From contig JAIOPG010000006.1 of the NCBI GenBank assembly GCA_021414025.1, positions 62,001-126,000 on the forward strand: a DNA stretch of 64,000 nucleotides, read 5' to 3'. This DNA is from Planctomycetota bacterium (GTDB taxonomy: Bacteria > Planctomycetota > Phycisphaerae > Phycisphaerales > SM1A02). Under the pieces are notes generated by a model. That model searched no databases and was not told where the DNA came from. It saw only the letters and a program-made list of their open reading frames with translations. A program made the position numbers and the translations under genes. Positions 1 through 64,000 of this stretch are shown here, in pieces (position 1 is the first letter of the stretch; every line of letters begins with the position of its first letter).

Positions 1-25
1 TCAAAGCTTGTTTGGAGCAATCGCC

Positions 26-1252
26 ATGGCCAAGGAAAATTTCAATCGCACGAAACCACACGTCAACGTCGGCACGATCGGACACGTCGATCACGGCAAG
101 ACCACACTGACCGCTGCCATCACCGCCGTCCAGGCGGCGAAGGGGCTGAGCAAGGCCGTCGCGTATGACGCGGTCGCCAAGGCCAGCGAAAGCGAAGGCC
201 GCCGCGATCCGACCAAGATCGTGACGATCGCCACCAGCCACGTCGAGTACGAGACCAAGACCCGGCATTACGCCCACGTCGACTGCCCAGGCCACGCCGA
301 TTATGTGAAGAACATGATCACCGGCGCCGCCCAGATGGACGGCGCGATCCTGGTGGTCAGCGCCTACGACGGCCCCATGCCCCAGACCAAGGAGCACATC
401 CTTCTGGCCCGCCAGGTCGGCGTTCCCGCCCTCGTGGTGTTCCTCAACAAGTGCGACCTCGTCGACGACAAGGAGCTCCTCGAGCTCGTCGAGATGGAAG
501 TCCGCGAGTTGCTCACCAAGTACGGCTTCCCCGGCGACAAGATTCCGATCATCCGCGGCACCGCCATCCAGGCGCTGAACAACCCGAATGACGCCGAGAA
601 GACCAAGTGCATCACCGAGCTGATGGACGCGATCGACAAGTACATTCCGGAGCCCGTCCGCGAGACCGACAAGCCCTTCATGATGAGCGTCGAAGACGTC
701 TTCAGCATCAAGGGCCGCGGCACCGTGGCCACCGGCCGCATCGAGCGCGGCATCGTGAAGGTGAACGACGAAGTCGAAATCGTCGGTCTCCGTCCCGAGT
801 CCCGCAAGACCATCGTGACCGGCGTCGAGATGTTCCAGAAGACCCTCGATGAAGGCCGCGCCGGCGACAACGTCGGCTGCCTGCTTCGTGGCGTCGAAAA
901 GGCCGACGTGGAGCGCGGACAGGTGCTCTGCAAGCCGGGCACCATCAAGCCGCACACCAAGTTCGAGGCCCAGGTCTATGTGCTCAAGAAGGAGGAGGGT
1001 GGACGCTCCACTTCCTTCATCTCCGGCTACAAGCCTCAGTTCTACTTCCGCACCTCCGACATCACCGGCCGCATCGAGCTGATCAAGGATGGCGTGGATT
1101 CCAAGGACCTGATGTGCATGCCCGGCGACGACATCACCATGCGCGTCGACCTTGAAGGCAAGGGCGTGGCCATGGAAGTCGGAACGCGTTTCGCGGTTCG
1201 TGAAGGCGGCCGAACCGTGGGTTCGGGAGTCTGCACGAAGATCAATCTGTGA
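26..1252 (+). CDS. tuf: Translation elongation factor Tu
   Basis: GTPase that delivers aminoacyl-tRNA to the ribosome in the cytoplasm. The 408-aa product has the P-loop GHVDHGKT (residues 19-26), DCPGH (87-91) and NKCD (141-144), followed by intact domains 2 and 3 ending in the usual [10 protein letters not shown] stretch. The ATG at 26 is chosen over an in-frame TTG at 8 because GGAG lies 8 nt before it and [12 protein letters not shown] is the normal EF-Tu N-terminus. Oddity: the switch I segment (about 54-70) reads [14 protein letters not shown] where nearly all EF-Tu have ARGITINT. The Mg-coordinating Thr is kept (T67) but the Arg-Gly before it is gone and there are about five extra residues. 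It heads the tuf-rpmG-tRNA-Trp-secE-nusG group. Confidence 0.97.
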
Positions 1253-1336
1253 GTTTCATCCCGTCCGGTCCCGGCGGCTCTTTGAGCCGACCGGGGCGGG
1301 CGGGATTCATCAAGGGCCTCAGGCCTGGAGTTTGTC

Positions 1337-1516
1337 ATGGCAAAGAAATCACTCGACCGCGAATACGTCTGGCTGCAGTGCTCCGAAACGGGCGATCTCA
1401 ACTATCGCACGGAAATCCGCGTGAAGGGCGGCATTTCGGAGAGGGTGAAGGAGGGCTTCAAGAAGTTCTCGCCGCGCCTCCGCAAGCACACGCTTCACAA
1501 GATCAAGCGCAAGTAA
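1337..1516 (+). CDS. rpmG: 50S ribosomal protein L33
   Basis: Small large-subunit ribosomal protein of 59 aa, beginning MAKKSLDREYVWLQCSETGD and ending RKHTLHKIKRK, both hallmarks of L33. GGAG lies 6 nt before the ATG. The family's zinc form has two CxxC pairs. Here only one Cys (C15) remains, and the C-terminal pair is replaced (FSPRLRKH instead of YCPRCRKH), so this is a zinc-free L33. It sits between tuf and tRNA-Trp, the order found in many bacteria. Confidence 0.93.
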   Translation: MAKKSLDREYVWLQCSETGDLNYRTEIRVKGGISERVKEGFKKFSPRLRKHTLHKIKRK

Positions 1517-1542
1517 GGGTCCCAAGCCCTGCTGACGCATAG

Positions 1543-1615
1543 ACGCCGGTAGCTCAGCTGGTAGAGCAGCGGATTCCAAATCCGCAGGTCGCGGGTTCGA
1601 TCCCCTCCCGGCGTG
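1543..1615 (+). tRNA. trnW: tRNA-Trp (CCA anticodon)
   Basis: Full cloverleaf: acceptor ACGCCGG (1543-1549) pairs with CCGGCGT (1608-1614), D-stem GCTC/GAGC, anticodon stem GCGGA/TCCGC with loop TTCCAAA (anticodon CCA, 1576-1578), and T-loop TTCGATC. The T-stem has one C-U mismatch (1592 with 1606). The 3' CCA is not encoded. It lies between rpmG and secE, the usual place for this tRNA. Confidence 0.95.
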
Positions 1616-1722
1616 TTGAGAGCAGTGGTGGGTCGTTCCAAGGCTCCAGTGTCCGCTCCGTTGTTCCGCCTCGTTCGTCGTCGGCCTCCGCCGCAATCGC
1701 TCCGCATCGCTGAAAGTTCATC

Positions 1723-2133
1723 ATGGCAAGTGCAATTCGAAAATTCGGTCAGGGCTACTGGACACGAGTGATGTCCGTGGTGGGTTTCGGTCTGGTGGGC
1801 GTGCTGGGCGCCATCTGGATCTGGCGCATGCTGGAGACCGTCAACGTCGGCTTCCCCTCCGTCTACCTGGCCAGCGGCGCGGCGACGCTCTTCCTGGCCC
1901 TCGTCGGCTCGCTCATCTGGTGGTACGTGGGCTGGAACTCGCGCAGCGTGGACTTCCTGGTGGCCACCGAGGGCGAGATGAAGAAGGTGAACTGGTCCAC
2001 GCGGCACGAGCTCGTGGGCAGCACCGTGGTGGTGATCGCCGTGGTCATCATCATCTCGCTGTTCTGCTGGATGTTTGACTTTTTCTTTTCCACCCTGTTC
2101 GTCTGGATGAAAGTTTTGGACATGAGGAGTTGA
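1723..2133 (+). CDS. secE: Preprotein translocase subunit SecE
   Basis: Inner-membrane subunit of the SecYEG translocon. At 136 aa it is longer than minimal SecE: two N-terminal membrane segments (about residues 17-36 and 44-66) precede the conserved SecE core, a short amphipathic helix with the signature EGEMKKVNW followed by a C-terminal membrane segment (about 104-128). The extra N-terminal helices resemble the three-helix enterobacterial form. It lies directly upstream of nusG (stop and start are 5 nt apart), so the two are co-transcribed. No clear Shine-Dalgarno sequence precedes the ATG. Confidence 0.9.
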   Translation: MASAIRKFGQGYWTRVMSVVGFGLVGVLGAIWIWRMLETVNVGFPSVYLASGAATLFLALVGSLIWWYVGWNSRSVDFLVATEGEMKKVNWSTRHELVGSTVVVIAVVIIISLFCWMFDFFFSTLFVWMKVLDMRS

Positions 2134-2138
2134 TCGAC

Positions 2139-2960
2139 ATGCTCTCTGAAGAACCGACAAAGAACGACCATCACGCCGAGGACGCGGGCGACGCGCCGGC
2201 CAAGACCAAGAACCTCTCCGCCGGGCTCGGCGCGCTGCGCAGCAGCGGCCCGCTCAAGGGCGGCGTGGCCACCAGCCGCGCCTTCGAGGCGGCTTCCACC
2301 AAGAACCGCGACAAGGCCGTGCCGCACATCGCCCCGCCGACCCCCTCCGCCGAGGAGGCTTCCGCGACTCCGGTCGACCCCGACTCCGAGCTGCCGATGT
2401 ATCGCGACGGCATGGACTGGTTCGTGCTCCGCGTCGCCAGCAACAAGGAGAACTCCGTGCAGTCCACGCTGGAGCGCAAGGTCCAGATCGAAGGCATGAA
2501 GCACCTGGTCGGCCGCATCATGGTGCCGACCGAGAAGACCAAGACCATCAAGGCCGGCAAGCAGCGGGTCACCGAAACCAAGCTCTATCCCGGCTACGTC
2601 TTCGTGGAAATGAAGCTGGAGCCGGACGGCCGCATTCCGCAGGATGTCTTCTTCCTCATCAAGGAGACCACCGGCGTGGGCGATTTCGTCGGCACCGCCG
2701 GACGGCCGACGCCGATGGCGCCGCCCGAGGTCGAGAAGATGCTCTTCGACAGCAAGAAGCCCGACGAGTCGCCGACAGTCCGCATGGAGTTCGTCAAGGG
2801 CGACGCGGTCATCATCAAGGAAGGCCCATTCCAGAACTACGAGGGAACGGTCGACGAGACCCTGCCCGACAAGGGCCTGGTTCGCGTGTTGGTTACCATC
2901 TTCGGCCGGCAGGCTCCTGTTGAGCTTGAATACTGGCAGATCGCCAAGGCCGAAAAATAA
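2139..2960 (+). CDS. nusG: Transcription termination/antitermination protein NusG
   Basis: Binds RNA polymerase and couples it to Rho or the ribosome. The ATG at 2139 is preferred over an in-frame TTG at 2130 because GAGGAG lies 9 nt upstream of it. The 273-aa protein has a low-complexity N-terminal extension of about 90 residues rich in Ala, Lys and Asp, then the NGN domain (from DWFVLRVASNKE, about 93-205, with LYPGYVFV) and a C-terminal KOW domain (about 215-265, with GPFQNYEGTV). Bacterial NusG is usually near 180 aa. In most bacteria rplK-rplA-rplJ-rplL-rpoB-rpoC follow, but here an unrelated lipoprotein gene does. Confidence 0.94.
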   Translation: MLSEEPTKNDHHAEDAGDAPAKTKNLSAGLGALRSSGPLKGGVATSRAFEAASTKNRDKAVPHIAPPTPSAEEASATPVDPDSELPMYRDGMDWFVLRVASNKENSVQSTLERKVQIEGMKHLVGRIMVPTEKTKTIKAGKQRVTETKLYPGYVFVEMKLEPDGRIPQDVFFLIKETTGVGDFVGTAGRPTPMAPPEVEKMLFDSKKPDESPTVRMEFVKGDAVIIKEGPFQNYEGTVDETLPDKGLVRVLVTIFGRQAPVELEYWQIAKAEK

Positions 2961-2979
2961 TCGGCCGGGAGTCCTCCCT

Positions 2980-3564
2980 ATGCAACGAATCGCATCACCG
3001 CTTGTGCTCGCCCTGAGTCTGATCGCGGCGCTGGCCGGCTGCACGGCCGGCGCGACTTATCCGCCCACCGCGGGCAAGACCGTGCTGTCACCCTCCACGC
3101 CGCCCTGTCCGCAGATCATGGCCAGCGGCATGCGCTACGCGCAGCAGCGTCTGGCTCCGGCCGGCGAGGTCCTGGTCTTCAATCTTCCGCCGCAGACGCC
3201 AGAGGGCGTGTGGCTGGACATCGGCAAGCGGCTCGGCGAGGGCGCCCGCCCCATGACGGAGAACGACAAGGTCGGCATGACCCTGCAGCAGGCCCGCCTC
3301 AACGGCAGCAGCGCCGAGGTGGACGTGGTCTACGTCACCACCGAGGGCGTGTGGCAGATGGCCACCGTGCATCTGGACGGCTACTTCGGCGCGGAGTTCC
3401 GACCGGCCTTCGTGCAGCGCTGGCTGATCCCAGTGGAGAAGCCCTCGTTCAATCCTCCGCTGACCGGCATCATCTTTGATGCACCGGAAGCCCCGGCCCC
3501 ATCGCCGATCATTCCCAGCACGCCGACCGGCGATGCGCAGAAGACCGCGGCGTCGCAGCACTGA
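2980..3564 (+). CDS. Putative lipoprotein of unknown function
   Basis: The 194-aa product starts with a lipoprotein signal (MQRIASPLVLALSLIAALAG then Cys, a good LAGC lipobox), so it is probably lipid-anchored on the periplasmic side. The mature part has a globular stretch of about 130 residues with alternating hydrophobic strands (VDVVYVTTEGVWQMATVHL) and a Pro/Ala-rich tail. I do not recognise the family. GGGAG lies 8 nt before the ATG. It follows nusG by 19 nt and may be in the same transcript. Confidence 0.7.
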   Translation: MQRIASPLVLALSLIAALAGCTAGATYPPTAGKTVLSPSTPPCPQIMASGMRYAQQRLAPAGEVLVFNLPPQTPEGVWLDIGKRLGEGARPMTENDKVGMTLQQARLNGSSAEVDVVYVTTEGVWQMATVHLDGYFGAEFRPAFVQRWLIPVEKPSFNPPLTGIIFDAPEAPAPSPIIPSTPTGDAQKTAASQH

Positions 3565-3632
3565 CCGAATTTTGAGCCGGCGCGAGGCATCCAAGTGACG
3601 GCCATTCACGGTGCGTTCCGCGGGGTGTCCAA

Positions 3633-4544
3633 ATGACTTCCATTCATGGCGCCATCCGCGAGGCCGCCCGCGACATCAAGTTGCATCACAGCGTTTTCGC
3701 CCTGCCATTCGCCCTGCTGGCGGCCTGCATCGCGGCGCGCACCCCTTCGGGGATTGCCTGGGATCAATTCGCCATTCTGCTCGCCCTGGTCTGCGTCGCC
3801 ATGATTGCGGCGCGGACGACGGCCATGCTCGCCAACCGGATCGCCGACGCGGGGATCGACGCGCGGAATCCGCGCACCTCGGGGCGGGCGATTCCGTCGG
3901 GGCGGCTGCTGCTGGCGCAGGCCAAGCTCATGGCGGCGGCGTCGGCGCTGCTTTTCTTCGCCGCGTGCGGCGCCTTCGGCGTGCTGCGCGGCAATTGGTG
4001 GCCGCTCATGCTCTCGGTGCCTGTGCTGGCGTGGCTGGTCGCCTACCCGTTGGTCAAGCGCGTCTCGTGGATGTGCCACGTGTGGCTCGGCCTGAGCCTG
4101 GCCATGAGCGCGCCCGCGGCGGCGCTGGCGGTGCGACCCGAGGGCGCCCTGCAGCCGGTGATGTGGTGGCTGGCGGGGATGATCCTGCTGTGGGTCGCGG
4201 GCTTCGATGTGATCTACGCCCTGCAGGATGTGGACATCGACCGCCGCGACAAGCTGCACAGCATGCCTGCGGACCTGGGCGAGGGCCGCGCAATGATGGT
4301 GTCGCGACTCATGCATGGCGGCGCCGTGGCCTGCCTCGTCGCGGCGCAGCTTTCGTGTCCCGCTCTGGGTCGGCCCTTTCAAATCGCCATCGCCCTGGCC
4401 GCGGGCGTGCTGCTGGCCGAGCATCTGACGGTGCGCCGCTGGGGCACCACGCGGATGGCGCTCACCTTCTTCACGCTCAACGGGGTCGTGAGCCTCATGC
4501 TCGGCGGCGCCGGCATCCTCGGCTTGTGGATGGCCGCCTCGTAG
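3633..4544 (+). CDS. UbiA-family prenyltransferase (possibly menaquinone MqnP)
   Basis: Integral membrane prenyltransferase that joins a polyprenyl diphosphate to an aromatic ring. The 303-aa protein has about eight hydrophobic segments and both Asp-rich motifs of the family: NRIADAGID (NxxxDxxxD, about residues 68-76) and YALQDVDID (about 195-203), which bind Mg-diphosphate. A UbiX-type flavin prenyltransferase is encoded at 7966-8580, and the UbiA-like/UbiX pair is typical of futalosine-menaquinone bacteria, so an MqnP role is likely but inferred. Other UbiA substrates (heme O, 4-hydroxybenzoate) cannot be excluded. The CHAD gene follows after 9 nt. Confidence 0.82.
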   Translation: MTSIHGAIREAARDIKLHHSVFALPFALLAACIAARTPSGIAWDQFAILLALVCVAMIAARTTAMLANRIADAGIDARNPRTSGRAIPSGRLLLAQAKLMAAASALLFFAACGAFGVLRGNWWPLMLSVPVLAWLVAYPLVKRVSWMCHVWLGLSLAMSAPAAALAVRPEGALQPVMWWLAGMILLWVAGFDVIYALQDVDIDRRDKLHSMPADLGEGRAMMVSRLMHGGAVACLVAAQLSCPALGRPFQIAIALAAGVLLAEHLTVRRWGTTRMALTFFTLNGVVSLMLGGAGILGLWMAAS

Positions 4545-4553
4545 CATGGTCGC

Positions 4554-5450
4554 GTGAAGCGATCCCTTCCATCGCCCGCGGCGCAATTGATGGAGCGACT
4601 ACTGCGCCAGGAGTGCGAATCGCTGCACGGACGGATCGCCCAGGCCCTCGGCGGATCGGCGCGGGATTGCGAGGAGGGAATCCTCGGCTTCCGGCGCTGC
4701 ATCAAGCGGATTCGCTGCGCGCTGCAATTGACCGCGGGGGGAGTGGGTTCAATGCAGCGGAGCGACCTCGATCGCCTCTGGGCGGAGCTCGCGCGCAGGC
4801 TCGGAGTTTTCCGCGACAGCGACGCGCAGCAGGCCAAGGTCGGACAATTGATCGAGCGTCTGCCGCCGCACGTGCGCGAAGAAGTCCGCCAGGCGTGGAG
4901 CGCCGCGATTACGGAGCCATGTGTCGCGTCGTCCGACGCCGATCGCAAGGAAGTGCTCCGGAGCCTTGAGGCGGACACCGAGCGGGCGATCGCCCTCACC
5001 GAAGCTCTGAGCTTGGGCGACCTCACGCCCAGCCTCCTCGCCGGATCGGTGCGGCACATCTGGAGGCGAGCCCGCGTCCAGTCGGGGAAGTCCTGGGCCG
5101 GCCGAAGCGAGGCCTGGCTGCATTCCCTGCGCAAGAAAGTCCAGCACACGCACATCGCCTTCCGGCTGCTGCGGGGGAGAACGGGCGAGCGCGGCTTGAA
5201 GCTGGAAAAGGGGTTCGACGCCGCCGCAAAATCCATGGGCGAACTCCGCGACCTCTCGATGCTCCGCCGCCGCTTCGCCGCGATGGAATTGACGCGCCCG
5301 CTCCCACCGGCCCTGGCACTCCTGCGAACCGAGGCGCTGCGAACCGAGCTCGAATCCGTGAAGGAAGCCCGAAAGCAGGTTCAAAAAGCCTTCAAGTCCG
5401 GCATGGCCCGCGTGCTCCGCGAGATCGAAGTCCAATCCGGCTCGATGTGA
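4554..5450 (+). CDS. CHAD domain protein
   Basis: The 298-aa, mostly helical and Arg-rich protein matches the CHAD layout: two four-helix halves, with FRRCIKRIRCALQL in the first (about residues 42-56) and WLHSLRKKVQHTHIAFRLLRG in the second, where the conserved His and basic residues lie. CHAD domains bind inorganic polyphosphate and often accompany polyphosphate enzymes, but no ppk or CYTH gene lies nearby. The start is a GTG 9 nt after the UbiA stop, so the pair may be co-transcribed. Proposed role: a polyphosphate-binding protein. Confidence 0.75.
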   Translation: MKRSLPSPAAQLMERLLRQECESLHGRIAQALGGSARDCEEGILGFRRCIKRIRCALQLTAGGVGSMQRSDLDRLWAELARRLGVFRDSDAQQAKVGQLIERLPPHVREEVRQAWSAAITEPCVASSDADRKEVLRSLEADTERAIALTEALSLGDLTPSLLAGSVRHIWRRARVQSGKSWAGRSEAWLHSLRKKVQHTHIAFRLLRGRTGERGLKLEKGFDAAAKSMGELRDLSMLRRRFAAMELTRPLPPALALLRTEALRTELESVKEARKQVQKAFKSGMARVLREIEVQSGSM

Positions 5451-5481
5451 CGGCGGCGTGTTACCTTCGCGTCCAGACCCC

Positions 5482-7035
5482 ATGAACCAAGCCGCCAAAA
5501 ACCAGAACGCCAAAGTGCAGACCGCCATCACCCCCACCCGCGAGCAGAACTACGCCGAGTGGTACCAACAGGTGGTGAAGGCCGCCGACCTGGCCGAGAC
5601 CAGCGCGGTGCGCGGATGCATGGTGATCAAGCCCTGGGGCTACGCCATGTGGGAAAATATCCAGCGCACGCTGGACCGCATGTTCAAGGCCACCGGCCAC
5701 AAGAACGCCTACTTCCCGCTCTTCATTCCGCTCTCCTTCCTGCAGAAGGAGGCCACCCACGTCGATGGCTTCGCCAAGGAGTGCGCCGTGGTCACCCACC
5801 ACCGCCTGCAGATGAAGGATGGCAAGCTGGTCCCCGCGGGCGAGCTTGAGGAGCCCCTGGTCGTGCGTCCGACCAGCGAAACAATCATCGGCGCCAGCTT
5901 CTCCAAATGGGTGCAGAGCTACCGCGATCTGCCGCTGCTGATCAACCAATGGGCGAACATCGTGCGCTGGGAGATGCGCACGCGGCTCTTCCTGCGCACC
6001 ACCGAGTTCCTCTGGCAGGAGGGCCACACCGCCCACGCCACCGAGGCCGAGGCCGTCGAGGAGACCATGAAGATGCTCGGCGTCTACGCCGACTTCGCCG
6101 AGAATTGGATGGCGATGCCCGTGATCACGGGTCGCAAGACCGATGGGGAGCGCTTCCCCGGCGCGGTCGACACCTACGCCATCGAGTCCATGATGCAGGA
6201 CCGCAAGGCGCTGCAGGCGGGAACCAGCCATTTCCTCGGGCAGAACTTCGCCAAGGCAAGCGAGATCAAGTACCTCGACCAGGCAGGACAGCTGCAGCAC
6301 GCCTGGACCACCAGCTGGGGGGTGAGCACGCGGCTCATCGGCGGTCTGATCATGTCGCACTCCGACGACGATGGCCTGATCGTGCCGCCGCGCCTGGCCC
6401 CCACGCATTTCGTGATCCTTCCCATTTCGCCCAAGCCCGAGACGCAGGCTGCGGTGCTCGAGGCCTGCCGCAAGCTCGCGGCGCGCCTGTCGGAGATCCC
6501 CTACGCCGGCCGCACGATTGAGGTGGAGGTCGACACTCGCGACATGCGCGGCGGCGACAAGATGTGGAGCTGGGTGAAGAAGGGTGTGCCCGTGCGCATC
6601 GAGGTCGGCCCGCGCGATCTGGAGCAGGGGGTGGTCAGCCTCTCGCGGCGCGACCGCGGCGTGAAGGAGCGGGAAAGCATCGCCCCCGACGCTGTGGTCG
6701 CCGGTGCCGTGAAGCTGCTCGAAGAGATCCAGTCGGGCATGCTGGCCAAGGCCCGGGCTTTTCGCGAGGCCCACACCCGCAAGATCGACGATCCCGGCGA
6801 ATTCCGCGCCTTCTTCACCCCCAAGAAAGAGGAGAGCGACAACGCCCCCACGGAGATCCACGGCGGCTTTGCCAGTTGCCGCTTCGCCATGGACGTGGCG
6901 GCCGAGGAGAAGCTCAAGAACGAGATGGGGGTCACGGTCCGCGTAGTGCCGCTGGACCACGAGAAGGATCCCGGCCCCTGCATCCTCACGGGGAAGCCCG
7001 CCGAGCGGCGGGTGATCTTCGCCAAGTCCTATTGA
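5482..7035 (+). CDS. proS: Prolyl-tRNA synthetase, archaeal/eukaryal type
   Basis: Class II synthetase that charges tRNA-Pro. The 517-aa protein lacks the bacterial editing (INS) insertion between motifs 2 and 3 and ends in Tyr (IFAKSY), features of the archaeal/eukaryal (type 3) ProRS. Visible elements are the class II catalytic stretch RPTSETIIG, motif 2 (NIVRWEMRTRLFLRTTEF), the WQEGHTAHAT stretch, the anticodon-binding domain (from about 300) and the C-terminal zinc-like domain. The ATG at 5482 is chosen over a GTG at 5458 because family members start near this point. A TACCTT hexamer at 5462-5467 could be its -10. Confidence 0.96.
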   Translation: MNQAAKNQNAKVQTAITPTREQNYAEWYQQVVKAADLAETSAVRGCMVIKPWGYAMWENIQRTLDRMFKATGHKNAYFPLFIPLSFLQKEATHVDGFAKECAVVTHHRLQMKDGKLVPAGELEEPLVVRPTSETIIGASFSKWVQSYRDLPLLINQWANIVRWEMRTRLFLRTTEFLWQEGHTAHATEAEAVEETMKMLGVYADFAENWMAMPVITGRKTDGERFPGAVDTYAIESMMQDRKALQAGTSHFLGQNFAKASEIKYLDQAGQLQHAWTTSWGVSTRLIGGLIMSHSDDDGLIVPPRLAPTHFVILPISPKPETQAAVLEACRKLAARLSEIPYAGRTIEVEVDTRDMRGGDKMWSWVKKGVPVRIEVGPRDLEQGVVSLSRRDRGVKERESIAPDAVVAGAVKLLEEIQSGMLAKARAFREAHTRKIDDPGEFRAFFTPKKEESDNAPTEIHGGFASCRFAMDVAAEEKLKNEMGVTVRVVPLDHEKDPGPCILTGKPAERRVIFAKSY

Positions 7036-7198
7036 CCGATAAGGCTGTTTTTCAGGGCTTTTGAGCCCATCGCGCCGGGCATTTTCCTGTTGTTTCGCGG
7101 GAAATTGTGGAACCGTGCTTGCTTCCCATGCGGAAGACTCCATGCTGCAAAGCATCAGTCATTTCGGCTGACAGTTGAGGTTGAGGGAAAGGGAAAAT

Positions 7199-7858
7199 AT
7201 GAAAATTCGTTGTCTTTCATTCTTTGCCATTGGGGCGATCACATTGGCCGCGAACGCGGGCCTGGTGAATCCCTTGATCCCCGCCTGGCGCGGCACCGCC
7301 AACACCACCTACATGGGTTGGGAAAATTTCACCGCCGCCTACGGAGGAGCGAACCTTCCGGACGCACCCTTGAGCGCAAACCTCGGTGGACTCTACAACT
7401 TCGGTTTCGGCTCCACGATCAACGGATCCAACAACATCGTCGGCAACACCAGCCCGCTCTTCATCACCATGATCGGCGGCATCATCTTCCCGCAGAATCC
7501 TGTGGAAGTGGTGCTGAACATTGCCGCCCAGGGACCGGTGATCAACCTGGCGACCGTGAAGCTCTCCTTCTACGACAATTTGGGAAATTTCGTCCAGTTG
7601 AATCCCAATTTGACCGATATTCGGTTCGACGCTCCATTTCCTGGAGGTCGTGATCAAACGCTCGCTTTCACTTGGAATCTTCCAGCAAACCTGATCGCCG
7701 CTACGCAGTGGCAAATCAATTATTCCAGCTCCGGTGTCGGCACTGCGCTCGACGCCGCTTCGCTGGATATGCGTTTCATTCCCGCGCCCGGAGTCATGTC
7801 CGTGCTGGCCATGCTCGGTGGTGGCGGGATGATTTGTGGGAGGCGACGTCGTCTGTAA
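7199..7858 (+). CDS. Secreted protein with PEP-CTERM-like sorting tail
   Basis: The 219-aa protein has an N-terminal signal peptide (MKIRCLSFFAIGAITLAANA), a body of about 165 residues rich in Gly, Asn and beta-prone segments, and a C-terminal tail of IPAPG, a short hydrophobic helix and GRRRRL. This tripartite tail (PAP motif, transmembrane helix, Arg cluster) is the signal recognised by exosortases, and an exosortase gene lies in this window at 54550-55491. It is therefore a likely substrate, cut near PAP and exported to the surface or matrix. The A/G-rich sequence 5' of the ATG (7185-7196) provides the ribosome binding site. It is monocistronic, with a terminator directly downstream. Confidence 0.8.
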   Translation: MKIRCLSFFAIGAITLAANAGLVNPLIPAWRGTANTTYMGWENFTAAYGGANLPDAPLSANLGGLYNFGFGSTINGSNNIVGNTSPLFITMIGGIIFPQNPVEVVLNIAAQGPVINLATVKLSFYDNLGNFVQLNPNLTDIRFDAPFPGGRDQTLAFTWNLPANLIAATQWQINYSSSGVGTALDAASLDMRFIPAPGVMSVLAMLGGGGMICGRRRRL

Positions 7859-7889
7859 AGACGGATCGCCTCACCCACGCCCTTTTTTG

Positions 7890-7932
7890 AGCAGGCGGGT
7901 TCAGACATCTGGGCCCGTCTGCTTGATTTTTA
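7890..7932 (+). terminator. Rho-independent terminator after the PEP-CTERM-like gene
   Basis: AGCAGGCGGG (7890-7899) pairs with CCCGTCTGCT (7914-7923) in a 10-bp stem with one G-T pair. The 14-nt loop and the T-rich run TGATTTTTA complete it. The T run is only on the plus side, so it serves the upstream gene. Confidence 0.8.
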
Positions 7933-7965
7933 GGGTGAAATGATTTTTCAAGCCCGAGGGATTTC

Positions 7966-8580
7966 TCAGGATCGCCGCGACGCCCGGTCGCCGGCCAATT
8001 TCTCGTCCCAGCGCACCGCCAAGTCGTGCGACACGCCCAGCAGATCCATCATCCGCGCCGACATGAAATCCAGCAGGTCATCGATCGACTTGGGATTCAG
8101 GTAGAAGCCGGGCGACAGGGGCAGCACGATTGCCCCGGCCATGGTCGCGGCGCGCATAGCGTCGATCTCGACCAGACTCAGCGGCGTCTCGCGGTGGGCC
8201 AGGACCAGCCGGCGCCGCTCCTTCAGGGTCACCATGGCGGCGCGCTGGAGCTGGTTGTCGGTCATGCCATAGGCGATCTTGGAAAGGGAGTTGCCCGAGC
8301 AGGGGACGACGATCATTCCATCGTGGCGGAAGGATCCGCTGGCCAACGGGCCTCCCAGGTCATTTTCGTTGTGCACGGTCAGCAGCCCCCCGCGGCCGCC
8401 GGTGAGCTGGTCGGGATCGAGCTTCTTGATGCCGACTTCCTCCGCCAGCAGGCGCCGGCCCAGCGCCGAGCAGACCAGGTGAATTTCGCATTCGGCGCGG
8501 GCCAGATGCTCGAGGAGGCGCTGCGCATAGGCGGCTCCGCTGGCGCCTGAAATGCCCACGATGATGATTTTTGATTCCAT
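7966..8580 (-). CDS. ubiX: Flavin prenyltransferase UbiX
   Basis: Makes prenylated FMN, the cofactor of UbiD-type decarboxylases. The 204-aa protein has the family signature at the N-terminus (KIIIVGISGASGAAYAQRLL) and the FMN/DMAP site stretches VVPCSGNSLSKIAYG, LAHRETPLSLVEIDAM and LPLSPGFYLNPKSIDDL. AAGGAT lies about 6 nt before the ATG. It is downstream of metG on the same strand (53 nt gap). With the UbiA-like gene at 3633 it fits menaquinone synthesis, but no UbiD gene is in the window. Confidence 0.93.
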   Translation of the reverse strand: MESKIIIVGISGASGAAYAQRLLEHLARAECEIHLVCSALGRRLLAEEVGIKKLDPDQLTGGRGGLLTVHNENDLGGPLASGSFRHDGMIVVPCSGNSLSKIAYGMTDNQLQRAAMVTLKERRRLVLAHRETPLSLVEIDAMRAATMAGAIVLPLSPGFYLNPKSIDDLLDFMSARMMDLLGVSHDLAVRWDEKLAGDRASRRS

Positions 8581-8633
8581 GTCGATCCTTGCCGCCCGTT
8601 CGGTCTCGGGCGGAGTCAAGGGTAGGCGATGGC

Positions 8634-10178
8634 TCAGGCGATGACGGCTTCGACCCGCGGATAGAGGGCGACCTTGGAGACTGCGGCGCCAGGCTTCAGA
8701 AAGCCCCACTGGGAGCGAATGTCCCATTTGGCATCCTCCGGGACGCCAAGCAGCCGGGAGAATTCCCCCATTTTCTGCGGTAGGAAGGGCTCCAGCAGCA
8801 GCGATGCAATGCGGACGCTCTCCAGGCACTGTGAAAGGATGGAGGCCACGCGGTCGCGCTGGGCAGGATCCTTCACCAGCTTGAAGGGCTCGGTCTGGTT
8901 GATGAACCCGTCCACCTCGCGCAGCAATTTCATGGCGTCGTCGGCCGCCGCCGAAAGATGGAAGTGCTCGAAGTGCCTCTGCCAGTCGGCGACCGCCTGC
9001 TTGCAGCGCGCCGGCCAGGGGCCGCCCTTCTCGCTGTCGGCGGGCATCTTGCCGTCGAAAGTCTTCGCGATCATCGCCGTCACGCGGCTGGAGCAGTTGC
9101 CGACGGTGTTGACCAGGTCGGCGACGTAGGTTTCGTGAAACGCCGCGGCGCGGAAATCCGCGTCGGTGGCGTCGAGCGGCCCGCGCGTCAGCATGAACCA
9201 GCGCCACGCATCCAGTCCATACTTCGCGATGTAGCCCTCGATCGTCGGCAGGTCGATGAAATTGCCCAGGCTCTTGCTCATCTTCTGGCCCTCGCTGATC
9301 CAGAAGCTGTGCGCGTGGATGTGCTTGGGAAGCGGCAGCTCCAGGGCCATCAGGATCGCCGGCCAGATGACGGCGTGGAACCAGAGGATTTCCTTGCCGA
9401 TCACGTGCCAGTCGGCGGGCCAGTAGCGCCGCTTGGTGTTGGCCGCGGAGTCGTCGGCGTAGTCCAGTGCCGTGATGTAGTTGAAGAGCGCGTCGATCCA
9501 CACGTAGATGACGTGGCCGGGGTCGCCCGGCATCGGGATGCCCCACTTGAAATTGGTGCGCGTGATCGGCACGTCCTGCAAGCCGTCGCGCAGGCGGCCG
9601 GCCACCTCGTTCATGCGGGCCAGCGGCTGCACGAATCCGGGCTGCTTCTCGAAGTGGGCCTTCAGCCGGTCGCTGAAGGCGCTCAGCTTGAAGTACCAGT
9701 TCTCCTCCTTGGCCCGGACCAGCGGCCGGCCGCTGATCGAGCTCTTGAAGTCGCACTCCTTGGCGCGGGTCTCGGTGAGGTATTCCTCCTGGCCCTCGTC
9801 GTACCAGCCCTCGAAGGCGCCCTTGTAGAGCGCGCCCGATTTCTGCAATCGCTCGATGAAAGCCTGCACCTGCTTTTCGTGCCGCGGCTGGGTGGTGCGG
9901 ATGAAGTCGGTGTTGGTCAGATCAAAGAGGGCGAGGGCGCGCTGGAACTCCGCGGCGTTGATGTCGGCCCACGCCTGCGGCGTCATGTTGTGGGCGGCGG
10001 CGGACTTCTCCACCTTCACGCCATGCTCGTCGGTTCCGGTGAGGAAGAAGACGTCGCCATCCTGCAGGCGGATCGCCCGCGCCCAGGCGTCGCACAGCGT
10101 GGTCGTGAAGACGTGGCCGATGTGCGGGTGGTCGTTGACGTAATAGATGGGTGTGGTGATGCAGGCCGTTCGGGACAT
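8634..10178 (-). CDS. metG: Methionyl-tRNA synthetase
   Basis: Class I synthetase that charges tRNA-Met. The 514-aa protein carries HIGH (in HPHIGHVF, about residues 18-21), KMSKS (GQKMSKSLGNF, about 300) and an anticodon-binding helical domain in the last 150 residues. It lacks the C-terminal EMAP-like tRNA-binding domain. The CxxC zinc knuckle pairs are missing from the connective region, as in the zinc-free Thermus-like forms. The ATG at 10178 is supported by a TAGACT hexamer 7 nt upstream and no ribosome binding site, i.e. probable leaderless translation. Confidence 0.95.
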   Translation of the reverse strand: MSRTACITTPIYYVNDHPHIGHVFTTTLCDAWARAIRLQDGDVFFLTGTDEHGVKVEKSAAAHNMTPQAWADINAAEFQRALALFDLTNTDFIRTTQPRHEKQVQAFIERLQKSGALYKGAFEGWYDEGQEEYLTETRAKECDFKSSISGRPLVRAKEENWYFKLSAFSDRLKAHFEKQPGFVQPLARMNEVAGRLRDGLQDVPITRTNFKWGIPMPGDPGHVIYVWIDALFNYITALDYADDSAANTKRRYWPADWHVIGKEILWFHAVIWPAILMALELPLPKHIHAHSFWISEGQKMSKSLGNFIDLPTIEGYIAKYGLDAWRWFMLTRGPLDATDADFRAAAFHETYVADLVNTVGNCSSRVTAMIAKTFDGKMPADSEKGGPWPARCKQAVADWQRHFEHFHLSAAADDAMKLLREVDGFINQTEPFKLVKDPAQRDRVASILSQCLESVRIASLLLEPFLPQKMGEFSRLLGVPEDAKWDIRSQWGFLKPGAAVSKVALYPRVEAVIA

Positions 10179-10185
10179 GGGGCAG

Positions 10186-10191
10186 AGTCTA
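10186..10191 (-). promoter_or_regulatory. Putative -10 element (TAGACT) of leaderless metG
   Basis: On the minus strand TAGACT ends 7 nt before the metG ATG, with no Shine-Dalgarno sequence between. It is one of a set of TANNNT hexamers at the same distance from starts. Confidence 0.6.
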
Positions 10192-10197
10192 GGACTT

Positions 10198-10833
10198 TTA
10201 CGGTGCGTCGAAGAAGGCCGCGACCCTGTCGGCCTCATGCTCATCCTCGACGCAGGCAAGGTAGAGCACCGGTCCGTCGCTCCAGATGAGGGCGGTGGAT
10301 TCGTCGGCGCCGCTCTGGGCGATGTCCCCATGCAGAAGCACCTTTGGCATGAAGGGGCGCGACCGGCCCAGCGTGTCGAAGGCCAGGTACTGCCCGTCGT
10401 CCGCGGCGAGATACAGCACCATCCAGCGGTCACCGTCGGGAGTCAGCCGCTGGTAGACCAGCTCCGCCGAGCGGTAGGGCGCGCCGGGAAGCGACGCCGC
10501 GGAGACTTTCCGAAGCTGGTACCCGGTTTCGGTGAGATCGGGCGGCTGGATGGAGCGGCCGAGCAGGCGGGTGAGCAGAGGAGTCTGCTCCGCGGGCTTG
10601 AGCGCGGGCTTGTTCTCCTGCCGGAGGCAGGTCAATACGGCGCCGCCGCGCAGGCTCGCCGCCGCCTCGACCACGTCGCTCAGGGGAACGCCGCCCAGCA
10701 GCGTCAGTCGACCCGCGATTCTCGGGCCGTAAATGCCGAATAAAATCGCCGCCAACACCATGAGCAGGGCGATCGCCACGGCGGTCTTTGAGATCCGGTG
10801 CGCGGGCTGTGGAGTCGGCGGGTAGTGGTCCAA
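10198..10833 (-). CDS. Single-pass membrane protein of unknown function
   Basis: The 211-aa product has a short cytoplasmic N-terminus, one membrane helix (about residues 17-36, TAVAIALLMVLAAILFGIYG) and a C-terminal domain of about 170 residues that should lie outside the membrane. I do not recognise the family. The topology is like that of membrane anti-sigma factors, but no sigma-factor gene is next to it. The start is uncertain: the longest reading uses TTG at 10833, 9 nt after a TAACAT hexamer, and only 9 bp separate it from the divergent gene at 10843. metG follows in the same direction. Confidence 0.6.
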   Translation of the reverse strand: MDHYPPTPQPAHRISKTAVAIALLMVLAAILFGIYGPRIAGRLTLLGGVPLSDVVEAAASLRGGAVLTCLRQENKPALKPAEQTPLLTRLLGRSIQPPDLTETGYQLRKVSAASLPGAPYRSAELVYQRLTPDGDRWMVLYLAADDGQYLAFDTLGRSRPFMPKVLLHGDIAQSGADESTALIWSDGPVLYLACVEDEHEADRVAAFFDAP

Positions 10834-10842
10834 GGAGGGCGC

Positions 10843-12594
10843 ATGTTAATGATGATTGATCGTGGCTACGATGATGGGATGACGCGACGCGATTCCATCT
10901 CAAGAGCGACCATTCGAACCGGGCTGAAACTCGGCGGGGTGTTGTCGCTGGCGGCCACGATCGCCTTTGCCCAGAACGCGCTGGACAACTCGCTGCACCT
11001 GGGATCCGGCGGCATCAACAACACCGTGGTCAACCAATCCCCGTCGCGGCCAAGGATTCGGCGCGACAATTCCGAGCTCCGGGAGTACGCCGAGCGAACG
11101 GGCTACCACGCCGACTCCGACTTCTACCGCAACTACGCGCAGGACTCACGGGCCAATGACTACAACCGAAATCCACAGGCCCGCAACGACCGCTATCCGG
11201 TGGAGGATTCGTTCTCCGACCGGGACAACTGGAAAAAGAAGGCCGATCCGCTGAGGTTCGACAGCCAGGGTCTGGCGCTGACCTCCGCCTCCACCCGGGC
11301 CCAGCAGGACATCGGTACTCAAATGGCGATGTACCGAACCCGCGGCGGTGAGACCGGCACGCTGACGGCCAGCAATCTGCGCGGAGTGAAGTTGGAGAGC
11401 GACAAGGAACGCCTGGGTTCGCAGCGAATGACGCTCTATGAGACGGCGCGCCTGCGCGAGGATGTCCGCAACAACACCATGCGGGCCGATGCCATCGGTG
11501 TGGGGCGATCCGATCCCTTCAGGCCATACCAGGCCACCGACGCGATCGGGGCCATGAAGACGCCGCAGGCCAGGCCAAAGAACGAAACGCAAGGCGGCGA
11601 GCCGCTCGACACGCGAAGCAGGGGATATGACGCCGTGGTCAGGGAAGTGAAGGGTCGCCTCGAAGTCAAGCTCAAGGGCGACGAGAAGAAGCCGCACCCC
11701 ACACCCGACCAGGCCACGCCAAAAGAGGATGAGTCTTCGAGCGATCGGCTGGTGAGCGCCTACGACGCGCTGCGCGGCAAAATCACCGAGAAGCGAAAGG
11801 AAGACGACAAGAAAGTCAAAGAAGAGGCCGCCCGCAACGCGATGCTCCGGCCGTCGGCGGACGCAGCCAAGGGCGAGACGACACCGGCTTCCGCCGCGGA
11901 TGCAGACAAGGCGAAGCAGGCGGCCGATGAGCTGACGCTCGAGGACTACGCCGCCATCCTGAAGCATGGGCAGCGCATCGACACCATGACCGGCGAGGAG
12001 AAGAACCGCCTGAACGAGCTCCTCTCCGAGGGGCAGCGCGCGATGTACGAGGGCAACTCATTCGTCGCCGAGACGCGTTTCGAAGTGGCCTTGGCCATCC
12101 GCCCCAATGATCCGCTGGCGCTGACCGGACTACTGCATTGCCAGATCGGCGCTAACCTCGCAGGCTCGGCGGCGCTGACGCTGCACAAGCTCTACGCGCA
12201 GCACCCCGAAATGATGGATGTGAAGTGGGGGCCGCAGACGCTGCCGCCGCGGGCGCGACTTGAGAAGGCGCTGGCCGAAGCGGGCCGCCGCGTCACGCTC
12301 GGCCGCGATGTGGACCAGTATGGATTGCTGCAGGCCTACATCGGTCACTTGCTGGGCGACCAGGACGCCGTGACCTCCGGCCTCAACGCCATGCGCGGGA
12401 CCCCCGGCGACGAGAACATGGCCAAGATCCTGAGGAAGCTCTGGGTCGATCCCGCCACCGACCGGACGCCGCAGCGCATCAATCCGGCACCTGAACCCAA
12501 GGCCGCCGATCCTGCGGTGCCCGCGGTTCCCGCGCCTGCGCCCGCTTCGGCACCTAGCGCCGACCCTGCGCCGCCGCCGACCACGACGCCTTAA
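10843..12594 (+). CDS. Secreted or periplasmic repeat protein of unknown function
   Basis: The 583-aa protein has an N-terminal signal sequence (GVLSLAATIAFAQNA, about residues 30-45), a long charged, low-complexity region rich in Asn, Asp, Arg and Lys (about 60-370), a helical part of about 150 residues that looks like degenerate TPR units (EGQRAMYEGNSFVAETRFEVALAIRP) and a Pro/Ala tail. AAGGAGG at 10832-10838 is a strong ribosome binding site. ATG 10843 (spacing 4) and 10849 (spacing 10) are both possible starts. The function is not recognised. It is transcribed divergently from the membrane protein at 10198-10833. Confidence 0.7.
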   Translation: MLMMIDRGYDDGMTRRDSISRATIRTGLKLGGVLSLAATIAFAQNALDNSLHLGSGGINNTVVNQSPSRPRIRRDNSELREYAERTGYHADSDFYRNYAQDSRANDYNRNPQARNDRYPVEDSFSDRDNWKKKADPLRFDSQGLALTSASTRAQQDIGTQMAMYRTRGGETGTLTASNLRGVKLESDKERLGSQRMTLYETARLREDVRNNTMRADAIGVGRSDPFRPYQATDAIGAMKTPQARPKNETQGGEPLDTRSRGYDAVVREVKGRLEVKLKGDEKKPHPTPDQATPKEDESSSDRLVSAYDALRGKITEKRKEDDKKVKEEAARNAMLRPSADAAKGETTPASAADADKAKQAADELTLEDYAAILKHGQRIDTMTGEEKNRLNELLSEGQRAMYEGNSFVAETRFEVALAIRPNDPLALTGLLHCQIGANLAGSAALTLHKLYAQHPEMMDVKWGPQTLPPRARLEKALAEAGRRVTLGRDVDQYGLLQAYIGHLLGDQDAVTSGLNAMRGTPGDENMAKILRKLWVDPATDRTPQRINPAPEPKAADPAVPAVPAPAPASAPSADPAPPPTTTP

Positions 12595-12636
12595 GCCGGG
12601 TTACAGCGCGGTCGCAGACCCCATTTTCATTTTTGT

Positions 12637-13539
12637 TTAGCGCAATTCCGCGGCGCTCTTCACACCCAGATTCTGGAAGATGGCCCGCGTGGCCGCGCTC
12701 TTGTTGAGCGTGTAGAAGTGCAAACCGCGCACCCCCTTGTCGAGCAGGGCCAGGCACTGCTCGGTCGCCCAGTGGATGCCGACGCGCTCCACCGCCGCGG
12801 CATCGTCGCCGCAGCGCTGCACAGCCCGGAGCAATTTGGCTGGGAAGCGGGTGCCACCGGCCAGGTCCGCCATGCGCTTGAGCCCGGCGACGCTGGTAAT
12901 GGGCATGATGCCGGCCATCACCGGAACACGGATGCCCGCGAGTTCGCAGCGCTCCTGCCAGTCGAAGAACGCGGCGTTGTCGAAGAAGAGCTGGCTGCAG
13001 ATGTAGTCGGCGCCGGCGTCCACTTTGGCGCGGAGATGATCCATCTGCACCAGGGTGTTGGGGGTCTCGGGGTGACCTTCGGGAAAGCCCGCCACGCCGA
13101 TGCCGAAGCCGCGCCGATCGGAGTGGACGCCGCGCTCGTTGAATTGACGGATGCACTTGACCAGGTCAACGGCGTGCGGGAAATCGCTGGCCCCGCTGCC
13201 GGCCACCGGCGCGTCCCCGCGCAGGGCGAGAATGTTGGAGACGCCGCTCCGTGCGTATTGGGTCAGGATCTCCTCGATGTCGCCGCGGCCATGGCTGACG
13301 CAGGTGAGATGCGGAATCGGGTCCAGTTTGGTCTGGCTCTTCAGCTTGGCGACCAGCTCGTGGGTGCGCGTCCGCGTGCTTCCCGCCGCGCCGTAGGTGA
13401 CGCTGACAAACGAGGGCTGGAGCTTCTCGAAGTCCGCGATGTCGTGAAAGAGGGAGTCCCAACCCGCGTCGGTGCGAGGAGGGAAAAACTCGAAGCTCGC
13501 GGTGACCGAGTCGCGGGAAAGAATGTCCGCGATGTGCAT
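12637..13539 (-). CDS. metF: Methylenetetrahydrofolate reductase
   Basis: FAD-dependent TIM-barrel enzyme that reduces 5,10-methylene-THF to 5-methyl-THF for methionine synthesis. The 300-aa protein shows the family signatures ASFEFFPPRT near the N-terminus (catalytic Glu), VSVTYGAAGSTR, LALRGD (about 105-110), and ADYICSQLFFD followed by VPVMAGIMPI. The length is normal for the bacterial form. TAGACT 6 nt before the ATG and the absence of a ribosome binding site suggest a leaderless message. It is transcribed divergently from rex with 27 bp between. Confidence 0.95.
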   Translation of the reverse strand: MHIADILSRDSVTASFEFFPPRTDAGWDSLFHDIADFEKLQPSFVSVTYGAAGSTRTRTHELVAKLKSQTKLDPIPHLTCVSHGRGDIEEILTQYARSGVSNILALRGDAPVAGSGASDFPHAVDLVKCIRQFNERGVHSDRRGFGIGVAGFPEGHPETPNTLVQMDHLRAKVDAGADYICSQLFFDNAAFFDWQERCELAGIRVPVMAGIMPITSVAGLKRMADLAGGTRFPAKLLRAVQRCGDDAAAVERVGIHWATEQCLALLDKGVRGLHFYTLNKSAATRAIFQNLGVKSAAELR

Positions 13540-13545
13540 GCGGGT

Positions 13546-13551
13546 AGTCTA
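13546..13551 (-). promoter_or_regulatory. Putative -10 element (TAGACT) of leaderless metF
   Basis: Minus-strand TAGACT with a 6-nt spacer (ACCCGC) to the metF ATG. The complementary strand of the same bases reads TAGTCT and could serve rex, so divergent promoters may overlap here. Confidence 0.6.
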
Positions 13552-13566
13552 TTGCGAATTCCCTCC

Positions 13567-14214
13567 ATGCCCAATTCCGAACGCATCTCCAAACCTGCGG
13601 GCCGCCGCATGAGCCTGTACTTCCGCGTGCTGCAGAGCCAGCTCGACCAGGCCGGCGCCTCGATCAGCAGCAAGGAGCTCGGCGCCCGGACCGGCGTCAA
13701 GGATGCCCAGGTGCGCAAGGATCTGGCGTGTTTCGGCTCGCTGGGGCGGCCCGGCGTCGGCTACCGCGTGGCGGAGCTCCACGGTCTCCTGCAGAAGCGC
13801 CTGGGCATGGATCAGACCTGGCGGACGGTACTGGTCGGGGCGGGGAACATCGGCCGCGCCCTGCTGGCCTACCCGCGCTTCCGCAACGAAGGCTTCGATT
13901 TCGTCGCGGCCTTCGACGCGGAGAAGAAAACCGTCGGCAAGCGGATCGCGGGGCTGGCCATCCAGCCCATGAGCGAGATGAAGAAGACCGTGAAGCAGAG
14001 GCGGGCCCAGATCGGACTGATCGCGGTGCCGCCGGATGCCGCCGCCGAGGTCGCCCAAAGCCTGGTCGAGGCCGGCATCCAGGGAATCCTGAATTTTGCG
14101 CCGATTCGGCTGCAGCTGCCGCGGGGGGTGGCCATGGTCAATGTAGATTTCACCGATGCGTTGGAGCAGCTCGCCTTCGAGATTCGAATGTCCACGTCCT
14201 TGGAGGGCCCGTGA
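13567..14214 (+). CDS. rex: Redox-sensing transcriptional repressor Rex
   Basis: NADH/NAD+-responsive repressor. The 215-aa protein has the N-terminal winged-helix domain (LYFRVLQSQLDQAGASISSKELGARTG, then VRKDLACFGSLGRPGVGY) and a Rossmann domain with VLVGAGNIGRALL (about residues 83-95), ending in the domain-swapped helix. The motif QVRKDLACFG...GRPGVGY is nearly diagnostic. It is followed by two lipoprotein genes. No convincing Rex operator was seen in the 27-bp metF-rex gap. Confidence 0.95.
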   Translation: MPNSERISKPAGRRMSLYFRVLQSQLDQAGASISSKELGARTGVKDAQVRKDLACFGSLGRPGVGYRVAELHGLLQKRLGMDQTWRTVLVGAGNIGRALLAYPRFRNEGFDFVAAFDAEKKTVGKRIAGLAIQPMSEMKKTVKQRRAQIGLIAVPPDAAAEVAQSLVEAGIQGILNFAPIRLQLPRGVAMVNVDFTDALEQLAFEIRMSTSLEGP

Positions 14215-14215
14215 G

Positions 14216-14869
14216 GTGAACCGGCTCCGATCCATGTTCGCCGCCGCCCTCTTCGCCCTCGCGGGTTGCCACGCGACCGTTTTGACGCCGAGCCCCGCGG
14301 ACGCGCTGAGGCAGCAAAACCAGGAACTCGAGGCGAAGAATTCCGCGCTTGAAGCCCAGGTCGAGGAGCTGCAGGCCCAGCTTGCCATCAAGGGTGACGC
14401 TGCCACGAAGTCGCCAACGGCGGAAGTGGAGCAAGCCACGCCGCGCCTCGCCAAGATTTCCATTGGAAGCCTGTCCCGGGTCGGGGCGAAACACGCAGCC
14501 GATGGCGAACCCTTCAAACCCGGAGAGCTCTTGGTTTTCCTGTATGTCGAGGATGGAAAGGGCCGCCCATTTCAATTGACGGGCGACTTGCACCTTGAAG
14601 CCACCGTGCATACGCCGTTTGGCTTTACCAGCCTCGCATCAGCCCAATGGGGACCGCTTCAACTGCGGGATCGATATCGAAGCGGGTTCGGGACTCCCCA
14701 TTACTCGCTGACGGTGCCCATCATTGTGCAGCATGAAGTGCCGGATGCCACCGCCCTGGTCATCCTGACCTACACCGATGGCTGGACGGGCCGAACCATG
14801 AAAGTCGATCGGACGGTTCCCTTGACAAACGACGATTTCTCAAAGGAAAATCCCGACAAATCGGAGTGA
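14216..14869 (+). CDS. Putative lipoprotein with coiled coil
   Basis: The 217-aa product begins MNRLRSMFAAALFALAGC, a short signal with an LAGC lipobox, followed by a coiled coil of about 35 residues (LRQQNQELEAKNSALEAQVE) and a beta-rich domain of about 130 residues. The start is a GTG 1 nt after the rex stop, with GGAGG 9 nt before it; an ATG at 14234 is the alternative. It is probably co-transcribed with rex and the next lipoprotein. The family is not recognised. Confidence 0.72.
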   Translation: MNRLRSMFAAALFALAGCHATVLTPSPADALRQQNQELEAKNSALEAQVEELQAQLAIKGDAATKSPTAEVEQATPRLAKISIGSLSRVGAKHAADGEPFKPGELLVFLYVEDGKGRPFQLTGDLHLEATVHTPFGFTSLASAQWGPLQLRDRYRSGFGTPHYSLTVPIIVQHEVPDATALVILTYTDGWTGRTMKVDRTVPLTNDDFSKENPDKSE

Positions 14870-14874
14870 TTATC

Positions 14875-15171
14875 ATGGGCGGATCCATGCCACGAGTCGA
14901 ATCCAACCCTTCGCGGCGACTTTCGCTGCCGCGGCCCGCGCGCCCCACAATCACTAGTGGTCGATGGGTCGCGATCGTGTGCTCGGTGGCTATGGGTTGC
15001 ATGGCGGGCGTGACCGGATGCCAGAAAGTTCTCTTTCCGGAGAGCGAGCCGCGCAATCAGTTCGAGCGCTCCGACAATCTGCGCGATCGATTCACTCCGG
15101 TCACGGAACCTGATGTTTTCGGCACGCCGAAGCCCGCATTGCGAGCCCGGCTCGCTCCGCCGTCGACTTGA
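14875..15171 (+). CDS. Small putative lipoprotein
   Basis: The 98-aa product has an Arg/Pro-rich N-terminus, a hydrophobic stretch (WVAIVCSVAMGCMAGVTGC) with a Cys at a lipobox-like GVTGC, and a charged tail of about 50 residues. GGAG lies 8 nt before the ATG, 5 nt after the preceding stop, so it belongs to the rex-lipoprotein run. The function is unknown. Confidence 0.6.
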   Translation: MGGSMPRVESNPSRRLSLPRPARPTITSGRWVAIVCSVAMGCMAGVTGCQKVLFPESEPRNQFERSDNLRDRFTPVTEPDVFGTPKPALRARLAPPST

Positions 15172-15233
15172 TTCGCGGCGCAAAAAGTTTTCAAAATCGC
15201 CAAAGCCCGGCGCCCATTTGTCCGATAGTGTTC

Positions 15234-15968
15234 ATGAAGAATTCATTCATGGCCCTTCGAATTCCCATCATCAAACCGGCGGTTTTGCGGCGCGTTGTGT
15301 CGCGCCGCACGCGCACGGTCTGGGCGGGATTCGCGCTGGCGGCGACGCTGACCAGCAGCCTGCTGGTGCTGGGCGACGCGGACGGGCCGCGGCCTCTGGC
15401 CATGGCGACCCTCTCCGTGGGCTCCAGCGATGCGAGCATTCTTCCGCGCGAGGCCAAGCTGGACCGCCAGCGCTGGACCTCCATCGTGATCCATCATTCG
15501 AGCACGCCGGCGGGCGACGCGGCGTCGGTGGCGCGCCTGCAGGGTGCGTCCGACGCGGGCGGCCTCGGCTACCACTTCATCATCGGCAACGGCCAGGGCA
15601 TCGCCGACGGCGGCATCGAAGTCGCAAGCCGCTGGAACCGGCAGGAGCCGGGGGCGCACGTCGCCTCCATCGCCCGGCGCGGCCATTCCGCCTCGGGCGC
15701 CACACTGGTTTCGAACAGCGCCACGCCCTCCGCCGACGAACTCAACCGCCACGCCGTGGGCATCTGCCTGATCGGCAACGGCGACCGCCGCCCCTTCACC
15801 GCGAACCAGATGAGCGAACTGGCCACGTTGGTTCGCCGTCTGCAGAAAGAGCTGAACATCCCCGCAGACCGCGTCTATCTGCACAGTGATGTGGCGGGAG
15901 TCAGCAGCCCGGGGCGATTCTTCAGCGCCGCGGACTTCGAGGCGCAGCTGGTGCAAACCAAATCTTGA
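15234..15968 (+). CDS. N-acetylmuramoyl-L-alanine amidase, PGRP/Amidase_2 type
   Basis: Predicted zinc amidase that cleaves the lactyl-peptide bond in peptidoglycan. The 244-aa protein has an N-terminal membrane or signal segment (about residues 29-47) and an Amidase_2 domain from about 80: IVIHHSSTP (first zinc His), GLGYHFIIGNG, HAVGICLIGNGD, and YLHSDVAGVSSPGRFF (second zinc His in LHSD). The third ligand region is SSPG rather than the usual DPG, so activity needs checking. The ATG at 15234 was chosen; 15249 also fits. It acts in the periplasm. Confidence 0.8.
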   Translation: MKNSFMALRIPIIKPAVLRRVVSRRTRTVWAGFALAATLTSSLLVLGDADGPRPLAMATLSVGSSDASILPREAKLDRQRWTSIVIHHSSTPAGDAASVARLQGASDAGGLGYHFIIGNGQGIADGGIEVASRWNRQEPGAHVASIARRGHSASGATLVSNSATPSADELNRHAVGICLIGNGDRRPFTANQMSELATLVRRLQKELNIPADRVYLHSDVAGVSSPGRFFSAADFEAQLVQTKS

Positions 15969-16122
15969 CGCACTCCTGATCCGCTCCTGATTCGTTCCTC
16001 AAGCAGTTTGCGGACGATTCGGGGATGAAATCTCCAACTCAAAATGAGAGCCGAAAACCCGGGCAACGGCACGAATTGTCGTTGCGGAACGGGTCAACCC
16101 TTGTTACGCTCGGTTTGCAAAA

Positions 16123-16150
16123 TTGCCCGAGCTTTTACGCAACGGATAAT
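16123..16150 (+). promoter_or_regulatory. Possible promoter of the Ser/Thr kinase gene
   Basis: TTGCCC (16123-16128) and GATAAT (16145-16150) are 16 nt apart. A transcript from here would have a leader of about 33 nt before the kinase ATG. The call rests on hexamer match only. Confidence 0.35.
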
Positions 16151-16189
16151 GGGTTCAACCGTTCGAAACGCTCGAGCAGCAAGACTCCA

Positions 16190-17062
16190 ATGGCAGCCCT
16201 CCCCATCGAACTTTTTGGCCATCGCGTCATCGCGAAGATCGGCACTGGCGCCGCCAGCGAGGTCTTCGTGGTGCAGGACATCAAGAGCAAGCAGGTCTGG
16301 GCCATGAAGCGCGTGGTGTATGTGGACGACAAGTCCGCCCGCTTCATCGAGCAGGTGGAGCAGGAGTACGCCATCGGCTCCAAGCTTGACCACCCCAACA
16401 TCCGCGGCATCAACAAGCTGCTGCGCACCAAGAAGCTCTTCAAGACCACCGAGGTGGGCCTGCTGATGGAGCTGGTCGACGCCGAGACCATGGACCAGCG
16501 CATGCCCCGCAGCATCGGCGAGGCGGCCAACCTCTTCGCCCAGGTCGCCCGCGGCCTGGAGCACATGAACGAGCGCGGCTTCGTGCACGGCGACATGAAG
16601 CCGATCAACGTCATGGTGACCGAGGATCGCAAGGTCAAGATCATCGACCTGGGCCAGGCCTGCAAGATCGACGAAGTGAAGAAGAGGATTCAGGGCACGC
16701 CCGGCTACATCGCGCCGGAGCAGGCGCACCGCGAGGCGATCACGCCCCAGACCGATGTCTACAACTTCGGCGCCACGATCTACTGGGTCATGGCGGGCGA
16801 GGTCATTCCGACGGCGCTGCCGCCGCAGGGCGACAACGTCCCCGTCTCCGCCGTGAACACCAGCATGATCAAGCTGCCCGTGCCGCTTAAGAAGCGCAAC
16901 CCCAATATTCCCGAGGAGCTGAGCGACCTGGTGCAGGAGTGCGTGCAGCTGGATCCCTCCGACCGCGCGCAAGGCATGGGCCCGATCGCGGAGCGCCTGG
17001 AGCTGATCGCGGCGGCGCTGGGCGACACGCACACCGGACTCGCGTCGGTCGGCGGCAAGTGA
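16190..17062 (+). CDS. Serine/threonine protein kinase (Hanks type)
   Basis: The 290-aa cytoplasmic protein is a bare kinase domain without membrane or sensor parts. Motifs: glycine loop GTGAAS (18-23), catalytic Lys40 in WAMK, helix-C Glu in EQEY (about 59), catalytic loop HGDMKPIN (133-140), metal site DLG (153-155), and APEQ. The loop has HGD instead of HRD and DLG instead of DFG, but all catalytic residues (K, D, N, D) are present, so it should be active as a non-RD kinase. The ATG at 16190 starts just before the domain. An in-frame extension to 16025 is open but has poor codon use. Confidence 0.88.
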   Translation: MAALPIELFGHRVIAKIGTGAASEVFVVQDIKSKQVWAMKRVVYVDDKSARFIEQVEQEYAIGSKLDHPNIRGINKLLRTKKLFKTTEVGLLMELVDAETMDQRMPRSIGEAANLFAQVARGLEHMNERGFVHGDMKPINVMVTEDRKVKIIDLGQACKIDEVKKRIQGTPGYIAPEQAHREAITPQTDVYNFGATIYWVMAGEVIPTALPPQGDNVPVSAVNTSMIKLPVPLKKRNPNIPEELSDLVQECVQLDPSDRAQGMGPIAERLELIAAALGDTHTGLASVGGK

Positions 17063-17093
17063 GTCGCGCCATGACGCTCAATGGGGCCATCCG

Positions 17094-17579
17094 ATGAAAT
17101 CCGCCGGCGACGAGAAGTGGGACATCCGCTTTCTCCGGCTCGCCGACCAGATCGCCTCCTGGAGCAAGGATCCCAGCCGCGGCGTTGGCGCGGTGATCGT
17201 GAGCCCGGCGCGGCAGATCGTGGCCACCGGATTCAACGGTCTGCCGCGCGGCGTGGAGGATCGCACCGACCGGCTGGAGCGGCCCGCCAAGTACGAGCTG
17301 ATTGTGCACGCGGAGATGAACGCGATCATCCAGTGCGCCCGCAACGGAGTGAGCCCGCTCGGCTGCGCCGTCTTCACCACCTTCTCGCCCTGCGTTGCCT
17401 GCGCGATCGCCATGGTGCAGGCGGGCATCGCACGAGTGGTGACCTGGGAGCCTGACTTGGTCGGTGCCGACGCGCACTGGCTCGAAAGCATCAAGAAGGC
17501 GCAAGCGGTGCTGCACGAAAGCGGCGTCCAGTACGAAGTGCGGGCGCGGCCCGCGGTCGAATCGCCTTCGCTGCGGTGA
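17094..17579 (+). CDS. Deoxycytidylate deaminase
   Basis: Zinc deaminase converting dCMP to dUMP for dTMP synthesis. The 161-aa protein has the zinc and proton-shuttle motif HAEMNAI (about residues 72-78), the second zinc motif SPCVAC (about 102-107), and the dCMP-specific stretch GVGAVIVSP with FNGLPRGVED. It follows the kinase by 31 nt. The ComEB/dCMP-deaminase family fits better than cytidine or tRNA deaminases because of the inserted substrate loop after FNG. Confidence 0.9.
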   Translation: MKSAGDEKWDIRFLRLADQIASWSKDPSRGVGAVIVSPARQIVATGFNGLPRGVEDRTDRLERPAKYELIVHAEMNAIIQCARNGVSPLGCAVFTTFSPCVACAIAMVQAGIARVVTWEPDLVGADAHWLESIKKAQAVLHESGVQYEVRARPAVESPSLR

Positions 17580-17608
17580 ATCTCTTTCCCGACCCGCGGT
17601 CCTTCCTC

Positions 17609-19447
17609 TCACATCCGATCCGGTGACTCCATGCCGAGAAGCGCGAGGCCTTCCGCGAGGACGCGCCGCGTCAGATGCGAGAGACGCAACCGTGCCATCT
17701 TTGTGGCTTCGTCCGGCGCCTTGAGCACGGGACACGCCTGATAGAAGGTTGCGTAGCTGTTGGCCAGCTCATGCAGCGCCGCGCAGACGCGCTGCGGCGA
17801 GCCCTGGTCGGCGGCGGACTTGATCGTGGCGGGGAAGGAGAGGATCGCCAGCGCCAGGGCGCGCTCCGCGGGGTGTTCGAATTTCCACTCAGCCTTGGAG
17901 AGCGCAGCCTCGGTCACGCCGCTGCGGGCGATGAGGCTGGCGATGCGCGCGTGGGCATACTGGATGTAGGGGCCGGTGTCGCCCTCGAAGGCGATCATGC
18001 GGTCCAGGTCGAAGACATAATCCTTGACCGGATCGCCGGAGAGGTCGGCGTACTTCACGGCGGCGATGCCGACGGCGCGACCGATGGCGGCGATCTCCTT
18101 CTCGGTAAGCCCCTGCGTCGGCGCGTCGGTCTGCTGGGCGCGGAGCCGGACCTGCGCGGTGCCGCGCTCGATCGCCTCGTCCAGAAGCGTGCGCAGCAGG
18201 AAGAGTTCGCCGCTGCGGGTTTTCAGGGGTTTCTTGTCGGTGCCCAGCACGCTGCCGAAACCCAGATGCGAAAGTTTCGCCTGCGTTCCGTCGGGAAGCT
18301 TGTCCCATCCGATCAGGCGGACGGCGTCGAAGACATCGCGGAAGTGGTCGCGCTGCCGGGCGTCGACCACATAGATGATGTCGCCGCCCCTGAGCTCGCC
18401 GACGCGATAGTGGATCGCGGCGAGATCCGTTGTTGAATAGAGGAACCCGCCGTCGGCCTTGCGGATGAGTAGGGGGCGCTCGCGGTCGGCGAAGCGGACG
18501 ACCATGGCGCCCTGGTCTTCCTGGGCCAGGCCGCGGTCGATGAAAGCTTGCACCGTGGAAGCGAGCTTGTCGCGGTAGAAGCTCTCGCCGCGCGAGTGCT
18601 GGTCGGTCAGGTTCACGCCGAGCACGCGGGCCGTGTCCAGCACATCCGCCATGGTGACGCGGATCAATTGCTGCCAGGCGGCGACGGTGGCGGGATCGCC
18701 CGCCTGCAGTTTGAGCAGGGTGGCCTTGGCGTCCTGCTCGGCGGCGCGGGCGAATTCCTGCTGCGTCTCGAGCTCGATCAGGCGGTGCGGGCCGGCGCCG
18801 CGGGTGCGCGCGGCCTCGAGCCCGGCGTCGTCGGTTGCGGCCTCGAGCTGGGCGGCGCGGTAGGCCTGGTTGAGGTCGGCCAGCGTCAGCGCATTCAGGT
18901 CGCGCTTCTGCCGGCGCAGCGCCGAAAGGGTCATGGCGATCGTGAGCCCCCAGTCGCCAAGATGATTTTCGCGAAAGACCTTGCGGCCCAGCCGCTCATG
19001 CAGCCGCGCGATCACATCGCCCAGGATGGTGCTGCGCAGATGACCGACATGCATCTGCTTGGCCACGTTGACGCCGCAGAGGTCGACCACCACGGCGTGC
19101 GGTCGCGGCGCGGGCTCGATGCCAAGGTCCGGCATCGCGACGCGATCGAGCATGGTCCGCAGCGCCGAATCGCCCAACTGGACGTTGATGAAGCCGGGGC
19201 CGGCGATGGTTGCGCCGCCCAGCGCGCCCAGCGGCGTGGCGGCGAGAATCTTGGCGGCGACCTCGCGAGGATTCGCTCCCGCAGAGCGCGCGATTGCCAG
19301 CGCCGCGTTGCATTGGTAGTCGCCGTGCTTCGGGTCGCCGCTGGCCTTGACCTGCGGATCGCCCACCGCGGCGGCCTCGCCATACGCTGCGGCAATTCCC
19401 TTGCGGAAGGCCTGTTCAAGATCGAAGCGGGGATCGCACGACGCCAT
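17609..19447 (-). CDS. argS: Arginyl-tRNA synthetase
   Basis: Class I synthetase that charges tRNA-Arg. The 612-aa protein has the N-terminal Add1 domain, the HIGH site as HVGH in NVAKQMHVGHLRSTILGD (about residue 135), the ArgRS-type replacement for KMSK (KKPLKTRSGE, about 405) and the DALR helical anticodon domain ending near SHLTRRVLAEGLALLGM. The length is normal. TAGACT lies 6 nt before the ATG, overlapping the stop codon of the upstream M42 peptidase gene, with no ribosome binding site. Confidence 0.96.
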   Translation of the reverse strand: MASCDPRFDLEQAFRKGIAAAYGEAAAVGDPQVKASGDPKHGDYQCNAALAIARSAGANPREVAAKILAATPLGALGGATIAGPGFINVQLGDSALRTMLDRVAMPDLGIEPAPRPHAVVVDLCGVNVAKQMHVGHLRSTILGDVIARLHERLGRKVFRENHLGDWGLTIAMTLSALRRQKRDLNALTLADLNQAYRAAQLEAATDDAGLEAARTRGAGPHRLIELETQQEFARAAEQDAKATLLKLQAGDPATVAAWQQLIRVTMADVLDTARVLGVNLTDQHSRGESFYRDKLASTVQAFIDRGLAQEDQGAMVVRFADRERPLLIRKADGGFLYSTTDLAAIHYRVGELRGGDIIYVVDARQRDHFRDVFDAVRLIGWDKLPDGTQAKLSHLGFGSVLGTDKKPLKTRSGELFLLRTLLDEAIERGTAQVRLRAQQTDAPTQGLTEKEIAAIGRAVGIAAVKYADLSGDPVKDYVFDLDRMIAFEGDTGPYIQYAHARIASLIARSGVTEAALSKAEWKFEHPAERALALAILSFPATIKSAADQGSPQRVCAALHELANSYATFYQACPVLKAPDEATKMARLRLSHLTRRVLAEGLALLGMESPDRM

Positions 19448-19453
19448 GGTTCG

Positions 19454-19459
19454 AGTCTA
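19454..19459 (-). promoter_or_regulatory. Putative -10 element (TAGACT) of leaderless argS
   Basis: Minus-strand TAGACT with a 6-nt spacer (CGAACC) to the argS ATG. Its first three bases are the TAG stop of the upstream peptidase gene. Confidence 0.6.
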
Positions 19460-20617
19460 ACGGCGGGCCCGCGAAGGCTTCGACGCCAGCACAAATTTGC
19501 GCTTGCGGTAGAGGGCGTCAAGTTGGGGAAGGGGAATGCCGGTTCCCTCGTCGTCGTCCTTGAGCCGAGTCGCGGCGAGCTCGAGCATGGCGATCAAGCC
19601 GGCGAAATCATCCAGCGCGATGATCTCCTGACCGACGCGCGCCTTCGCCTTTCCCTTGAGCACGCCGTCGATGTCCTGCATGTTGTGGTAATTGCCCAGC
19701 GGCAGGCAGAGACAGGTGCTCTCGAAGCCATGCGCCGAGAAGGCAGTGGCTTCGCAGGCGCCGCCGGGCATCAGCTTGCGCTGGTACTTGAAGTCGGGAT
19801 CGGCCTTCTTCGCCTCGGCGTAGATCAGGCTCAGGGCGTTGGTGAGCCGCGGCGAGAAGACGCTGGCGCGATCGCCGACGCGCAGGATGGCGCCGCCGCC
19901 GATCGGGCTGTCGTGGGGGAAGGAGCGCGAGTTCTCCAGGCAGAGCAGCCACGCGCGGCGGGGCACGAGTCGGCTGCGGATGGAGTGCAGCGCGCCGATG
20001 AAGCCCACTTCCTCGGCGCGGGTAAAGAGCAGGCCGACGTGCGGCGCCTTTCCCGATTTCAGAAGGCGGTCGAGCGTGACCATTGCGGCGGCCGCGGCGG
20101 CGAGGTCATCGCAGGCGTTGGTGTGCAGCATGCCGCCCGCGATGCGCGACTTGGGAAGCCGCCACCGGGCGATGTCGCCGGGAACCAGGGTCGGTGCAGC
20201 GCGACGAAGCCGGGCGGAGTACCGGGGAAAGACATGCGTGCCCTTTAGGCGGCCCGTGACCATCGCGTGGTGACGCTTGCCTTTGCGGTCGATCACTTCA
20301 ATCGAAGCGTTCTTGAAGTAGGGTTCGTGCACGCCGCCGCGAAACTCCAGTTCCAATTCGCGCTCGTTGATAACGCGGCGCAGGACAAAGGCGGGATGGT
20401 CCAGGTGCGCGGTGATCAGCAGCGGGCGCCGCGACTTCCGGAAGGCGCGCTGCATGACCAAAATGTTGCCGCCATCGTCGCGCTTCACCACCAGCTTGGC
20501 GGATTTCTTCGAGATCCACGCCTCGATGAAGGCGACCACGGCCTCCTCGCGGCCTGCGGCGGTGGGCAGCGAAGTGAGTTGCAGCAGTTGACGGCGTTCG
20601 CGCGGCGATGTCTTCAT
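19457..20617 (-). CDS. M42-family metallo-aminopeptidase
   Basis: Cytoplasmic dizinc aminopeptidase of the M42 (glutamyl aminopeptidase, FrvX-like) family. The 386-aa protein shows the metal ligands in order: TAHLDHP (His and Asp), NACDDLAA (bridging Asp), TRAEEVGFIGA (catalytic and metal Glu) and the late GNYHN (His). A PDZ-like insertion lies between the first two. The ATG at 20617 has AAGGAG upstream, though at a long spacing of about 11 nt; in-frame ATGs at 20638 and further upstream are alternatives. It is divergent from ribBA. Confidence 0.87.
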   Translation of the reverse strand: MKTSPRERRQLLQLTSLPTAAGREEAVVAFIEAWISKKSAKLVVKRDDGGNILVMQRAFRKSRRPLLITAHLDHPAFVLRRVINERELELEFRGGVHEPYFKNASIEVIDRKGKRHHAMVTGRLKGTHVFPRYSARLRRAAPTLVPGDIARWRLPKSRIAGGMLHTNACDDLAAAAAAMVTLDRLLKSGKAPHVGLLFTRAEEVGFIGALHSIRSRLVPRRAWLLCLENSRSFPHDSPIGGGAILRVGDRASVFSPRLTNALSLIYAEAKKADPDFKYQRKLMPGGACEATAFSAHGFESTCLCLPLGNYHNMQDIDGVLKGKAKARVGQEIIALDDFAGLIAMLELAATRLKDDDEGTGIPLPQLDALYRKRKFVLASKPSRARR

Positions 20618-20679
20618 GGCGTGAAAAGCTCCTTGCATTTCGTCGCCCATTGGGCGGGCAAACGTGCGGCCCGGCAAAC

Positions 20680-20685
20680 TACACT
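20680..20685 (+). promoter_or_regulatory. Putative -10 element (TACACT) of leaderless ribBA-like gene
   Basis: TACACT with a 6-nt spacer (CACGCC) to the ATG at 20692 and no ribosome binding site. Confidence 0.6.
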
Positions 20686-20691
20686 CACGCC

Positions 20692-21897
20692 ATGCCGCTT
20701 GCTTCCATCGATGAAATCCTGAAGGAACTCGCCGCCGGGCGCGCCATCGTGCTGGTGGATGACGAGCGCCGCGAGAACGAGGGGGACTTCGTGGTGGCCG
20801 CGGAGAAGATCACTCCGGAGATGGTGAACTTCCTCACCCGCGTGGGCGGCGGCTACCTCTGCGTGGCCCTGGACGGGTCGATCTGCACTCGCCTGGAGCT
20901 GGACCTGGCCCCGTCGCGCAACAACGCCCGCAGCACGGCCTTCACGGTGAGCGTGGAGGGGCATCCGCGCCACGGTATCGGCAGCGGCGTGAGCGCCAAG
21001 GATCGCTCCACCACCATTCGGCTTCTCAGCGACCCCGCGAGCGGACCGGCGGACTTCACCCGTCCCGGCCATGTGAACCCGCTCCGCGCCCGCGAAGGCG
21101 GCGTGCTGGTGCGGACCGGTCAGACCGAGGGCAGCGTCGACCTCTGCCGCCTCGCCGGATTGCAGCCCGCGGCGGCGATCATCGAGATCGTCAAGCCGGA
21201 CGGCGAGATGGCCCGCATGCCGGAGCTCAAGGCGATCTGCGCCGAGCACAAGTTGAAGATGTGTTCCGTTGAGCAGGTGATCCAGTGGCGCCTGGCTCGT
21301 GAGGAGATGGTGTCGCGCGTCGAGCCGCTGGATGGCGAGGAACTGCAGACTCCCGAAGGATTGTTTCGCCTTTTCGCGTGGCGCAGTCCGGTGGACGCGC
21401 TGCCGCACATCGCATTCACCACGGGCGGCGTCGGCCGATTGGGCGCCAACGGATCGGTGATCAAGCAGAGCGAGCCCACACTCGTGCGCATGCATCGGCG
21501 CGACATTTTCTCCGACGTCTTTGGAACTCAAAAGGACTCCCGCAACGGAAGCGCCAGCGGGCAGGATGAAATCCGCGCCGCCCTTCGGCTCATCGCCCAA
21601 GAAGGGCGCGGTGCGCTGGTCTATCTCCGCACCGAAGGCAGTGGCTTCGATCTGCCGGGACGGCTGCAGCGCATCCAGCGGCCGGGCCACGATGACCCCA
21701 ATGCGCCGGACCTGACGCGCCCCGACGGCATCGCCGCCAGCGTGCATCCGGTGGATTTGCGCGAGATCGGAGTCGGCGGACAGATTCTGCGCGACCTTGG
21801 CCTGACCAAGCTTCGCCTGCTGACCAACCATCCCAAGGGCTCGATGCCGGGGCTGCACGCCTTCGGGCTGGACATCGTCGACCAGGTGAAGCTGTGA
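20692..21897 (+). CDS. RibBA-like protein (DHBP synthase / GTP cyclohydrolase II) with altered active sites
   Basis: Riboflavin-pathway two-domain protein of 401 aa. The N-terminal DHBP synthase domain (1-205) keeps DDERRENEGD and the GHVNPLRARE stretch, but the metal-binding His of the GHTE motif is Gln (GQTE, Q144). The C-terminal domain (about 215-401) aligns with GTP cyclohydrolase II but has lost its three zinc cysteines (the region after VFG has none) and the RQEGRGIGL motif (here RTEGSGFDL). The first domain may still act with altered metal binding; the second is probably not a cyclohydrolase. This resembles RibBX-type proteins, in which only the first activity is retained. A LolA-like gene overlaps its stop. 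Confidence 0.85.
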   Translation: MPLASIDEILKELAAGRAIVLVDDERRENEGDFVVAAEKITPEMVNFLTRVGGGYLCVALDGSICTRLELDLAPSRNNARSTAFTVSVEGHPRHGIGSGVSAKDRSTTIRLLSDPASGPADFTRPGHVNPLRAREGGVLVRTGQTEGSVDLCRLAGLQPAAAIIEIVKPDGEMARMPELKAICAEHKLKMCSVEQVIQWRLAREEMVSRVEPLDGEELQTPEGLFRLFAWRSPVDALPHIAFTTGGVGRLGANGSVIKQSEPTLVRMHRRDIFSDVFGTQKDSRNGSASGQDEIRAALRLIAQEGRGALVYLRTEGSGFDLPGRLQRIQRPGHDDPNAPDLTRPDGIAASVHPVDLREIGVGGQILRDLGLTKLRLLTNHPKGSMPGLHAFGLDIVDQVKL

Positions 21898-22793
21898 CCC
21901 GCGCCGGATTGTTCGCGGCGTTTCTGTTGTGCGTTTCGGCCTGCGCTGCGCCGAGTGCGCCGACGGCGCAGGATTCGACAGCGCTAAAATCCGCACCGAC
22001 CAGCGCGCCGCCCGCGAAGCCGGAGCCCACGCCGCCGGCCGCGGAGCCTTCGAGAAAATTCGATTCGCCCGTGGCGATGTTGGGCGCGCTCGAGGCCGCG
22101 GGCGACACGATCCGCACCTTCCGCGCCGGCATCATCTACGAACGCGTCGACGCGGTGAGCGAGAATCGCGAGCGGCGCACCGGGCAGATCGTGCTGGCGC
22201 AGAAGCCGATGCAACCGGAAAGCCGGACGCTGGCGATCGTCTTCGACCAGTTCATCGACGCCTCAGGTCACGCCAGCCCGGAGCGGCAGCGATTCCTCTT
22301 CGCCGGAGGCTGGCTGCTGGAATTCGACGACGCCCGCCGGCAGTTGATCGAGCGCGAGCTGGTGCCGCCGGGCGAGCAGCTCGATCCGCTGCGCATCGGC
22401 GAGGGGCCGGTGCCGATTCCGATTGGGCAGAAGAAGGACGAAGTCGCGCGGCGCTTCGAGGTGAAATTCGCGCCGCCGCCCACGGAGCCGCTGCTGAAGC
22501 GCCTCGAAAACATCCAAGGGCTCGCGCTGAAGCCCAAGCCGAACGCGGGCGTCGATCCCGACCTGGGCGTGATCAAAGTCTGGTACGACCTGACCACGCT
22601 CATGCCGGTCGCGGTCGAGGCGTCGACGCGCGGCGGCGACAAGAAAATTCTGCTGCTGAACAAGATCGAGCTGAACAAGGAGCTCGATGAAGCGGCGCGG
22701 ACTCTGCTCTCGAAGGAGCCACCGGCCGCGGTGCCGGGCGCGCCCGCATGGCGCCGCGATGTGCGGCCCTACAAGGCCACACCCAAGGAATAA
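21894..22793 (+). CDS. Putative LolA-like lipoprotein
   Basis: The 299-aa product has a lipoprotein signal (GLFAAFLLCVSAC), a Pro/Ala-rich linker of about 35 residues, and a beta-rich domain with alternating strands such as GQIVLAQKPMQPESRTLAIVF and VWYDLTTLMPVAVEASTR, typical of the LolA/LolB half-barrel fold (carrier of lipoproteins or hydrophobic ligands). The assignment is by pattern, not by a diagnostic motif. The GTG start overlaps the ribBA stop by 4 nt (translational coupling), and the next gene starts 3 nt after its stop. Confidence 0.65.
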   Translation: MTRAGLFAAFLLCVSACAAPSAPTAQDSTALKSAPTSAPPAKPEPTPPAAEPSRKFDSPVAMLGALEAAGDTIRTFRAGIIYERVDAVSENRERRTGQIVLAQKPMQPESRTLAIVFDQFIDASGHASPERQRFLFAGGWLLEFDDARRQLIERELVPPGEQLDPLRIGEGPVPIPIGQKKDEVARRFEVKFAPPPTEPLLKRLENIQGLALKPKPNAGVDPDLGVIKVWYDLTTLMPVAVEASTRGGDKKILLLNKIELNKELDEAARTLLSKEPPAAVPGAPAWRRDVRPYKATPKE

Positions 22794-22796
22794 CCG

Positions 22797-25511
22797 GTGA
22801 TTGATCCCCTCCGCATCAAGCCGCTTTGCGCCGGGATCATCGTTGCGGCGCTGGCTTCAACGGCGCAGGCGCGGCAGGAGCTGGTTCCCTCGCGCGTCGA
22901 CGTGTCGCCCGTGGTGGTGAAAGCCATCAACGAGCCCTGGCTCAAGCCGGACGAGCGACGCGACCTGCGCATCCGCCACGGCCAGTGGTCGGACGACGAT
23001 CTGAACACGCCGGCGCGAAAGGCCCAAGCGGCTCTGCGCGTCTGGAACCTGCAGGATCCATCGCTTGAGTCTCCCGAGGCGCCGCTTGCGGTGCGGGCGC
23101 AGGCGTTGCTGTGGCGCGGCCGGCCCGCCGAGGCGATCTCGCTGCTTGCCGGGTGCGACGACGCTGAATGCACATTGATCCGCGCCGAGGCGCTCGAGTG
23201 GCTGGGCAAGTCGGAGGAGGCAAAGCCCTTACTTGAGGCGCTCCGCAAACCGGCCGCCGGCGCAGGCGCCGACGTGCAGCGCGCCGCGGCGCAGGCCACG
23301 ATCGAGCTGGGGAAAATTCAGGCGTTGCCCGCAAGCGACTGGCGCGGCGCCGTGGACAGGCTGGCGAGCGCCCGCGAGGCGGACCGCCTCGATCCGCGCG
23401 TGCCGCTGGAAGAAGGGTTGCTGCTGGTCGATCGCCACAATCGCGCCGAGGGCGTTCCCGCGCTCTGGCAGACGCTCTCGCTGGATCCGCGCAACAGCCG
23501 CGCGTGGTTCGCGCTGGGTCAGGTGGCCCTGAACAACTTCGACTTCGACTCGGGGGCGCGGGCCGCTGAGCGGCTTCGACTGCTCAACCCCGCGCATCCA
23601 CTGGCGGACTTGCTTGATGCAGAGAGGGCTCTGCTGCTCGACGACCCCGACCGCGCCGACGCGATCCTGGACGGGCTGCTGACGCGAGAGCCAAATTTCC
23701 CCGGGGCCTTGGCCCTGCGCGCGGCGGTCGCCGGGCGCCGATGGAATCCTGAGCTCGCGCAGCAGCGGCTGGCGGAGTTCGACGCGAAACTGCCGGGCAG
23801 CGCGCTCGCCCTGGCCACGCTCGGGCGCACGCTGAGTCTGAACCGACAATATGAATGGGGACAGAAGGCCCTTGAAGAAGCCATTCGCCGGCAGCCCGCC
23901 TGGACCGAGCCGCGCGGTGAGCTGGGCTATCTGCTGATGCAGGCGGGGCGCGACAAGGAGGCGGTGGCCACGCTCAAGGCGGCGGCGGAGCTCGATCCCT
24001 TCGACACGCGCAGCTCCTTCGGCCTCTGGCTCATGGATGAGCTTTCCAAGTGGAAGGAGATTGAATCGCCGCACTTTCGCATCCGCGTGAAGCCCGGCAC
24101 GGACGAAGTGGTCGCCGAGCTCATGCCCGACGCGCTGGAGTCGATGTACCGCGACGTCACCGAGCGCTTCGGCCACGAGCCCGCGCAGAAGACCACCATC
24201 GAGGTGCTGCCCGACCATGAGTTCTTCGCGGTGCGCATCACCGGCATGCCCGGCATCCACACCATGGCCGCGGCCACCGGCCCGGTCATCGCGCTGGAGG
24301 TCCCGAAGGAGGGGAACCCCAAGAAGCATCTGGGACTCTTCGATTGGCTCGAGGTGCTGCGCCATGAGTTCACGCACACGGTCACGCTGAGCCAGACCGG
24401 CAACCGCATTCCGCACTGGCTCACCGAGGCGCTGGCGGTGAGTATGGAGACCAAGCCGCGCACGCTGGACACCTGTCAGTTGCTGGCGCGATCGCTGGCC
24501 AATGGAAAGTTGTTTCCGCTGGATCGGATCAAGTGGGCCTTCGTGCGGCCGGAGTCGCCGCAGGACCGGCCGCTGGCCTACGCGCAGGGGCGATGGATGG
24601 TGGAGTACCTCGAGTGGAAGTGGGGGGCCGATTCGGTGCCGAAGCTGCTGGAGAAATACAAGCAGGGCATGGATGAGAATCACGCCTTCGAGGCGACGGT
24701 CGGCGTGAGCGGCGATGAATTCTTCGCCGGATTTCTGGTGTGGGCTGCGGAGCAAGTCAAGTCGTGGGGCTTGGCGCCGGAGCCCTCGCTGGAGTCGCTG
24801 GCCGACTCGGTGCGCGCCAAGGATCCGGTGCTGCAGCTGGCCACGCGCCAGGCGGAGCAGGCGAGGCTGGATGCGCTGGCTACTTTCCTGGCACAGCGCG
24901 TGGGCGAACCGCTGCGGGCGTCGGAGACCACGCTGCTGGCGTCGCGCTGGCCCAAGGTGAAGAAGCCGCCGATCGAGATGACCGACGAGATGGTCGACCA
25001 ATGGCTGGTGGAGCATCCCGATCAGCCGGATCTGCTTGAGTTGAAGCTGCGCCGACGACTGAAGGAGAGCCCGGAGGTCGACGGCATCACGCGGACGCTG
25101 TTGGAGGCCTACGCCAAGGCGCGGCCGGTCGATCCCTTTCCGCATCGCATCTACGCACGCGGCAACTTGACATCAGGCAATCAGGCGGAGGCGATCGAGC
25201 ATCTGAAGGCGATCGACCTGCTCGAGGAGCAGGATCCGAGCTATGCCCTCGAGCTGGCCAGGCTCTACCGGCTGCAAAAGAACACCGCCGCCGCGCTCAA
25301 GAGCGCGGAGAAGGCGGCGCGGATCAATCCTTTCGATGCCGCCACGCGAGAGTTGGCCGCGGCCCTGGCGATCGAGGCCGGCGACCTGAAGCGGGCGAGG
25401 CTGCACATCGCGGCGCTTGCACGGCTGGAGCCGGATCAGAAGCGGCACTCGCTGCGGCTGGAGAAGCTGGATGCGATGATCGCGGGGCAACCGGCGACGA
25501 AGTCGCCCTAG
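22797..25511 (+). CDS. Secreted TPR protein with a gluzincin (peptidase MA-like) domain
   Basis: The 904-aa protein has a signal peptide (to about residue 24), TPR-like helical repeats (about 60-400), a metallopeptidase domain with HEFTH (about 522-526) and the downstream Glu in HWLTEALAVSME (about 545), and further TPRs (about 740-890). HExxH plus a Glu about 20 residues later is the gluzincin zinc site of the peptidase MA family. The GTG start is 3 nt after the LolA-like gene, so both are probably exported together, possibly in envelope protein handling (inference). Confidence 0.82.
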   Translation: MIDPLRIKPLCAGIIVAALASTAQARQELVPSRVDVSPVVVKAINEPWLKPDERRDLRIRHGQWSDDDLNTPARKAQAALRVWNLQDPSLESPEAPLAVRAQALLWRGRPAEAISLLAGCDDAECTLIRAEALEWLGKSEEAKPLLEALRKPAAGAGADVQRAAAQATIELGKIQALPASDWRGAVDRLASAREADRLDPRVPLEEGLLLVDRHNRAEGVPALWQTLSLDPRNSRAWFALGQVALNNFDFDSGARAAERLRLLNPAHPLADLLDAERALLLDDPDRADAILDGLLTREPNFPGALALRAAVAGRRWNPELAQQRLAEFDAKLPGSALALATLGRTLSLNRQYEWGQKALEEAIRRQPAWTEPRGELGYLLMQAGRDKEAVATLKAAAELDPFDTRSSFGLWLMDELSKWKEIESPHFRIRVKPGTDEVVAELMPDALESMYRDVTERFGHEPAQKTTIEVLPDHEFFAVRITGMPGIHTMAAATGPVIALEVPKEGNPKKHLGLFDWLEVLRHEFTHTVTLSQTGNRIPHWLTEALAVSMETKPRTLDTCQLLARSLANGKLFPLDRIKWAFVRPESPQDRPLAYAQGRWMVEYLEWKWGADSVPKLLEKYKQGMDENHAFEATVGVSGDEFFAGFLVWAAEQVKSWGLAPEPSLESLADSVRAKDPVLQLATRQAEQARLDALATFLAQRVGEPLRASETTLLASRWPKVKKPPIEMTDEMVDQWLVEHPDQPDLLELKLRRRLKESPEVDGITRTLLEAYAKARPVDPFPHRIYARGNLTSGNQAEAIEHLKAIDLLEEQDPSYALELARLYRLQKNTAAALKSAEKAARINPFDAATRELAAALAIEAGDLKRARLHIAALARLEPDQKRHSLRLEKLDAMIAGQPATKSP

Positions 25512-25515
25512 CCCC

Positions 25516-26487
25516 TTACTTCGACCACGGCAAGTGATCGAGATCAACATTGCCTCCGCAAAAGATGATGGCGGCGTTGCGCCACTTGCGTTCGCGGGCC
25601 AAGTCGCGGAACGCTGGCGACCGAACCACCGCGACGCCCACGGCGGCGCTGGCCTCGATCGTGAGCTTGAGCTGCTCCCAGGCGAAGCGCATCGACTGCG
25701 CGATCGCCTCCTCATCCGCCAACTCGATTCGGTCGACGAGCTCCCGCACAACCGGAAAGGTGAGCGTTCCAAGGGCACCGCGCAGTCCATCAGCAATCGT
25801 CAGCGCGTTGGTCGACGGCTGCATCACGCCGCTGCGCTTCGATCTCGAAGCGTCATCCGCGATCGCCGGCTCCGCGCCGATGATGACGACCTGGCTTCGC
25901 CGGCCCTTCGCCGCCACCGCGATGCCCGAGACAAGCCCGCCGCCGCCCACCGGCACCACGATCGCGTCGACATCGGGCAGATCCTCGACGATCTCCAGCC
26001 CGATCGTGCCCTGGCCCGCGATCACATCCGCATTGTTGTAGGGCGAGATGAACGCGGCGCCGGTCTCCGCCACCACCTTCGCTAGCGCCGCCTCGCGCGC
26101 CTCGAGCGTCGGCTCGCATGCGATCACGCGCCCGCCGAACGCCTCCACCGCCTCGCGCTTGGCCGCCGGGGCGTTGTGCGGCATCACGACATGGCATGGA
26201 AATCCGCGCTCGCGCGCCGCGCACGCCAGCGCCTGACCGTGGTTTCCGCTGGAATGCGTGGCCACGCCGCTGCTCCGGGCGGACTCCGGCAGCCGGCTCA
26301 CGGCATGCGCGGCTCCGCGGTACTTGAAACTTCCGGTGCGCTGAAACAACTCGCACTTGGCGAAAATGGGCAGCCCCGCGGCCTCCGAGAGCGCCGGCAT
26401 TTCAAGACATGGGGTCCGCAGGGCGCGGCCCCGGATCCGCCCCGCGGCGGCCTCGACATCGGCAAGCGAGATCGGCAGACGATTCAT
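25516..26487 (-). CDS. PLP-dependent threonine dehydratase / serine racemase family protein
   Basis: Fold-type II PLP enzyme of 323 aa. Visible features are the Schiff-base Lys in SFKYRGA (about residue 53), the substrate loop SSGNHGQA (about 78-85), and the phosphate-binding glycine loop GGGGL (about 178-182). It lacks the C-terminal ACT regulatory domain of biosynthetic IlvA, so a catabolic threonine/serine dehydratase or serine racemase is more likely. ATG 26487 lies 7 nt after a TACTCT hexamer, with no ribosome binding site. It is divergent from the DinB gene. Confidence 0.88.
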   Translation of the reverse strand: MNRLPISLADVEAAAGRIRGRALRTPCLEMPALSEAAGLPIFAKCELFQRTGSFKYRGAAHAVSRLPESARSSGVATHSSGNHGQALACAARERGFPCHVVMPHNAPAAKREAVEAFGGRVIACEPTLEAREAALAKVVAETGAAFISPYNNADVIAGQGTIGLEIVEDLPDVDAIVVPVGGGGLVSGIAVAAKGRRSQVVIIGAEPAIADDASRSKRSGVMQPSTNALTIADGLRGALGTLTFPVVRELVDRIELADEEAIAQSMRFAWEQLKLTIEASAAVGVAVVRSPAFRDLARERKWRNAAIIFCGGNVDLDHLPWSK

Positions 26488-26494
26488 GGACCTC

Positions 26495-26500
26495 AGAGTA
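26495..26500 (-). promoter_or_regulatory. Putative -10 element (TACTCT) of leaderless dehydratase gene
   Basis: Minus-strand TACTCT with a 7-nt spacer to the ATG. Its TA is shared with the divergent TAACCT element at 26499-26504. Confidence 0.55.
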
Positions 26501-26504
26501 ACCT
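26499..26504 (+). promoter_or_regulatory. Putative -10 element (TAACCT) of leaderless dinB-like gene
   Basis: TAACCT with a 6-nt spacer (GCCCGC) to the ATG at 26511. It overlaps the divergent -10 of the dehydratase gene. Confidence 0.55.
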
Positions 26505-26510
26505 GCCCGC

Positions 26511-27029
26511 ATGGGCACACGACTCGACACCATCAAGCGCATGAATGTGCACCGCCACTGGGTTCGCAACAAATTGTTGACGGCGGCCAAGGGGCTGTCG
26601 AACGACGCGATGCGCAGGCCATTTGAAATGGGCATGGGCAGCGTCTTCGGCACCCTTGTTCATCTGTACGGCGCGGAAGGCGTGTGGATGGATGTGCTCG
26701 AACTCAGGAATCCGGCGGGGACCTTCCCCACCATGGACACCTTCGCCGGCATCAAGGAGCTTGAGAAGGCATGGAAGACGCTCGACCAGCGCTGGACGAC
26801 GTGGTTCGCCGTGATCAACGACGAAGTGCTGGACATCATCGTGAAGCGCGTGCGTGACGGGAAGGCGACGCACACCACGGTCATGGATGTGCTCATCCAC
26901 ATCAACATGCACCAGCAATACCACGCCGCCCAGTTGGTGAACATGCTGCGACAACTCAACGTGCAGCTGCTGCCCGCGTGCGACGCGATCGTCATGGCCC
27001 GCGAGCAAATGCCGGTCAATCAAACCTGA
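26511..27029 (+). CDS. DinB-family (DinB/YfiT superfamily) protein
   Basis: The 172-aa four-helix-bundle protein has the DinB layout: an early helix NVHRHWVRNKLLTAA, a metal His in FGTLVHLYGAE (about residue 51), and two more His in HINMHQQYHAAQL (about 132-141), giving the three-His metal site. DinB/YfiT members include metal-dependent thiol S-transferases (bacillithiol, mycothiol) and proteins of unknown role; the substrate cannot be read from sequence. It is transcribed alone from an overlapping divergent promoter, with the thiC riboswitch downstream. Confidence 0.83.
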   Translation: MGTRLDTIKRMNVHRHWVRNKLLTAAKGLSNDAMRRPFEMGMGSVFGTLVHLYGAEGVWMDVLELRNPAGTFPTMDTFAGIKELEKAWKTLDQRWTTWFAVINDEVLDIIVKRVRDGKATHTTVMDVLIHINMHQQYHAAQLVNMLRQLNVQLLPACDAIVMAREQMPVNQT

Positions 27030-27051
27030 AAGTGCGACTATGATGTGCCTT

Positions 27052-27141
27052 CGCCGCTCGGGGCGCGGATTCCACCGTGGAGTTCGCTGAGAAGCACCCG
27101 TGGAACCTGAACCGATTCGCATCGGCGTAGGGAATGCGGCG
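27052..27141 (+). promoter_or_regulatory. TPP riboswitch (THI element) upstream of thiC
   Basis: P1 pairs CGCCGC (27052-27057) with GCGGCG (27136-27141). The conserved elements follow in order: CGGGGCGC (27059-27066), CTGAGA (27087-27092), ACCC (27096-27099), AACCTGA (27104-27110), a hairpin CCGAT/ATCGG (27112-27116 with 27121-27125) and CGTAGGGA (27126-27133). A following hairpin AGCCCG/CGGGCT (27152-27167) is not followed by a T run. The switch therefore more likely acts on translation by hiding the AGGA ribosome binding site at 27177-27180. Confidence 0.93.
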
Positions 27142-27188
27142 CGTGTTCGCGAGCCCGCGTCCGGGCTTGCCTTCTCAGGATGTGCCCA

Positions 27189-29051
<1,863 letters not shown>

Positions 29052-29086
29052 CGAGCCGGGGCTCATTCCGTGGCATACTGGCCCCG

Positions 29087-29494
29087 ATGATGATGATGGC
29101 CAGCGCCAACCATCAGGACAAACCGCGTCCCGCCGGCAAGGCGCCGGCGTGGCTGAACGCCCCGCCCATGCGCTACCAGGAGGGATATGTCTGGTTCCTC
29201 TTCTTCGCGAGCGTCGACATCATGTTGACCTGGCACATCCTGCGCCACGGCGGCACCGAGGTGAATCCGGTGGCTCGGCTGGTCCTGGAGCAATGGGAAC
29301 TCGCCGGCGCGGTCGCCTTCAAGTTCAGCCTGGTGCTCTTCGTCATCGTGGCCTGCGAGATCGTGGGTCGCCACGAGGACAAGCTGGGGCGCCGGCTGAC
29401 CGCCGTCGCCATCGCGACTTCTGCCTTTCCGGTTTTCTGGAGCCTGACGCTGCTGGTCATGCACGGATTCCTGATCCAGAATCCGCCGGCGTGA
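29087..29494 (+). CDS. Small membrane protein, DUF5658-like
   Basis: The 135-aa product has three hydrophobic segments (about residues 35-52, 75-95 and 108-128). Between the first two lies DIMLTWHILRHGGTEVNPVA, matching the DUF5658 pattern (Asp, a small-residue helix, then GGxExNP). No function is known for that family. Four ATG codons in a row (29087-29098) make the exact start uncertain. A CATACT hexamer lies 7 nt before the first. It ends 7 nt from the convergent pepP gene. Confidence 0.65.
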   Translation: MMMMASANHQDKPRPAGKAPAWLNAPPMRYQEGYVWFLFFASVDIMLTWHILRHGGTEVNPVARLVLEQWELAGAVAFKFSLVLFVIVACEIVGRHEDKLGRRLTAVAIATSAFPVFWSLTLLVMHGFLIQNPPA

Positions 29495-29501
29495 ATGAGC
29501 G

Positions 29502-30785
29502 CTACTTCCGCGCCTTGCGCGGGCGCCGCGACTTGGCCATCGCCGCTTCGATCTCGCGGCTCGACCGGGGAATGCCGCGGGTCAGCGTGACTGCCCCCCG
29601 CGCCGTGATCAGCACGTCATCCTCGATGCGGACGCCGATGTGCTCGTCGGGCAGGTAGACGCCGGGCTCGATCGTGACCACGGCGCCGGCCTGCAGCGGC
29701 GCGTCGGGATTGGCGTCGTGCGTCTCCAGCCCAAGATGGTGGCCGATCCCATGGATAAAGGCATCGGCGAGTCCCGCGCGGCGAAGGACGGAGCGCGCCG
29801 CTTCGTCGATCTGATGGAAGCGGGCGCCCGGCTTGCAGGCGCGGATGGCCGCGGCCTGCGACTCCAGGACCAGGTCGTGAATCTTGCGCTGGCGCGGCGA
29901 GAAGGTTCCGCTGACCGGAAGCGTGCGTGTGACATCGGCGGAGTAGCCGCACCACTTCGCGCCGGAGTCCAGGCAGACCAGTTCGCCGTCGCGCAGCATC
30001 TGGTCGTTGTCGTGGTAGTGCAGCACCGTGCTGTTGAATCCGCCGCCGGCGATGGTCCGGAAGGCGAGCTCGCGCGAGCCGCCCTGGTGGTAGGCCGACT
30101 CGACGTGGCGCTGCAGCTCGAACTCGTTCATGCCCGGCCGCAGCGCGGCGAAGGCGGCGTCGAAGCCCAGCGCGGTGATGCGGCCCGCCTCCTGGATGCA
30201 GGCGGCCTCGGCCTTGCTCTTGCGGGCGCGCATGGTGTTCAGAATGGCCGAGCCGTCGACGATGCCGCAGGTGGGAATGCGCTCGGCGACGCGGCGGAAA
30301 ATTTCAAGGTCGCCGCTGACCGGACTGTTGTAGGCCGACAGCGGCATCAGCAGGGTCAGCGATCGCACTCGCTTCGCCGCGTCCAGCAGCATCTGCGGCA
30401 GCATGTTGGTCCGAAAGAGCGTCTCGATGCCCGCGAGGGCGCGGAGTTCGCCGCCGATCTCCGGCCGGAATCCATCCCACTTTTCGCGCTCCGGATTCAG
30501 CGGCCGCAGAAAAAGCTGAATCCGCCGCGCCGGGTTCGGATTCTTCGGGTCCAGCAGCAGCGACGCGCCAGGCTCATTGGCGATTCCGGTGAGATAGAAG
30601 AAGTGCGCGTGCGCCGCGTAGGGATGATGCAGGTTCGGGTCGGCTTCGCCGGCGAGCACCAGCCCCACCGAGCCGCGCAGCGACTCCAACAGCGCGGCTC
30701 GCCGGCGTGCGAACTCGGCGCGGTCGATCGCGATCTTGGATGAGGAGCGGGCGGGCTTGGTGGTGCGTTTCTTCGTTGCGGCCAT
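29502..30785 (-). CDS. pepP: Xaa-Pro aminopeptidase (M24B)
   Basis: Dimetal peptidase that removes N-terminal residues before proline. The 427-aa protein has a Lys/Arg-rich start, the creatinase-like N-domain (about 20-180, with AHFFYLTGI) and the pita-bread catalytic domain. Metal ligands appear in LDSGAKWCGYSADVTRTLP (two Asp), HGIGHHLGLETHD (His), VTIEPGVYL (Glu) and GVRIEDDVLI (Glu). An Arg/Lys-rich tail follows. The ATG lies 6 nt after TACCCT, with no ribosome binding site. Confidence 0.94.
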   Translation of the reverse strand: MAATKKRTTKPARSSSKIAIDRAEFARRRAALLESLRGSVGLVLAGEADPNLHHPYAAHAHFFYLTGIANEPGASLLLDPKNPNPARRIQLFLRPLNPEREKWDGFRPEIGGELRALAGIETLFRTNMLPQMLLDAAKRVRSLTLLMPLSAYNSPVSGDLEIFRRVAERIPTCGIVDGSAILNTMRARKSKAEAACIQEAGRITALGFDAAFAALRPGMNEFELQRHVESAYHQGGSRELAFRTIAGGGFNSTVLHYHDNDQMLRDGELVCLDSGAKWCGYSADVTRTLPVSGTFSPRQRKIHDLVLESQAAAIRACKPGARFHQIDEAARSVLRRAGLADAFIHGIGHHLGLETHDANPDAPLQAGAVVTIEPGVYLPDEHIGVRIEDDVLITARGAVTLTRGIPRSSREIEAAMAKSRRPRKARK

Positions 30786-30791
30786 TCGCCA

Positions 30792-30797
30792 AGGGTA
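30792..30797 (-). promoter_or_regulatory. Putative -10 element (TACCCT) of leaderless pepP
   Basis: Minus-strand TACCCT with a 6-nt spacer (TGGCGA) to the pepP ATG, directly after the TAG stop of phhA. Confidence 0.55.
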
Positions 30798-31673
30798 CTA
30801 GCGCCGGGCCGTCGCCGCCGTCTTCGCCATGATCCGCCCCGCGTAGGTGTTCATCGCCTCGCGCAGCTGGTCGAAGCTCTCCAGCACATAGAGGATCGGC
30901 TGGTAGTGATCGATCTCGAACGAGGTGTCGCAGACGCGATCGAGATCGAAGGGGCGGCGATCCACGTCCTTGCTCTCAAGGGCGTGATGGCACTCGCCCG
31001 GACTGGAGATCAAGCCGCTTCCATAGAGCTTGATCTGGCCGCCTTCGCGGATCAGGCCGAACTCGACGGTGAACCAGAAGAGCCGCGCCAGCCGCTCGAC
31101 ATCCTTGGGATCGGTCGCCTCCAGCGCCGCGCGGCCATAGGTCTGCAGAAAATCCGCGAAGACCGGATCGGCGTGCAGCGGCACATGGCCGAAGATGTCG
31201 TGAAAGATGTCGGGCTCGGGCAGGTAGTCGATGCTCTCTTTCGGGCGGATCACGATGGTCGTGGGAAACTCGCGCCGCGAGAGGCAGGCGAAAAAGGCCT
31301 TGGGCGGCAGGTATCCGGGAACCGCGCGGCTCTGCCAGCGGGTCAGCGGCTGCAGGCGGCTGTTGATGGCGTCCAGCGGCGGAATCCGATCGCGCCGCAG
31401 GTTGATCTGGGTCGCGCCATCCAGATAGGTTTTGCTCGCGTGCTCCTTCAGGAAGGCCATCTGCCGGTCGAAGAGGAGGGTCCAGGTCTCCTGGTTCTCT
31501 GCGTTGTAGCCCTCATATTTCTGCGTGATGTAGCAGCGCGAGATGTCCTCGTAGCCCGGCGCGCCGAAGTTGTTGGCGTAGTTCTGCGCGGCGTCCGACG
31601 TCGTGTCGTCGATCATCGCGTGGTTCAGGCTGCCGGCGAACTTCTTCTCGCTGTGATGATGGGATCCATCCAT
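30798..31673 (-). CDS. phhA: Phenylalanine-4-hydroxylase
   Basis: Tetrahydropterin- and iron-dependent aromatic amino-acid hydroxylase that turns phenylalanine into tyrosine. The 291-aa catalytic domain has the iron-binding PDIFHDIFGHVPL (two His, about 156-168), the Glu ligand in FWFTVEFGL (about 205), and YGSGLISSPGE. There is no N-terminal ACT domain, as usual for bacterial enzymes. A GGAG ribosome binding site lies 8 nt before the ATG and TAGAAT about 21 nt upstream, so this gene has an ordinary leader. Confidence 0.95.
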   Translation of the reverse strand: MDGSHHHSEKKFAGSLNHAMIDDTTSDAAQNYANNFGAPGYEDISRCYITQKYEGYNAENQETWTLLFDRQMAFLKEHASKTYLDGATQINLRRDRIPPLDAINSRLQPLTRWQSRAVPGYLPPKAFFACLSRREFPTTIVIRPKESIDYLPEPDIFHDIFGHVPLHADPVFADFLQTYGRAALEATDPKDVERLARLFWFTVEFGLIREGGQIKLYGSGLISSPGECHHALESKDVDRRPFDLDRVCDTSFEIDHYQPILYVLESFDQLREAMNTYAGRIMAKTAATARR

Positions 31674-31716
31674 GAGGTGCTCCTGTTGAATTCGATTCTA
31701 GTCTGCGGATCGCGCT

Positions 31717-32343
31717 TCACGGAATCCCGAGGCCAGGCGTTTGCGACGCGCCCTCGAGCCAGGAGATGACCTGAGCGGCCTGCTCGTAGCGAACCGGAAA
31801 CCTCAGTCGGCCCACATCGTGCAGCCGACGGATGTCGATGCCGCCGGGATCGACGCCGACCGCGGTTGGATTTTCGCAGGGGACCTTCATGGCGGCGCAC
31901 TGGGCCTTCAGAAAGGTGCGCGGCTGCGCGTTGAGGCGACGCAGCAGGGCGGACTCCTCTTTCTCCAAAGGATTGGGCCGCAGCAAGGCGCCTTCATCCA
32001 GGAACCAGCCGTTGAGCCGGCCCGAATCGATGGTCACGCTCGCCCAGCGCACGTCCTCCGGTTCGCCGTGGTAGGCGCGCCACCGGTCGCAGAGCGTCGA
32101 GAAGCGGCCCGCTTCCTCCTGCCGCGCCAGCGTGACGATGAGCTGCATGTGCTCGTCGGCGTCGTCCGGCAGCTCGAGCACGGTGTCGACCGCCAGCAGC
32201 ATGGCCTCCATCACCGGCATGAAAAGCTGGCCGCTGTTGGCCACGATGATCTTGACCGCGACGCGCTCACCGTCGAACTTCAGGAACCCGCTCAGGTGGC
32301 TGTGAAGAAACTCGAGTGCGGAATCGATCGAAACATCCTGCAT
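31717..32343 (-). CDS. Unknown protein with possible DUF2470-like C-terminus
   Basis: The 208-aa product has no signal peptide. The C-terminal half (about residues 130-205: EESALLRRLNAQPRTFLKAQ, then VGVDPGGIDIRR and LRFPVRYEQAAQVISWLEG) resembles the DUF2470 domain found after split-barrel flavin/heme proteins of the HugZ type. The N-terminal half (VAVKIIVANSGQLFMPVMEAML) is unrecognised. The ATG is 6 nt after TAACAT, with no ribosome binding site. It lies upstream of phhA on the same strand but is probably transcribed separately. Confidence 0.6.
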   Translation of the reverse strand: MQDVSIDSALEFLHSHLSGFLKFDGERVAVKIIVANSGQLFMPVMEAMLLAVDTVLELPDDADEHMQLIVTLARQEEAGRFSTLCDRWRAYHGEPEDVRWASVTIDSGRLNGWFLDEGALLRPNPLEKEESALLRRLNAQPRTFLKAQCAAMKVPCENPTAVGVDPGGIDIRRLHDVGRLRFPVRYEQAAQVISWLEGASQTPGLGIP

Positions 32344-32349
32344 CAGTTC

Positions 32350-32355
32350 ATGTTA
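32350..32355 (-). promoter_or_regulatory. Putative -10 element (TAACAT) of the DUF2470-like gene
   Basis: Minus-strand TAACAT with a 6-nt spacer (GAACTG) to the ATG at 32343. Confidence 0.55.
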
Positions 32356-32373
32356 ATCCGCGCCGGCACTTCG

Positions 32374-32379
32374 TACACT
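32374..32379 (+). promoter_or_regulatory. Putative -10 element (TACACT) upstream of aroD-aroE
   Basis: TACACT is identical to the hexamer at ribBA and has the same 6-nt spacer (CCGCGA) to an ATG. That ATG (32386) opens a 21-codon frame, not aroD-aroE itself. Confidence 0.5.
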
Positions 32380-32385
32380 CCGCGA

Positions 32386-32451
32386 ATGCAGGGTCGCACC
32401 GGCCGTTCCAGTCGCAGCACGCCGCGCCGGCGGGAGCGACCATGTCGCTGA
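32386..32451 (+). CDS. Possible 21-aa leader peptide overlapping aroD-aroE
   Basis: The frame encodes a 21-residue peptide beginning MQGRTGRSSR and ending in Arg, rich in Arg (9 of 21) and Ser. Its ATG sits 6 nt after a TACACT hexamer, exactly as at leaderless genes in this window. Its stop overlaps the aroD-aroE start by 10 nt, so translation could be coupled or could cover the GGGAG ribosome binding site at 32432-32436. It may also be chance; there is no similarity evidence. Confidence 0.35.
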   Translation: MQGRTGRSSRSTPRRRERPCR

Positions 32452-34115
32452 TCGCGGTGGCGATCGCCGTGGACAGCGCGGATGAAGTCGAGGGGGCGAT
32501 TGCGGCCGCGCAGGCCGAGGCGGCACGCGGCGCCACCATGATCGAGTGGCGCGTGGACGGCCTGGCCGGGCACGAGGGCGCACTGGAAAGCATCGCGCGG
32601 CTGGTCAAGAACACTCCGAAGCCCTGCATCGTGACCATTCGAAGCAGCGCGGAGGGAGGCGGATTCAGTGGCGATGAGGAGGAGCGGCTCAATCTGCTCC
32701 TGGCGGTCTGCAAACTCGACGCGGCGCCGAGCTGCGTCGACCTGGAGCTTGGCGCGTTCCAGAAAAGTCCGTCATTTCAACGTGAATTCGCAGCCGCCAA
32801 ACGTTCGACGCGACTGATTCTCAGTTCGCATGACTTCGAGGGCCGGCCCGCGGATCTGCACAAGCGGATCGCGGCGATGTGGAGCGAGCCGCTCTGTTCG
32901 ATCGCGAAAGTCGCATGGCGCGCCCGCAGCGTTCGCGACAACCTGGAGGCCTTCGAGTTGCTGCACACGCAGCACAAGCCGACCATCGCCCTGTGCATGG
33001 GTCCCTTCGGGATCGCCAGCCGCGTGCTGGCGCCGAAGTTCAATGGCTTCCTGACCTACGCCCGCGCCGAAGGCGACCTGGGAACCGCGCCTGGCCAGCT
33101 CTCGGTCCAGGAGTTGAAGCATCTCTATCACCTGTCGCGGTTGACTCGAAGCACCCGCGTCTTCGGAGTCGTCGGCTGGCCCGTCGAGCACTCGCTTTCA
33201 CCGCTGCTTCACAACGCCGCCTTTGCAGCCGCCGACTTCGACGGCGCCTATGTTCCCTTCGCTGTTCCTTCGGAGTGGGAGCACTTCAAGGCTTCGGTGG
33301 GGGAGTTGTTCGAATCGCCGCTGCTGCAGTTGGGCGGACTCAGCATCACGCTGCCCCACAAGGAGCACGCACTTCGATGGTGCAAGGAGCGGGGCGGCAC
33401 TGCGGACGCGGTCAGCGAATGGTGCGGCGCGGCCAACACGCTGGTGAAAGATTTGAGCGGCACGATCTCAGCGGTCAACACCGACGCGCCCGCCGCCGTC
33501 GCGGCGCTGGCGACGGGTCTTGGCATTGACCAGCAGGCCTCGGCGCGACTCGCCTCGGGAGATGCGGACCATTCCAGCCCCGCCGATGTGGAAGCCGCCG
33601 CCCGCTGGAGCCGGCAGCGCGTCGCGGTGCTGGGCGCCGGCGGCGCGACCCGCGCCATCGTCGCCGGGCTTCTGCTCGCCGGCGCCGAAGTGGTCGTCGC
33701 CAATCGAACCCACGAAAGGGCCAGCCAACTCGCGGCCCAATTCAATCAGCGAAAAGATCCCGGCGGGCGCGAGGCTCGCGTGAAGGCGCTGCCGCTGGAT
33801 CAACTGGCCGCGCACTCCTTCAATGCCATCGTGAATGCCACCAGCGCTGGAATGACGGGCGGAGGCTCCGAGTCGAGCGACCCGCTGCCGGCCGATTGCA
33901 AGATCGCTCCGGGCATGGCGGTCATGGACATGGTCTATCGTCCGCGAGAGACGCCTCTGGTCCGGCGCGCCCGCAAGGCGGGAGCCGTGGTGATCGACGG
34001 CACGCAGATGTTTCTCAGGCAAGCCGCGATCCAGTTCCAGATGTTCACGGGCCGGAATCCGCCGATGAAATTGTGGTCGGAACTTCTCGAACAAAAGTTG
34101 AGTGGCCCGCGATGA
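32442..34115 (+). CDS. aroDE: Bifunctional 3-dehydroquinate dehydratase / shikimate dehydrogenase
   Basis: Catalyses two successive shikimate-pathway steps. The 557-aa fusion has an N-terminal type I dehydroquinase (1-230) with the catalytic His in SSHDFEG (about 128) and the Schiff-base Lys in SIAKVAWRA (about 154). A C-terminal shikimate dehydrogenase (from about 240) follows with GWPVEHSLSPLLHNAAF, catalytic Lys in SITLPHKE, and the NADP loop VLGAGGATRAIV. The same domain order occurs in plants and chlamydiae. GGGAG lies 5 nt before the ATG. An MFS gene and aroC follow on the same strand. Confidence 0.95.
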   Translation: MSLIAVAIAVDSADEVEGAIAAAQAEAARGATMIEWRVDGLAGHEGALESIARLVKNTPKPCIVTIRSSAEGGGFSGDEEERLNLLLAVCKLDAAPSCVDLELGAFQKSPSFQREFAAAKRSTRLILSSHDFEGRPADLHKRIAAMWSEPLCSIAKVAWRARSVRDNLEAFELLHTQHKPTIALCMGPFGIASRVLAPKFNGFLTYARAEGDLGTAPGQLSVQELKHLYHLSRLTRSTRVFGVVGWPVEHSLSPLLHNAAFAAADFDGAYVPFAVPSEWEHFKASVGELFESPLLQLGGLSITLPHKEHALRWCKERGGTADAVSEWCGAANTLVKDLSGTISAVNTDAPAAVAALATGLGIDQQASARLASGDADHSSPADVEAAARWSRQRVAVLGAGGATRAIVAGLLLAGAEVVVANRTHERASQLAAQFNQRKDPGGREARVKALPLDQLAAHSFNAIVNATSAGMTGGGSESSDPLPADCKIAPGMAVMDMVYRPRETPLVRRARKAGAVVIDGTQMFLRQAAIQFQMFTGRNPPMKLWSELLEQKLSGPR

Positions 34116-34155
34116 AGCGAATTCCGACCATTCTTCGTCCGCGGAGCGCCACCCG

Positions 34156-35409
34156 ATGAGTTCGCCCCGCGCGCACACGCGGCCTTCGCGAGCTCCGATG
34201 GTGGCGCTGGTCACGCTCTCCTGCCTCAACCTGCTGAACTACGCAGATCGCTTTGTGGTGAGCAGTCTGGTTCCCTTCCTGGAGAGGCCGGTCGCCGAGG
34301 GCGGCCTCGCGCTCACATCGTCGCAATCCGGCTGGCTCTACTCCGCCTTCATCCTGGTTTACATGGCGACGGCGCCGATCTTCGGTCTTCTCGCCGACCG
34401 CCTGCCGCGCCTGCACATTCTCGCCGCGGCGGTGGCCTTCTGGAGCGTGGTCACGCTGCTCGGCGGATTCGCCTGGGGCTTCTGGAGCCTGCTCATCATG
34501 CGCGCCACCACCGGCATCGGCGAGGCGGCCTATGCCAGCGTGGCGCCCGCCGTGCTCGCCGATGAATTCCCGGTGAAGAAGCGAAGCCGCGTGATGGCCT
34601 TCTTCAATGCCGCCATTCCGGTGGGCGCCGCGATCGGGTTCACCCTGGGAGGCGTGGTGGGTTCGCGCTACGGCTGGCGCGAAGCGTTCTTTGTTGCGGG
34701 CGGGCCCGGCCTTGTGCTCGCGGTCGCGATCTATTTTCTGCGCGATCCACCACGCGGCGCCATGGATCCGGAGTGCGCCGCGATGCTGCCGCCCAATCCA
34801 AAGACGGCCGCAAAGATCGTGTCCCGCCCGCGCTGGCTCTGGACCACCGCCGGCTACGCGCTTCAGACCGCGGGATTCGGAAGTCTGGGCTTCTGGACGC
34901 CGACCTATCTGGAGAAGGCCTGGGGCCTGAGCGTGGAAAGTTCCAGCACGATGTTTGGCGCGATCATCGTCGGCACCGGCATCGTGGGCACGCTGGTCGG
35001 CGGATTTCTGAGTGACCGCTGGTTCGCCCGCAACAGCGCGGCGCATCTCTGGACCTGCGGCATCACCAGCCTGCTGGCGGCCGGCGTGATCACCTTCGTC
35101 ATCTTCGCGCCCAATGTCACGGCGATGTGGTGCGGCCTCTCGATCGGCGCGTTTCTGCTGGTCATGAGCGTGGGACCGGTCAACGCGCATCTGGTCAACA
35201 TCCTCCACCCGTCCGAGCGCGCCACCGGCATGGCGCTGGCCATCATGGCGCTGCATCTGGCGGGGGATGTGCCGGCCGTGCCGCTGATCGGATGGATCTC
35301 GGAGGGCTCGGGCTGGAAGATGGCGTTCATGGCGATCCCTGCGTTTGTGCTGCTCTCCGGAATCGTTTGGTGTCTCGGCGCAATCCGGGAGCAGCGCGTG
35401 AAGGCCTAG
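34156..35409 (+). CDS. Major facilitator superfamily transporter, Spinster-like
   Basis: The 417-aa protein has 12 predicted membrane segments and typical MFS loops: NYADRFVVSSL at helix 1 (Spinster-like), GLLADRLPRLH between helices 2 and 3, and GIGEAAYASVAPAVLADEFP at helix 5. The substrate is unknown. Its position between aroD-aroE and aroC might hint at an aromatic or related metabolite, but this is weak. GGAG lies 9 nt before ATG 34156, which supports that start over an upstream GTG. Confidence 0.88.
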   Translation: MSSPRAHTRPSRAPMVALVTLSCLNLLNYADRFVVSSLVPFLERPVAEGGLALTSSQSGWLYSAFILVYMATAPIFGLLADRLPRLHILAAAVAFWSVVTLLGGFAWGFWSLLIMRATTGIGEAAYASVAPAVLADEFPVKKRSRVMAFFNAAIPVGAAIGFTLGGVVGSRYGWREAFFVAGGPGLVLAVAIYFLRDPPRGAMDPECAAMLPPNPKTAAKIVSRPRWLWTTAGYALQTAGFGSLGFWTPTYLEKAWGLSVESSSTMFGAIIVGTGIVGTLVGGFLSDRWFARNSAAHLWTCGITSLLAAGVITFVIFAPNVTAMWCGLSIGAFLLVMSVGPVNAHLVNILHPSERATGMALAIMALHLAGDVPAVPLIGWISEGSGWKMAFMAIPAFVLLSGIVWCLGAIREQRVKA

Positions 35410-35447
35410 GTTTCCAATGCCGCCGCTCAACGGCATGCGCACTTTCG

Positions 35448-35453
35448 TATGAT
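35448..35453 (+). promoter_or_regulatory. Putative -10 element (TATGAT) of leaderless aroC
   Basis: TATGAT with a 6-nt spacer (GAAACC) to the aroC ATG and no ribosome binding site. Confidence 0.6.
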
Positions 35454-35459
35454 GAAACC

Positions 35460-36629
35460 ATGTCGCTCCGCTACCTGACCGCCGGTGAAAGTCACGGACC
35501 CGGGCTGCTTGCGGTGGTCGAGGGAATCCCGGCGGGCCTCACCATCGACTCCACGTACATCGACGCTGAGCTCAAGCGCCGCCAGGGGGGCTACGGCCGC
35601 GGCGCGCGGCAGCGCATCGAGTCGGACCATGCGGAGTTCGTCTCGGGTGTCCGGCGCGGCGTGTCGATGGGCGGGCCGATCGCGATCCGCATCGCCAACG
35701 CGGACAGCCGGCTCGACGACGCGCAGAAGACTCCCGCCATCTCAAAGCCGCGACCCGGTCACGCCGATCTCGCCGGCAGCGTGAAATGGCTCACGACGGA
35801 TTGCCGCGAGACGCTCGAGCGTGCCAGCGCCCGCGAGACCGCGGCGCGGGTGGCGGCCGGAGCCTTGGCCGGGTGTTTCCTGCGCGAGTTCGGCATCGAG
35901 ACTTTCGGCTTTGTCCGCGGGGCGCTGGATGTGCGCTGGAGCGGCGAGGTGAACGGGACTTCCTGGCGCGAGCAACGAACGGTGCGGGATCAAAGCGGGG
36001 TGGCCATGCCCTGCCCCAAAAGCAGCGCGGCGCTGATCGAGCGCATCCGCCAGGCCAAGGTCGACAAAGACACCGTCGGCGGTCTGGTCGAGGCGCATGT
36101 CTTCAACTGCCCGATCGGGCTGGGCTCATGCGCGCAGTGGCATGAACGGCTCGACTCGCGCCTCGCCGGCGCGGTCATGGGCATTCAAGCCTTCAAGGCC
36201 GTCGAGATTGGCCTGGGCCGCGAGTGCGCCTTCCGCACCGGCAGCCAGGTGCACGACCCGATCCACTTCGACGCCTCGAAGAAAGGCGAATCGCACCTCG
36301 GCTTTGTCCGACCAACCAACAACGCCGGCGGGCTCGAGGGAGGCATGACCAACGGCATGCCGGTGGTGGTGACCGGCACGATGAAGCCGATCAGCACGCT
36401 GCTGCGGGGAATGCCCAGCGTGGACCTGAACACCAAGGAGGCGGTGACCAGCGCCTACGAGCGGTCGGACGTCAGCGCCATCGCCGCCGCGAGCGTGGTG
36501 ATGGAACATGTCGTGGCCTTCGAGATTGCCAAGGCGTTCCTGGAGAAATTCGGCGGGGATTCCATGATCCAGGTCCGGGCCTCGCACGCCGCCTTCATGG
36601 AACTCGCGCGCCGCCTGCCGCTCTCCTGA
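35460..36629 (+). CDS. aroC: Chorismate synthase
   Basis: FMN-dependent enzyme converting EPSP to chorismate, the last common step to aromatic amino acids and folate. The 389-aa protein has the three family signatures: GESHGPGLLAVVEGIPAG (about 9-26), the central RASARETAARVAAGA (about 125-140) and the C-terminal region with GGLEGGMTNGMPVV (about 290-303). The length is normal. It is downstream of aroD-aroE and the MFS gene but has its own promoter-like hexamer. Confidence 0.97.
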   Translation: MSLRYLTAGESHGPGLLAVVEGIPAGLTIDSTYIDAELKRRQGGYGRGARQRIESDHAEFVSGVRRGVSMGGPIAIRIANADSRLDDAQKTPAISKPRPGHADLAGSVKWLTTDCRETLERASARETAARVAAGALAGCFLREFGIETFGFVRGALDVRWSGEVNGTSWREQRTVRDQSGVAMPCPKSSAALIERIRQAKVDKDTVGGLVEAHVFNCPIGLGSCAQWHERLDSRLAGAVMGIQAFKAVEIGLGRECAFRTGSQVHDPIHFDASKKGESHLGFVRPTNNAGGLEGGMTNGMPVVVTGTMKPISTLLRGMPSVDLNTKEAVTSAYERSDVSAIAAASVVMEHVVAFEIAKAFLEKFGGDSMIQVRASHAAFMELARRLPLS

Positions 36630-36828
36630 GCGATCGCGTCATTCCGGACGTTCTCCAAACCAATAACGAAATCCCCGTGTGACGCGGTTCCGGCGCAATT
36701 GAAAAATATGGTTCCATAAATGCGGACTGGTGGGACTATTCCGTTTCGAAGGGCCTAAATCCTTGTGAACCCGCGGTTTGCATTTGACGATGAAGTCATA
36801 GTTTTGATAGTGCTCCTGGAGGGCAAGT

Positions 36829-37092
36829 ATGGACACATCTTTGTGTGAACGAACCAGTTGCAAGTATCCCTGTGCGTGGGGGTACAGCCTGATCGCAGGG
36901 CAGGAATCCCATATTCGCCTCGCGATCCGCCAAACCTTTGGCCAGCATCCGGTCAAGGTCGGAGAACTTCGCAAGAGCTCGGGCGGCCGTTGGTGCTCGC
37001 TGAATGTCGACACCACCGTTGTTGACGAAGAACAGCGCCAGACCTTTCTCGAGACGCTTCGCAATTGCGTCGGCATCCGCTACGTGCTTTGA
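36829..37092 (+). CDS. DUF493 (YbeD-like) protein
   Basis: The 87-aa protein matches the small ferredoxin-like YbeD/DUF493 family: YPCAWGYSLIAGQESHIRLAI, then LRKSSGGRWCSLNVDTTV (the SSxGxYxSv motif), and a C-terminal FLETLRNCVGIRYVL (L..hp.v..vL). In E. coli YbeD is a regulator near lipoate genes; here the role is unknown. GGAGGG lies 5 nt before the ATG. Its 199-bp upstream region (36630-36828) is lower in GC than its surroundings and holds no other gene that I can support. Confidence 0.75.
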   Translation: MDTSLCERTSCKYPCAWGYSLIAGQESHIRLAIRQTFGQHPVKVGELRKSSGGRWCSLNVDTTVVDEEQRQTFLETLRNCVGIRYVL

Positions 37093-37139
37093 ATCCGCGC
37101 GCTGACCGCGGACTTCCGGGCGGCATCCATCAATAAAAC

Positions 37140-39041
37140 TCAGGCATTGGAGAGCGGAACCGGATCGGAGGCCAGGGCCGGGTGGTATCGCACGCGCCCG
37201 CGCAGAGCGTCGAAGACGGAGCTCAATTCGCGCGCCGGGATGATCCCCTCCAGCGAGCTTGGCGAAACGATCTGGCACCCTTGCTCGGCGGCCTTGGCGA
37301 AAGCGTCCGCGGCGGCGCGGCGGTCGCTGCGCAGCGAAGCGGCCAGGCCCAGCGCCCACCAGGCATCCTCGAAGTTCGGACGCAGCTGCGTCGCCATCTT
37401 GAAGGCGCGGCCGGCCTCGATGGGATTGCGCTCGTTGGTCAGGTAGGTGACCCCCATGTTGAAGTGCACGTCGGGATCCGCAGCGTCGGACTGGAGCAAG
37501 CCGCGAAAGAGTCGCAGCGCGTCCTGGTGTCCGGGCAGTCCCATTGAGAGACAGGCGACCGCCTCGTTCATGTGGCAGGCGCCGTGGTCACCGGTCGAGG
37601 TGGCGGATTCCTGGAACGCCTGACGGGCGCCGGCCCACGAGCGAGCCGAAAGCAGTCGAACGCCGCGCTCAAAGTGAATCTGATCGGCGCGGACTTCGCG
37701 CGATGGCGCGGCGGTGGACGGCGCCGCTTTCGCCGGCGAACCGAACTCGGGCTCCAGCAGCAGCGGAGCGTTCGCCGGCTCTACCTCCGCGGGTTCCGAG
37801 AGCGAAAGAGTTTGCTCGCCCGGTGTGGCCGTGGATTCGGACTGCAGTGCCGTCCTCGCCGACGCGATCAGCGGAGGTTCGGGCATGCGCGGCGAGGGCA
37901 CTTTGATTGGCGACTTCGCCATCCGCGGAAAAATCTGCTCGGCGGTGATGGAAATCTCCTCCGGAATCTCAAAGCGCACCACCCGGATGCGCCCGGACTT
38001 GATCCGCGCCACGCAGGGCTTGCGGCGCCCGCCGCCCAATTCAGGCGCGAGGGCGTCGGCCATGGTGCTGATGGTCAGCAGCACCCCCTCGCCGTAATTG
38101 CGGAACCAGCGATGCCCCTCCGGCGCCGCGTCCTGGGAGCGCACCATGCGCTGCACGTCGATTCCAAAGATGCGCTTCAATCCGCGCATCGAGCCGGCGA
38201 AGTCCTCGGCAGCGCCGCTCGCCGCGCCTTGGGAAGCTGCGGGCACCACCTTGGGCTCGCGCGGATGAAGCCGGTCGAAGGCGAAGGCCCGCAGCACCTC
38301 GGGTCGGGACTCCATCGTCTCGGGCCGGTCGATCGGGTCCAGCAGCGACTCGCGCGGCGGAGCGCTGTGGGCCAGCAGGAGTCCGTCGGGGCAGATCACC
38401 GCCACCGGAAGCTTGGCCGCGAGCTCCGCGCAGGCGCGGACCAGATTGTCAAGCGAGCGCTGCTGAATGGAGGGAACCGGCATCTCGGCCAGTCCGCGCA
38501 CCTTGCGCTCGTCCGGCGCGTCGTCCGCCAGGGATGCCAGGGCGAGCTCGCGATCGCCCGCGATCACCAAGGTCCGGGTCGGCGCCGCGGCGAAGCGTTC
38601 CAGCGCGATGGCCACGCACGCCGCGTCCCCCAGCGTTCCGCCCGAGAGATCGCCCAGGAAGACGATCTGCGGCGCGGAACCCTTCCCGGTGGCTTCGTCG
38701 ATGAATTCCAAAACCGTCTCCAGCGCGAGCACGTCGCCGCGCACATCGCCGATGATCCAGAGCGGCTCGCCCTCGGCGAGTTCGTTGAGCCGGAGCACGC
38801 GCCGGCCGTTGGGCCGGAACTCCGCGCCCATGGCGCCGGGGCCCGCTCCGATCAGCCGGTCGGCCGTCTGCACCGCGTCGCCGGCACGAGTGATCGCGCG
38901 AACCGTGTCGCCCCACATGGCGACCCGCTGGCGCACGCTCCGGAGGATGTGCTCCGCCTGCGGCTCGGTGAAATTGACCGCGACCATGGGACCCGGCGGG
39001 GGTACAATCGGTTTCGGCTCATTTCCGTGGGATTGGCTCAC
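37140..39041 (-). CDS. PPP-phosphatase-like protein fused to TPR repeats, metal motifs degenerate
   Basis: The 633-aa protein has an N-terminal domain (about 60-290) laid out like PPP-family phosphatases: IIGDVRGDVLALE (canonical GDxHG), VFLGDLSGG (canonical GDxVDRG), VIAGDREL (canonical GNHE) and LLLAHSAPP. The motif His, the VDR and the NH are all replaced, so metal binding and catalysis are doubtful. A Pro/Ala-rich linker and about four TPR units (about 480-610, e.g. DVHFNMGVTYLTNERNPIEAGRAFKMA) follow. The GTG at 39041 is 8 nt after TAGCAT; ATG 38987 is the alternative start. Confidence 0.68.
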   Translation of the reverse strand: MSQSHGNEPKPIVPPPGPMVAVNFTEPQAEHILRSVRQRVAMWGDTVRAITRAGDAVQTADRLIGAGPGAMGAEFRPNGRRVLRLNELAEGEPLWIIGDVRGDVLALETVLEFIDEATGKGSAPQIVFLGDLSGGTLGDAACVAIALERFAAAPTRTLVIAGDRELALASLADDAPDERKVRGLAEMPVPSIQQRSLDNLVRACAELAAKLPVAVICPDGLLLAHSAPPRESLLDPIDRPETMESRPEVLRAFAFDRLHPREPKVVPAASQGAASGAAEDFAGSMRGLKRIFGIDVQRMVRSQDAAPEGHRWFRNYGEGVLLTISTMADALAPELGGGRRKPCVARIKSGRIRVVRFEIPEEISITAEQIFPRMAKSPIKVPSPRMPEPPLIASARTALQSESTATPGEQTLSLSEPAEVEPANAPLLLEPEFGSPAKAAPSTAAPSREVRADQIHFERGVRLLSARSWAGARQAFQESATSTGDHGACHMNEAVACLSMGLPGHQDALRLFRGLLQSDAADPDVHFNMGVTYLTNERNPIEAGRAFKMATQLRPNFEDAWWALGLAASLRSDRRAAADAFAKAAEQGCQIVSPSSLEGIIPARELSSVFDALRGRVRYHPALASDPVPLSNA

Positions 39042-39110
39042 AGAAGGAAATGCTAGCGAGCGGATTCGTTTGGAGAACGCGCGCCTCCGCGGCGCGATGA
39101 GGACACCATC

Positions 39111-39761
39111 ATGAAAACAATTTTCGCCACCGCCATGCTTGTCGCCGTCGCCGCCGTCGCGGGATTCGCCGGCGCCCAGTCGGCTCCGCAATCACCTGAA
39201 CTCACCCAGAAATGGAAGGACCGAACCATGCACTCCATCAAAGCCACTTCGCTCGAAGGCGCGCCGATCGACCTCGCCCAGTACAAGGGCAAGGTGGTGC
39301 TGGTGGTGAACGTCGCCAGCCGCTGCGGATTCACCGGCCAGTACAGCGGCCTGCAAAAACTGTACGACACGTACAAGGACAAGGGGCTCGTGGTGCTGGG
39401 CATTCCCAGCAACGACTTCGGCGGGCAGGAGCCCGGCAGCGAGAAGGAGATCAAGGAATTCTGCACCGCCAAGTACGCGGTCACCTTTCCCATGCTCGCC
39501 AAGGCGCAGACCAAGGCGGGCCCCGGACAGAGCGAGATCTACGAGTTCCTCGGCACGCGCGTCGGCAAGCTGCCGGGCTGGAACTTCAGCAAGTATCTCG
39601 TCAACAAGGATGGACAGCCGGTGGCGTTCTACGCCAGCAACGTCACTCCCGAAGACAAGGCCCTGGTGAGCGCGGTCGAGCAGGCTCTGGGACTGGCCGC
39701 TGCGGCACCCTCCGACGCGAAGCCGACGGCGACTCCATCCGAGCCCGCCGTCAAGCATTGA
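39111..39761 (+). CDS. Glutathione peroxidase-family protein, exported
   Basis: Thiol peroxidase of the Gpx family, 216 aa. A signal peptide (about 22 residues, ending AGAQ) precedes the domain, so it should act in the periplasm, where glutathione is scarce and thioredoxin-like donors are more likely. The catalytic tetrad is visible: Cys in NVASRCGFTGQY (about 72), Gln in GIPSNDFGGQEPG, and Trp and Asn in WNFSKYLV. A Pro/Ala tail ends the protein. GAGGA lies upstream of the ATG. Confidence 0.9.
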   Translation: MKTIFATAMLVAVAAVAGFAGAQSAPQSPELTQKWKDRTMHSIKATSLEGAPIDLAQYKGKVVLVVNVASRCGFTGQYSGLQKLYDTYKDKGLVVLGIPSNDFGGQEPGSEKEIKEFCTAKYAVTFPMLAKAQTKAGPGQSEIYEFLGTRVGKLPGWNFSKYLVNKDGQPVAFYASNVTPEDKALVSAVEQALGLAAAAPSDAKPTATPSEPAVKH

Positions 39762-39770
39762 ACGCGCGAG

Positions 39771-40958
39771 TCACTTCGGCACGGCGCGGATGACTTCGTC
39801 CAATTGTCGCGCGGTGATGCGCCGCAGCGGCGAGAGGGCTTCCGTCACTCCGGCCGCCACGATCATGGAGAGTCCCAGCCAGACGGGAAGCACGCCGATC
39901 ATCAGACCGATCGAGGCCAGCGCGGCCTGCGGCAGCGGCGAGCTTGAGATCGCCAGCGCCACCCGCAGCGAGCGCATCCATGGAAGACCCAGAGTCAGCG
40001 CGAAGCCCGCGGCGGCCGCGATCCAGCGCAGATCCTCGCCGGAAAAGTAGAGGCCGATCGAGGGGGTCAGGCGGAACTCGCTCAGCACGTCAATCCTCGA
40101 CATCGCGATCGCCACCGCCGCCGCGGCCGCGGGGCCGAAGCTTCGCGTCAGGAACTTGTCGGGATGGTCGCGCAATCCCCACGCCGCGAGCATGGTTCCC
40201 CAGGGCAGCAGCCACGCTGCCGCCGAGTCGAAGTTCATGCCCCACGCCGCAATGCACGCCGCCACCAGCGAGAGGAATCCCGCCGTGCCGCGTGCCGCGT
40301 CCATGGAATGGGAGTGCTCGTCGAGCAGGCCCAGGGTCGTCCATCGCTCCACGCCGCGCGGCACCGCGGCGCCGAAGGCGACGGTCGCGGCCGCCACCAG
40401 GCTCCAGGTGGTCACCGCGTCCTGGGACTCCAACTTCGCGATGAGCAGAACCGCGGCCACGGGAAACATCACCGACCAGACTCCGATGGCCAGGCCGCCG
40501 CCGCGCCACCATCGGTTGCGTCCGGCCATCGGCGAGCGCGCCAGCGTGACCATGGCCGCCAGCAGCGCCGTCACCCAGAGCGCCCCGTGGTCGAAATCGA
40601 TTCGCTCCTGCTGCAGGCGGATTTCCGCGGAGCGCCGCCAGGCGTCGAGTTCCACGATGACCGAATCGGAGGGATCCGTCCGCGTGGCCGCGACCGCCAC
40701 CGCCAGCGCTTCGGCGGCGCGGCGGGCGCGGAAAAGTTCCTTGCGGGCATCCGCGCAGCCATCGATCATCGTTTCATGAATCGTCGGGAAGACCGTGGCG
40801 GCGCAGAGGGGACCGAAGAAGACGCCCGTGCAGATGCCCGCGGCGATCCAGGAATTCTTCCACCCCGCGGCTCGCAGCAACCAGGCCAGTCCCGCCGCCG
40901 CTGCGCCCGCCATCAAGGCGCCGGAAATCGACCACGCGATGGTTTCGGGAGTCAGCAC
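39771..40958 (-). CDS. Polytopic membrane protein of unknown function
   Basis: The 395-aa product has about nine hydrophobic helices, with a charged soluble loop of about 60 residues after the second (HETMIDGCADARKELFRARR). I do not recognise the family. The GTG at 40958 is chosen because TACTGT lies 6 nt upstream. A longer reading from ATG 40991 would overlap the divergent gene. It ends 9 nt from the gpx stop (convergent). Confidence 0.65.
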   Translation of the reverse strand: MLTPETIAWSISGALMAGAAAAGLAWLLRAAGWKNSWIAAGICTGVFFGPLCAATVFPTIHETMIDGCADARKELFRARRAAEALAVAVAATRTDPSDSVIVELDAWRRSAEIRLQQERIDFDHGALWVTALLAAMVTLARSPMAGRNRWWRGGGLAIGVWSVMFPVAAVLLIAKLESQDAVTTWSLVAAATVAFGAAVPRGVERWTTLGLLDEHSHSMDAARGTAGFLSLVAACIAAWGMNFDSAAAWLLPWGTMLAAWGLRDHPDKFLTRSFGPAAAAAVAIAMSRIDVLSEFRLTPSIGLYFSGEDLRWIAAAAGFALTLGLPWMRSLRVALAISSSPLPQAALASIGLMIGVLPVWLGLSMIVAAGVTEALSPLRRITARQLDEVIRAVPK

Positions 40959-40964
40959 TCCGGT

Positions 40965-40970
40965 ACAGTA
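40965..40970 (-). promoter_or_regulatory. Putative -10 element (TACTGT) of the membrane-protein gene
   Basis: Minus-strand TACTGT with a 6-nt spacer to the GTG at 40958. The plus strand of almost the same bases reads TACAGT (40964-40969) and may serve the divergent gene at 40986. Confidence 0.5.
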
Positions 40971-40985
40971 TTCCAAAGATCTCCC

Positions 40986-42884
40986 ATGCATGTTTTTCCG
41001 CCATCCCTGCGCCGCCGTCTTCGCGCTCCCGTTTGGGCGCTGCTTGGCGCGGCGTGCTGCGCCGGGGGCTCAATGGCCCAGGCGCCGGCGCCCCTGCGGC
41101 GCACGCCGGGCGTTGCGGCGTTTGTCAAGGCGATCGACTTGGCGCCTGAAAACGCGGTCACTCTGATCGTGGCGCCCGATCCCAAGTCGCTCGGCGAGGA
41201 CATGGGCGAGCTTGCGGCCAAGCTCGACCGCATGCAGGCTCTCACCGAACTCAAGCCGCTGGACCTGGTCAAGAGTCAGTTGGGCATCGGCCCGGGCATG
41301 AATGATCGCGGGCCGATTGTCGCCTGGTACTCGATCGCGGCGGATAAAACTCCGCAGTGGTGCGCCTTGATTCCCACCGTCGATGGCGCGCAGTTCATTC
41401 AGTCAAACCTCGAGGCGGCTCCGGACATCGCACCGGATGCCTATCGACGTAAGGGCAAGACCTATTACGCCCGGGTCATTGATGGCTTCGTCGTGGCGAG
41501 CCCGAGCGCCGATCTGGAGCGCGCCTACGCCGCCAAGCCGGGACTTGCGGATCGGCTGAAAAAGCGCCTGGGCGAGCGCGGTTTCGCGGTGCTGTGCGAC
41601 GGCGAAATCGGACTGTGGGCGGGGCCCGAGTCGCTGGCGGAATTGCGAAACAGCAATCGGCCTCAGGCCGCTGAAAAACCCCAAGACAAAACCGCGGCTC
41701 CCGGCGAAAAGGGCGCGGCACCGAGTGAAGCCTCCAAGGAAAATGACAAGGCCGCGGCGAAAAAAATTGAGGATTGGCAGCTGCGATCAGAAAAACTCCT
41801 GGCGGGCCTGACCGACGCCGTCGCGAGCGTCGATGTCGATCCACTGGGCGTGCTGATCCGCAGCTATTACGTGCTCGACCCTGAAAGCGAGTTGGGCAAG
41901 TCGGCACACGGCGGCGCGCACACCGGCGTCAGCTTCAGCCATCTGCCGCGCGGCTTCTTCGTCCTCGCGCTCTCGGCGGACATCGCCGGACTGGGCGGCA
42001 TGCAGACCTTCCTCGATCTCGCCGCGCTGGTCCCCGGCGGCGAGCAGGCGCCCTCATGGCTTGAACAGAACAAATCGCTGCTGACGTCGATCCAGCTGGC
42101 GATCTATCCCAGCAAGCTCGGCCTCATGGGCGGCGGACTTCTCAACGAGGCGATGCTCTGGCTCGCCACCACCGACGGGGTCAAGGCCAAGGCGGTACTG
42201 GAGCAGTGGATGGTGTCGCTCAACGGCGAGGCGGATGGACAGAAGCGCGAGGTGACCTGGGAAAAGGACAAGACCCTGAAGAATGGAGCGGTCGCGGACG
42301 CCTACCAGATCAAGGACACGCCGCTGCCACGCAATGGCCAGCCCGCGCGCCGCACCAACCCGATGGAGCGGATGTTCCGCACGCTTCTCTATGGACCGAA
42401 GGGGCCCTGCGGATTCGTGAAATCCTGCCCGGACGGCGTCTACGTCACTTTCAGTCAGCGGCCCGATGTGCTTGAGCGCGCAACCGGTGCCGCGGAAAAA
42501 TCATTGGAAGGCGATGATGTGCTCGCGGTGCTTCGCGCCTGGATGATGCCCAAGCCGGACGCGATGGCATTCATCGGCGTGGGTTCGTTGTTGAACGTCG
42601 TGCGCCAGGCGGCCAACGCCTTTCCCGGCGGCGGACTGGAGATTCCCGACGCGCCGCCTGACCTAGAGCCGATCGCTTTCGCCATGACGGTTGAGGGCGG
42701 ACGGATCGAAACCGCGACCATGATTCCCACCGGCGTCATCTCGGTTTTGGTCGCGGCCTACGCCGATCGCCGGGACGCGCAGATTGATGACCGGAAGGAT
42801 CCGGCTTCAACGAAGGACGCCGACGAGGACACGCCGACCCCGCCGCCCGCCGCCAAGAACCCGCCCGCACCCGCAGCGCCGTGA
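40986..42884 (+). CDS. Large secreted protein of unknown function
   Basis: The 632-aa product has a signal peptide (about 30 residues, ending SMAQA), then two related-looking alpha/beta halves separated by a Lys/Ala/Glu-rich linker (about 225-260), and a Pro/Asp-rich tail. The pattern of long beta strands and helices (VTLIVAPDPKSLGEDMGELA, then FVLALSADIAGLGGMQTFLD) recalls DUF3352-type envelope proteins, but I cannot name the family. The folP GTG start overlaps its stop by 4 nt, so the two genes are coupled, an unusual partnership. Confidence 0.65.
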   Translation: MHVFPPSLRRRLRAPVWALLGAACCAGGSMAQAPAPLRRTPGVAAFVKAIDLAPENAVTLIVAPDPKSLGEDMGELAAKLDRMQALTELKPLDLVKSQLGIGPGMNDRGPIVAWYSIAADKTPQWCALIPTVDGAQFIQSNLEAAPDIAPDAYRRKGKTYYARVIDGFVVASPSADLERAYAAKPGLADRLKKRLGERGFAVLCDGEIGLWAGPESLAELRNSNRPQAAEKPQDKTAAPGEKGAAPSEASKENDKAAAKKIEDWQLRSEKLLAGLTDAVASVDVDPLGVLIRSYYVLDPESELGKSAHGGAHTGVSFSHLPRGFFVLALSADIAGLGGMQTFLDLAALVPGGEQAPSWLEQNKSLLTSIQLAIYPSKLGLMGGGLLNEAMLWLATTDGVKAKAVLEQWMVSLNGEADGQKREVTWEKDKTLKNGAVADAYQIKDTPLPRNGQPARRTNPMERMFRTLLYGPKGPCGFVKSCPDGVYVTFSQRPDVLERATGAAEKSLEGDDVLAVLRAWMMPKPDAMAFIGVGSLLNVVRQAANAFPGGGLEIPDAPPDLEPIAFAMTVEGGRIETATMIPTGVISVLVAAYADRRDAQIDDRKDPASTKDADEDTPTPPPAAKNPPAPAAP

Positions 42885-43765
42885 CGCACCCGGGCACGCC
42901 AGCGCTGCATGACTGGCTGGTCGCCGCGCACTCGCCGCTCTCCTTTGCCAAGCGTCCGCTGCTCGCGGGCATCCTCAACTGCACTCCCGACTCCTTCTTC
43001 GACGGCGGCCGTTTCGCCGGCGCGGACGACGCGGTCGAGCATGGATTGCGCATGGTCCGCGAGGGCGCCGATCTTCTGGATGTCGGAGGCGAGAGCACGC
43101 GCCCAGGTTCGGTCCGGGTCGGCGCCGCCGAGCAGATCGCGCGGATCGAACCGGTCATCCGCGCCCTGCGGCGCCAGTGCGATGTCCCCATCAGCGTCGA
43201 CACCACGCTCAGCGCGGTCGCACAGGCCGCGCTTGCCGCGGGTGCCAACATCATCAACGACGTCAGCGGCGGCATGGAGGATCCCGCGATCTGCAAACTT
43301 GCGGCCGAGCGCGGGGCCGGTCTGGTGTTGATGCATCGGCTGAAACCGCCGGATCAGGACCGGTACAGCGACCAGTACCAGAGCGCGCCGCGCTACGGCG
43401 ATGTGGTCCAGGAGGTGCTGAAGGAGCTGCTGCGGCTGGTCGATCATGCCGTCGGCCTCGGCGTGAAGCCCGGTCAGATCGTCCTCGATCCCGGGTTCGG
43501 TTTCGGCAAGAGTGTCGAGCAGAACTTCGAGCTGCTGCGCCGGTTGGACGAGATCGCCGCGGCGCCCTTTCCCGTGCTGGTCAGCCTGAGCCGGAAAAGT
43601 TTTCTCGGCGCCCTTTGCGGCGGACTTCCGCCCGCCGAGCGCCTGCCCGCCACGCTCGCCGCAGCCGGCGCGGCCCTGCGCGGTGGCGCCGCGATCCTGC
43701 GCGTGCACGACGTGGCGGAACACCGCCAATTCCAGCGGATTACCGCGGCTGGCGGAGGGTGCTAG
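42881..43765 (+). CDS. folP: Dihydropteroate synthase
   Basis: TIM-barrel enzyme joining pABA to the pterin in folate synthesis. The 294-aa protein has the two DHPS signatures, ILNCTPDSFFDGGRF (about 30-44) and DLLDVGGESTRPGSVRVG (about 63-80), plus IIND (pterin Asn and Asp), DPGFGFGKS and SRKSFLGAL. The GTG start overlaps the preceding stop. The targets of sulfonamide drugs (the first loops and SRKS) look ordinary. Confidence 0.95.
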   Translation: MTHPGTPALHDWLVAAHSPLSFAKRPLLAGILNCTPDSFFDGGRFAGADDAVEHGLRMVREGADLLDVGGESTRPGSVRVGAAEQIARIEPVIRALRRQCDVPISVDTTLSAVAQAALAAGANIINDVSGGMEDPAICKLAAERGAGLVLMHRLKPPDQDRYSDQYQSAPRYGDVVQEVLKELLRLVDHAVGLGVKPGQIVLDPGFGFGKSVEQNFELLRRLDEIAAAPFPVLVSLSRKSFLGALCGGLPPAERLPATLAAAGAALRGGAAILRVHDVAEHRQFQRITAAGGGC

Positions 43766-43843
43766 GATTCGTTGTTCGCATGCGGGTCGTCCGCCGGCGC
43801 GGAATTGATTTCGGACGCATCGTCCACAGTTGATGAGGAACCC

Positions 43844-44170
43844 ATGGCCAGCCCAAACACACTCGAATTCACCGACGCAAATTTTGACGCCGAAGTCCTG
43901 AAGAGCAGCGTTCCCGTGCTGGTGGATTTCTGGGCCGAATGGTGCCAGCCCTGCCGGATGCTCGGGCCAACCATCGACCAGATCGCGGAGGAGTCCAAGG
44001 GCAAGGCGAAGGTCGGCAAGGTCGACATCGATCACCACCAGAGCATCGCCCTGAAGTACGGCATTCAAAGCATTCCCACCGTGCTCCTGTTCAAGCAGGG
44101 ACAGATGGTCAAGAAATGGGTCGGCGCGGTTCCCAAGGCGACCCTCAGCGAGGCGATGAACGCCGTCTGA
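43844..44170 (+). CDS. trxA: Thioredoxin
   Basis: Small cytoplasmic dithiol reductase, 108 aa, without a signal peptide. The thioredoxin fold is complete: FWAEWCQPCRMLGP holds the active site as WCQPC rather than the usual WCGPC, then KVDID, the cis-Pro in QSIPTVLLF, and the C-terminal helix. Gln in the active-site loop is expected to shift the redox potential. GAGGA lies 6 nt before the ATG. A TAGGAT hexamer overlapping the folP stop (43763-43768) may be its promoter. Confidence 0.93.
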   Translation: MASPNTLEFTDANFDAEVLKSSVPVLVDFWAEWCQPCRMLGPTIDQIAEESKGKAKVGKVDIDHHQSIALKYGIQSIPTVLLFKQGQMVKKWVGAVPKATLSEAMNAV

Positions 44171-44294
44171 GCGGCCAAAGTCGGCCTGAAATCAAGTTCA
44201 AGGGCATCGGCATTGGCTTTGACGCCGGGTACACTGTTCGACCCCGAAGCTTGTGCCGGTGCCGCGGCGGGGTTTGGTCGGTTCGAGAATTTCT

Positions 44295-44367
44295 GGGCCT
44301 GTAGCTCATCTGGGAGAGCGCTTCCATGGCATGGAAGAGGTAGTCGGTTCGATCCCGATCAGGTCCA
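44295..44367 (+). tRNA. trnA: tRNA-Ala (GGC anticodon)
   Basis: Cloverleaf with acceptor GGGCCTG/CAGGTCC (one G-T pair, 44295-44301 and 44360-44366), D-stem GCTC/GAGC, anticodon stem CTTCC/GGAAG with loop ATGGCAT (anticodon GGC), and T-loop TTCGATC. The discriminator is A and CCA is not encoded. Confidence 0.94.
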
Positions 44368-44374
44368 CTGAAAC

Positions 44375-44414
44375 ACCCTGTCCTCGTTCATCGACGACGA
44401 CAGGGTTTTCTTTT
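44375..44414 (+). terminator. Rho-independent terminator of tRNA-Ala
   Basis: ACCCTGTC (44375-44382) pairs with GACAGGGT (44399-44406). The stem extends inward by TCGT/ACGA across a C-C mismatch, and TTTTCTTTT follows. It begins 8 nt after the tRNA. Confidence 0.88.
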
Positions 44415-44455
44415 GGATCCCGGCGTCCCTACACTCGGCCGCGATTTCGAACCCC

Positions 44456-45616
44456 ATGATGACGCCGCCGCCCTGCCACCTTCGAAGAGCCGCATTCCGC
44501 GCCGCGCTGACCGCGGTGGCGCTGGCGGCCCTGGTCGCCGTGCAGGGCTGCAGGGAAGCATCTGGAAATCCACCCGCCTCCGATGCGCCGGCGCCGGCGG
44601 CCGTCGCGACGAGTCCGTCGCCCGCATCGATCGACCACGTCCTGCTCATCTCCGTCGACGGCCTGCGTCCCGAAGCGGCACTGCCGCCGCTGGACGAACT
44701 GCATCCCGGCCTGAAGCGACTGACGCAGGGGGCGTGGACCGCACAAGCCCGTTGCGATCCCGACATCTCCATCACGCTTCCCAATCATGTCGGCATGATC
44801 ACCGGGCGCCTGGTCGCCGGGGAACTTGGGCATGGATGGACATCGAACTCGGATCCGCCCTCGCTCAAGTTCGGCGGCACGCTCCACGCCAAGCAGGGCC
44901 GGTACATCGCCAGCGCCTTTGACGTTGCCCACGACGCGGGAGTGCGCACAGCCATGATCGCGGGCAAGTGGAAATTCGCCCTCTTCGAGCAGAGCTACGG
45001 CGAGGACGCGGGCGGCAAGGATGGCGTCGCGCCCGACGACGGCAAGGACAAGATCGACTGCTTCGTCTTTGCGCCCGATCCGATGGAGGAGGTCCGGCAG
45101 CAGCTGGCCTTCCTGCACGGGGCCTGCGAGCGCGGCAAGCGATCCTTCTCCTTTCTCCATCTTCCGACTCCGGATTTCTACGGCCACGGGTCCGGATGGG
45201 ACCTGGCCGACGGCTCGCCCTACCGAGAGGCGCTGCAGCGAATCGACCACGCCATCGCGGCGCTGCTCGCGGGGATCGAAGAGTCGCCGCATCTGCGCGG
45301 CCATGTCGCGATCGTCCTGACCTCGGACCACGCGGGCGGAGTTCCATTCGCCAGCCACACCGATCCCGAGGCGCCGGTCAACTACACCATTCTCTTCATG
45401 ATCTGGAATGGCGCGAACCTTCCGCGCGGCGATCTCTACGCGATGAATCCCTCCAGCCGCCATCGTCCCGCGCCGACCGAGCGCTTCGCTCCCGGCCAGG
45501 CGCCGCCGATCCGCAACGCCGACGCCGGCAACGCCTGCCTCATGCTGCTGGGGTTGCCCGGGATTCCCGGCAGCACGGCGAACACGACGCAAGATCTGCG
45601 GATCGATTCCAAGTAG
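44456..45616 (+). CDS. Type I phosphodiesterase / nucleotide pyrophosphatase-like lipoprotein
   Basis: Alkaline-phosphatase-superfamily hydrolase of 386 aa with a lipoprotein signal (ALAALVAVQGC). Metal and catalytic residues are visible: LLISVDGLRPE (first metal Asp, about 67), SITLPNHVGMITG (nucleophile Thr, about 105), DFYGHG (Asp and His) and LTSDHAGG (Asp and His), then a late His in ASHTDPE. The substrate (nucleotide or phospholipid headgroup) is unknown. It should act in the periplasm. A TACACT hexamer at 44430-44435, downstream of the tRNA terminator, is a possible promoter. Confidence 0.85.
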   Translation: MMTPPPCHLRRAAFRAALTAVALAALVAVQGCREASGNPPASDAPAPAAVATSPSPASIDHVLLISVDGLRPEAALPPLDELHPGLKRLTQGAWTAQARCDPDISITLPNHVGMITGRLVAGELGHGWTSNSDPPSLKFGGTLHAKQGRYIASAFDVAHDAGVRTAMIAGKWKFALFEQSYGEDAGGKDGVAPDDGKDKIDCFVFAPDPMEEVRQQLAFLHGACERGKRSFSFLHLPTPDFYGHGSGWDLADGSPYREALQRIDHAIAALLAGIEESPHLRGHVAIVLTSDHAGGVPFASHTDPEAPVNYTILFMIWNGANLPRGDLYAMNPSSRHRPAPTERFAPGQAPPIRNADAGNACLMLLGLPGIPGSTANTTQDLRIDSK

Positions 45617-45688
45617 AGGCGAGACGAGCGGCGGAATGATTCTGCAGTCGTGAGCGGGATCCGCCTTCGAACCCACCGGAGGATCGGT

Positions 45689-45694
45689 TAGGCT
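45689..45694 (+). promoter_or_regulatory. Putative -10 element (TAGGCT) of the HD-GYP gene
   Basis: TAGGCT with a 6-nt spacer (TGGCTT) to the ATG at 45701 and no ribosome binding site. Confidence 0.55.
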
Positions 45695-45700
45695 TGGCTT

Positions 45701-47263
45701 ATGTCGGATTTTTGGCTTGTTTCCGTTGCCGGAACCAAGGAGGCGAAGCATCGACTCGCGCCGCCGGGCCCGATCACCATCGGGCGCGGAACCGACCGAA
45801 CGATCATCCTCGCCGAGAAAGTGGTCAGCCGGCATCACGCCACGCTGCATTGGTCATCCGCCACCGTCGACGAGCCCGGCATGTGGCGCATCTCCGACGA
45901 CGGGAGCTCCGCGGGCACCTACATCAATGGCGCGCAGGTTCAGGCGGGTCGCACCCTCCCGCTGCGGCATGGCGATCGGCTCGAGATTTCGCCCTGGACC
46001 TTCGAGGTGGTCGACCAGGAGGTGCCGCTGGATCTGGCGACCATGATCGACGTGTCGAGCGGGGAGGAGAAATCCAGGATCGAGGCGCAGGTGGAGCGCG
46101 TGCAGATTGCCGAGCCCGCGGCCTTCGCCCAGGATCAGCTGCTCATCCTCCTGCAGGCAGGCGAGTCCATTCACCAGGCCGAGCACGAGGCCGAGGTCTA
46201 TCCCGCGGTGGTGCATGCGCTGGCGATGGCCACGCAATTCGCGAACGTCGCCTTCGTCCGCAATGTCGGCCAGGGAGACGCGGTCGAGGTGCTCACCCAG
46301 ATCGGCGAGATGAAGGACGCCCAGGGCCGTCCGCGCATCAGCCGGTCGATGCTCCGGCAGGCGCGGCAGGGGCCGGTGATCGAGAAGGCGTTCAGCGCCG
46401 CCGATCCGACGCTCGAAGCCAATCCGAACCACACCGTCATGCCGAAAAGCATGGAAGTCCGCCGCGCCATCTGCGTCCCCGTGGAGCTTGCCGGCGTGCT
46501 CTTTGGTTTCCTCTACCTGGACGACGCCAAGCCGCGCGACGACGCCCGGCTCGCGGAGGTTGCCAGCATCGCCGGCGCCATCGCCCGCATGGCGGCGCAG
46601 GGGCTGGGCAATCAGCAGCGCGTGCGGATGGCGCAGCGCTTCGCCATGGAGCAGCAGCTCATGTTCGGGGGCACCATGCACGCGCTGATCTCGGCGATCG
46701 ACGCCAAGGATCCCTACACGCGCGGCCATTCCGTCCGCGTGGCCCGCTTCGCCCGGCTGCTCGCCCAAGCTGCGGGCCTGGGCGTCGAGCTCGTCGAGCG
46801 CACCCATCTTTGCGGCACGGTCCATGACATCGGAAAGATCGGCGTGCCCGAGGCGGTGCTGTGCAAGGCGGAGCGGCTCACCGACGATGAGTTCGCCAAG
46901 ATCACCGCACATCCGGCGACCGGGTTCCAGATCCTGCGCGACATTCCGCAAATGCGCGACGTGCTCCACGGGGTGCTGGAGCACCACGAGAAGTGGGACG
47001 GTTCCGGCTATCCGAACGGGCTCGTCGGTGACAAGATCTCACTGCTCGGTCGGATCATCTGCCTGGCGGACTGCTTCGACGCCATGACCAGCGCCCGCGT
47101 CTACCGGCCCGCGCGCAGCGTGGAGGAGGTGCAGGCCGAGATGCAGAAGTGCCTGGGCCGGCACTTCGATCCCGAGCTGGGAAAAATCTTCCTGTCGATT
47201 CCGCGCCTCAAGCTCCAGGAGCAGATCGTCCGCAGCGACGTGGCCGCCAGCGGATCATTTTGA
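45701..47263 (+). CDS. FHA-GAF-HD-GYP signalling protein
   Basis: The 520-aa cytoplasmic protein has an FHA phosphothreonine-binding domain (about 10-105: ITIGRGTDR, VVSRHHATL, GTYINGAQV), a GAF-like domain (about 140-300: ICVPVELAGVLFGFLYLDD) and an HD-GYP domain (about 320-500: GHSVRVARFA, VHDIGKIGVPE, HHEKWDGSGYPNGL, ADCFDAMTS). HD-GYP domains hydrolyse cyclic di-GMP, and all metal residues appear intact. The FHA domain suggests it reads phosphorylation by Ser/Thr kinases such as the one at 16190 (inference). Its 3' end overlaps the convergent AI-2E gene by 9 bp. Confidence 0.93.
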   Translation: MSDFWLVSVAGTKEAKHRLAPPGPITIGRGTDRTIILAEKVVSRHHATLHWSSATVDEPGMWRISDDGSSAGTYINGAQVQAGRTLPLRHGDRLEISPWTFEVVDQEVPLDLATMIDVSSGEEKSRIEAQVERVQIAEPAAFAQDQLLILLQAGESIHQAEHEAEVYPAVVHALAMATQFANVAFVRNVGQGDAVEVLTQIGEMKDAQGRPRISRSMLRQARQGPVIEKAFSAADPTLEANPNHTVMPKSMEVRRAICVPVELAGVLFGFLYLDDAKPRDDARLAEVASIAGAIARMAAQGLGNQQRVRMAQRFAMEQQLMFGGTMHALISAIDAKDPYTRGHSVRVARFARLLAQAAGLGVELVERTHLCGTVHDIGKIGVPEAVLCKAERLTDDEFAKITAHPATGFQILRDIPQMRDVLHGVLEHHEKWDGSGYPNGLVGDKISLLGRIICLADCFDAMTSARVYRPARSVEEVQAEMQKCLGRHFDPELGKIFLSIPRLKLQEQIVRSDVAASGSF

Positions 47264-48325
47264 GTCGGGGGTCGGGGTCGCCGCGGCGCTGCCCGGGCCG
47301 AGCAGAATCGAGATCCAGCGGAATTCCTCGGTGTTGTCCAGCAGAATCTTCACCAGCATCGTCAGTGGCACGCTCAGGAACATGCCCACCGGTCCCAGGA
47401 TCCAGCCCCAGAACACCAGGCTCAGGAAGACCACCGCGGCGCTGAGTCCAAGCTTGCGTCCGAAGAGCCGGGGCTCCAGCCAGCTGCCGATGACAATGTT
47501 GAAGAGCACCTGCAGGATCACCATCACCAGCGCCATCTGCCATCCGTTCACCGCCAGGCAGAGCAGCACCGCGGGGATGGCCGTGATGATCGCCCCGAAG
47601 GTCGGGATGTAGTTCAGGAAGAAGGCCGCGATGCCGATGAAGAGCGCGTAGGGGGTGTTGAGCACGTAGCAGCTCAGCGTCACCAGCACCGCCGCGAGGA
47701 AGTTGGTCTGCGACTTCACCGCGAGGTAGCTCTGGATGTCGCTCACGATGCTTCGGTAGCGGCCAAGGTCATCCTCGGGTCGCCCGGTGATCGTCCGGAT
47801 CTTGTTCGGCAGCACGGCCGCCTCGCCCAAGAGGAATGCGAGCGTGAGGATGACGAAGAGCCCGCTCTGGGCCAGGTTCGCCAGCCCCTTCACGAAGTTG
47901 CTCGCGTAGCCCAGCACGTCGCCGGGATTGGTCTTGGAGATCAAGGTGTCCAGGTCCATGTGGATTCCCCGCGCGGCCAGATCGACGTTCAAGGCGGCCA
48001 GCTTCTCCTCCAGGATCACGCGGTATTCCGGAATCTTTTCCGCCAGCGCCCCCAGGTTGTGCGTGGCGATCGTGGCCGCGCCGGCGATCAGCGCCACGAT
48101 CACGATCAGCAGGCAGGTCGCCGCGAGCCAGCGGGGCATGCCGGTGCGGCAGAAGAACGCCAGCGCAGGCAAGCTCACCACCGCGAGAAAAATGGCCGCC
48201 AGGATCGGGACCACCAGCGGCGCCGCGGCCTTGAGGCCAGCCAGAATGATGATCGCCGCGGCCGCCGAATAGAGAATGCGACTGCCCCGGCCCGGCGCCT
48301 CCATGGAAGGAGTGGGGGAATTCAT
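47255..48325 (-). CDS. AI-2E family transporter (PerM/TqsA-like)
   Basis: Integral membrane protein of 356 aa with about eight membrane segments in the family's arrangement: two pairs at the N-terminus, a soluble helical region (about 95-150) and the conserved C-terminal block FFLNYIPTFGAIITAIPA with GSWLEPRLFGRKLGLS and WGWILGPVGMFLSVPLT. Members export small molecules or ions; the name does not prove AI-2 transport. The ATG is 7 nt after TACGAT, with no ribosome binding site. Confidence 0.9.
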   Translation of the reverse strand: MNSPTPSMEAPGRGSRILYSAAAAIIILAGLKAAAPLVVPILAAIFLAVVSLPALAFFCRTGMPRWLAATCLLIVIVALIAGAATIATHNLGALAEKIPEYRVILEEKLAALNVDLAARGIHMDLDTLISKTNPGDVLGYASNFVKGLANLAQSGLFVILTLAFLLGEAAVLPNKIRTITGRPEDDLGRYRSIVSDIQSYLAVKSQTNFLAAVLVTLSCYVLNTPYALFIGIAAFFLNYIPTFGAIITAIPAVLLCLAVNGWQMALVMVILQVLFNIVIGSWLEPRLFGRKLGLSAAVVFLSLVFWGWILGPVGMFLSVPLTMLVKILLDNTEEFRWISILLGPGSAAATPTPDSK

Positions 48326-48332
48326 GGCGAAG

Positions 48333-48338
48333 ATCGTA
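48333..48338 (-). promoter_or_regulatory. Putative -10 element (TACGAT) of the AI-2E transporter gene
   Basis: Minus-strand TACGAT with a 7-nt spacer to the ATG at 48325. It lies in the 52-bp gap shared with the divergent dehydrogenase gene. Confidence 0.55.
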
Positions 48339-48377
48339 CGGCAAGTTGCGCCGGGTTGGCACTACAGTGAACGCCAT

Positions 48378-49667
48378 ATGCGACTCCATTCAGCGATTGA
48401 CCGTCCCTCCTTCGCGCGAAGCCGCGCCGCCCGACTCCTCGCTGCGGCGCTTGCCGCGGCTGCGGCAAGCCTCGCTTTGGCGCAGGCGCCGACTCCGCCC
48501 GCCTCATCGCCGCAAGCCAAACCGCAGGGCGCGGCGGAATCGAAAGACCTCACCCTCCGCGTGCCCGAGATCAAGCTGGTCCGGATGTTTCCGAATCTGA
48601 CTCTGCGCCGTCCGACCCAGGCGGTGCAGGCTCCCGGCGAGCCGGGCACGCTCTACGTGGTCGAGCAGGCCGGCCGGGTTCTGCGCCTCGATCTGAACAA
48701 CGACCAGGTGAAGTCGGGCGAGGTGTTCGCCGACATTCGCAAGGAAGTGAACGACCGGAACAACGAAGAGGGGCTCCTCTCGCTGTGTTTCGATCCGAAG
48801 TACGCCGACAACGGATTGCTCTACCTCTACTACACCGCCGACAAGCCGCGCCGCTCGGTGCTGAGCCAGTTTCATGCCAGCGACGACCGCAAGACCATCA
48901 ACATGGACAGCGAGAAGATCATCCTGCAGGTTGATCAGCCCTATTCGAATCACAACGGAGGCACGGTGCTCTTCGGTCCGGACGGCATGCTCTATCTCAG
49001 CTTGGGCGATGGCGGCGCGGCCAACGATCCGCATGGAAACGGTCAGAACCTTGGCACGCTTCTGGCCTCCATCGTCCGGCTCGATGTGAGCCATGTGAGC
49101 AAGGAGTCACCCTACGCGATTCCCTCCGACAATCCCTTCCTCGCGACCAAGGGCGCGCGCAAGGAGATCTGGGCCTATGGACTTCGCAATGTCTGGCGCA
49201 TGAGCTTCGACCGCGAGAGTGGCGTGCTCTGGGGAGGCGATGTCGGCCAGAATCAGTACGAGGAAATCGATGTCATCGTCAAGGGCGGCAACTACGGCTG
49301 GAATCCCCGCGAGGGGCTGCACGAGTTTCCCGGCGGAAAGAAGGGCGCCTTCGGCGACCAGTACATCGATCCCGTGCACGAGTACTCACACAACGACGGC
49401 TTGAGCGTGACCGGGGGTTATGTCTATCGCGGCAAGAAATGCCCGGACCTGAGCGGCATCTATTTCTTTGCCGACTACAGCTACGGCATCATCTGGGGCG
49501 CCCGCTGCCAGGGCTCGAAGATGGGCGAGCCGAGAAAGCTCATCCATCGCAGCGCCAATCTCTGGTCGAGCTTCGGCGAGTTGCTCGATGGCGAGCTGGT
49601 GCTCTGCTCGTTCGACGGCGGCGAACGGGGACCGGGATCGCTCTGGAAAATCACCTGCGCGAATTGA
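48378..49667 (+). CDS. PQQ-dependent sugar dehydrogenase-like protein (GDH/Asd type), exported
   Basis: Six-bladed beta-propeller of the soluble glucose/sorbosone dehydrogenase family, 429 aa with an N-terminal signal (ending LALAQA). Typical motifs are PGEPGTLYVVEQAGRVLRLD, EEGLLSLCFDPKYADNGLLYLYYT, NHNGGTVLFGPDGMLYLSLGDGG (with the active-site His), YGLRNVWRMSFD and GDVGQNQYEEIDVI. The substrate is unknown. A TACAGT hexamer lies 9 nt before the ATG (48363-48368), so the leader would be only a few bases. Confidence 0.9.
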   Translation: MRLHSAIDRPSFARSRAARLLAAALAAAAASLALAQAPTPPASSPQAKPQGAAESKDLTLRVPEIKLVRMFPNLTLRRPTQAVQAPGEPGTLYVVEQAGRVLRLDLNNDQVKSGEVFADIRKEVNDRNNEEGLLSLCFDPKYADNGLLYLYYTADKPRRSVLSQFHASDDRKTINMDSEKIILQVDQPYSNHNGGTVLFGPDGMLYLSLGDGGAANDPHGNGQNLGTLLASIVRLDVSHVSKESPYAIPSDNPFLATKGARKEIWAYGLRNVWRMSFDRESGVLWGGDVGQNQYEEIDVIVKGGNYGWNPREGLHEFPGGKKGAFGDQYIDPVHEYSHNDGLSVTGGYVYRGKKCPDLSGIYFFADYSYGIIWGARCQGSKMGEPRKLIHRSANLWSSFGELLDGELVLCSFDGGERGPGSLWKITCAN

Positions 49668-49671
49668 GGCT

Positions 49672-49932
49672 TCAGCCGCCGATGTAGCCGGGCGAATTCC
49701 ACCAGGGCTCGCCTGAACCCATGTCGCCATTTTGATCCACGTTGGGATCCTCGTTGTCGCCATCGTCCAGGTCGTAGAACGAAACGGGCTGGCCGTTCTT
49801 GTCCATCTGACGGGTTTGCTGCTGGGTCGGCGACATCGAGTTGCCCCAGGGGGATGGGCTCTGGCAACCGCAGCACATTGCGACCGCCATCGCGAGCGTC
49901 CCGCATGCCGTTGCGTTCCGGGGTCGGTTCAT
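49672..49932 (-). CDS. Small putative lipoprotein
   Basis: The 86-aa product has a signal with a Cys-rich lipobox (MAVAMCCGC), followed by a short acidic, Asn/Gln/Gly-rich mature part (YDLDDGDNEDPNVDQNGD) that looks unstructured or calcium-binding. The ATG is 7 nt after TAGAGT with no ribosome binding site, and that hexamer overlaps the stop of the upstream lipoprotein gene. The function is unknown. Confidence 0.6.
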   Translation of the reverse strand: MNRPRNATACGTLAMAVAMCCGCQSPSPWGNSMSPTQQQTRQMDKNGQPVSFYDLDDGDNEDPNVDQNGDMGSGEPWWNSPGYIGG

Positions 49933-49937
49933 GCGCG

Positions 49938-50627
49938 TCACTCTAGCACCTGTGCCATCGGGGCGGAGCCGGTCGGAGGTCCGGTGCGCGAAGCGCCCGG
50001 CGCCCAGCTCCGCGACTCGACGGCGTCGCCATCGCGCTTGACCATCATGAACCAGCCGTCGCTGAAGTAGATCGCGATGCCACCCTGTTGCAGCTGCCAG
50101 CATCCGGTGTTGATGGCGTCAATGCTCTTCACCGCGGAGCCGTTGCTTTGCAGCACGATGTAGAAGGGCTTGCTCTGGTAATTCGGATCCGCGCTGCGAG
50201 TCCTCCAGACGCCGACCCACGGCGACGAACCGTCCAGCACCTTGATGGCCTGCCCGAAGGAGGTCGGAATGCCTTGGCGGCTCGCCCGCGGGGCGTAGGA
50301 ATATTTTTCAAAACCGATCTGTCCCAGCTGAATGACATCCATCCAGCCGTCGGTCCAGTTCATGACCAGCACTCCATCCTCGATTTTCCAGGTGCCACGC
50401 TCGCCCTTGGCACCGTCGGGTCCCTTGCTCCAAGTGCTGATGGCCAGGCCATCCTCGAGCAGATTGACATTGAAGAGGGCGTTCTGGCTGTCGGTCAGTG
50501 CCCAGGTGCCCTCGGCCACGTCGCGCGTGATTTCGGAGGCGATTTTCCCGCTCGCCAGCGGGGGCGAGGAGCAGGATCCGCCGAGCAGGCTTGCCGCCAT
50601 TGCCACGAGCAACGCCAAGTGCCTCAT
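49938..50627 (-). CDS. Putative lipoprotein with an internal duplication
   Basis: The 229-aa product has a lipoprotein signal (LLVAMAASLLGGSC). The mature part contains two copies of a module of about 80-90 residues: each has a GxW strand, DGW, an aromatic/Ala-Pro-x-Ala-Ser-Arg block (YAPRASRQGIPT and WAPGASRTGPPT) and ends in VL. The fold is probably lipocalin-like or a small beta barrel, but I do not recognise the family. ATG 50627 is preferred over 50636 because TACCAT lies 7 nt upstream. Confidence 0.65.
   Translation of the reverse strand: MRHLALLVAMAASLLGGSCSSPPLASGKIASEITRDVAEGTWALTDSQNALFNVNLLEDGLAISTWSKGPDGAKGERGTWKIEDGVLVMNWTDGWMDVIQLGQIGFEKYSYAPRASRQGIPTSFGQAIKVLDGSSPWVGVWRTRSADPNYQSKPFYIVLQSNGSAVKSIDAINTGCWQLQQGGIAIYFSDGWFMMVKRDGDAVESRSWAPGASRTGPPTGSAPMAQVLE
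49940..49945 (-). promoter_or_regulatory. Putative -10 element (TAGAGT) of the small lipoprotein gene
   Basis: Minus-strand TAGAGT with a 7-nt spacer to the ATG at 49932, overlapping the upstream gene's last codons. Confidence 0.5.
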
Positions 50628-50634
50628 GCGGGGC

Positions 50635-50640
50635 ATGGTA
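50635..50640 (-). promoter_or_regulatory. Putative -10 element (TACCAT) of the duplicated lipoprotein gene
   Basis: Minus-strand TACCAT with a 7-nt spacer to the ATG at 50627. Confidence 0.5.
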
Positions 50641-50662
50641 TCCCGAATCGGCGCGGGTTCAA

Positions 50663-51289
50663 TCAACGGCCGTGGTCCGCGGCGCTCCCCTCGGCGCCGA
50701 CGGCACCCATCCGCAACTTTTGTCGGCGCACCCAACCATCGGGCGCAGAGACGGGCCGCGCGGCGAGCAGGTCAATCGCATGGCTCAGTCGAAGCGGGGA
50801 GTAATTCCAGCAATCGACGCCCACATCCATGCTTCGCCCCAGTTCCTCAAGAGCTCCGTGGGTGTGGCCGTACAGATGCATGGCCCCGCCCATCTGCCCG
50901 CGCCAGGCGCGAAGCGGATAGTGCGACAGCAGGAGGCGCTCGCCCGAATGTTCGGCGCGGAGGCTGTACTGATCCCGAACCTTGTCGAAGAGCGACTTGA
51001 ACCGGGCTCCCTTGGGATCATGGTTGCCGCAGACCAGGCGGATGGACTTGCAGCGGATGGCCCGGCGGATTTTTTCGGCATGATCGACTTGCACGTCGCG
51101 TCCCTCGGCGAAAGGACCGCAAAAATCCCCGATGTGATAGAGCAGATCCCGCTTGCGGACGGATTGATTCAGAGCTTCGACCAGGGCGGCATCCATGGCG
51201 GCTGCGTCCGCGAAGGGCCTCTGAAAAAGCGCGAGGGCGTGGGCATCTCCGAAATGCGTGTCGCCGGAAATCCAGATCGTCCTCGCCAT
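50663..51289 (-). CDS. Calcineurin-like metallophosphoesterase
   Basis: The 208-aa cytoplasmic protein has the full dimetal motif set: SGDTHFGD (Asp and His), HIGDFCG (Asp), VCGNHDPKG (Asn and His), LLSHYP (His) and LYGHTHGALE (His-x-His). The compact size and YGHTH resemble small phosphoesterases of the YfcE/MJ0936 type. The substrate is unknown. The ATG is 7 nt after TAGCCT, with no ribosome binding site. Confidence 0.88.
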   Translation of the reverse strand: MARTIWISGDTHFGDAHALALFQRPFADAAAMDAALVEALNQSVRKRDLLYHIGDFCGPFAEGRDVQVDHAEKIRRAIRCKSIRLVCGNHDPKGARFKSLFDKVRDQYSLRAEHSGERLLLSHYPLRAWRGQMGGAMHLYGHTHGALEELGRSMDVGVDCWNYSPLRLSHAIDLLAARPVSAPDGWVRRQKLRMGAVGAEGSAADHGR

Positions 51290-51296
51290 GGCGCGA

Positions 51297-51302
51297 AGGC
51301 TA
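51297..51302 (-). promoter_or_regulatory. Putative -10 element (TAGCCT) of the phosphoesterase gene
   Basis: Minus-strand TAGCCT with a 7-nt spacer to the ATG at 51289. Confidence 0.5.
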
Positions 51303-51370
51303 ACGCAACCGGCAGCGCCGGAGACGCATCGAAAGGGTTCAGCCGAATCTGGGAAGCCGCATCTTCCATG

Positions 51371-51385
51371 CCGAATCGGATTCGG
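51371..51385. promoter_or_regulatory. Perfect palindrome before pyrB, possible operator
   Basis: CCGAATC-G-GATTCGG is a perfect 7-bp inverted repeat with one central base. It abuts TATAAC (51386-51391), a -10-like hexamer 8 nt before the pyrB ATG, so a protein bound here would block RNA polymerase. No regulator is known. Confidence 0.4.
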
Positions 51386-51399
51386 TATAACTCTCCGAC

Positions 51400-52326
51400 A
51401 TGGCCACGGCCCGGCACTTTCTTCAGATCGAAGGCCTGACCCGGGAGCAGCTTCAAAAACTGCTTGCGGTCGCCAAAGGCAATCTCGCCGTGGCCGATCA
51501 ACGGATCGCCCGCAAGGACACCCTTTCAGGCCGGGTGATCGCCAACCTCTTCTTCGAAGATTCGACGCGCACCCGATGCAGCTTCGAGACCGCCGTGCAC
51601 CGACTGGGAGGGGAGGTTTTCACGCTGACCGCTACCGGATCCAGCGCGAGCAAGGGCGAGAGCCTGGTGGACACCGCTCTGAACATCGAGGCCATGGGCG
51701 TGAGCGGCTTGATCATCCGTTCCACCATCTCGGGCGGACCGGCCATGGTTGCCAAGCGGGTTTCCATTCCAGTCATCAACGCAGGTGATGGCCGGCATGA
51801 ACATCCAACCCAGGGCCTGCTTGACCTCTTGACTTTGCAGGAATCCCTTGGGTCACTCGAAGGCAAGCGAGTTGCGATCGTCGGGGACATCGCCAACAGT
51901 CGGGTTGCAAGGTCAGCCACCCAAGGCCTGGCCATCCTTGGGTGCCAGGTGGTCTTGATTGGGCCACCGACTTTGGTGAATAAGTCACACCAAGAAATGA
52001 CAAAATATCACAATCTCATTACGATCTCACACGATCTTGATGCTAATTTACGGGATCTTGACGCAATAATGATGTTGCGGCTTCAGGTTGAACGGGCAGC
52101 AAGTTACGGTGTTTCATCTGATTATAGGACACTCTATGGCTTGACCTCCGAACGCGCCCTGCGATTGAAGGGCGGAGCGGTGGTTTTGCACCCCGGACCG
52201 GTGAACCGGGGTGTTGAAATTGATGACTCAGTGGCGGATGAATTCGGTGGCACAAGGATCTTGCGTCAGGTGACGCATGGGGTTGCCGCTCGAATGGCCG
52301 TTCTCGAAGAAGTTATTAGACAATAG
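51400..52326 (+). CDS. pyrB: Aspartate carbamoyltransferase catalytic subunit
   Basis: Second enzyme of pyrimidine synthesis, making carbamoyl-aspartate. The 308-aa protein has the carbamoyl-phosphate motif FFEDSTRTRCSFE (about 51-63), SSASKGES (with the neighbour-subunit Lys), the GDGRHEHPTQGLLDLLT stretch (about 127-143), GDIANSRVARS and LHPGPVNRG. No pyrC or pyrI follows. The 3' third (from about 51950) is clearly richer in A and T than the rest, yet the frame and motifs are intact. The start has no ribosome binding site and is preceded by a palindrome and TATAAC. Confidence 0.95.
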   Translation: MATARHFLQIEGLTREQLQKLLAVAKGNLAVADQRIARKDTLSGRVIANLFFEDSTRTRCSFETAVHRLGGEVFTLTATGSSASKGESLVDTALNIEAMGVSGLIIRSTISGGPAMVAKRVSIPVINAGDGRHEHPTQGLLDLLTLQESLGSLEGKRVAIVGDIANSRVARSATQGLAILGCQVVLIGPPTLVNKSHQEMTKYHNLITISHDLDANLRDLDAIMMLRLQVERAASYGVSSDYRTLYGLTSERALRLKGGAVVLHPGPVNRGVEIDDSVADEFGGTRILRQVTHGVAARMAVLEEVIRQ

Positions 52327-52505
52327 ATTAAGTCGCACACCCGATTTATTTATAGCGCTTTTTTTCAAAGCAGCCTTCCGCAGAAGCGAACAAAATCTCC
52401 TTTCCTTGCGGGTGATTGCAAACTAAATCTAGTCGCCGGGGTAACTTCAAACCCTTCATTCAACCGATAGTAAAAAACTTGATTTTCCTTCCTCCCACGA
52501 GACCA

Positions 52506-54404
52506 ATGTCAGTGTTGCTGTTCCTCAGGCTTCGCGCCTGCGCCCGCATTTTTGCGCTGCCGGCGATTGTCCTGCTGTCGGGATGCATTGAGACGGACAG
52601 CTTCTTTGATCCAAGCAAAACCGGTTACTTCGAGACGACTCCTTCGGAGATGCCGATCCTCACCCGGATCGACGTCATCGAGCAGGCCAGCGACGGGCCG
52701 GAATTTGTCAGCCCGACGCCCGCGGACTTGAAGGCGAGCGATCTCTCCTATCGATTTGCTCCAGGCGACGTCCTTCGAATCGAAATCCCTAGCCTGATGG
52801 CGACGGGCCAGACCGAGCAGGCCGAGCGCGTCGTCGACCAGACCGGCGACATCCAGCTGCCCGTCATCAACAAGGTGAGGGCGGCCGGACTGACCACAGA
52901 GGAACTTCAGACCAGCATCGAGCTGCGGCTCAAGGGAATCCTGACCAATCCTCAGGCGTTCGTCGCCCTGCAGGAAGGGCGAGCGTTTCAGTTCCGCATT
53001 CTTGGATCCGTGGATCAGCCCGGCTTGTATGCACTGAACAAGCCCGATCTTCGACTGCTCGATGCCATTGCGACCGCCCGGGGCGCCAGTGTGAACACCG
53101 TCCGGATCCTGATCACACGCGAAGTCATCGCCAACGAATATCGCGCCTCCTACGACCAGCGGGCGCTCAGTCCCAGCGGCACCACCGCCGCTCCAGCCAC
53201 GACCGCCCCTCCCACCACGACGCCGACCACCACGGCTCCTCCCAAAGTCACGACGCCATCCGAAGTGGACATTGATCAGCTCATCAATGAACTGCCGGGC
53301 AACAACGCTCCCGCGTCCTCGGCGCCCGCTGCGCCGGCAACCCCAGCCGCCATCCCGCCCGCAACCGACCCCGCTCATGATCCGGCAGCGCCTCCGGCTG
53401 CACCTCCAAGCTCGGAACCCGCCAAGGCACCCGCCCTGGACCCCGCAGCCCCGCCCAAGGCGGATCCCGCCACCGATCCCGCAATGGATCCGGCCCCACC
53501 AACCGATCCGGCCAAGGAGCCGGCGCCATCGACCGATCCATCCAAGCGACGGACGCAACTGGGCATGCTCCGCGCGGAAACGCGCCAGGCACCGCCGGTC
53601 GACATCGACCAGCTCGAGCCGGCGAAGTCCGACGACCGCGGCAATCAGCCTCCGGTTCAGAATCCGCTGGACGCGAATGCCGGCGACCAGTTCATCTTTG
53701 ACAATGCTTCGCAGTCGTGGATCCGAAAGTCCTCGCTGGCCGCGGGCGCCAATCACCCCGATGCCGCGCCGGGAGCCCCGGAGACCGCCGCCGCGCAGGA
53801 CCCGAAGGGCACCGCCGACGTGGTCGCGGCCGAACCTGGCAGCGCCGGACTTCGCTCCGCGGAAGCCGCCCAGATCCGCAAGAACAAGCGCATCCTCGCG
53901 GCGCAGGAAAAGACGGTGGTGATCGACATCGACTACAACCAGCTGGTCCGCGGCGAGTCAAAGCTCAACATCGTCATCCGACCGGGCGACTTGATCTACT
54001 GCGACTCGGGACAGGTCGGCGTGGTCTACATCGACGGCGAAATCAACCGGCCGGGCGTCTACAACCTGCCCACCTCAGGCAAGCTGACCCTCAGCCGGCT
54101 GGTTGCCGCGGCCGGTGGCGTGAGCGAACTCGCGATTCCCGAGCGCTGCGACCTGATCCGGCGGCTTGGAAGCGACAAGGAAGCCTGCGTGAGAATCAGC
54201 CTGGCGGCGATCCGCAACCGCGGCGAGCCCGATATTTTCCTCAAGCCCGACGACCACATCATCGTGGGCACCGATTTCTGGGCCTGGCCGCTGGCCCGGT
54301 TCCGCCGCGACTTCTCCATGCCGAACTCGATTGGCTTCCAGCTTGACCGCAACTTCGGCAACGACGTCTTCGGCGCGCCGCCGTCCAACATCGGGAACCA
54401 ATAA
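52506..54404 (+). CDS. Polysaccharide export lipoprotein, Wza-like, with SLBB domains
   Basis: Outer-membrane or periplasmic exporter of capsule/exopolysaccharide. The 632-aa protein has a lipobox (LPAIVLLSGC), a Poly_export domain (about 75-160: YRFAPGDVLRIEIP, TGDIQLPVI), a first SLBB domain (about 165-215: FRILGSVDQPGLYAL), then a Pro/Ala/Asp/Thr-rich linker of roughly 150-250 residues, and a second SLBB region (about 500-570: VGVVYIDGEINRPGVYNL). Wza homologues lack such a long linker. It starts the exopolysaccharide/exosortase operon. The 179-bp AT-rich gap before it (52327-52505) holds no clear gene. Confidence 0.85.
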   Translation: MSVLLFLRLRACARIFALPAIVLLSGCIETDSFFDPSKTGYFETTPSEMPILTRIDVIEQASDGPEFVSPTPADLKASDLSYRFAPGDVLRIEIPSLMATGQTEQAERVVDQTGDIQLPVINKVRAAGLTTEELQTSIELRLKGILTNPQAFVALQEGRAFQFRILGSVDQPGLYALNKPDLRLLDAIATARGASVNTVRILITREVIANEYRASYDQRALSPSGTTAAPATTAPPTTTPTTTAPPKVTTPSEVDIDQLINELPGNNAPASSAPAAPATPAAIPPATDPAHDPAAPPAAPPSSEPAKAPALDPAAPPKADPATDPAMDPAPPTDPAKEPAPSTDPSKRRTQLGMLRAETRQAPPVDIDQLEPAKSDDRGNQPPVQNPLDANAGDQFIFDNASQSWIRKSSLAAGANHPDAAPGAPETAAAQDPKGTADVVAAEPGSAGLRSAEAAQIRKNKRILAAQEKTVVIDIDYNQLVRGESKLNIVIRPGDLIYCDSGQVGVVYIDGEINRPGVYNLPTSGKLTLSRLVAAAGGVSELAIPERCDLIRRLGSDKEACVRISLAAIRNRGEPDIFLKPDDHIIVGTDFWAWPLARFRRDFSMPNSIGFQLDRNFGNDVFGAPPSNIGNQ

Positions 54405-54549
54405 TCCCGCGGACATGGCTCCACAGGGCGAACCATGGTGCTATGGCATGAATGAAATGGACGCAAAAATGGACCGAATGAGCGGGTTTTCAGAACAGAA
54501 CGATAAAGCCGGGCGTCGAACCGATCGATGGATGAGCGTGATCTGAACC

Positions 54550-55491
54550 ATGACCACCGCACCCGCTCTAGCTCACGATGCCCGCGATTCGAATGTCGTC
54601 GAGTTGTCCTCCAGGACCGCCCTGGTGGCGGGCATCGCGCTGCTGGTGCTCTTTGTCGCGGTCTTCTGGGAATGGATCGTTCACCAGGTCACCTGGGCCT
54701 CGCATGAACCCTCGGACTGGGGGCACACGCTCATCATTCCATTCGTGAGCGGCTACTTCGTCTGGGCCAAGCGAAACGAAATCATGGCGCAGCCGTGGCG
54801 CCCGGCGTGGATCGGACTTCCACTCACCATCCTGGGCATCGCCTGGTACATGATCTGCAACCTCGGCCCGGCCGCCCTGGCCCATCACAATGTCCGCGCC
54901 TCGGGGCTGGGCATCACCCTGATCGGCATGGGCCTGCTGCTGCTGGGCTGGCGGGCGATGAAGCCCGTCTGGTTCCCGCTTTTCTACATGCTGATTTTCT
55001 TCCAGACCGTGAGCGAGCGTCTGCTGAACATGGTGACCTTCCGGATGCAGGACATCTCCGCGCAGGGCGCGTACCTGTTGCTGAACCTGATCGGCATCGA
55101 GACGGACCTCTCGGGCAACCTGCTCACGATCCTCAAGGATGGCGTGCCCATGCAGCTCAATGTCGCGGAGGCCTGCAGCGGCATGCGCATGCTGGTGGCG
55201 TTCCTGGCCCTCGGCGTGGCCATGGCCTACGTCTCGCTGCCCAAGCTCTGGCAGCAGTCGCTGCTGGTGTTGATGGGGATCCCCATCTCCATCTTCGTGA
55301 ATGTCCTGCGCGTCGCCTCGCTGGGCATCCTGGGGATGTTCAACCAGAACTTCATGTCCGGCGAGTTTCATCACATGATCGGGCTGGTGTGGCTGATCCC
55401 GGCGTTCTTCTCCTACCTTGCCGTGCTTTGGATTCTCTCCAAGTTCCTCGTCGAAGAGGATCACACGAAAGCAGCGAACCATGCGCGTTGA
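54550..55491 (+). CDS. Exosortase (XrtA/EpsH-like transpeptidase)
   Basis: Membrane cysteine protease/transpeptidase that processes PEP-CTERM tails. The 313-aa protein has about eight membrane helices and the catalytic triad of the family: Cys209 in NVAEACSGMRML, Arg254 in NVLRVASLGIL and His274 in GEFHHMIGLVW. The position of EpsI directly downstream (11-nt overlap) is the classical arrangement. It likely sorts the secreted protein at 7199-7858 and others elsewhere in the genome. The 145-bp gap before it contains no supported gene. Confidence 0.92.
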   Translation: MTTAPALAHDARDSNVVELSSRTALVAGIALLVLFVAVFWEWIVHQVTWASHEPSDWGHTLIIPFVSGYFVWAKRNEIMAQPWRPAWIGLPLTILGIAWYMICNLGPAALAHHNVRASGLGITLIGMGLLLLGWRAMKPVWFPLFYMLIFFQTVSERLLNMVTFRMQDISAQGAYLLLNLIGIETDLSGNLLTILKDGVPMQLNVAEACSGMRMLVAFLALGVAMAYVSLPKLWQQSLLVLMGIPISIFVNVLRVASLGILGMFNQNFMSGEFHHMIGLVWLIPAFFSYLAVLWILSKFLVEEDHTKAANHAR

Positions 55492-56338
55492 CCGAAGCGA
55501 GATCAAGGCCTTTGTCACGGTGTGCGCCACCCTCGCCATCGGGGGCATCGGGTTCCGCGTGGCGATGATGGAACTGAAGGTGTTCCTGCAGAAGGAGCCC
55601 GTGCCGCTGCGCCTGCCCCTGGACGAGCTGCCCGGCACGCTTGGCGAGTGGAAGCAGGTGGGCAAGGACGCGCTGTTCTCCGACGCGGTGATCGAGGAGC
55701 TCGGCACCAAGAATTTTCTCGACCGCACCTACGTCTATCGCGGCGATCCGGCCAAGGGGATGTTGCAGGTGCACGTGGCCTACTACACCGGCATGATCGA
55801 CACGGTGCCGCACATTCCCGAGCGCTGCTGGGGCGCCAACGGCATGGTCATCCAGGGCCAGCCCGAGTTCCGCAAGCAGAAGGTCGATGACTCCGCCTGG
55901 GACTACACGAGCGGTCCGATCCGGCCGGAGAGCGGGGCCCGCTATCCCCAAGCCACGGTGAAGGAGCCGGTCACCAAAAAGAACGTGACCGTGAACCTGC
56001 CCCTGGGCGACATCACCATGACCGCCAGCTGTTTCCAGGATCCCAGACAGCCCGAATTCACCCTCATCGGGGCCTATTTTTTCATCGCCAACGGCTCCAT
56101 CACCCCCTCGGCGATGGCGGTTCGAAACCTATCCTTCAAGCTCACGGACCGCTACGCGTACTACTGCAAGGTGCAGTTTTCCTACCGGGTCCGCGAGCAG
56201 CCCGACAAGGCGGTCGTGATGTTCGATCAGCTCGCCGGCGACCTGCTGCAATCGCTCCTGCCCCAGCTGATGCGGAGCCTTCCGGATTGGTCACTGCTTG
56301 AAAATCAAGAATCACCACCCCCTATCGCGAGTTCCTAA
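55481..56338 (+). CDS. epsI: Exosortase-associated protein EpsI (DUF3485)
   Basis: The 285-aa protein has one N-terminal membrane anchor (about residues 10-30) and the EpsI/DUF3485 domain: LPGTLGEWKQVGKDALFSD, then an alpha/beta core with YYTGMIDTVPHIPERCWGANGM (the conserved P.RC motif) and a C-terminal stretch FSYRVREQPDKAVVMFDQLA. EpsI works with exosortase; its exact reaction is unknown. Its start overlaps the exosortase stop, showing tight coupling. Confidence 0.87.
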   Translation: MRVDRSEIKAFVTVCATLAIGGIGFRVAMMELKVFLQKEPVPLRLPLDELPGTLGEWKQVGKDALFSDAVIEELGTKNFLDRTYVYRGDPAKGMLQVHVAYYTGMIDTVPHIPERCWGANGMVIQGQPEFRKQKVDDSAWDYTSGPIRPESGARYPQATVKEPVTKKNVTVNLPLGDITMTASCFQDPRQPEFTLIGAYFFIANGSITPSAMAVRNLSFKLTDRYAYYCKVQFSYRVREQPDKAVVMFDQLAGDLLQSLLPQLMRSLPDWSLLENQESPPPIASS

Positions 56339-56341
56339 ACC

Positions 56342-59300
56342 ATGGCCAAGCGCAAATTCAACCTGAAATTCTTCCTCCTCTTCTCGAGCGTCGCCGTGCT
56401 GGTGGCGATCCTGATCGGGGGCTTCTACTACTACCAAATCGTTCTGGGCCCCGAGCGCAATTTCCGCAACGGCAACCAGTACATGGAGTCGGGCAACTAC
56501 GACAAGGCCATCAACTACTACGGCCGTTCGATCTCCAAGAAGCCGAACAACATCACGTACCTGAACGCGATGGAGGCCGCGCTGCTGAAGCTGGTGCCCA
56601 AGACTTCGAGCGAAGCCAGCGAGCGTTACAACAGCTGGGTGAACGTCCGCATGGCGCGCACCCGCGCCGCCAGCGCCGACCCCAAGGTCTGGATCGACGC
56701 CATGGAGACGCTGCGCGACCGCTGCGAGCTCTACAACTCGGACGTGATGTGGCGAGACTTCTCGGTCGCCGGCGAGCTCATGTCGCGGTCGATTCCCGCC
56801 GAGGACCCGGCCCAAGCCTTGGCGAAATTCTGGAAAGTCCTCGGCCTCAACGCGCGCTTCGCGACCCTGACGCCCGAGGAGCGCGACCAGTTGGACAAGG
56901 GATTTCCGGAAGTCGTCAAGCTGCTGCCCACCAATGACCGCGTCTGGCTTGCCTATCTGGACTACCTGCTGGTCAAGGCGGACACCTACGAGCGCGGCAA
57001 CCAGAAGGCGCTGGCCGAAGAGACCTTCCGCAAGTTCGACGCCGCGGTGGTCGAATGCAGGAAGGTCAATCCCGGCGGCATCGCCGCCCCGGCCTCGATC
57101 GTGACGCGGCTGGAGGACCTGAAGGCGAAGCGCACGGGCCAGGTCAAGCAGGAGGATCTGGACGCGGCGTTCAAGGAAGTGCTCGAAGTGGCGCCGCGGA
57201 TCCGCAATGACCGGAAGCTGACCCTGGCGGCGGCGGGGGCGATCTTCTCAGCTCGCTCCTTCGATGCGAACGTGCAGGCCATGAAGCTGATCGAGGAGCG
57301 CCTCAAGGAATACCCCAACGACGCCGTGACGCAGCGGGTCTATCTCAACATCGCCCGGGGCATGAGCACCGGGATCGGCAAGGACATCGCCGAGGCCGTG
57401 TTCGTGCAGCCCAATCTGCCCACCTCGATCGAGTCCGTCTCCCAGCTGGGCGCGCGCGAAGCCGCCGGCGACCTGCTCTACACGCTCGCCTTCGAGGATT
57501 GGCGCAAGGCCACCGACGAAGCCGACAAGAAAGCCAAGCTCGAGATTGTGCGCCAGACCCGCGACCGCGTGGTCAAGTACTTCACCTCGCAGTCGCTGAC
57601 CGCGCAGGTGGAGGACATCGAGGCCCGGACCGCGCTGGCCGAGGGCAACGCCAACGACGCCGCGATCCGCTTCGACGCCCTGCTGAAGAAGATCCCCGAT
57701 CCGACCCAGGAGATGTACTTCTACGCGGGCTACGCCAACATCCTCCGCAACCAGCCGGGCACCGCGCTCTCGCTGGTGACCCGCGGCCTTGAGCATTTCC
57801 CCACCTATCCGCCCCTGCTCAATCTGAGCGCCAAGCTCAATGGCGGCATGGGCCGCTACGACGAAGCGCGCAAGGCGCTGGAAAAACTGGTCGAGGTGAG
57901 CCCCGACGACAAGGAGGCCCGTGAGTCGCTGGCGCTGCTGGGCGACGCCAAGAAGACCAACACCGAGGTCGCCGCCACTCGCGCCACCAACGCGGTCACC
58001 GCGGCGCTGGGCGCCGCCGAGCGCGAGATGATGAAGCACAATTTCGACGGCGCCATCGCCATGCTCGCCAAGGAGCTGGCGGCGAACCCCTCGGAGGTTC
58101 GCATCCTGCAGGCGCTCTGCCAGGTCAACATCGTCAAGGGCGACCTTCCTGCGGCCAAGGTGTTCATCGACAAGGGCCTGGCCCTGGATCCGAAGAACAC
58201 CTATTTCCTGCAGATGAGGGCGATCACCGACAACACCGATCCCATCGACCGGATCGTGGCGTCGATCAAGCTGCTCAACACCGACCCGAAGGAGCAGAAG
58301 GTTCAGATTTACGTCGGACTCTCCAGCGCCATGTACAAAATGCGGCAGGCCGTCACGAACATTCCCGAGGACAAGTTGGATCCTGCGGTGAAGGCACAGA
58401 TGGAGCGATGCGAGAAAATGATGGGTCCCGCGCTCGATGAGGCCCTGGCGGCGGATCCCAAGAATCTTCTGGTGCTGGAGATCGCCTCGGGCGACGCCCA
58501 GGACCGCAAGGACTTCGCGGCCGTCGAGAAATACGCCGCCGCGGTCGCTGACGCGGGCGACCTGGGCCTGGCCGCGACCATCCGGTCGCGCGTCCTGGTC
58601 TCCCAGGACAAGCTGCAGGAGGCGATCGCCGTGATCCAGGCGGCGCGCCAGAAGGGCGATCAGAACCCGATCATGCTCCGACAACTCGGCATGCTCTTCG
58701 AGCGGACCGGCAACGTGGAGGGCGCCCTGGAGCTGGTGCGCGAAAGCTACGACCGCCGGCCCAACGACGCGACCACGGCCCGCGTCTACGCGGAACTTCT
58801 TCAGCGCAGCGGCGACCGTCAGAAGTCCCTGCAGGTGCTGCAGCAGGCGGCCCGCGTGAACCCCGATGACAACGAACTGATCGTGGCTTGGCTCGACCTC
58901 GAGGGGCAGATCGGTGACCGCACCGGCACCTTCCTGCTGCGCAAGCGGATCTACAAGGAGCGGCCGTCGTTCGGGCAGAACTCCCTGGCTTTAGCCCGGC
59001 TGCTGCTGGAGACGCCCGGCGACCCGAACCTGATGGTCGACGCCAACAACAAGCAGAAATTCACCGAGCAGGATCTGCGCGACGCGAACACGCCGCGGAT
59101 GCAGGCGGCGCTGGCCGCGGCGGCCAAGGCCAACCTGGAGGAAGGCTTCGAGATCATTCGCTTCCTGCAGGAGGCGGCCCCCGGGGACACCACGCTCTCG
59201 CTGATCAATGCGCGGGCGCTGAAGAAGTTCGCCTCGGAGAAGGAAGGCGAAGCGGCGATTCGCCGGGACATCGCCAAGGTGGGCCCCGGCAAGAGCGCCG

Positions 59301-61120
59301 AGCTCTGGATCGCGCTGGGTGTGTACCTGGACGAGAACAAGAAGCCCGAGGCGGCGCGGGTCGCCTTCGAGGAGGCGCAGAAGCAGCAGGATCCCAAGAC
59401 CATGGGCGTCAACATCCGCATCGCGGACTACTGGTTCAACCAGTCGCAGTGGAAGAATGCCCGCGAGGCGTTGGAGACCGCGGCCAAGGCGGGGGCGATC
59501 AACGATGCCGGCCTGTGGATGCGGCTCTCCGAGATCTGCAGCCGCCTGCGCGACTACGACGCGGCCGAGCAGTACCTGGCCAAGGCCGCCAGCGGATCTC
59601 CCACCAAGGAGACGCTCTGCACCATCGAGCTGCTGCGCGCCACCAACCTCCAGGGCCGCGGCGAACTGGCGATCATCAACGGCGACGTCGCCACCAGCGA
59701 CAAGGACTTCAACTCGGCGCGGGAAGCCCTGACCCGCGCCACCGAGCTGCTGCCCAACTCCAGCCTGGCCTGGGTCTCGCTCTCCGACTTCGAGCGGAAG
59801 ATGTACCAGCGCACCCGCGATCCCAAGCGGATCCAGGCGGCGGAGCAGGCCGCGGACCGCGCCACCGACATTTCGGTCGGCTACTGGCAGGGCATCCGCA
59901 ACAAGGAAATGGTGCTGCTGGAGCAGGACAAGGTGAAGGACGCCATCACGGTGGTCGACAAGTTCCTCTCCCTCGCGTCGCAGAACACCGAGGCCCGCCG
60001 CGATCTGATCGAGTTGCATCTGCGGGCCAACAACGTCCAGCGCGCCATCGATCTGGCCCAGGAAGGGTCGCGCATGAATCCGCGCGACGCCACCTGGCAG
60101 ACCCTGGTGGGCAACCTGAACGTGCGCCGCAACGACATGGCGGGCGCGACCACGGCCTTCGACGCCGCGTTCACCATCCAGCCCGGCGAGAACCAGCTTT
60201 TCGACTGCGTGAACCAGAGACTGCGCAGCAGCAAGGACAAGAAGGACTGGGCCGGCGTGCTCACGCTGTTGCGCAACAACGCGATCGTGGTGGCCACCTC
60301 GCCGAAGCTGCAGATTCTGCTGGCGGTGGCCCTGGTGAACACCAACCAGCGCGACCCCGGTCTCACCGCGATGCGCACCGGCTACAAGACGATCCAGGAC
60401 GGCATCGCCACGGGCGCGATGCGCTCCGACGAGTGGGGCATGTGGTACTCCGGCCTGGGCAACTGCTTCGAGAAGAAGCCACAGGAGTCCGAGGTCTTTG
60501 TCAAGTCGCTGCTGGGCAAGAAGGAGATGGACTACTGGAATTGCACCGGCATCGCCACGCTCTACGCCGACCTCGGTCCCGAGGGCACGTCGCGGGCCGT
60601 CGAGCTGCTGGAGCAGGCGGCGGCTCTGGCCAAGGCACAGGGCGGCGCCGAATCGAACCAGTTGCAGGCGGTGGCCTACATGCAGGCGGGCAATCTGCTC
60701 TACGCGGACAAGAATTGCGAGAAGGGTGTCCAGTACTTCGAGAAGGCCCTGGCGCTGATTCCCACAAATCCCAGCGCGCTCAACAACGCCTCCTACCTGA
60801 TCGCCAAGTGCGGCAGCGACTTCCCCCGGGCCATCGAGCTGGCCCGCAAGTGCGTTGAGCTCAATCCCGGCGTCGACGATTTCCAGGACACGCTGGGCTT
60901 TGCGCTGCTCAAGGCCGGCAAGGCGCAGGAGTCGCTGGAGCCCTTCCAAAAGGCCTACGTCATGACCCAGAAGCCGGGCTCCATGATCCATCTGGCCGAG
61001 GCCTTTATCGAACTGAAGCGTCCCGCCGACGCGCGGGAATTCCTGGAAAAGGCCAAGACCCGCACGCCCACCGACGACCAGCTCGCCGAGATCAAGGCGC
61101 TGGAAGCCAAGCTGAAATGA
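56342..61120 (+). CDS. Giant TPR membrane protein, PrsT-like
   Basis: The 1592-aa protein begins with a membrane anchor (about 9-29: FFLLFSSVAVLVAILIGGFYYY) and continues almost wholly as tetratricopeptide-like helical repeats (e.g. NYDKAINYYGRSISKKPNN, QKSLQVLQQAARVNPDDNEL, EKGVQYFEKALALIPTNPSALNNASYL), facing the periplasm. Large TPR proteins (PrsT) are regular members of exosortase/exopolysaccharide loci, probably scaffolds for export. It starts 3 nt after epsI and ends 17 nt before the chain-length gene. Confidence 0.85.
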   Translation: MAKRKFNLKFFLLFSSVAVLVAILIGGFYYYQIVLGPERNFRNGNQYMESGNYDKAINYYGRSISKKPNNITYLNAMEAALLKLVPKTSSEASERYNSWVNVRMARTRAASADPKVWIDAMETLRDRCELYNSDVMWRDFSVAGELMSRSIPAEDPAQALAKFWKVLGLNARFATLTPEERDQLDKGFPEVVKLLPTNDRVWLAYLDYLLVKADTYERGNQKALAEETFRKFDAAVVECRKVNPGGIAAPASIVTRLEDLKAKRTGQVKQEDLDAAFKEVLEVAPRIRNDRKLTLAAAGAIFSARSFDANVQAMKLIEERLKEYPNDAVTQRVYLNIARGMSTGIGKDIAEAVFVQPNLPTSIESVSQLGAREAAGDLLYTLAFEDWRKATDEADKKAKLEIVRQTRDRVVKYFTSQSLTAQVEDIEARTALAEGNANDAAIRFDALLKKIPDPTQEMYFYAGYANILRNQPGTALSLVTRGLEHFPTYPPLLNLSAKLNGGMGRYDEARKALEKLVEVSPDDKEARESLALLGDAKKTNTEVAATRATNAVTAALGAAEREMMKHNFDGAIAMLAKELAANPSEVRILQALCQVNIVKGDLPAAKVFIDKGLALDPKNTYFLQMRAITDNTDPIDRIVASIKLLNTDPKEQKVQIYVGLSSAMYKMRQAVTNIPEDKLDPAVKAQMERCEKMMGPALDEALAADPKNLLVLEIASGDAQDRKDFAAVEKYAAAVADAGDLGLAATIRSRVLVSQDKLQEAIAVIQAARQKGDQNPIMLRQLGMLFERTGNVEGALELVRESYDRRPNDATTARVYAELLQRSGDRQKSLQVLQQAARVNPDDNELIVAWLDLEGQIGDRTGTFLLRKRIYKERPSFGQNSLALARLLLETPGDPNLMVDANNKQKFTEQDLRDANTPRMQAALAAAAKANLEEGFEIIRFLQEAAPGDTTLSLINARALKKFASEKEGEAAIRRDIAKVGPGKSAELWIALGVYLDENKKPEAARVAFEEAQKQQDPKTMGVNIRIADYWFNQSQWKNAREALETAAKAGAINDAGLWMRLSEICSRLRDYDAAEQYLAKAASGSPTKETLCTIELLRATNLQGRGELAIINGDVATSDKDFNSAREALTRATELLPNSSLAWVSLSDFERKMYQRTRDPKRIQAAEQAADRATDISVGYWQGIRNKEMVLLEQDKVKDAITVVDKFLSLASQNTEARRDLIELHLRANNVQRAIDLAQEGSRMNPRDATWQTLVGNLNVRRNDMAGATTAFDAAFTIQPGENQLFDCVNQRLRSSKDKKDWAGVLTLLRNNAIVVATSPKLQILLAVALVNTNQRDPGLTAMRTGYKTIQDGIATGAMRSDEWGMWYSGLGNCFEKKPQESEVFVKSLLGKKEMDYWNCTGIATLYADLGPEGTSRAVELLEQAAALAKAQGGAESNQLQAVAYMQAGNLLYADKNCEKGVQYFEKALALIPTNPSALNNASYLIAKCGSDFPRAIELARKCVELNPGVDDFQDTLGFALLKAGKAQESLEPFQKAYVMTQKPGSMIHLAEAFIELKRPADAREFLEKAKTRTPTDDQLAEIKALEAKLK

Positions 61121-61137
61121 ACTGAAGGAGAGACCCC

Positions 61138-63411
61138 ATGAGCCGCGCCATCCCACCCACCCCACAAGCCCTCGCCACTCCCAAATCCGCCCAGGCCCCG
61201 CGCGCCCGCCAGGCGGCGGTCACGCTCGATCCGGTCCGTCTGCTCCGCGAGCACATCAAGGGGATCATCATCGCGCTGGTGGGCGGCGCCTTCCTCGGCG
61301 TGGGACTGCACTACCTCTTCCTCTACACCTATCCGCTCTGGACCGGCACCGCCTATCTGGAGATCCGCAATCAGCTTGAAGACGCCAAGGCCCTCAACGC
61401 CAAGGATCTGGCCTCCGAGGAAGCCGTCATCCGACTGGCCCAGACCGAAGTGGCCAGAATGATCAGCCGCGACAACCTGAAGAAGGCCCTGGGAAGCGGC
61501 GACGTGCAGAAGACCGAATGGAGCAAGGGCACTTGGTTCCGCGATGAGAATGGCGTGTTCAACATCGACGAGGCCGCGACCGACCTGGAAAATTCGCTCC
61601 GCGCCGCCCACCGCCGCGGTACGCAGATCTTCTTCCTGGGCTGGAGCACGCACGTCCCCGAGGACGTGCCGGTGGTGCTCAACGCCGTCGCCGAAACCTA
61701 CATCAAGGACGTGCGCAGCCGCGAGGACAGCCGCTTCGCCACCATCTTGCGCGTCTACGAGGACAACCGCAAGGTGCTCGACGACAAGATTCTGCAGAAG
61801 AAGCAGGAGATCCAGGACTTCGTCCGGCAGAAGGGCATGACCAGCCTGAACGAAATCTCCAGCGAGAACTCCAAGACCCTGGAGAAATTGCGCGACGAGC
61901 TGGCCAACACCACCAAGGAGCTCTCGGTCGCGGAGTCGCGCCTGAAGCAGGCCGAGCAGAAGCAGCGCGGCGAGGTCGGGCTTTCCGATGAGGATCTGCG
62001 CGACGCCGACAACGACCCGGTGATGGTGAACCTCAATCGCGACCACGAGGACATGGCCCGCCGCTATGAAGCGGCCAAGGTGCAGTTCGGCGAGACGCAC
62101 ACCGAGCTGATCCAGCTGAAGAACGCCAAGGAGGCGATCGCCAAGCAGCGCGACGCCAAGCGCGACGAGATCATCAACCGCAACAAGCTCGCCGACCTTC
62201 GCTCCGCCATCAACCGCGTCGAGACCGTGAAGAGCCTGCTCACCATGCAGCAGGAGGAGTTCGTGACCAACTCCAAGAAGAGCGAGGAGTTCACCTCCAA
62301 CATGGCCGAGCTGGGCACCCTGCGCGAGCAGCTGAGCCAGGTCGAGGAGCAGCGCAAGCTGGTGGCCCAGACCATCAACGACGTGAACCTGGCCCGCTTG
62401 CGCGACGAGTCCCACCGAGTGGAATTCGTCCAGCCCGCGATCAAGCCGCGCGAAATCACCTTTCCGCAGCTCAAGTTCATGATCCCCGGAACCGCGGTGC
62501 TGGTGTGCGGCATCTACATCGTCATCCTGTTCGTCCGCGAGATCATGGACAAGCGGATCAAGTACCCCAGCGACCTGGCGGCGGTGCCGGGCCGGATCCT
62601 GGGCATCATCCCCGACGTCGAGGACGATCCGACCAACCCCAAGCGCGCCGAACTGGTGGTCTACGAGAAACCGCAGTCGATGACCGCGGAGAACTTCCGG
62701 CAGTGCGCCACCCTGGTCGAGCGCAAGTTGGCCGGCAACAACTCGCGGGTGGTGGTGGTGATGAGCCCGATGCCGGGCTCGGGCACCACGACCATGGTGC
62801 TCAACCTCTCGGCCTGCGACGCCTCGATGGGACTCAAGACCCTGATGGTCGGCGCCAACATGCGCCGCCCCGGCATCTCCAAGGCCCTGGGCATGGATCC
62901 GACCGCGGTCGGCCTGGGCTGCATCCTCAACGGCACCGTCAAGCCGGAGGACACCCTCTCTGAGCTCGGTCCCAACCTGCACTTCATCGGCGCGGGCAAT
63001 CCCGCGACCCGCGCTTTCAAATTGCTCAACACGCCGAAGATGGATGCCTTCCTTGAGTGGGCCCGGCAGCGCTATGACCGCATCTACCTGGACGCGCCGC
63101 CCAGCGTCGTCGCGGGTGAGGGCCTGGCCCTTGCCAACAAGGCGGACGCCGCCATTCTGGTGGCCCGCGCCTGGCAGGATCAGAAGGGGCTCGTCATCAA
63201 GCTGGCCAACCAGCTTGAGGACAGCAAGTGCCTCTTCCTGGGGACGATCCTGAACCGTCTCAAGAACACCGCCGGCGGCTACTTCAAGAAGAACGCCGAG
63301 GCGATCGCCGAATACGCCTCGGAGACCACCGCGTTTCAGCAGCCCGAGATTGCGATCACGACGCACAGGATGCTGACCAACGACGGGACCAACCCGCCGG
63401 TTCCCTCGTGA
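61138..63411 (+). CDS. Wzz/BY-kinase-like polysaccharide co-polymerase with degenerate ATPase domain
   Basis: Inner-membrane chain-length regulator of 757 aa. It has a membrane helix (about 42-62), a Wzz-type periplasmic domain with long coiled coils (about 190-420), a second helix (about 445-467) and a cytoplasmic ParA/MinD-like domain (about 500-740). In BY-kinases Walker A is GxGKS/T; here it is PGSGTTT (546-552), without the Lys. The Walker A' Asp residues are also lost (MVGANMRRP, 570-578), while Walker B Asp652 in IYLDAPP remains. No C-terminal Tyr cluster is seen. It is probably a structural pseudo-kinase. AAGGAGAG lies upstream of the ATG. Confidence 0.85.
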   Translation: MSRAIPPTPQALATPKSAQAPRARQAAVTLDPVRLLREHIKGIIIALVGGAFLGVGLHYLFLYTYPLWTGTAYLEIRNQLEDAKALNAKDLASEEAVIRLAQTEVARMISRDNLKKALGSGDVQKTEWSKGTWFRDENGVFNIDEAATDLENSLRAAHRRGTQIFFLGWSTHVPEDVPVVLNAVAETYIKDVRSREDSRFATILRVYEDNRKVLDDKILQKKQEIQDFVRQKGMTSLNEISSENSKTLEKLRDELANTTKELSVAESRLKQAEQKQRGEVGLSDEDLRDADNDPVMVNLNRDHEDMARRYEAAKVQFGETHTELIQLKNAKEAIAKQRDAKRDEIINRNKLADLRSAINRVETVKSLLTMQQEEFVTNSKKSEEFTSNMAELGTLREQLSQVEEQRKLVAQTINDVNLARLRDESHRVEFVQPAIKPREITFPQLKFMIPGTAVLVCGIYIVILFVREIMDKRIKYPSDLAAVPGRILGIIPDVEDDPTNPKRAELVVYEKPQSMTAENFRQCATLVERKLAGNNSRVVVVMSPMPGSGTTTMVLNLSACDASMGLKTLMVGANMRRPGISKALGMDPTAVGLGCILNGTVKPEDTLSELGPNLHFIGAGNPATRAFKLLNTPKMDAFLEWARQRYDRIYLDAPPSVVAGEGLALANKADAAILVARAWQDQKGLVIKLANQLEDSKCLFLGTILNRLKNTAGGYFKKNAEAIAEYASETTAFQQPEIAITTHRMLTNDGTNPPVPS

Positions 63412-63418
63412 GCGCTCC

Positions 63419-64000
63419 ATGCCCGCACCAACGCAACACATTCTGGTCACGGGTGGCGCGGGATTCATCGGAAGCCACCTGGTGGAGCGGCTGCTGGAGC
63501 GCGGCGGCCACATCACTGTGGTGGACGACCTCTCCACCGGCGACGAGGCCAATCTCGCCGCGGCGCGGAGCCTGGGCGGCGACCGCCTGCGCTTCGTCCG
63601 CGACACGGTGAGCGGCGCCTTCGCGGCGACGGGCTCGCCGCGCTTCGCGGAGATCTACCACCTCGCAGCGGCGGTCGGCGTCCGCCTGATTGTGGATCGC
63701 CCCAGCCGCTCGATCGAGACCAACGTGCTCGAGACCAGCGCCGCCATCCACTGGGCGGTGCGCGATGGAGCCCGGCTGCTGGTCGCCTCCAGCAGCGAGG
63801 TCTACGGCAAGGGCGTGCGCGTGCCCTTCTCCGAGTCCGACGACGTGGTCTTCGGACCCACCACCTCCTCGCGGTGGAGTTACGGCTATTCCAAGGCGCT
63901 GGACGAGTTCCTCACCCTCGCGGCGATCTCCGAGTCGAAATTGAAATCAGTGATCATTCGCTTCTTCAACACCGTCGGGCCGAGGCAGAAGGGCGACTGG
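63419..64000 (+). CDS. NAD-dependent sugar-nucleotide epimerase/dehydratase, partial
   Basis: The first 194 residues of an SDR-family sugar-nucleotide enzyme; the gene runs off the window end. The NAD loop is GGAGFIGSHL (about 12-21), followed by VVDDLSTG, the SSSEVYG catalytic Ser region (about 122-128), the YGYSK Tyr/Lys pair (about 154-158) and FNTVGPRQ. This layout fits UDP-glucose 4-epimerase or UDP-glucuronate decarboxylase/epimerase. It starts 7 nt after the chain-length gene and probably supplies sugar precursors for the exopolysaccharide. Confidence 0.85.
   Translation, partial: MPAPTQHILVTGGAGFIGSHLVERLLERGGHITVVDDLSTGDEANLAAARSLGGDRLRFVRDTVSGAFAATGSPRFAEIYHLAAAVGVRLIVDRPSRSIETNVLETSAAIHWAVRDGARLLVASSSEVYGKGVRVPFSESDDVVFGPTTSSRWSYGYSKALDEFLTLAAISESKLKSVIIRFFNTVGPRQKGDW

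Follow-up and report, generated by a model that had tools for sequence, protein, structure and literature searches.

Can a bacterium keep a PPP-family protein that has exchanged the residues needed to remove phosphate, and to what end? The question is raised by a gene at positions 37140–39041 of the window, as the whole 64,000-nucleotide stretch of planctomycete DNA analyzed here is called. The original prediction placed at this position, with no strand given, a PPP fold with degraded metal motifs and an attached TPR module. The reading frame was found on the minus strand, where it runs from a GTG at 39041 to a stop at 37140, encodes 633 amino acids and shows GC fractions of 0.72/0.52/0.84 at the three codon positions. 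The gene is present in 16/16 genomes of the genus. Use of the GTG as start codon is supported by a comparison of 15 members (the fragment L014 was left out), 10 of which have a GTG at an equal offset from a conserved PPPGP segment; in 8 of these 10, an in-frame stop lies a few codons 5′ of that GTG. Two overlapping plus-strand open reading frames were considered. The frame at 37572–39056 (494 amino acids) has relatives in 5/13 neighborhoods at 31%–40% identity and the frame at 38467–39114 in 8/13 neighborhoods at 62%–72% identity. Both were set aside as likely shadows because the minus-strand frame is open in 13/13 neighborhoods and is under purifying selection.

The coding sequence comprises three parts, all on the minus strand: a domain with the PPP (calcineurin-like) fold at 37917–38945 (residues about 33–375), delimited by AlphaFold2, Foldseek and VIA-align; a linker at 37707–37916 (about residues 376–445); and a TPR module at 37200–37709 (residues about 445–614). 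When the window protein was searched with its own sequence, no match to Pfam Metallophos was found. Scanned singly, 8/16 members matched it, with a best E value of 8.5e-4, which indicates that the Pfam search is blind to the phosphatase fold of the window protein. A profile of the N-terminal domains matched calcineurin weakly (E 0.0097); upon addition of the homolog from a planctomycete outside the genus, G293, the calcineurin chains were matched at 1.5e-07 (one chain, matched twice) and 2.6e-05 (the next chain). The AlphaFold2 model, computed from a 16-sequence alignment, has a mean pLDDT of 77 and a pTM of 0.58, and calcineurin, PP1 and PP2A took the top ranks in Foldseek. In VIA-align, the model superposed on PP5 (4zx2) with a Z score of 24.1 and an rmsd of 3.6 Å over 284 residues and on PP1 with 24.0 and 3.5 Å over 272; rows within 1 of Z 24.1 count as tied, PP1 included. 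The structure of the PP1 H66K variant (6obq) was also among the matches. By these results, the N-terminal domain has the PPP fold, and a chance resemblance to PPP motifs is ruled out by the fold and homology searches. Pfam RcnB, a nickel/cobalt transporter regulator, was matched by the N-terminal domain in 5/16 members (best E 0.004), probably by chance.

The TPR module consists of four helix pairs and a final helix. Its assignment draws on a sub-threshold Pfam TPR_11 match (3e-05; 24.1 bits against a cut-off of 26.8 bits), on many TPR chains matched in the PDB and on the helix pairs seen in the AlphaFold2 model, all of which agree with the predicted fusion. The linker evolves fast and is modeled with low confidence, with pLDDT <50 at model residues 365–437; in the pairs for which values are given, its dN reaches 1.45.

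The active site departs from the canonical one at all three core PPP motifs. Motif I, canonically GDxHGD, reads GDVRGD (residues 98–103; 38733–38750, minus strand), so that PP1 Asp64 corresponds to Asp99, which is kept, and PP1 His66, the ligand of metal M1, to Arg101. Asp99 and Arg101 are found in 15/15 rows covering the site, the motif reading GDVRGD or GDLRGD. Motif II, canonically GDxxDRG, reads GDLSGG (residues 130–135; 38637–38654, minus strand). Asp131, the equivalent of PP1 Asp92, is kept in 16/16 members, and the Asp-Arg pair of PP1 (Asp95-Arg96) is lost, the motif having one residue fewer than its G293 counterpart (GDL-SGG versus GDLFDRG). The genus pattern is GD(L/W)x(G/A)G, and an arginine at residues 132–135 occurs in no row. 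In motif III, GDRE (residues 162–165; 38547–38558, minus strand) stands for the canonical GNHE/D, each of its four residues being found in 16/16 members; the counterparts are PP1 Asn124 for Asp163, an M2 ligand, and PP1 His125, the general acid, for Arg164. The LAHS segment (residues 223–226; 38364–38375, minus strand) keeps a metal-ligand histidine, His225, in 16/16 members, at the position of PP1 His173. The last metal-ligand histidine, which matches PP1 His248, is replaced by Gln303 in the RSQD segment (residues 301–304; 38130–38141, minus strand); this residue is Gln in 12/16 members and still His in 4/16.

The original prediction had named GDVRGD, GDLSGG and GDRE, and all three are present as described. 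Their order is likewise kept, and so is their spacing apart from the residue by which motif II falls short of that in G293. None of the signatures GDxHG, GDxVDRG and GNHE is found in the genus proteins. The position of PP1 R221, located by visual alignment with the SRxxxFG-type segment seen in relatives, holds no conserved arginine, and the motif II arginine is absent in 16/16 members, so that neither arginine of the two-arginine phosphate clamp is conserved. R96 and R221 are described as nearly universal in PPPs (PMC10214084). The genus proteins thus combine a phosphatase fold with replaced catalytic residues.

The substituted residues could be identified because relatives with intact metal ligands exist. 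In a sample of 397 genomes of the class (E 0.001), nine matched: two of the genus, six with weak partial matches and G293, the one strong further match (E 1.9e-34 over 284 positions). G293 scored 416.9 bits against a profile holding its own row and 118 bits against a profile built without it. Its motifs read GDIHGD, GDLFDRG, GNHD, AHGG and RGHD. The G293 domain was modeled with modest confidence (pLDDT 67.7) in the PPP fold, with a Z score of 20.1 to PP5 (3.7 Å, 272 residues aligned). A tblastn search of 72,556 plasmid records with the window protein matched nine, all from Microvirga or Rhizobium (best 8e-21), and the same nine match the G293 protein at 43%–45% identity. Two Microvirga proteins and one Rhizobium protein were aligned; they read GDLHGD, GDLFDDEG, GNHD, HGG and RGHD. 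All four aligned relatives therefore have His at the motif I site, GNHD at motif III and GHD at the last histidine. In the Microvirga and Rhizobium proteins, the motif II arginine is absent although the metal ligands are intact, and its loss alone is thus not diagnostic of inactivity. With the G293 protein as query, the only class genomes matched beyond the genus were two with partial matches, at E values of 2.5e-8 and 4.3e-8; a second genome of its own family gave no match. A scan of viral contigs with the G293 protein also gave no match, which says little because the scan patterns were narrow.

The gene context of these relatives was examined at five loci, one planctomycete (L142) and four of the nine plasmid records (L154–L157). 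In G293, the PPP gene is preceded by a VWA-domain gene, by a kinase gene whose C-terminal FHA match stays below the cut-off and by a short frame in which an FHA match is likewise sub-threshold; in the gene that comes after it, an FHA domain exceeds the cut-off. The order VWA - kinase - PPP recurs at the four plasmid loci, where the VWA gene is 54%–56% identical to that of G293 in 4/4 and the kinase 44%–46% identical in 3/4 and partial in the fourth. All four domains exceed the Pfam cut-off in Microvirga lotononidis: VWA, kinase, Metallophos and FHA, the last of these on the kinase. The clusters lie at L142:4928-9336 and 9222-10160, at L154:3453-7080 and in L155, L156 and L157. In Rhizobium leguminosarum CP050552.1 (L155:5593-7502), alone among the four plasmid loci, the PPP match falls in two overlapping frames, reflecting either a frame break or a sequencing error.

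Another PPP-like family, which includes a gene outside the window (G000:C1:52098-52886, L132), was matched in 141/151 relatives searched. Its members L059 and L062 carry GD(I/L)HD, LQE..IHG replacing the GDxVDRG segment, NHE and VGH, and they represent another atypical, widely kept protein in Phycisphaerales. As a candidate for nearest relative, this family was set aside because the profile scores of L059 and L062, 19.7 and 17.7 bits, fall below those of several other PPPs (26.6–31.2 bits) and of G293 (416.9 bits).

The altered protein is confined to one genus in the genomes sampled. In a search of 201 relatives, 52 matched: the 16 genus genomes, in which one or two rows covered most of the protein, and 36 others, in which only query residues ≥356, the linker and TPR part, were matched. 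Within the genus, the match is split over two contigs in G002 and begins at residue 109 in G009. A domain profile run against 181 family genomes (E 0.01) matched 25, of which 16 were the genus members (full-length or nearly so) and nine were weak (E 4.5e-4 to 0.0098); no full-length match was found in the 165 other family genomes. A phylum sample of 392 genomes (E 1e-5) gave 11 matches, two from the genus and nine partial ones of at most 178 positions. Genus members share 42%–68% identity with the window protein in the aligned portions. The conservation among Phycisphaerae on which the original prediction was to be checked thus holds as a genus-level trait and fails as a class-level one. From isolate names such as Baikal-deep, Loclat and La Plata, we read the host genus as a freshwater one.

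The neighborhood is conserved as well, in the order aroC - DUF493 - pseudophosphatase gene - GSHPx. Among the 13 stretches taken, chorismate synthase was found in 12, DUF493 in 12, the pseudophosphatase gene in 13 and glutathione peroxidase in 13; further along, the next two genes were found in 13 each, a pterin-binding (folP-type) gene in 12 and a thioredoxin gene in 12. Elsewhere in the window, a plus-strand gene at 32316–34115 encodes a fusion of type I 3-dehydroquinase and shikimate dehydrogenase by Pfam. The plus-strand gene at 40992–42884 has no Pfam match at E 0.01; relatives of an overlapping frame occur in 13/13 genus neighborhoods, and its product is an uncharacterized conserved protein.

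To what extent selection holds the altered site was judged from the 16 members. Mean identity is 0.964 in the seven columns of the canonical site versus 0.692 for the domain, a value reached by 58 of 100,000 random column sets. For the PPP part, dN/dS (Nei-Gojobori) is 0.086–0.192 in the five closest pairs (dS <0.25), and in the three closest pairs covering the TPR part it is 0.058–0.201 there. Between distant members, the PPP part gives 0.34–0.63, with dS near saturation; values are given only below a limit of synonymous difference, that is, for 31 of 120 pairs. A1–A3 and the column counts take in all 16 members, L014 without the first motif; the near-duplicates L005, L007 and L008 were left out of A4, these and the fragment L014 out of A5 and A6, and the Rhizobium locus L155, with its match in two pieces, out of A6. 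The observation is not a matter of chance, since the gene is retained in 16/16 genus members and the changed sites rank with the more conserved ones of the domain. Retention in 16/16 genomes at a dN/dS of 0.09–0.19 in the five closest pairs points to maintenance by selection. By the sequence evidence, the altered residues are fixed and the gene is not decaying, and substitutions fixed by selection imply that the pocket would still be functional.

The explanation we favor, and consider moderately probable, is that the gene encodes a genus-specific bacterial PPP-type pseudophosphatase that shares common descent with the kinase-linked PPPs and acts as a binding or scaffold module. The change may have run from intact to altered, by descent from the PPP subfamily with intact metal ligands found in the VWA - kinase/FHA - PPP clusters. 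The residues needed for the canonical two-metal reaction are absent, with Arg101, Arg164, Asp163 and, in most members, Gln303 in their places and both clamp arginines unconserved. The pocket would then most likely be a metal-poor binding site in which Arg101 and Arg164 lie within a ring formed by His225 and conserved acids, and a guanidinium, perhaps that of Arg101, may substitute for metal M1. The C-terminal TPRs may provide a protein-docking surface, which would make the window protein an adaptor or a sequestering factor. Judged from its residues, the protein probably binds or organizes partners and does not remove phosphate. Counting against this are Asp99, Asp131, Asp163, His225 and Gln/His303, which could still hold one metal ion, and the last histidine, which 4/16 members keep. 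The original designation as a pseudo-phosphatase is strongly supported by the sequence, and its description as a PPP fold with degraded metal motifs and a TPR fusion is backed by the fold prediction, the intact-ligand homologs and the conservation.

A phosphoprotein is a plausible ligand of the putative pocket, and the protein may, as originally suggested, bind phosphoproteins and cooperate with its genome's kinases and FHA proteins. The window genome holds six protein kinase and four FHA matches over the cut-off. One kinase match lies at 16226–16969 of the window, and at 45701–47263 (plus strand), 6.7 kb from the pseudophosphatase gene, a 520-amino-acid protein carries FHA and HD domains over the cut-off and a sub-threshold GAF match; relatives of this frame occur in 8/13 neighborhoods, taken as stretches of limited length. 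Such a partnership is favored because the intact-ligand relatives adjoin a kinase and FHA domains in the distant planctomycete G293 and an FHA-bearing kinase in Microvirga, and because of the FHA gene 6.7 kb away. It is disfavored because none of the kinase matches of the own-genome search adjoins the pseudophosphatase gene, because the G293-cluster kinase has matches in the genus at only 24%–41% identity, because the clamp arginines are unconserved and because a search of the 16 genus genomes, which had no internal positive control, returned no relative of the G293-cluster VWA gene. The sole VWA control was a blastp comparison of the longer G293 VWA frame with the four plasmid loci, which were matched. 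A doubtful but not negligible possibility is that the protein is a metal-free reader, in which Arg101 and Arg164 in the M1/phosphate region bind phosphoserine, phosphothreonine or another phospho-ligand, no hydrolysis follows and the TPRs present the bound protein. If true, this would be a bacterial phosphoprotein-binding domain built from an eraser fold.

Alternatively, the PPP-fold protein could have remained an enzyme while its chemistry changed, acting as a metallo-hydrolase with a mononuclear or otherwise ligated center, with Arg101 and Arg164 binding the substrate phosphate. We regard this as unlikely. Five possible metal ligands are left, four of them invariant (Asp99 in 15/15; Asp131, Asp163 and His225 in 16/16), and neither new arginine varies in the rows that cover it. 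A precedent may be seen in the lipid A enzyme LpxH, which has an arginine in its GN(H/R)D motif and yet is active, a point for which the literature search gave no confirmation. The M1 ligand histidine, the general-acid histidine and the clamp arginines are, however, all lost together. In addition, PP1 with His66 alone changed is described as lacking M1 (PMC10776994). The family searches gave no other catalytic family with confidence.

An equally improbable reading is that of a pure structural scaffold, in which the PPP fold serves as a protein-protein surface with no binding of small ligands or phosphate and the TPRs hold the partner. VPS29 and the B subunits of eukaryotic DNA polymerases are examples of scaffolds on this fold. 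The strong constraint on the TPR module, measured in the three closest covering pairs, and the lack of conservation at both phosphate-clamp arginines agree with such a role. In contrast, the pocket residues are 96% identical as against 69% for the domain, which argues that the pocket is in use and that the surface is not the only constrained feature, although buried salt bridges could mimic this pattern. A decaying pseudogene or assembly artifact, which the loss of the canonical motifs might suggest, is ruled out by conservation in 16/16 genus genomes across separate assemblies, with matches free of internal stops, at the same locus and with dN/dS values of purifying selection.

Compared with known systems, the favored pseudophosphatase stands closest in descent to the VWA - kinase/FHA - PPP subfamily, to which it is homologous over the PPP domain (25%–34% identity), the helical lead-in and the C-terminal segment included. 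The cluster PPPs have intact metal ligands and kinase and VWA neighbors, whereas in the window protein the ligands are altered, a TPR tail is added and neither neighbor is present; in Pfam scans of the proteins from G293, one Microvirga and one Rhizobium, Metallophos was the only match and no TPR was found. PP5, the top structural match tied with PP1, likewise joins PPP and TPR modules. PP5, an active phosphatase, carries its TPRs N-terminal to the PPP domain; the window protein has them at the C-terminal side and has an altered active site, which places it outside PP5.

PPP-type pseudophosphatases are rare in print and are known in eukaryotes. Those of kinetoplastids were predicted in 2007 (PMC2175518), and Plasmodium PfPPP8, in which GDxxDRG has become GNLINRG and whose recombinant phosphatase domain showed no activity, was called the first PPP-family pseudophosphatase in 2023 (PMC10317984). 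Restoring residues in PfPPP8 did not bring activity back. They share with the window protein the substituted catalytic motifs in a PPP domain. They differ in being eukaryotic and in carrying other substitutions (in PfPPP8, in one core motif), with no Arg-for-His exchange at motifs I or III in the parts of these papers that were consulted. A literature search by title and start of abstract, whose coverage left out most subscription journals, returned no bacterial PPP-type pseudophosphatase, and a term search within a paper on PPP origin (PMC8249667) gave no match for Planctomycetes or pseudo-forms. This absence of a bacterial case is weak evidence.

With both the intact-ligand relatives and 16 altered members known, the proposed route from kinase-linked eraser to non-catalytic protein becomes testable residue by residue. 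An experimental counterpart is PP1 H66K, described as a stable PP1 variant without M1 (PMC10776994). It places a basic residue in lieu of the M1 ligand histidine, at the same motif position as Arg101, and by analogy a basic side chain may fill the M1 site in either protein. PP1 H66K is an engineered single change, whereas the window protein carries a natural arginine and several further changes; its Arg-for-His swap is a natural test of a PPP pocket without the M1 metal.
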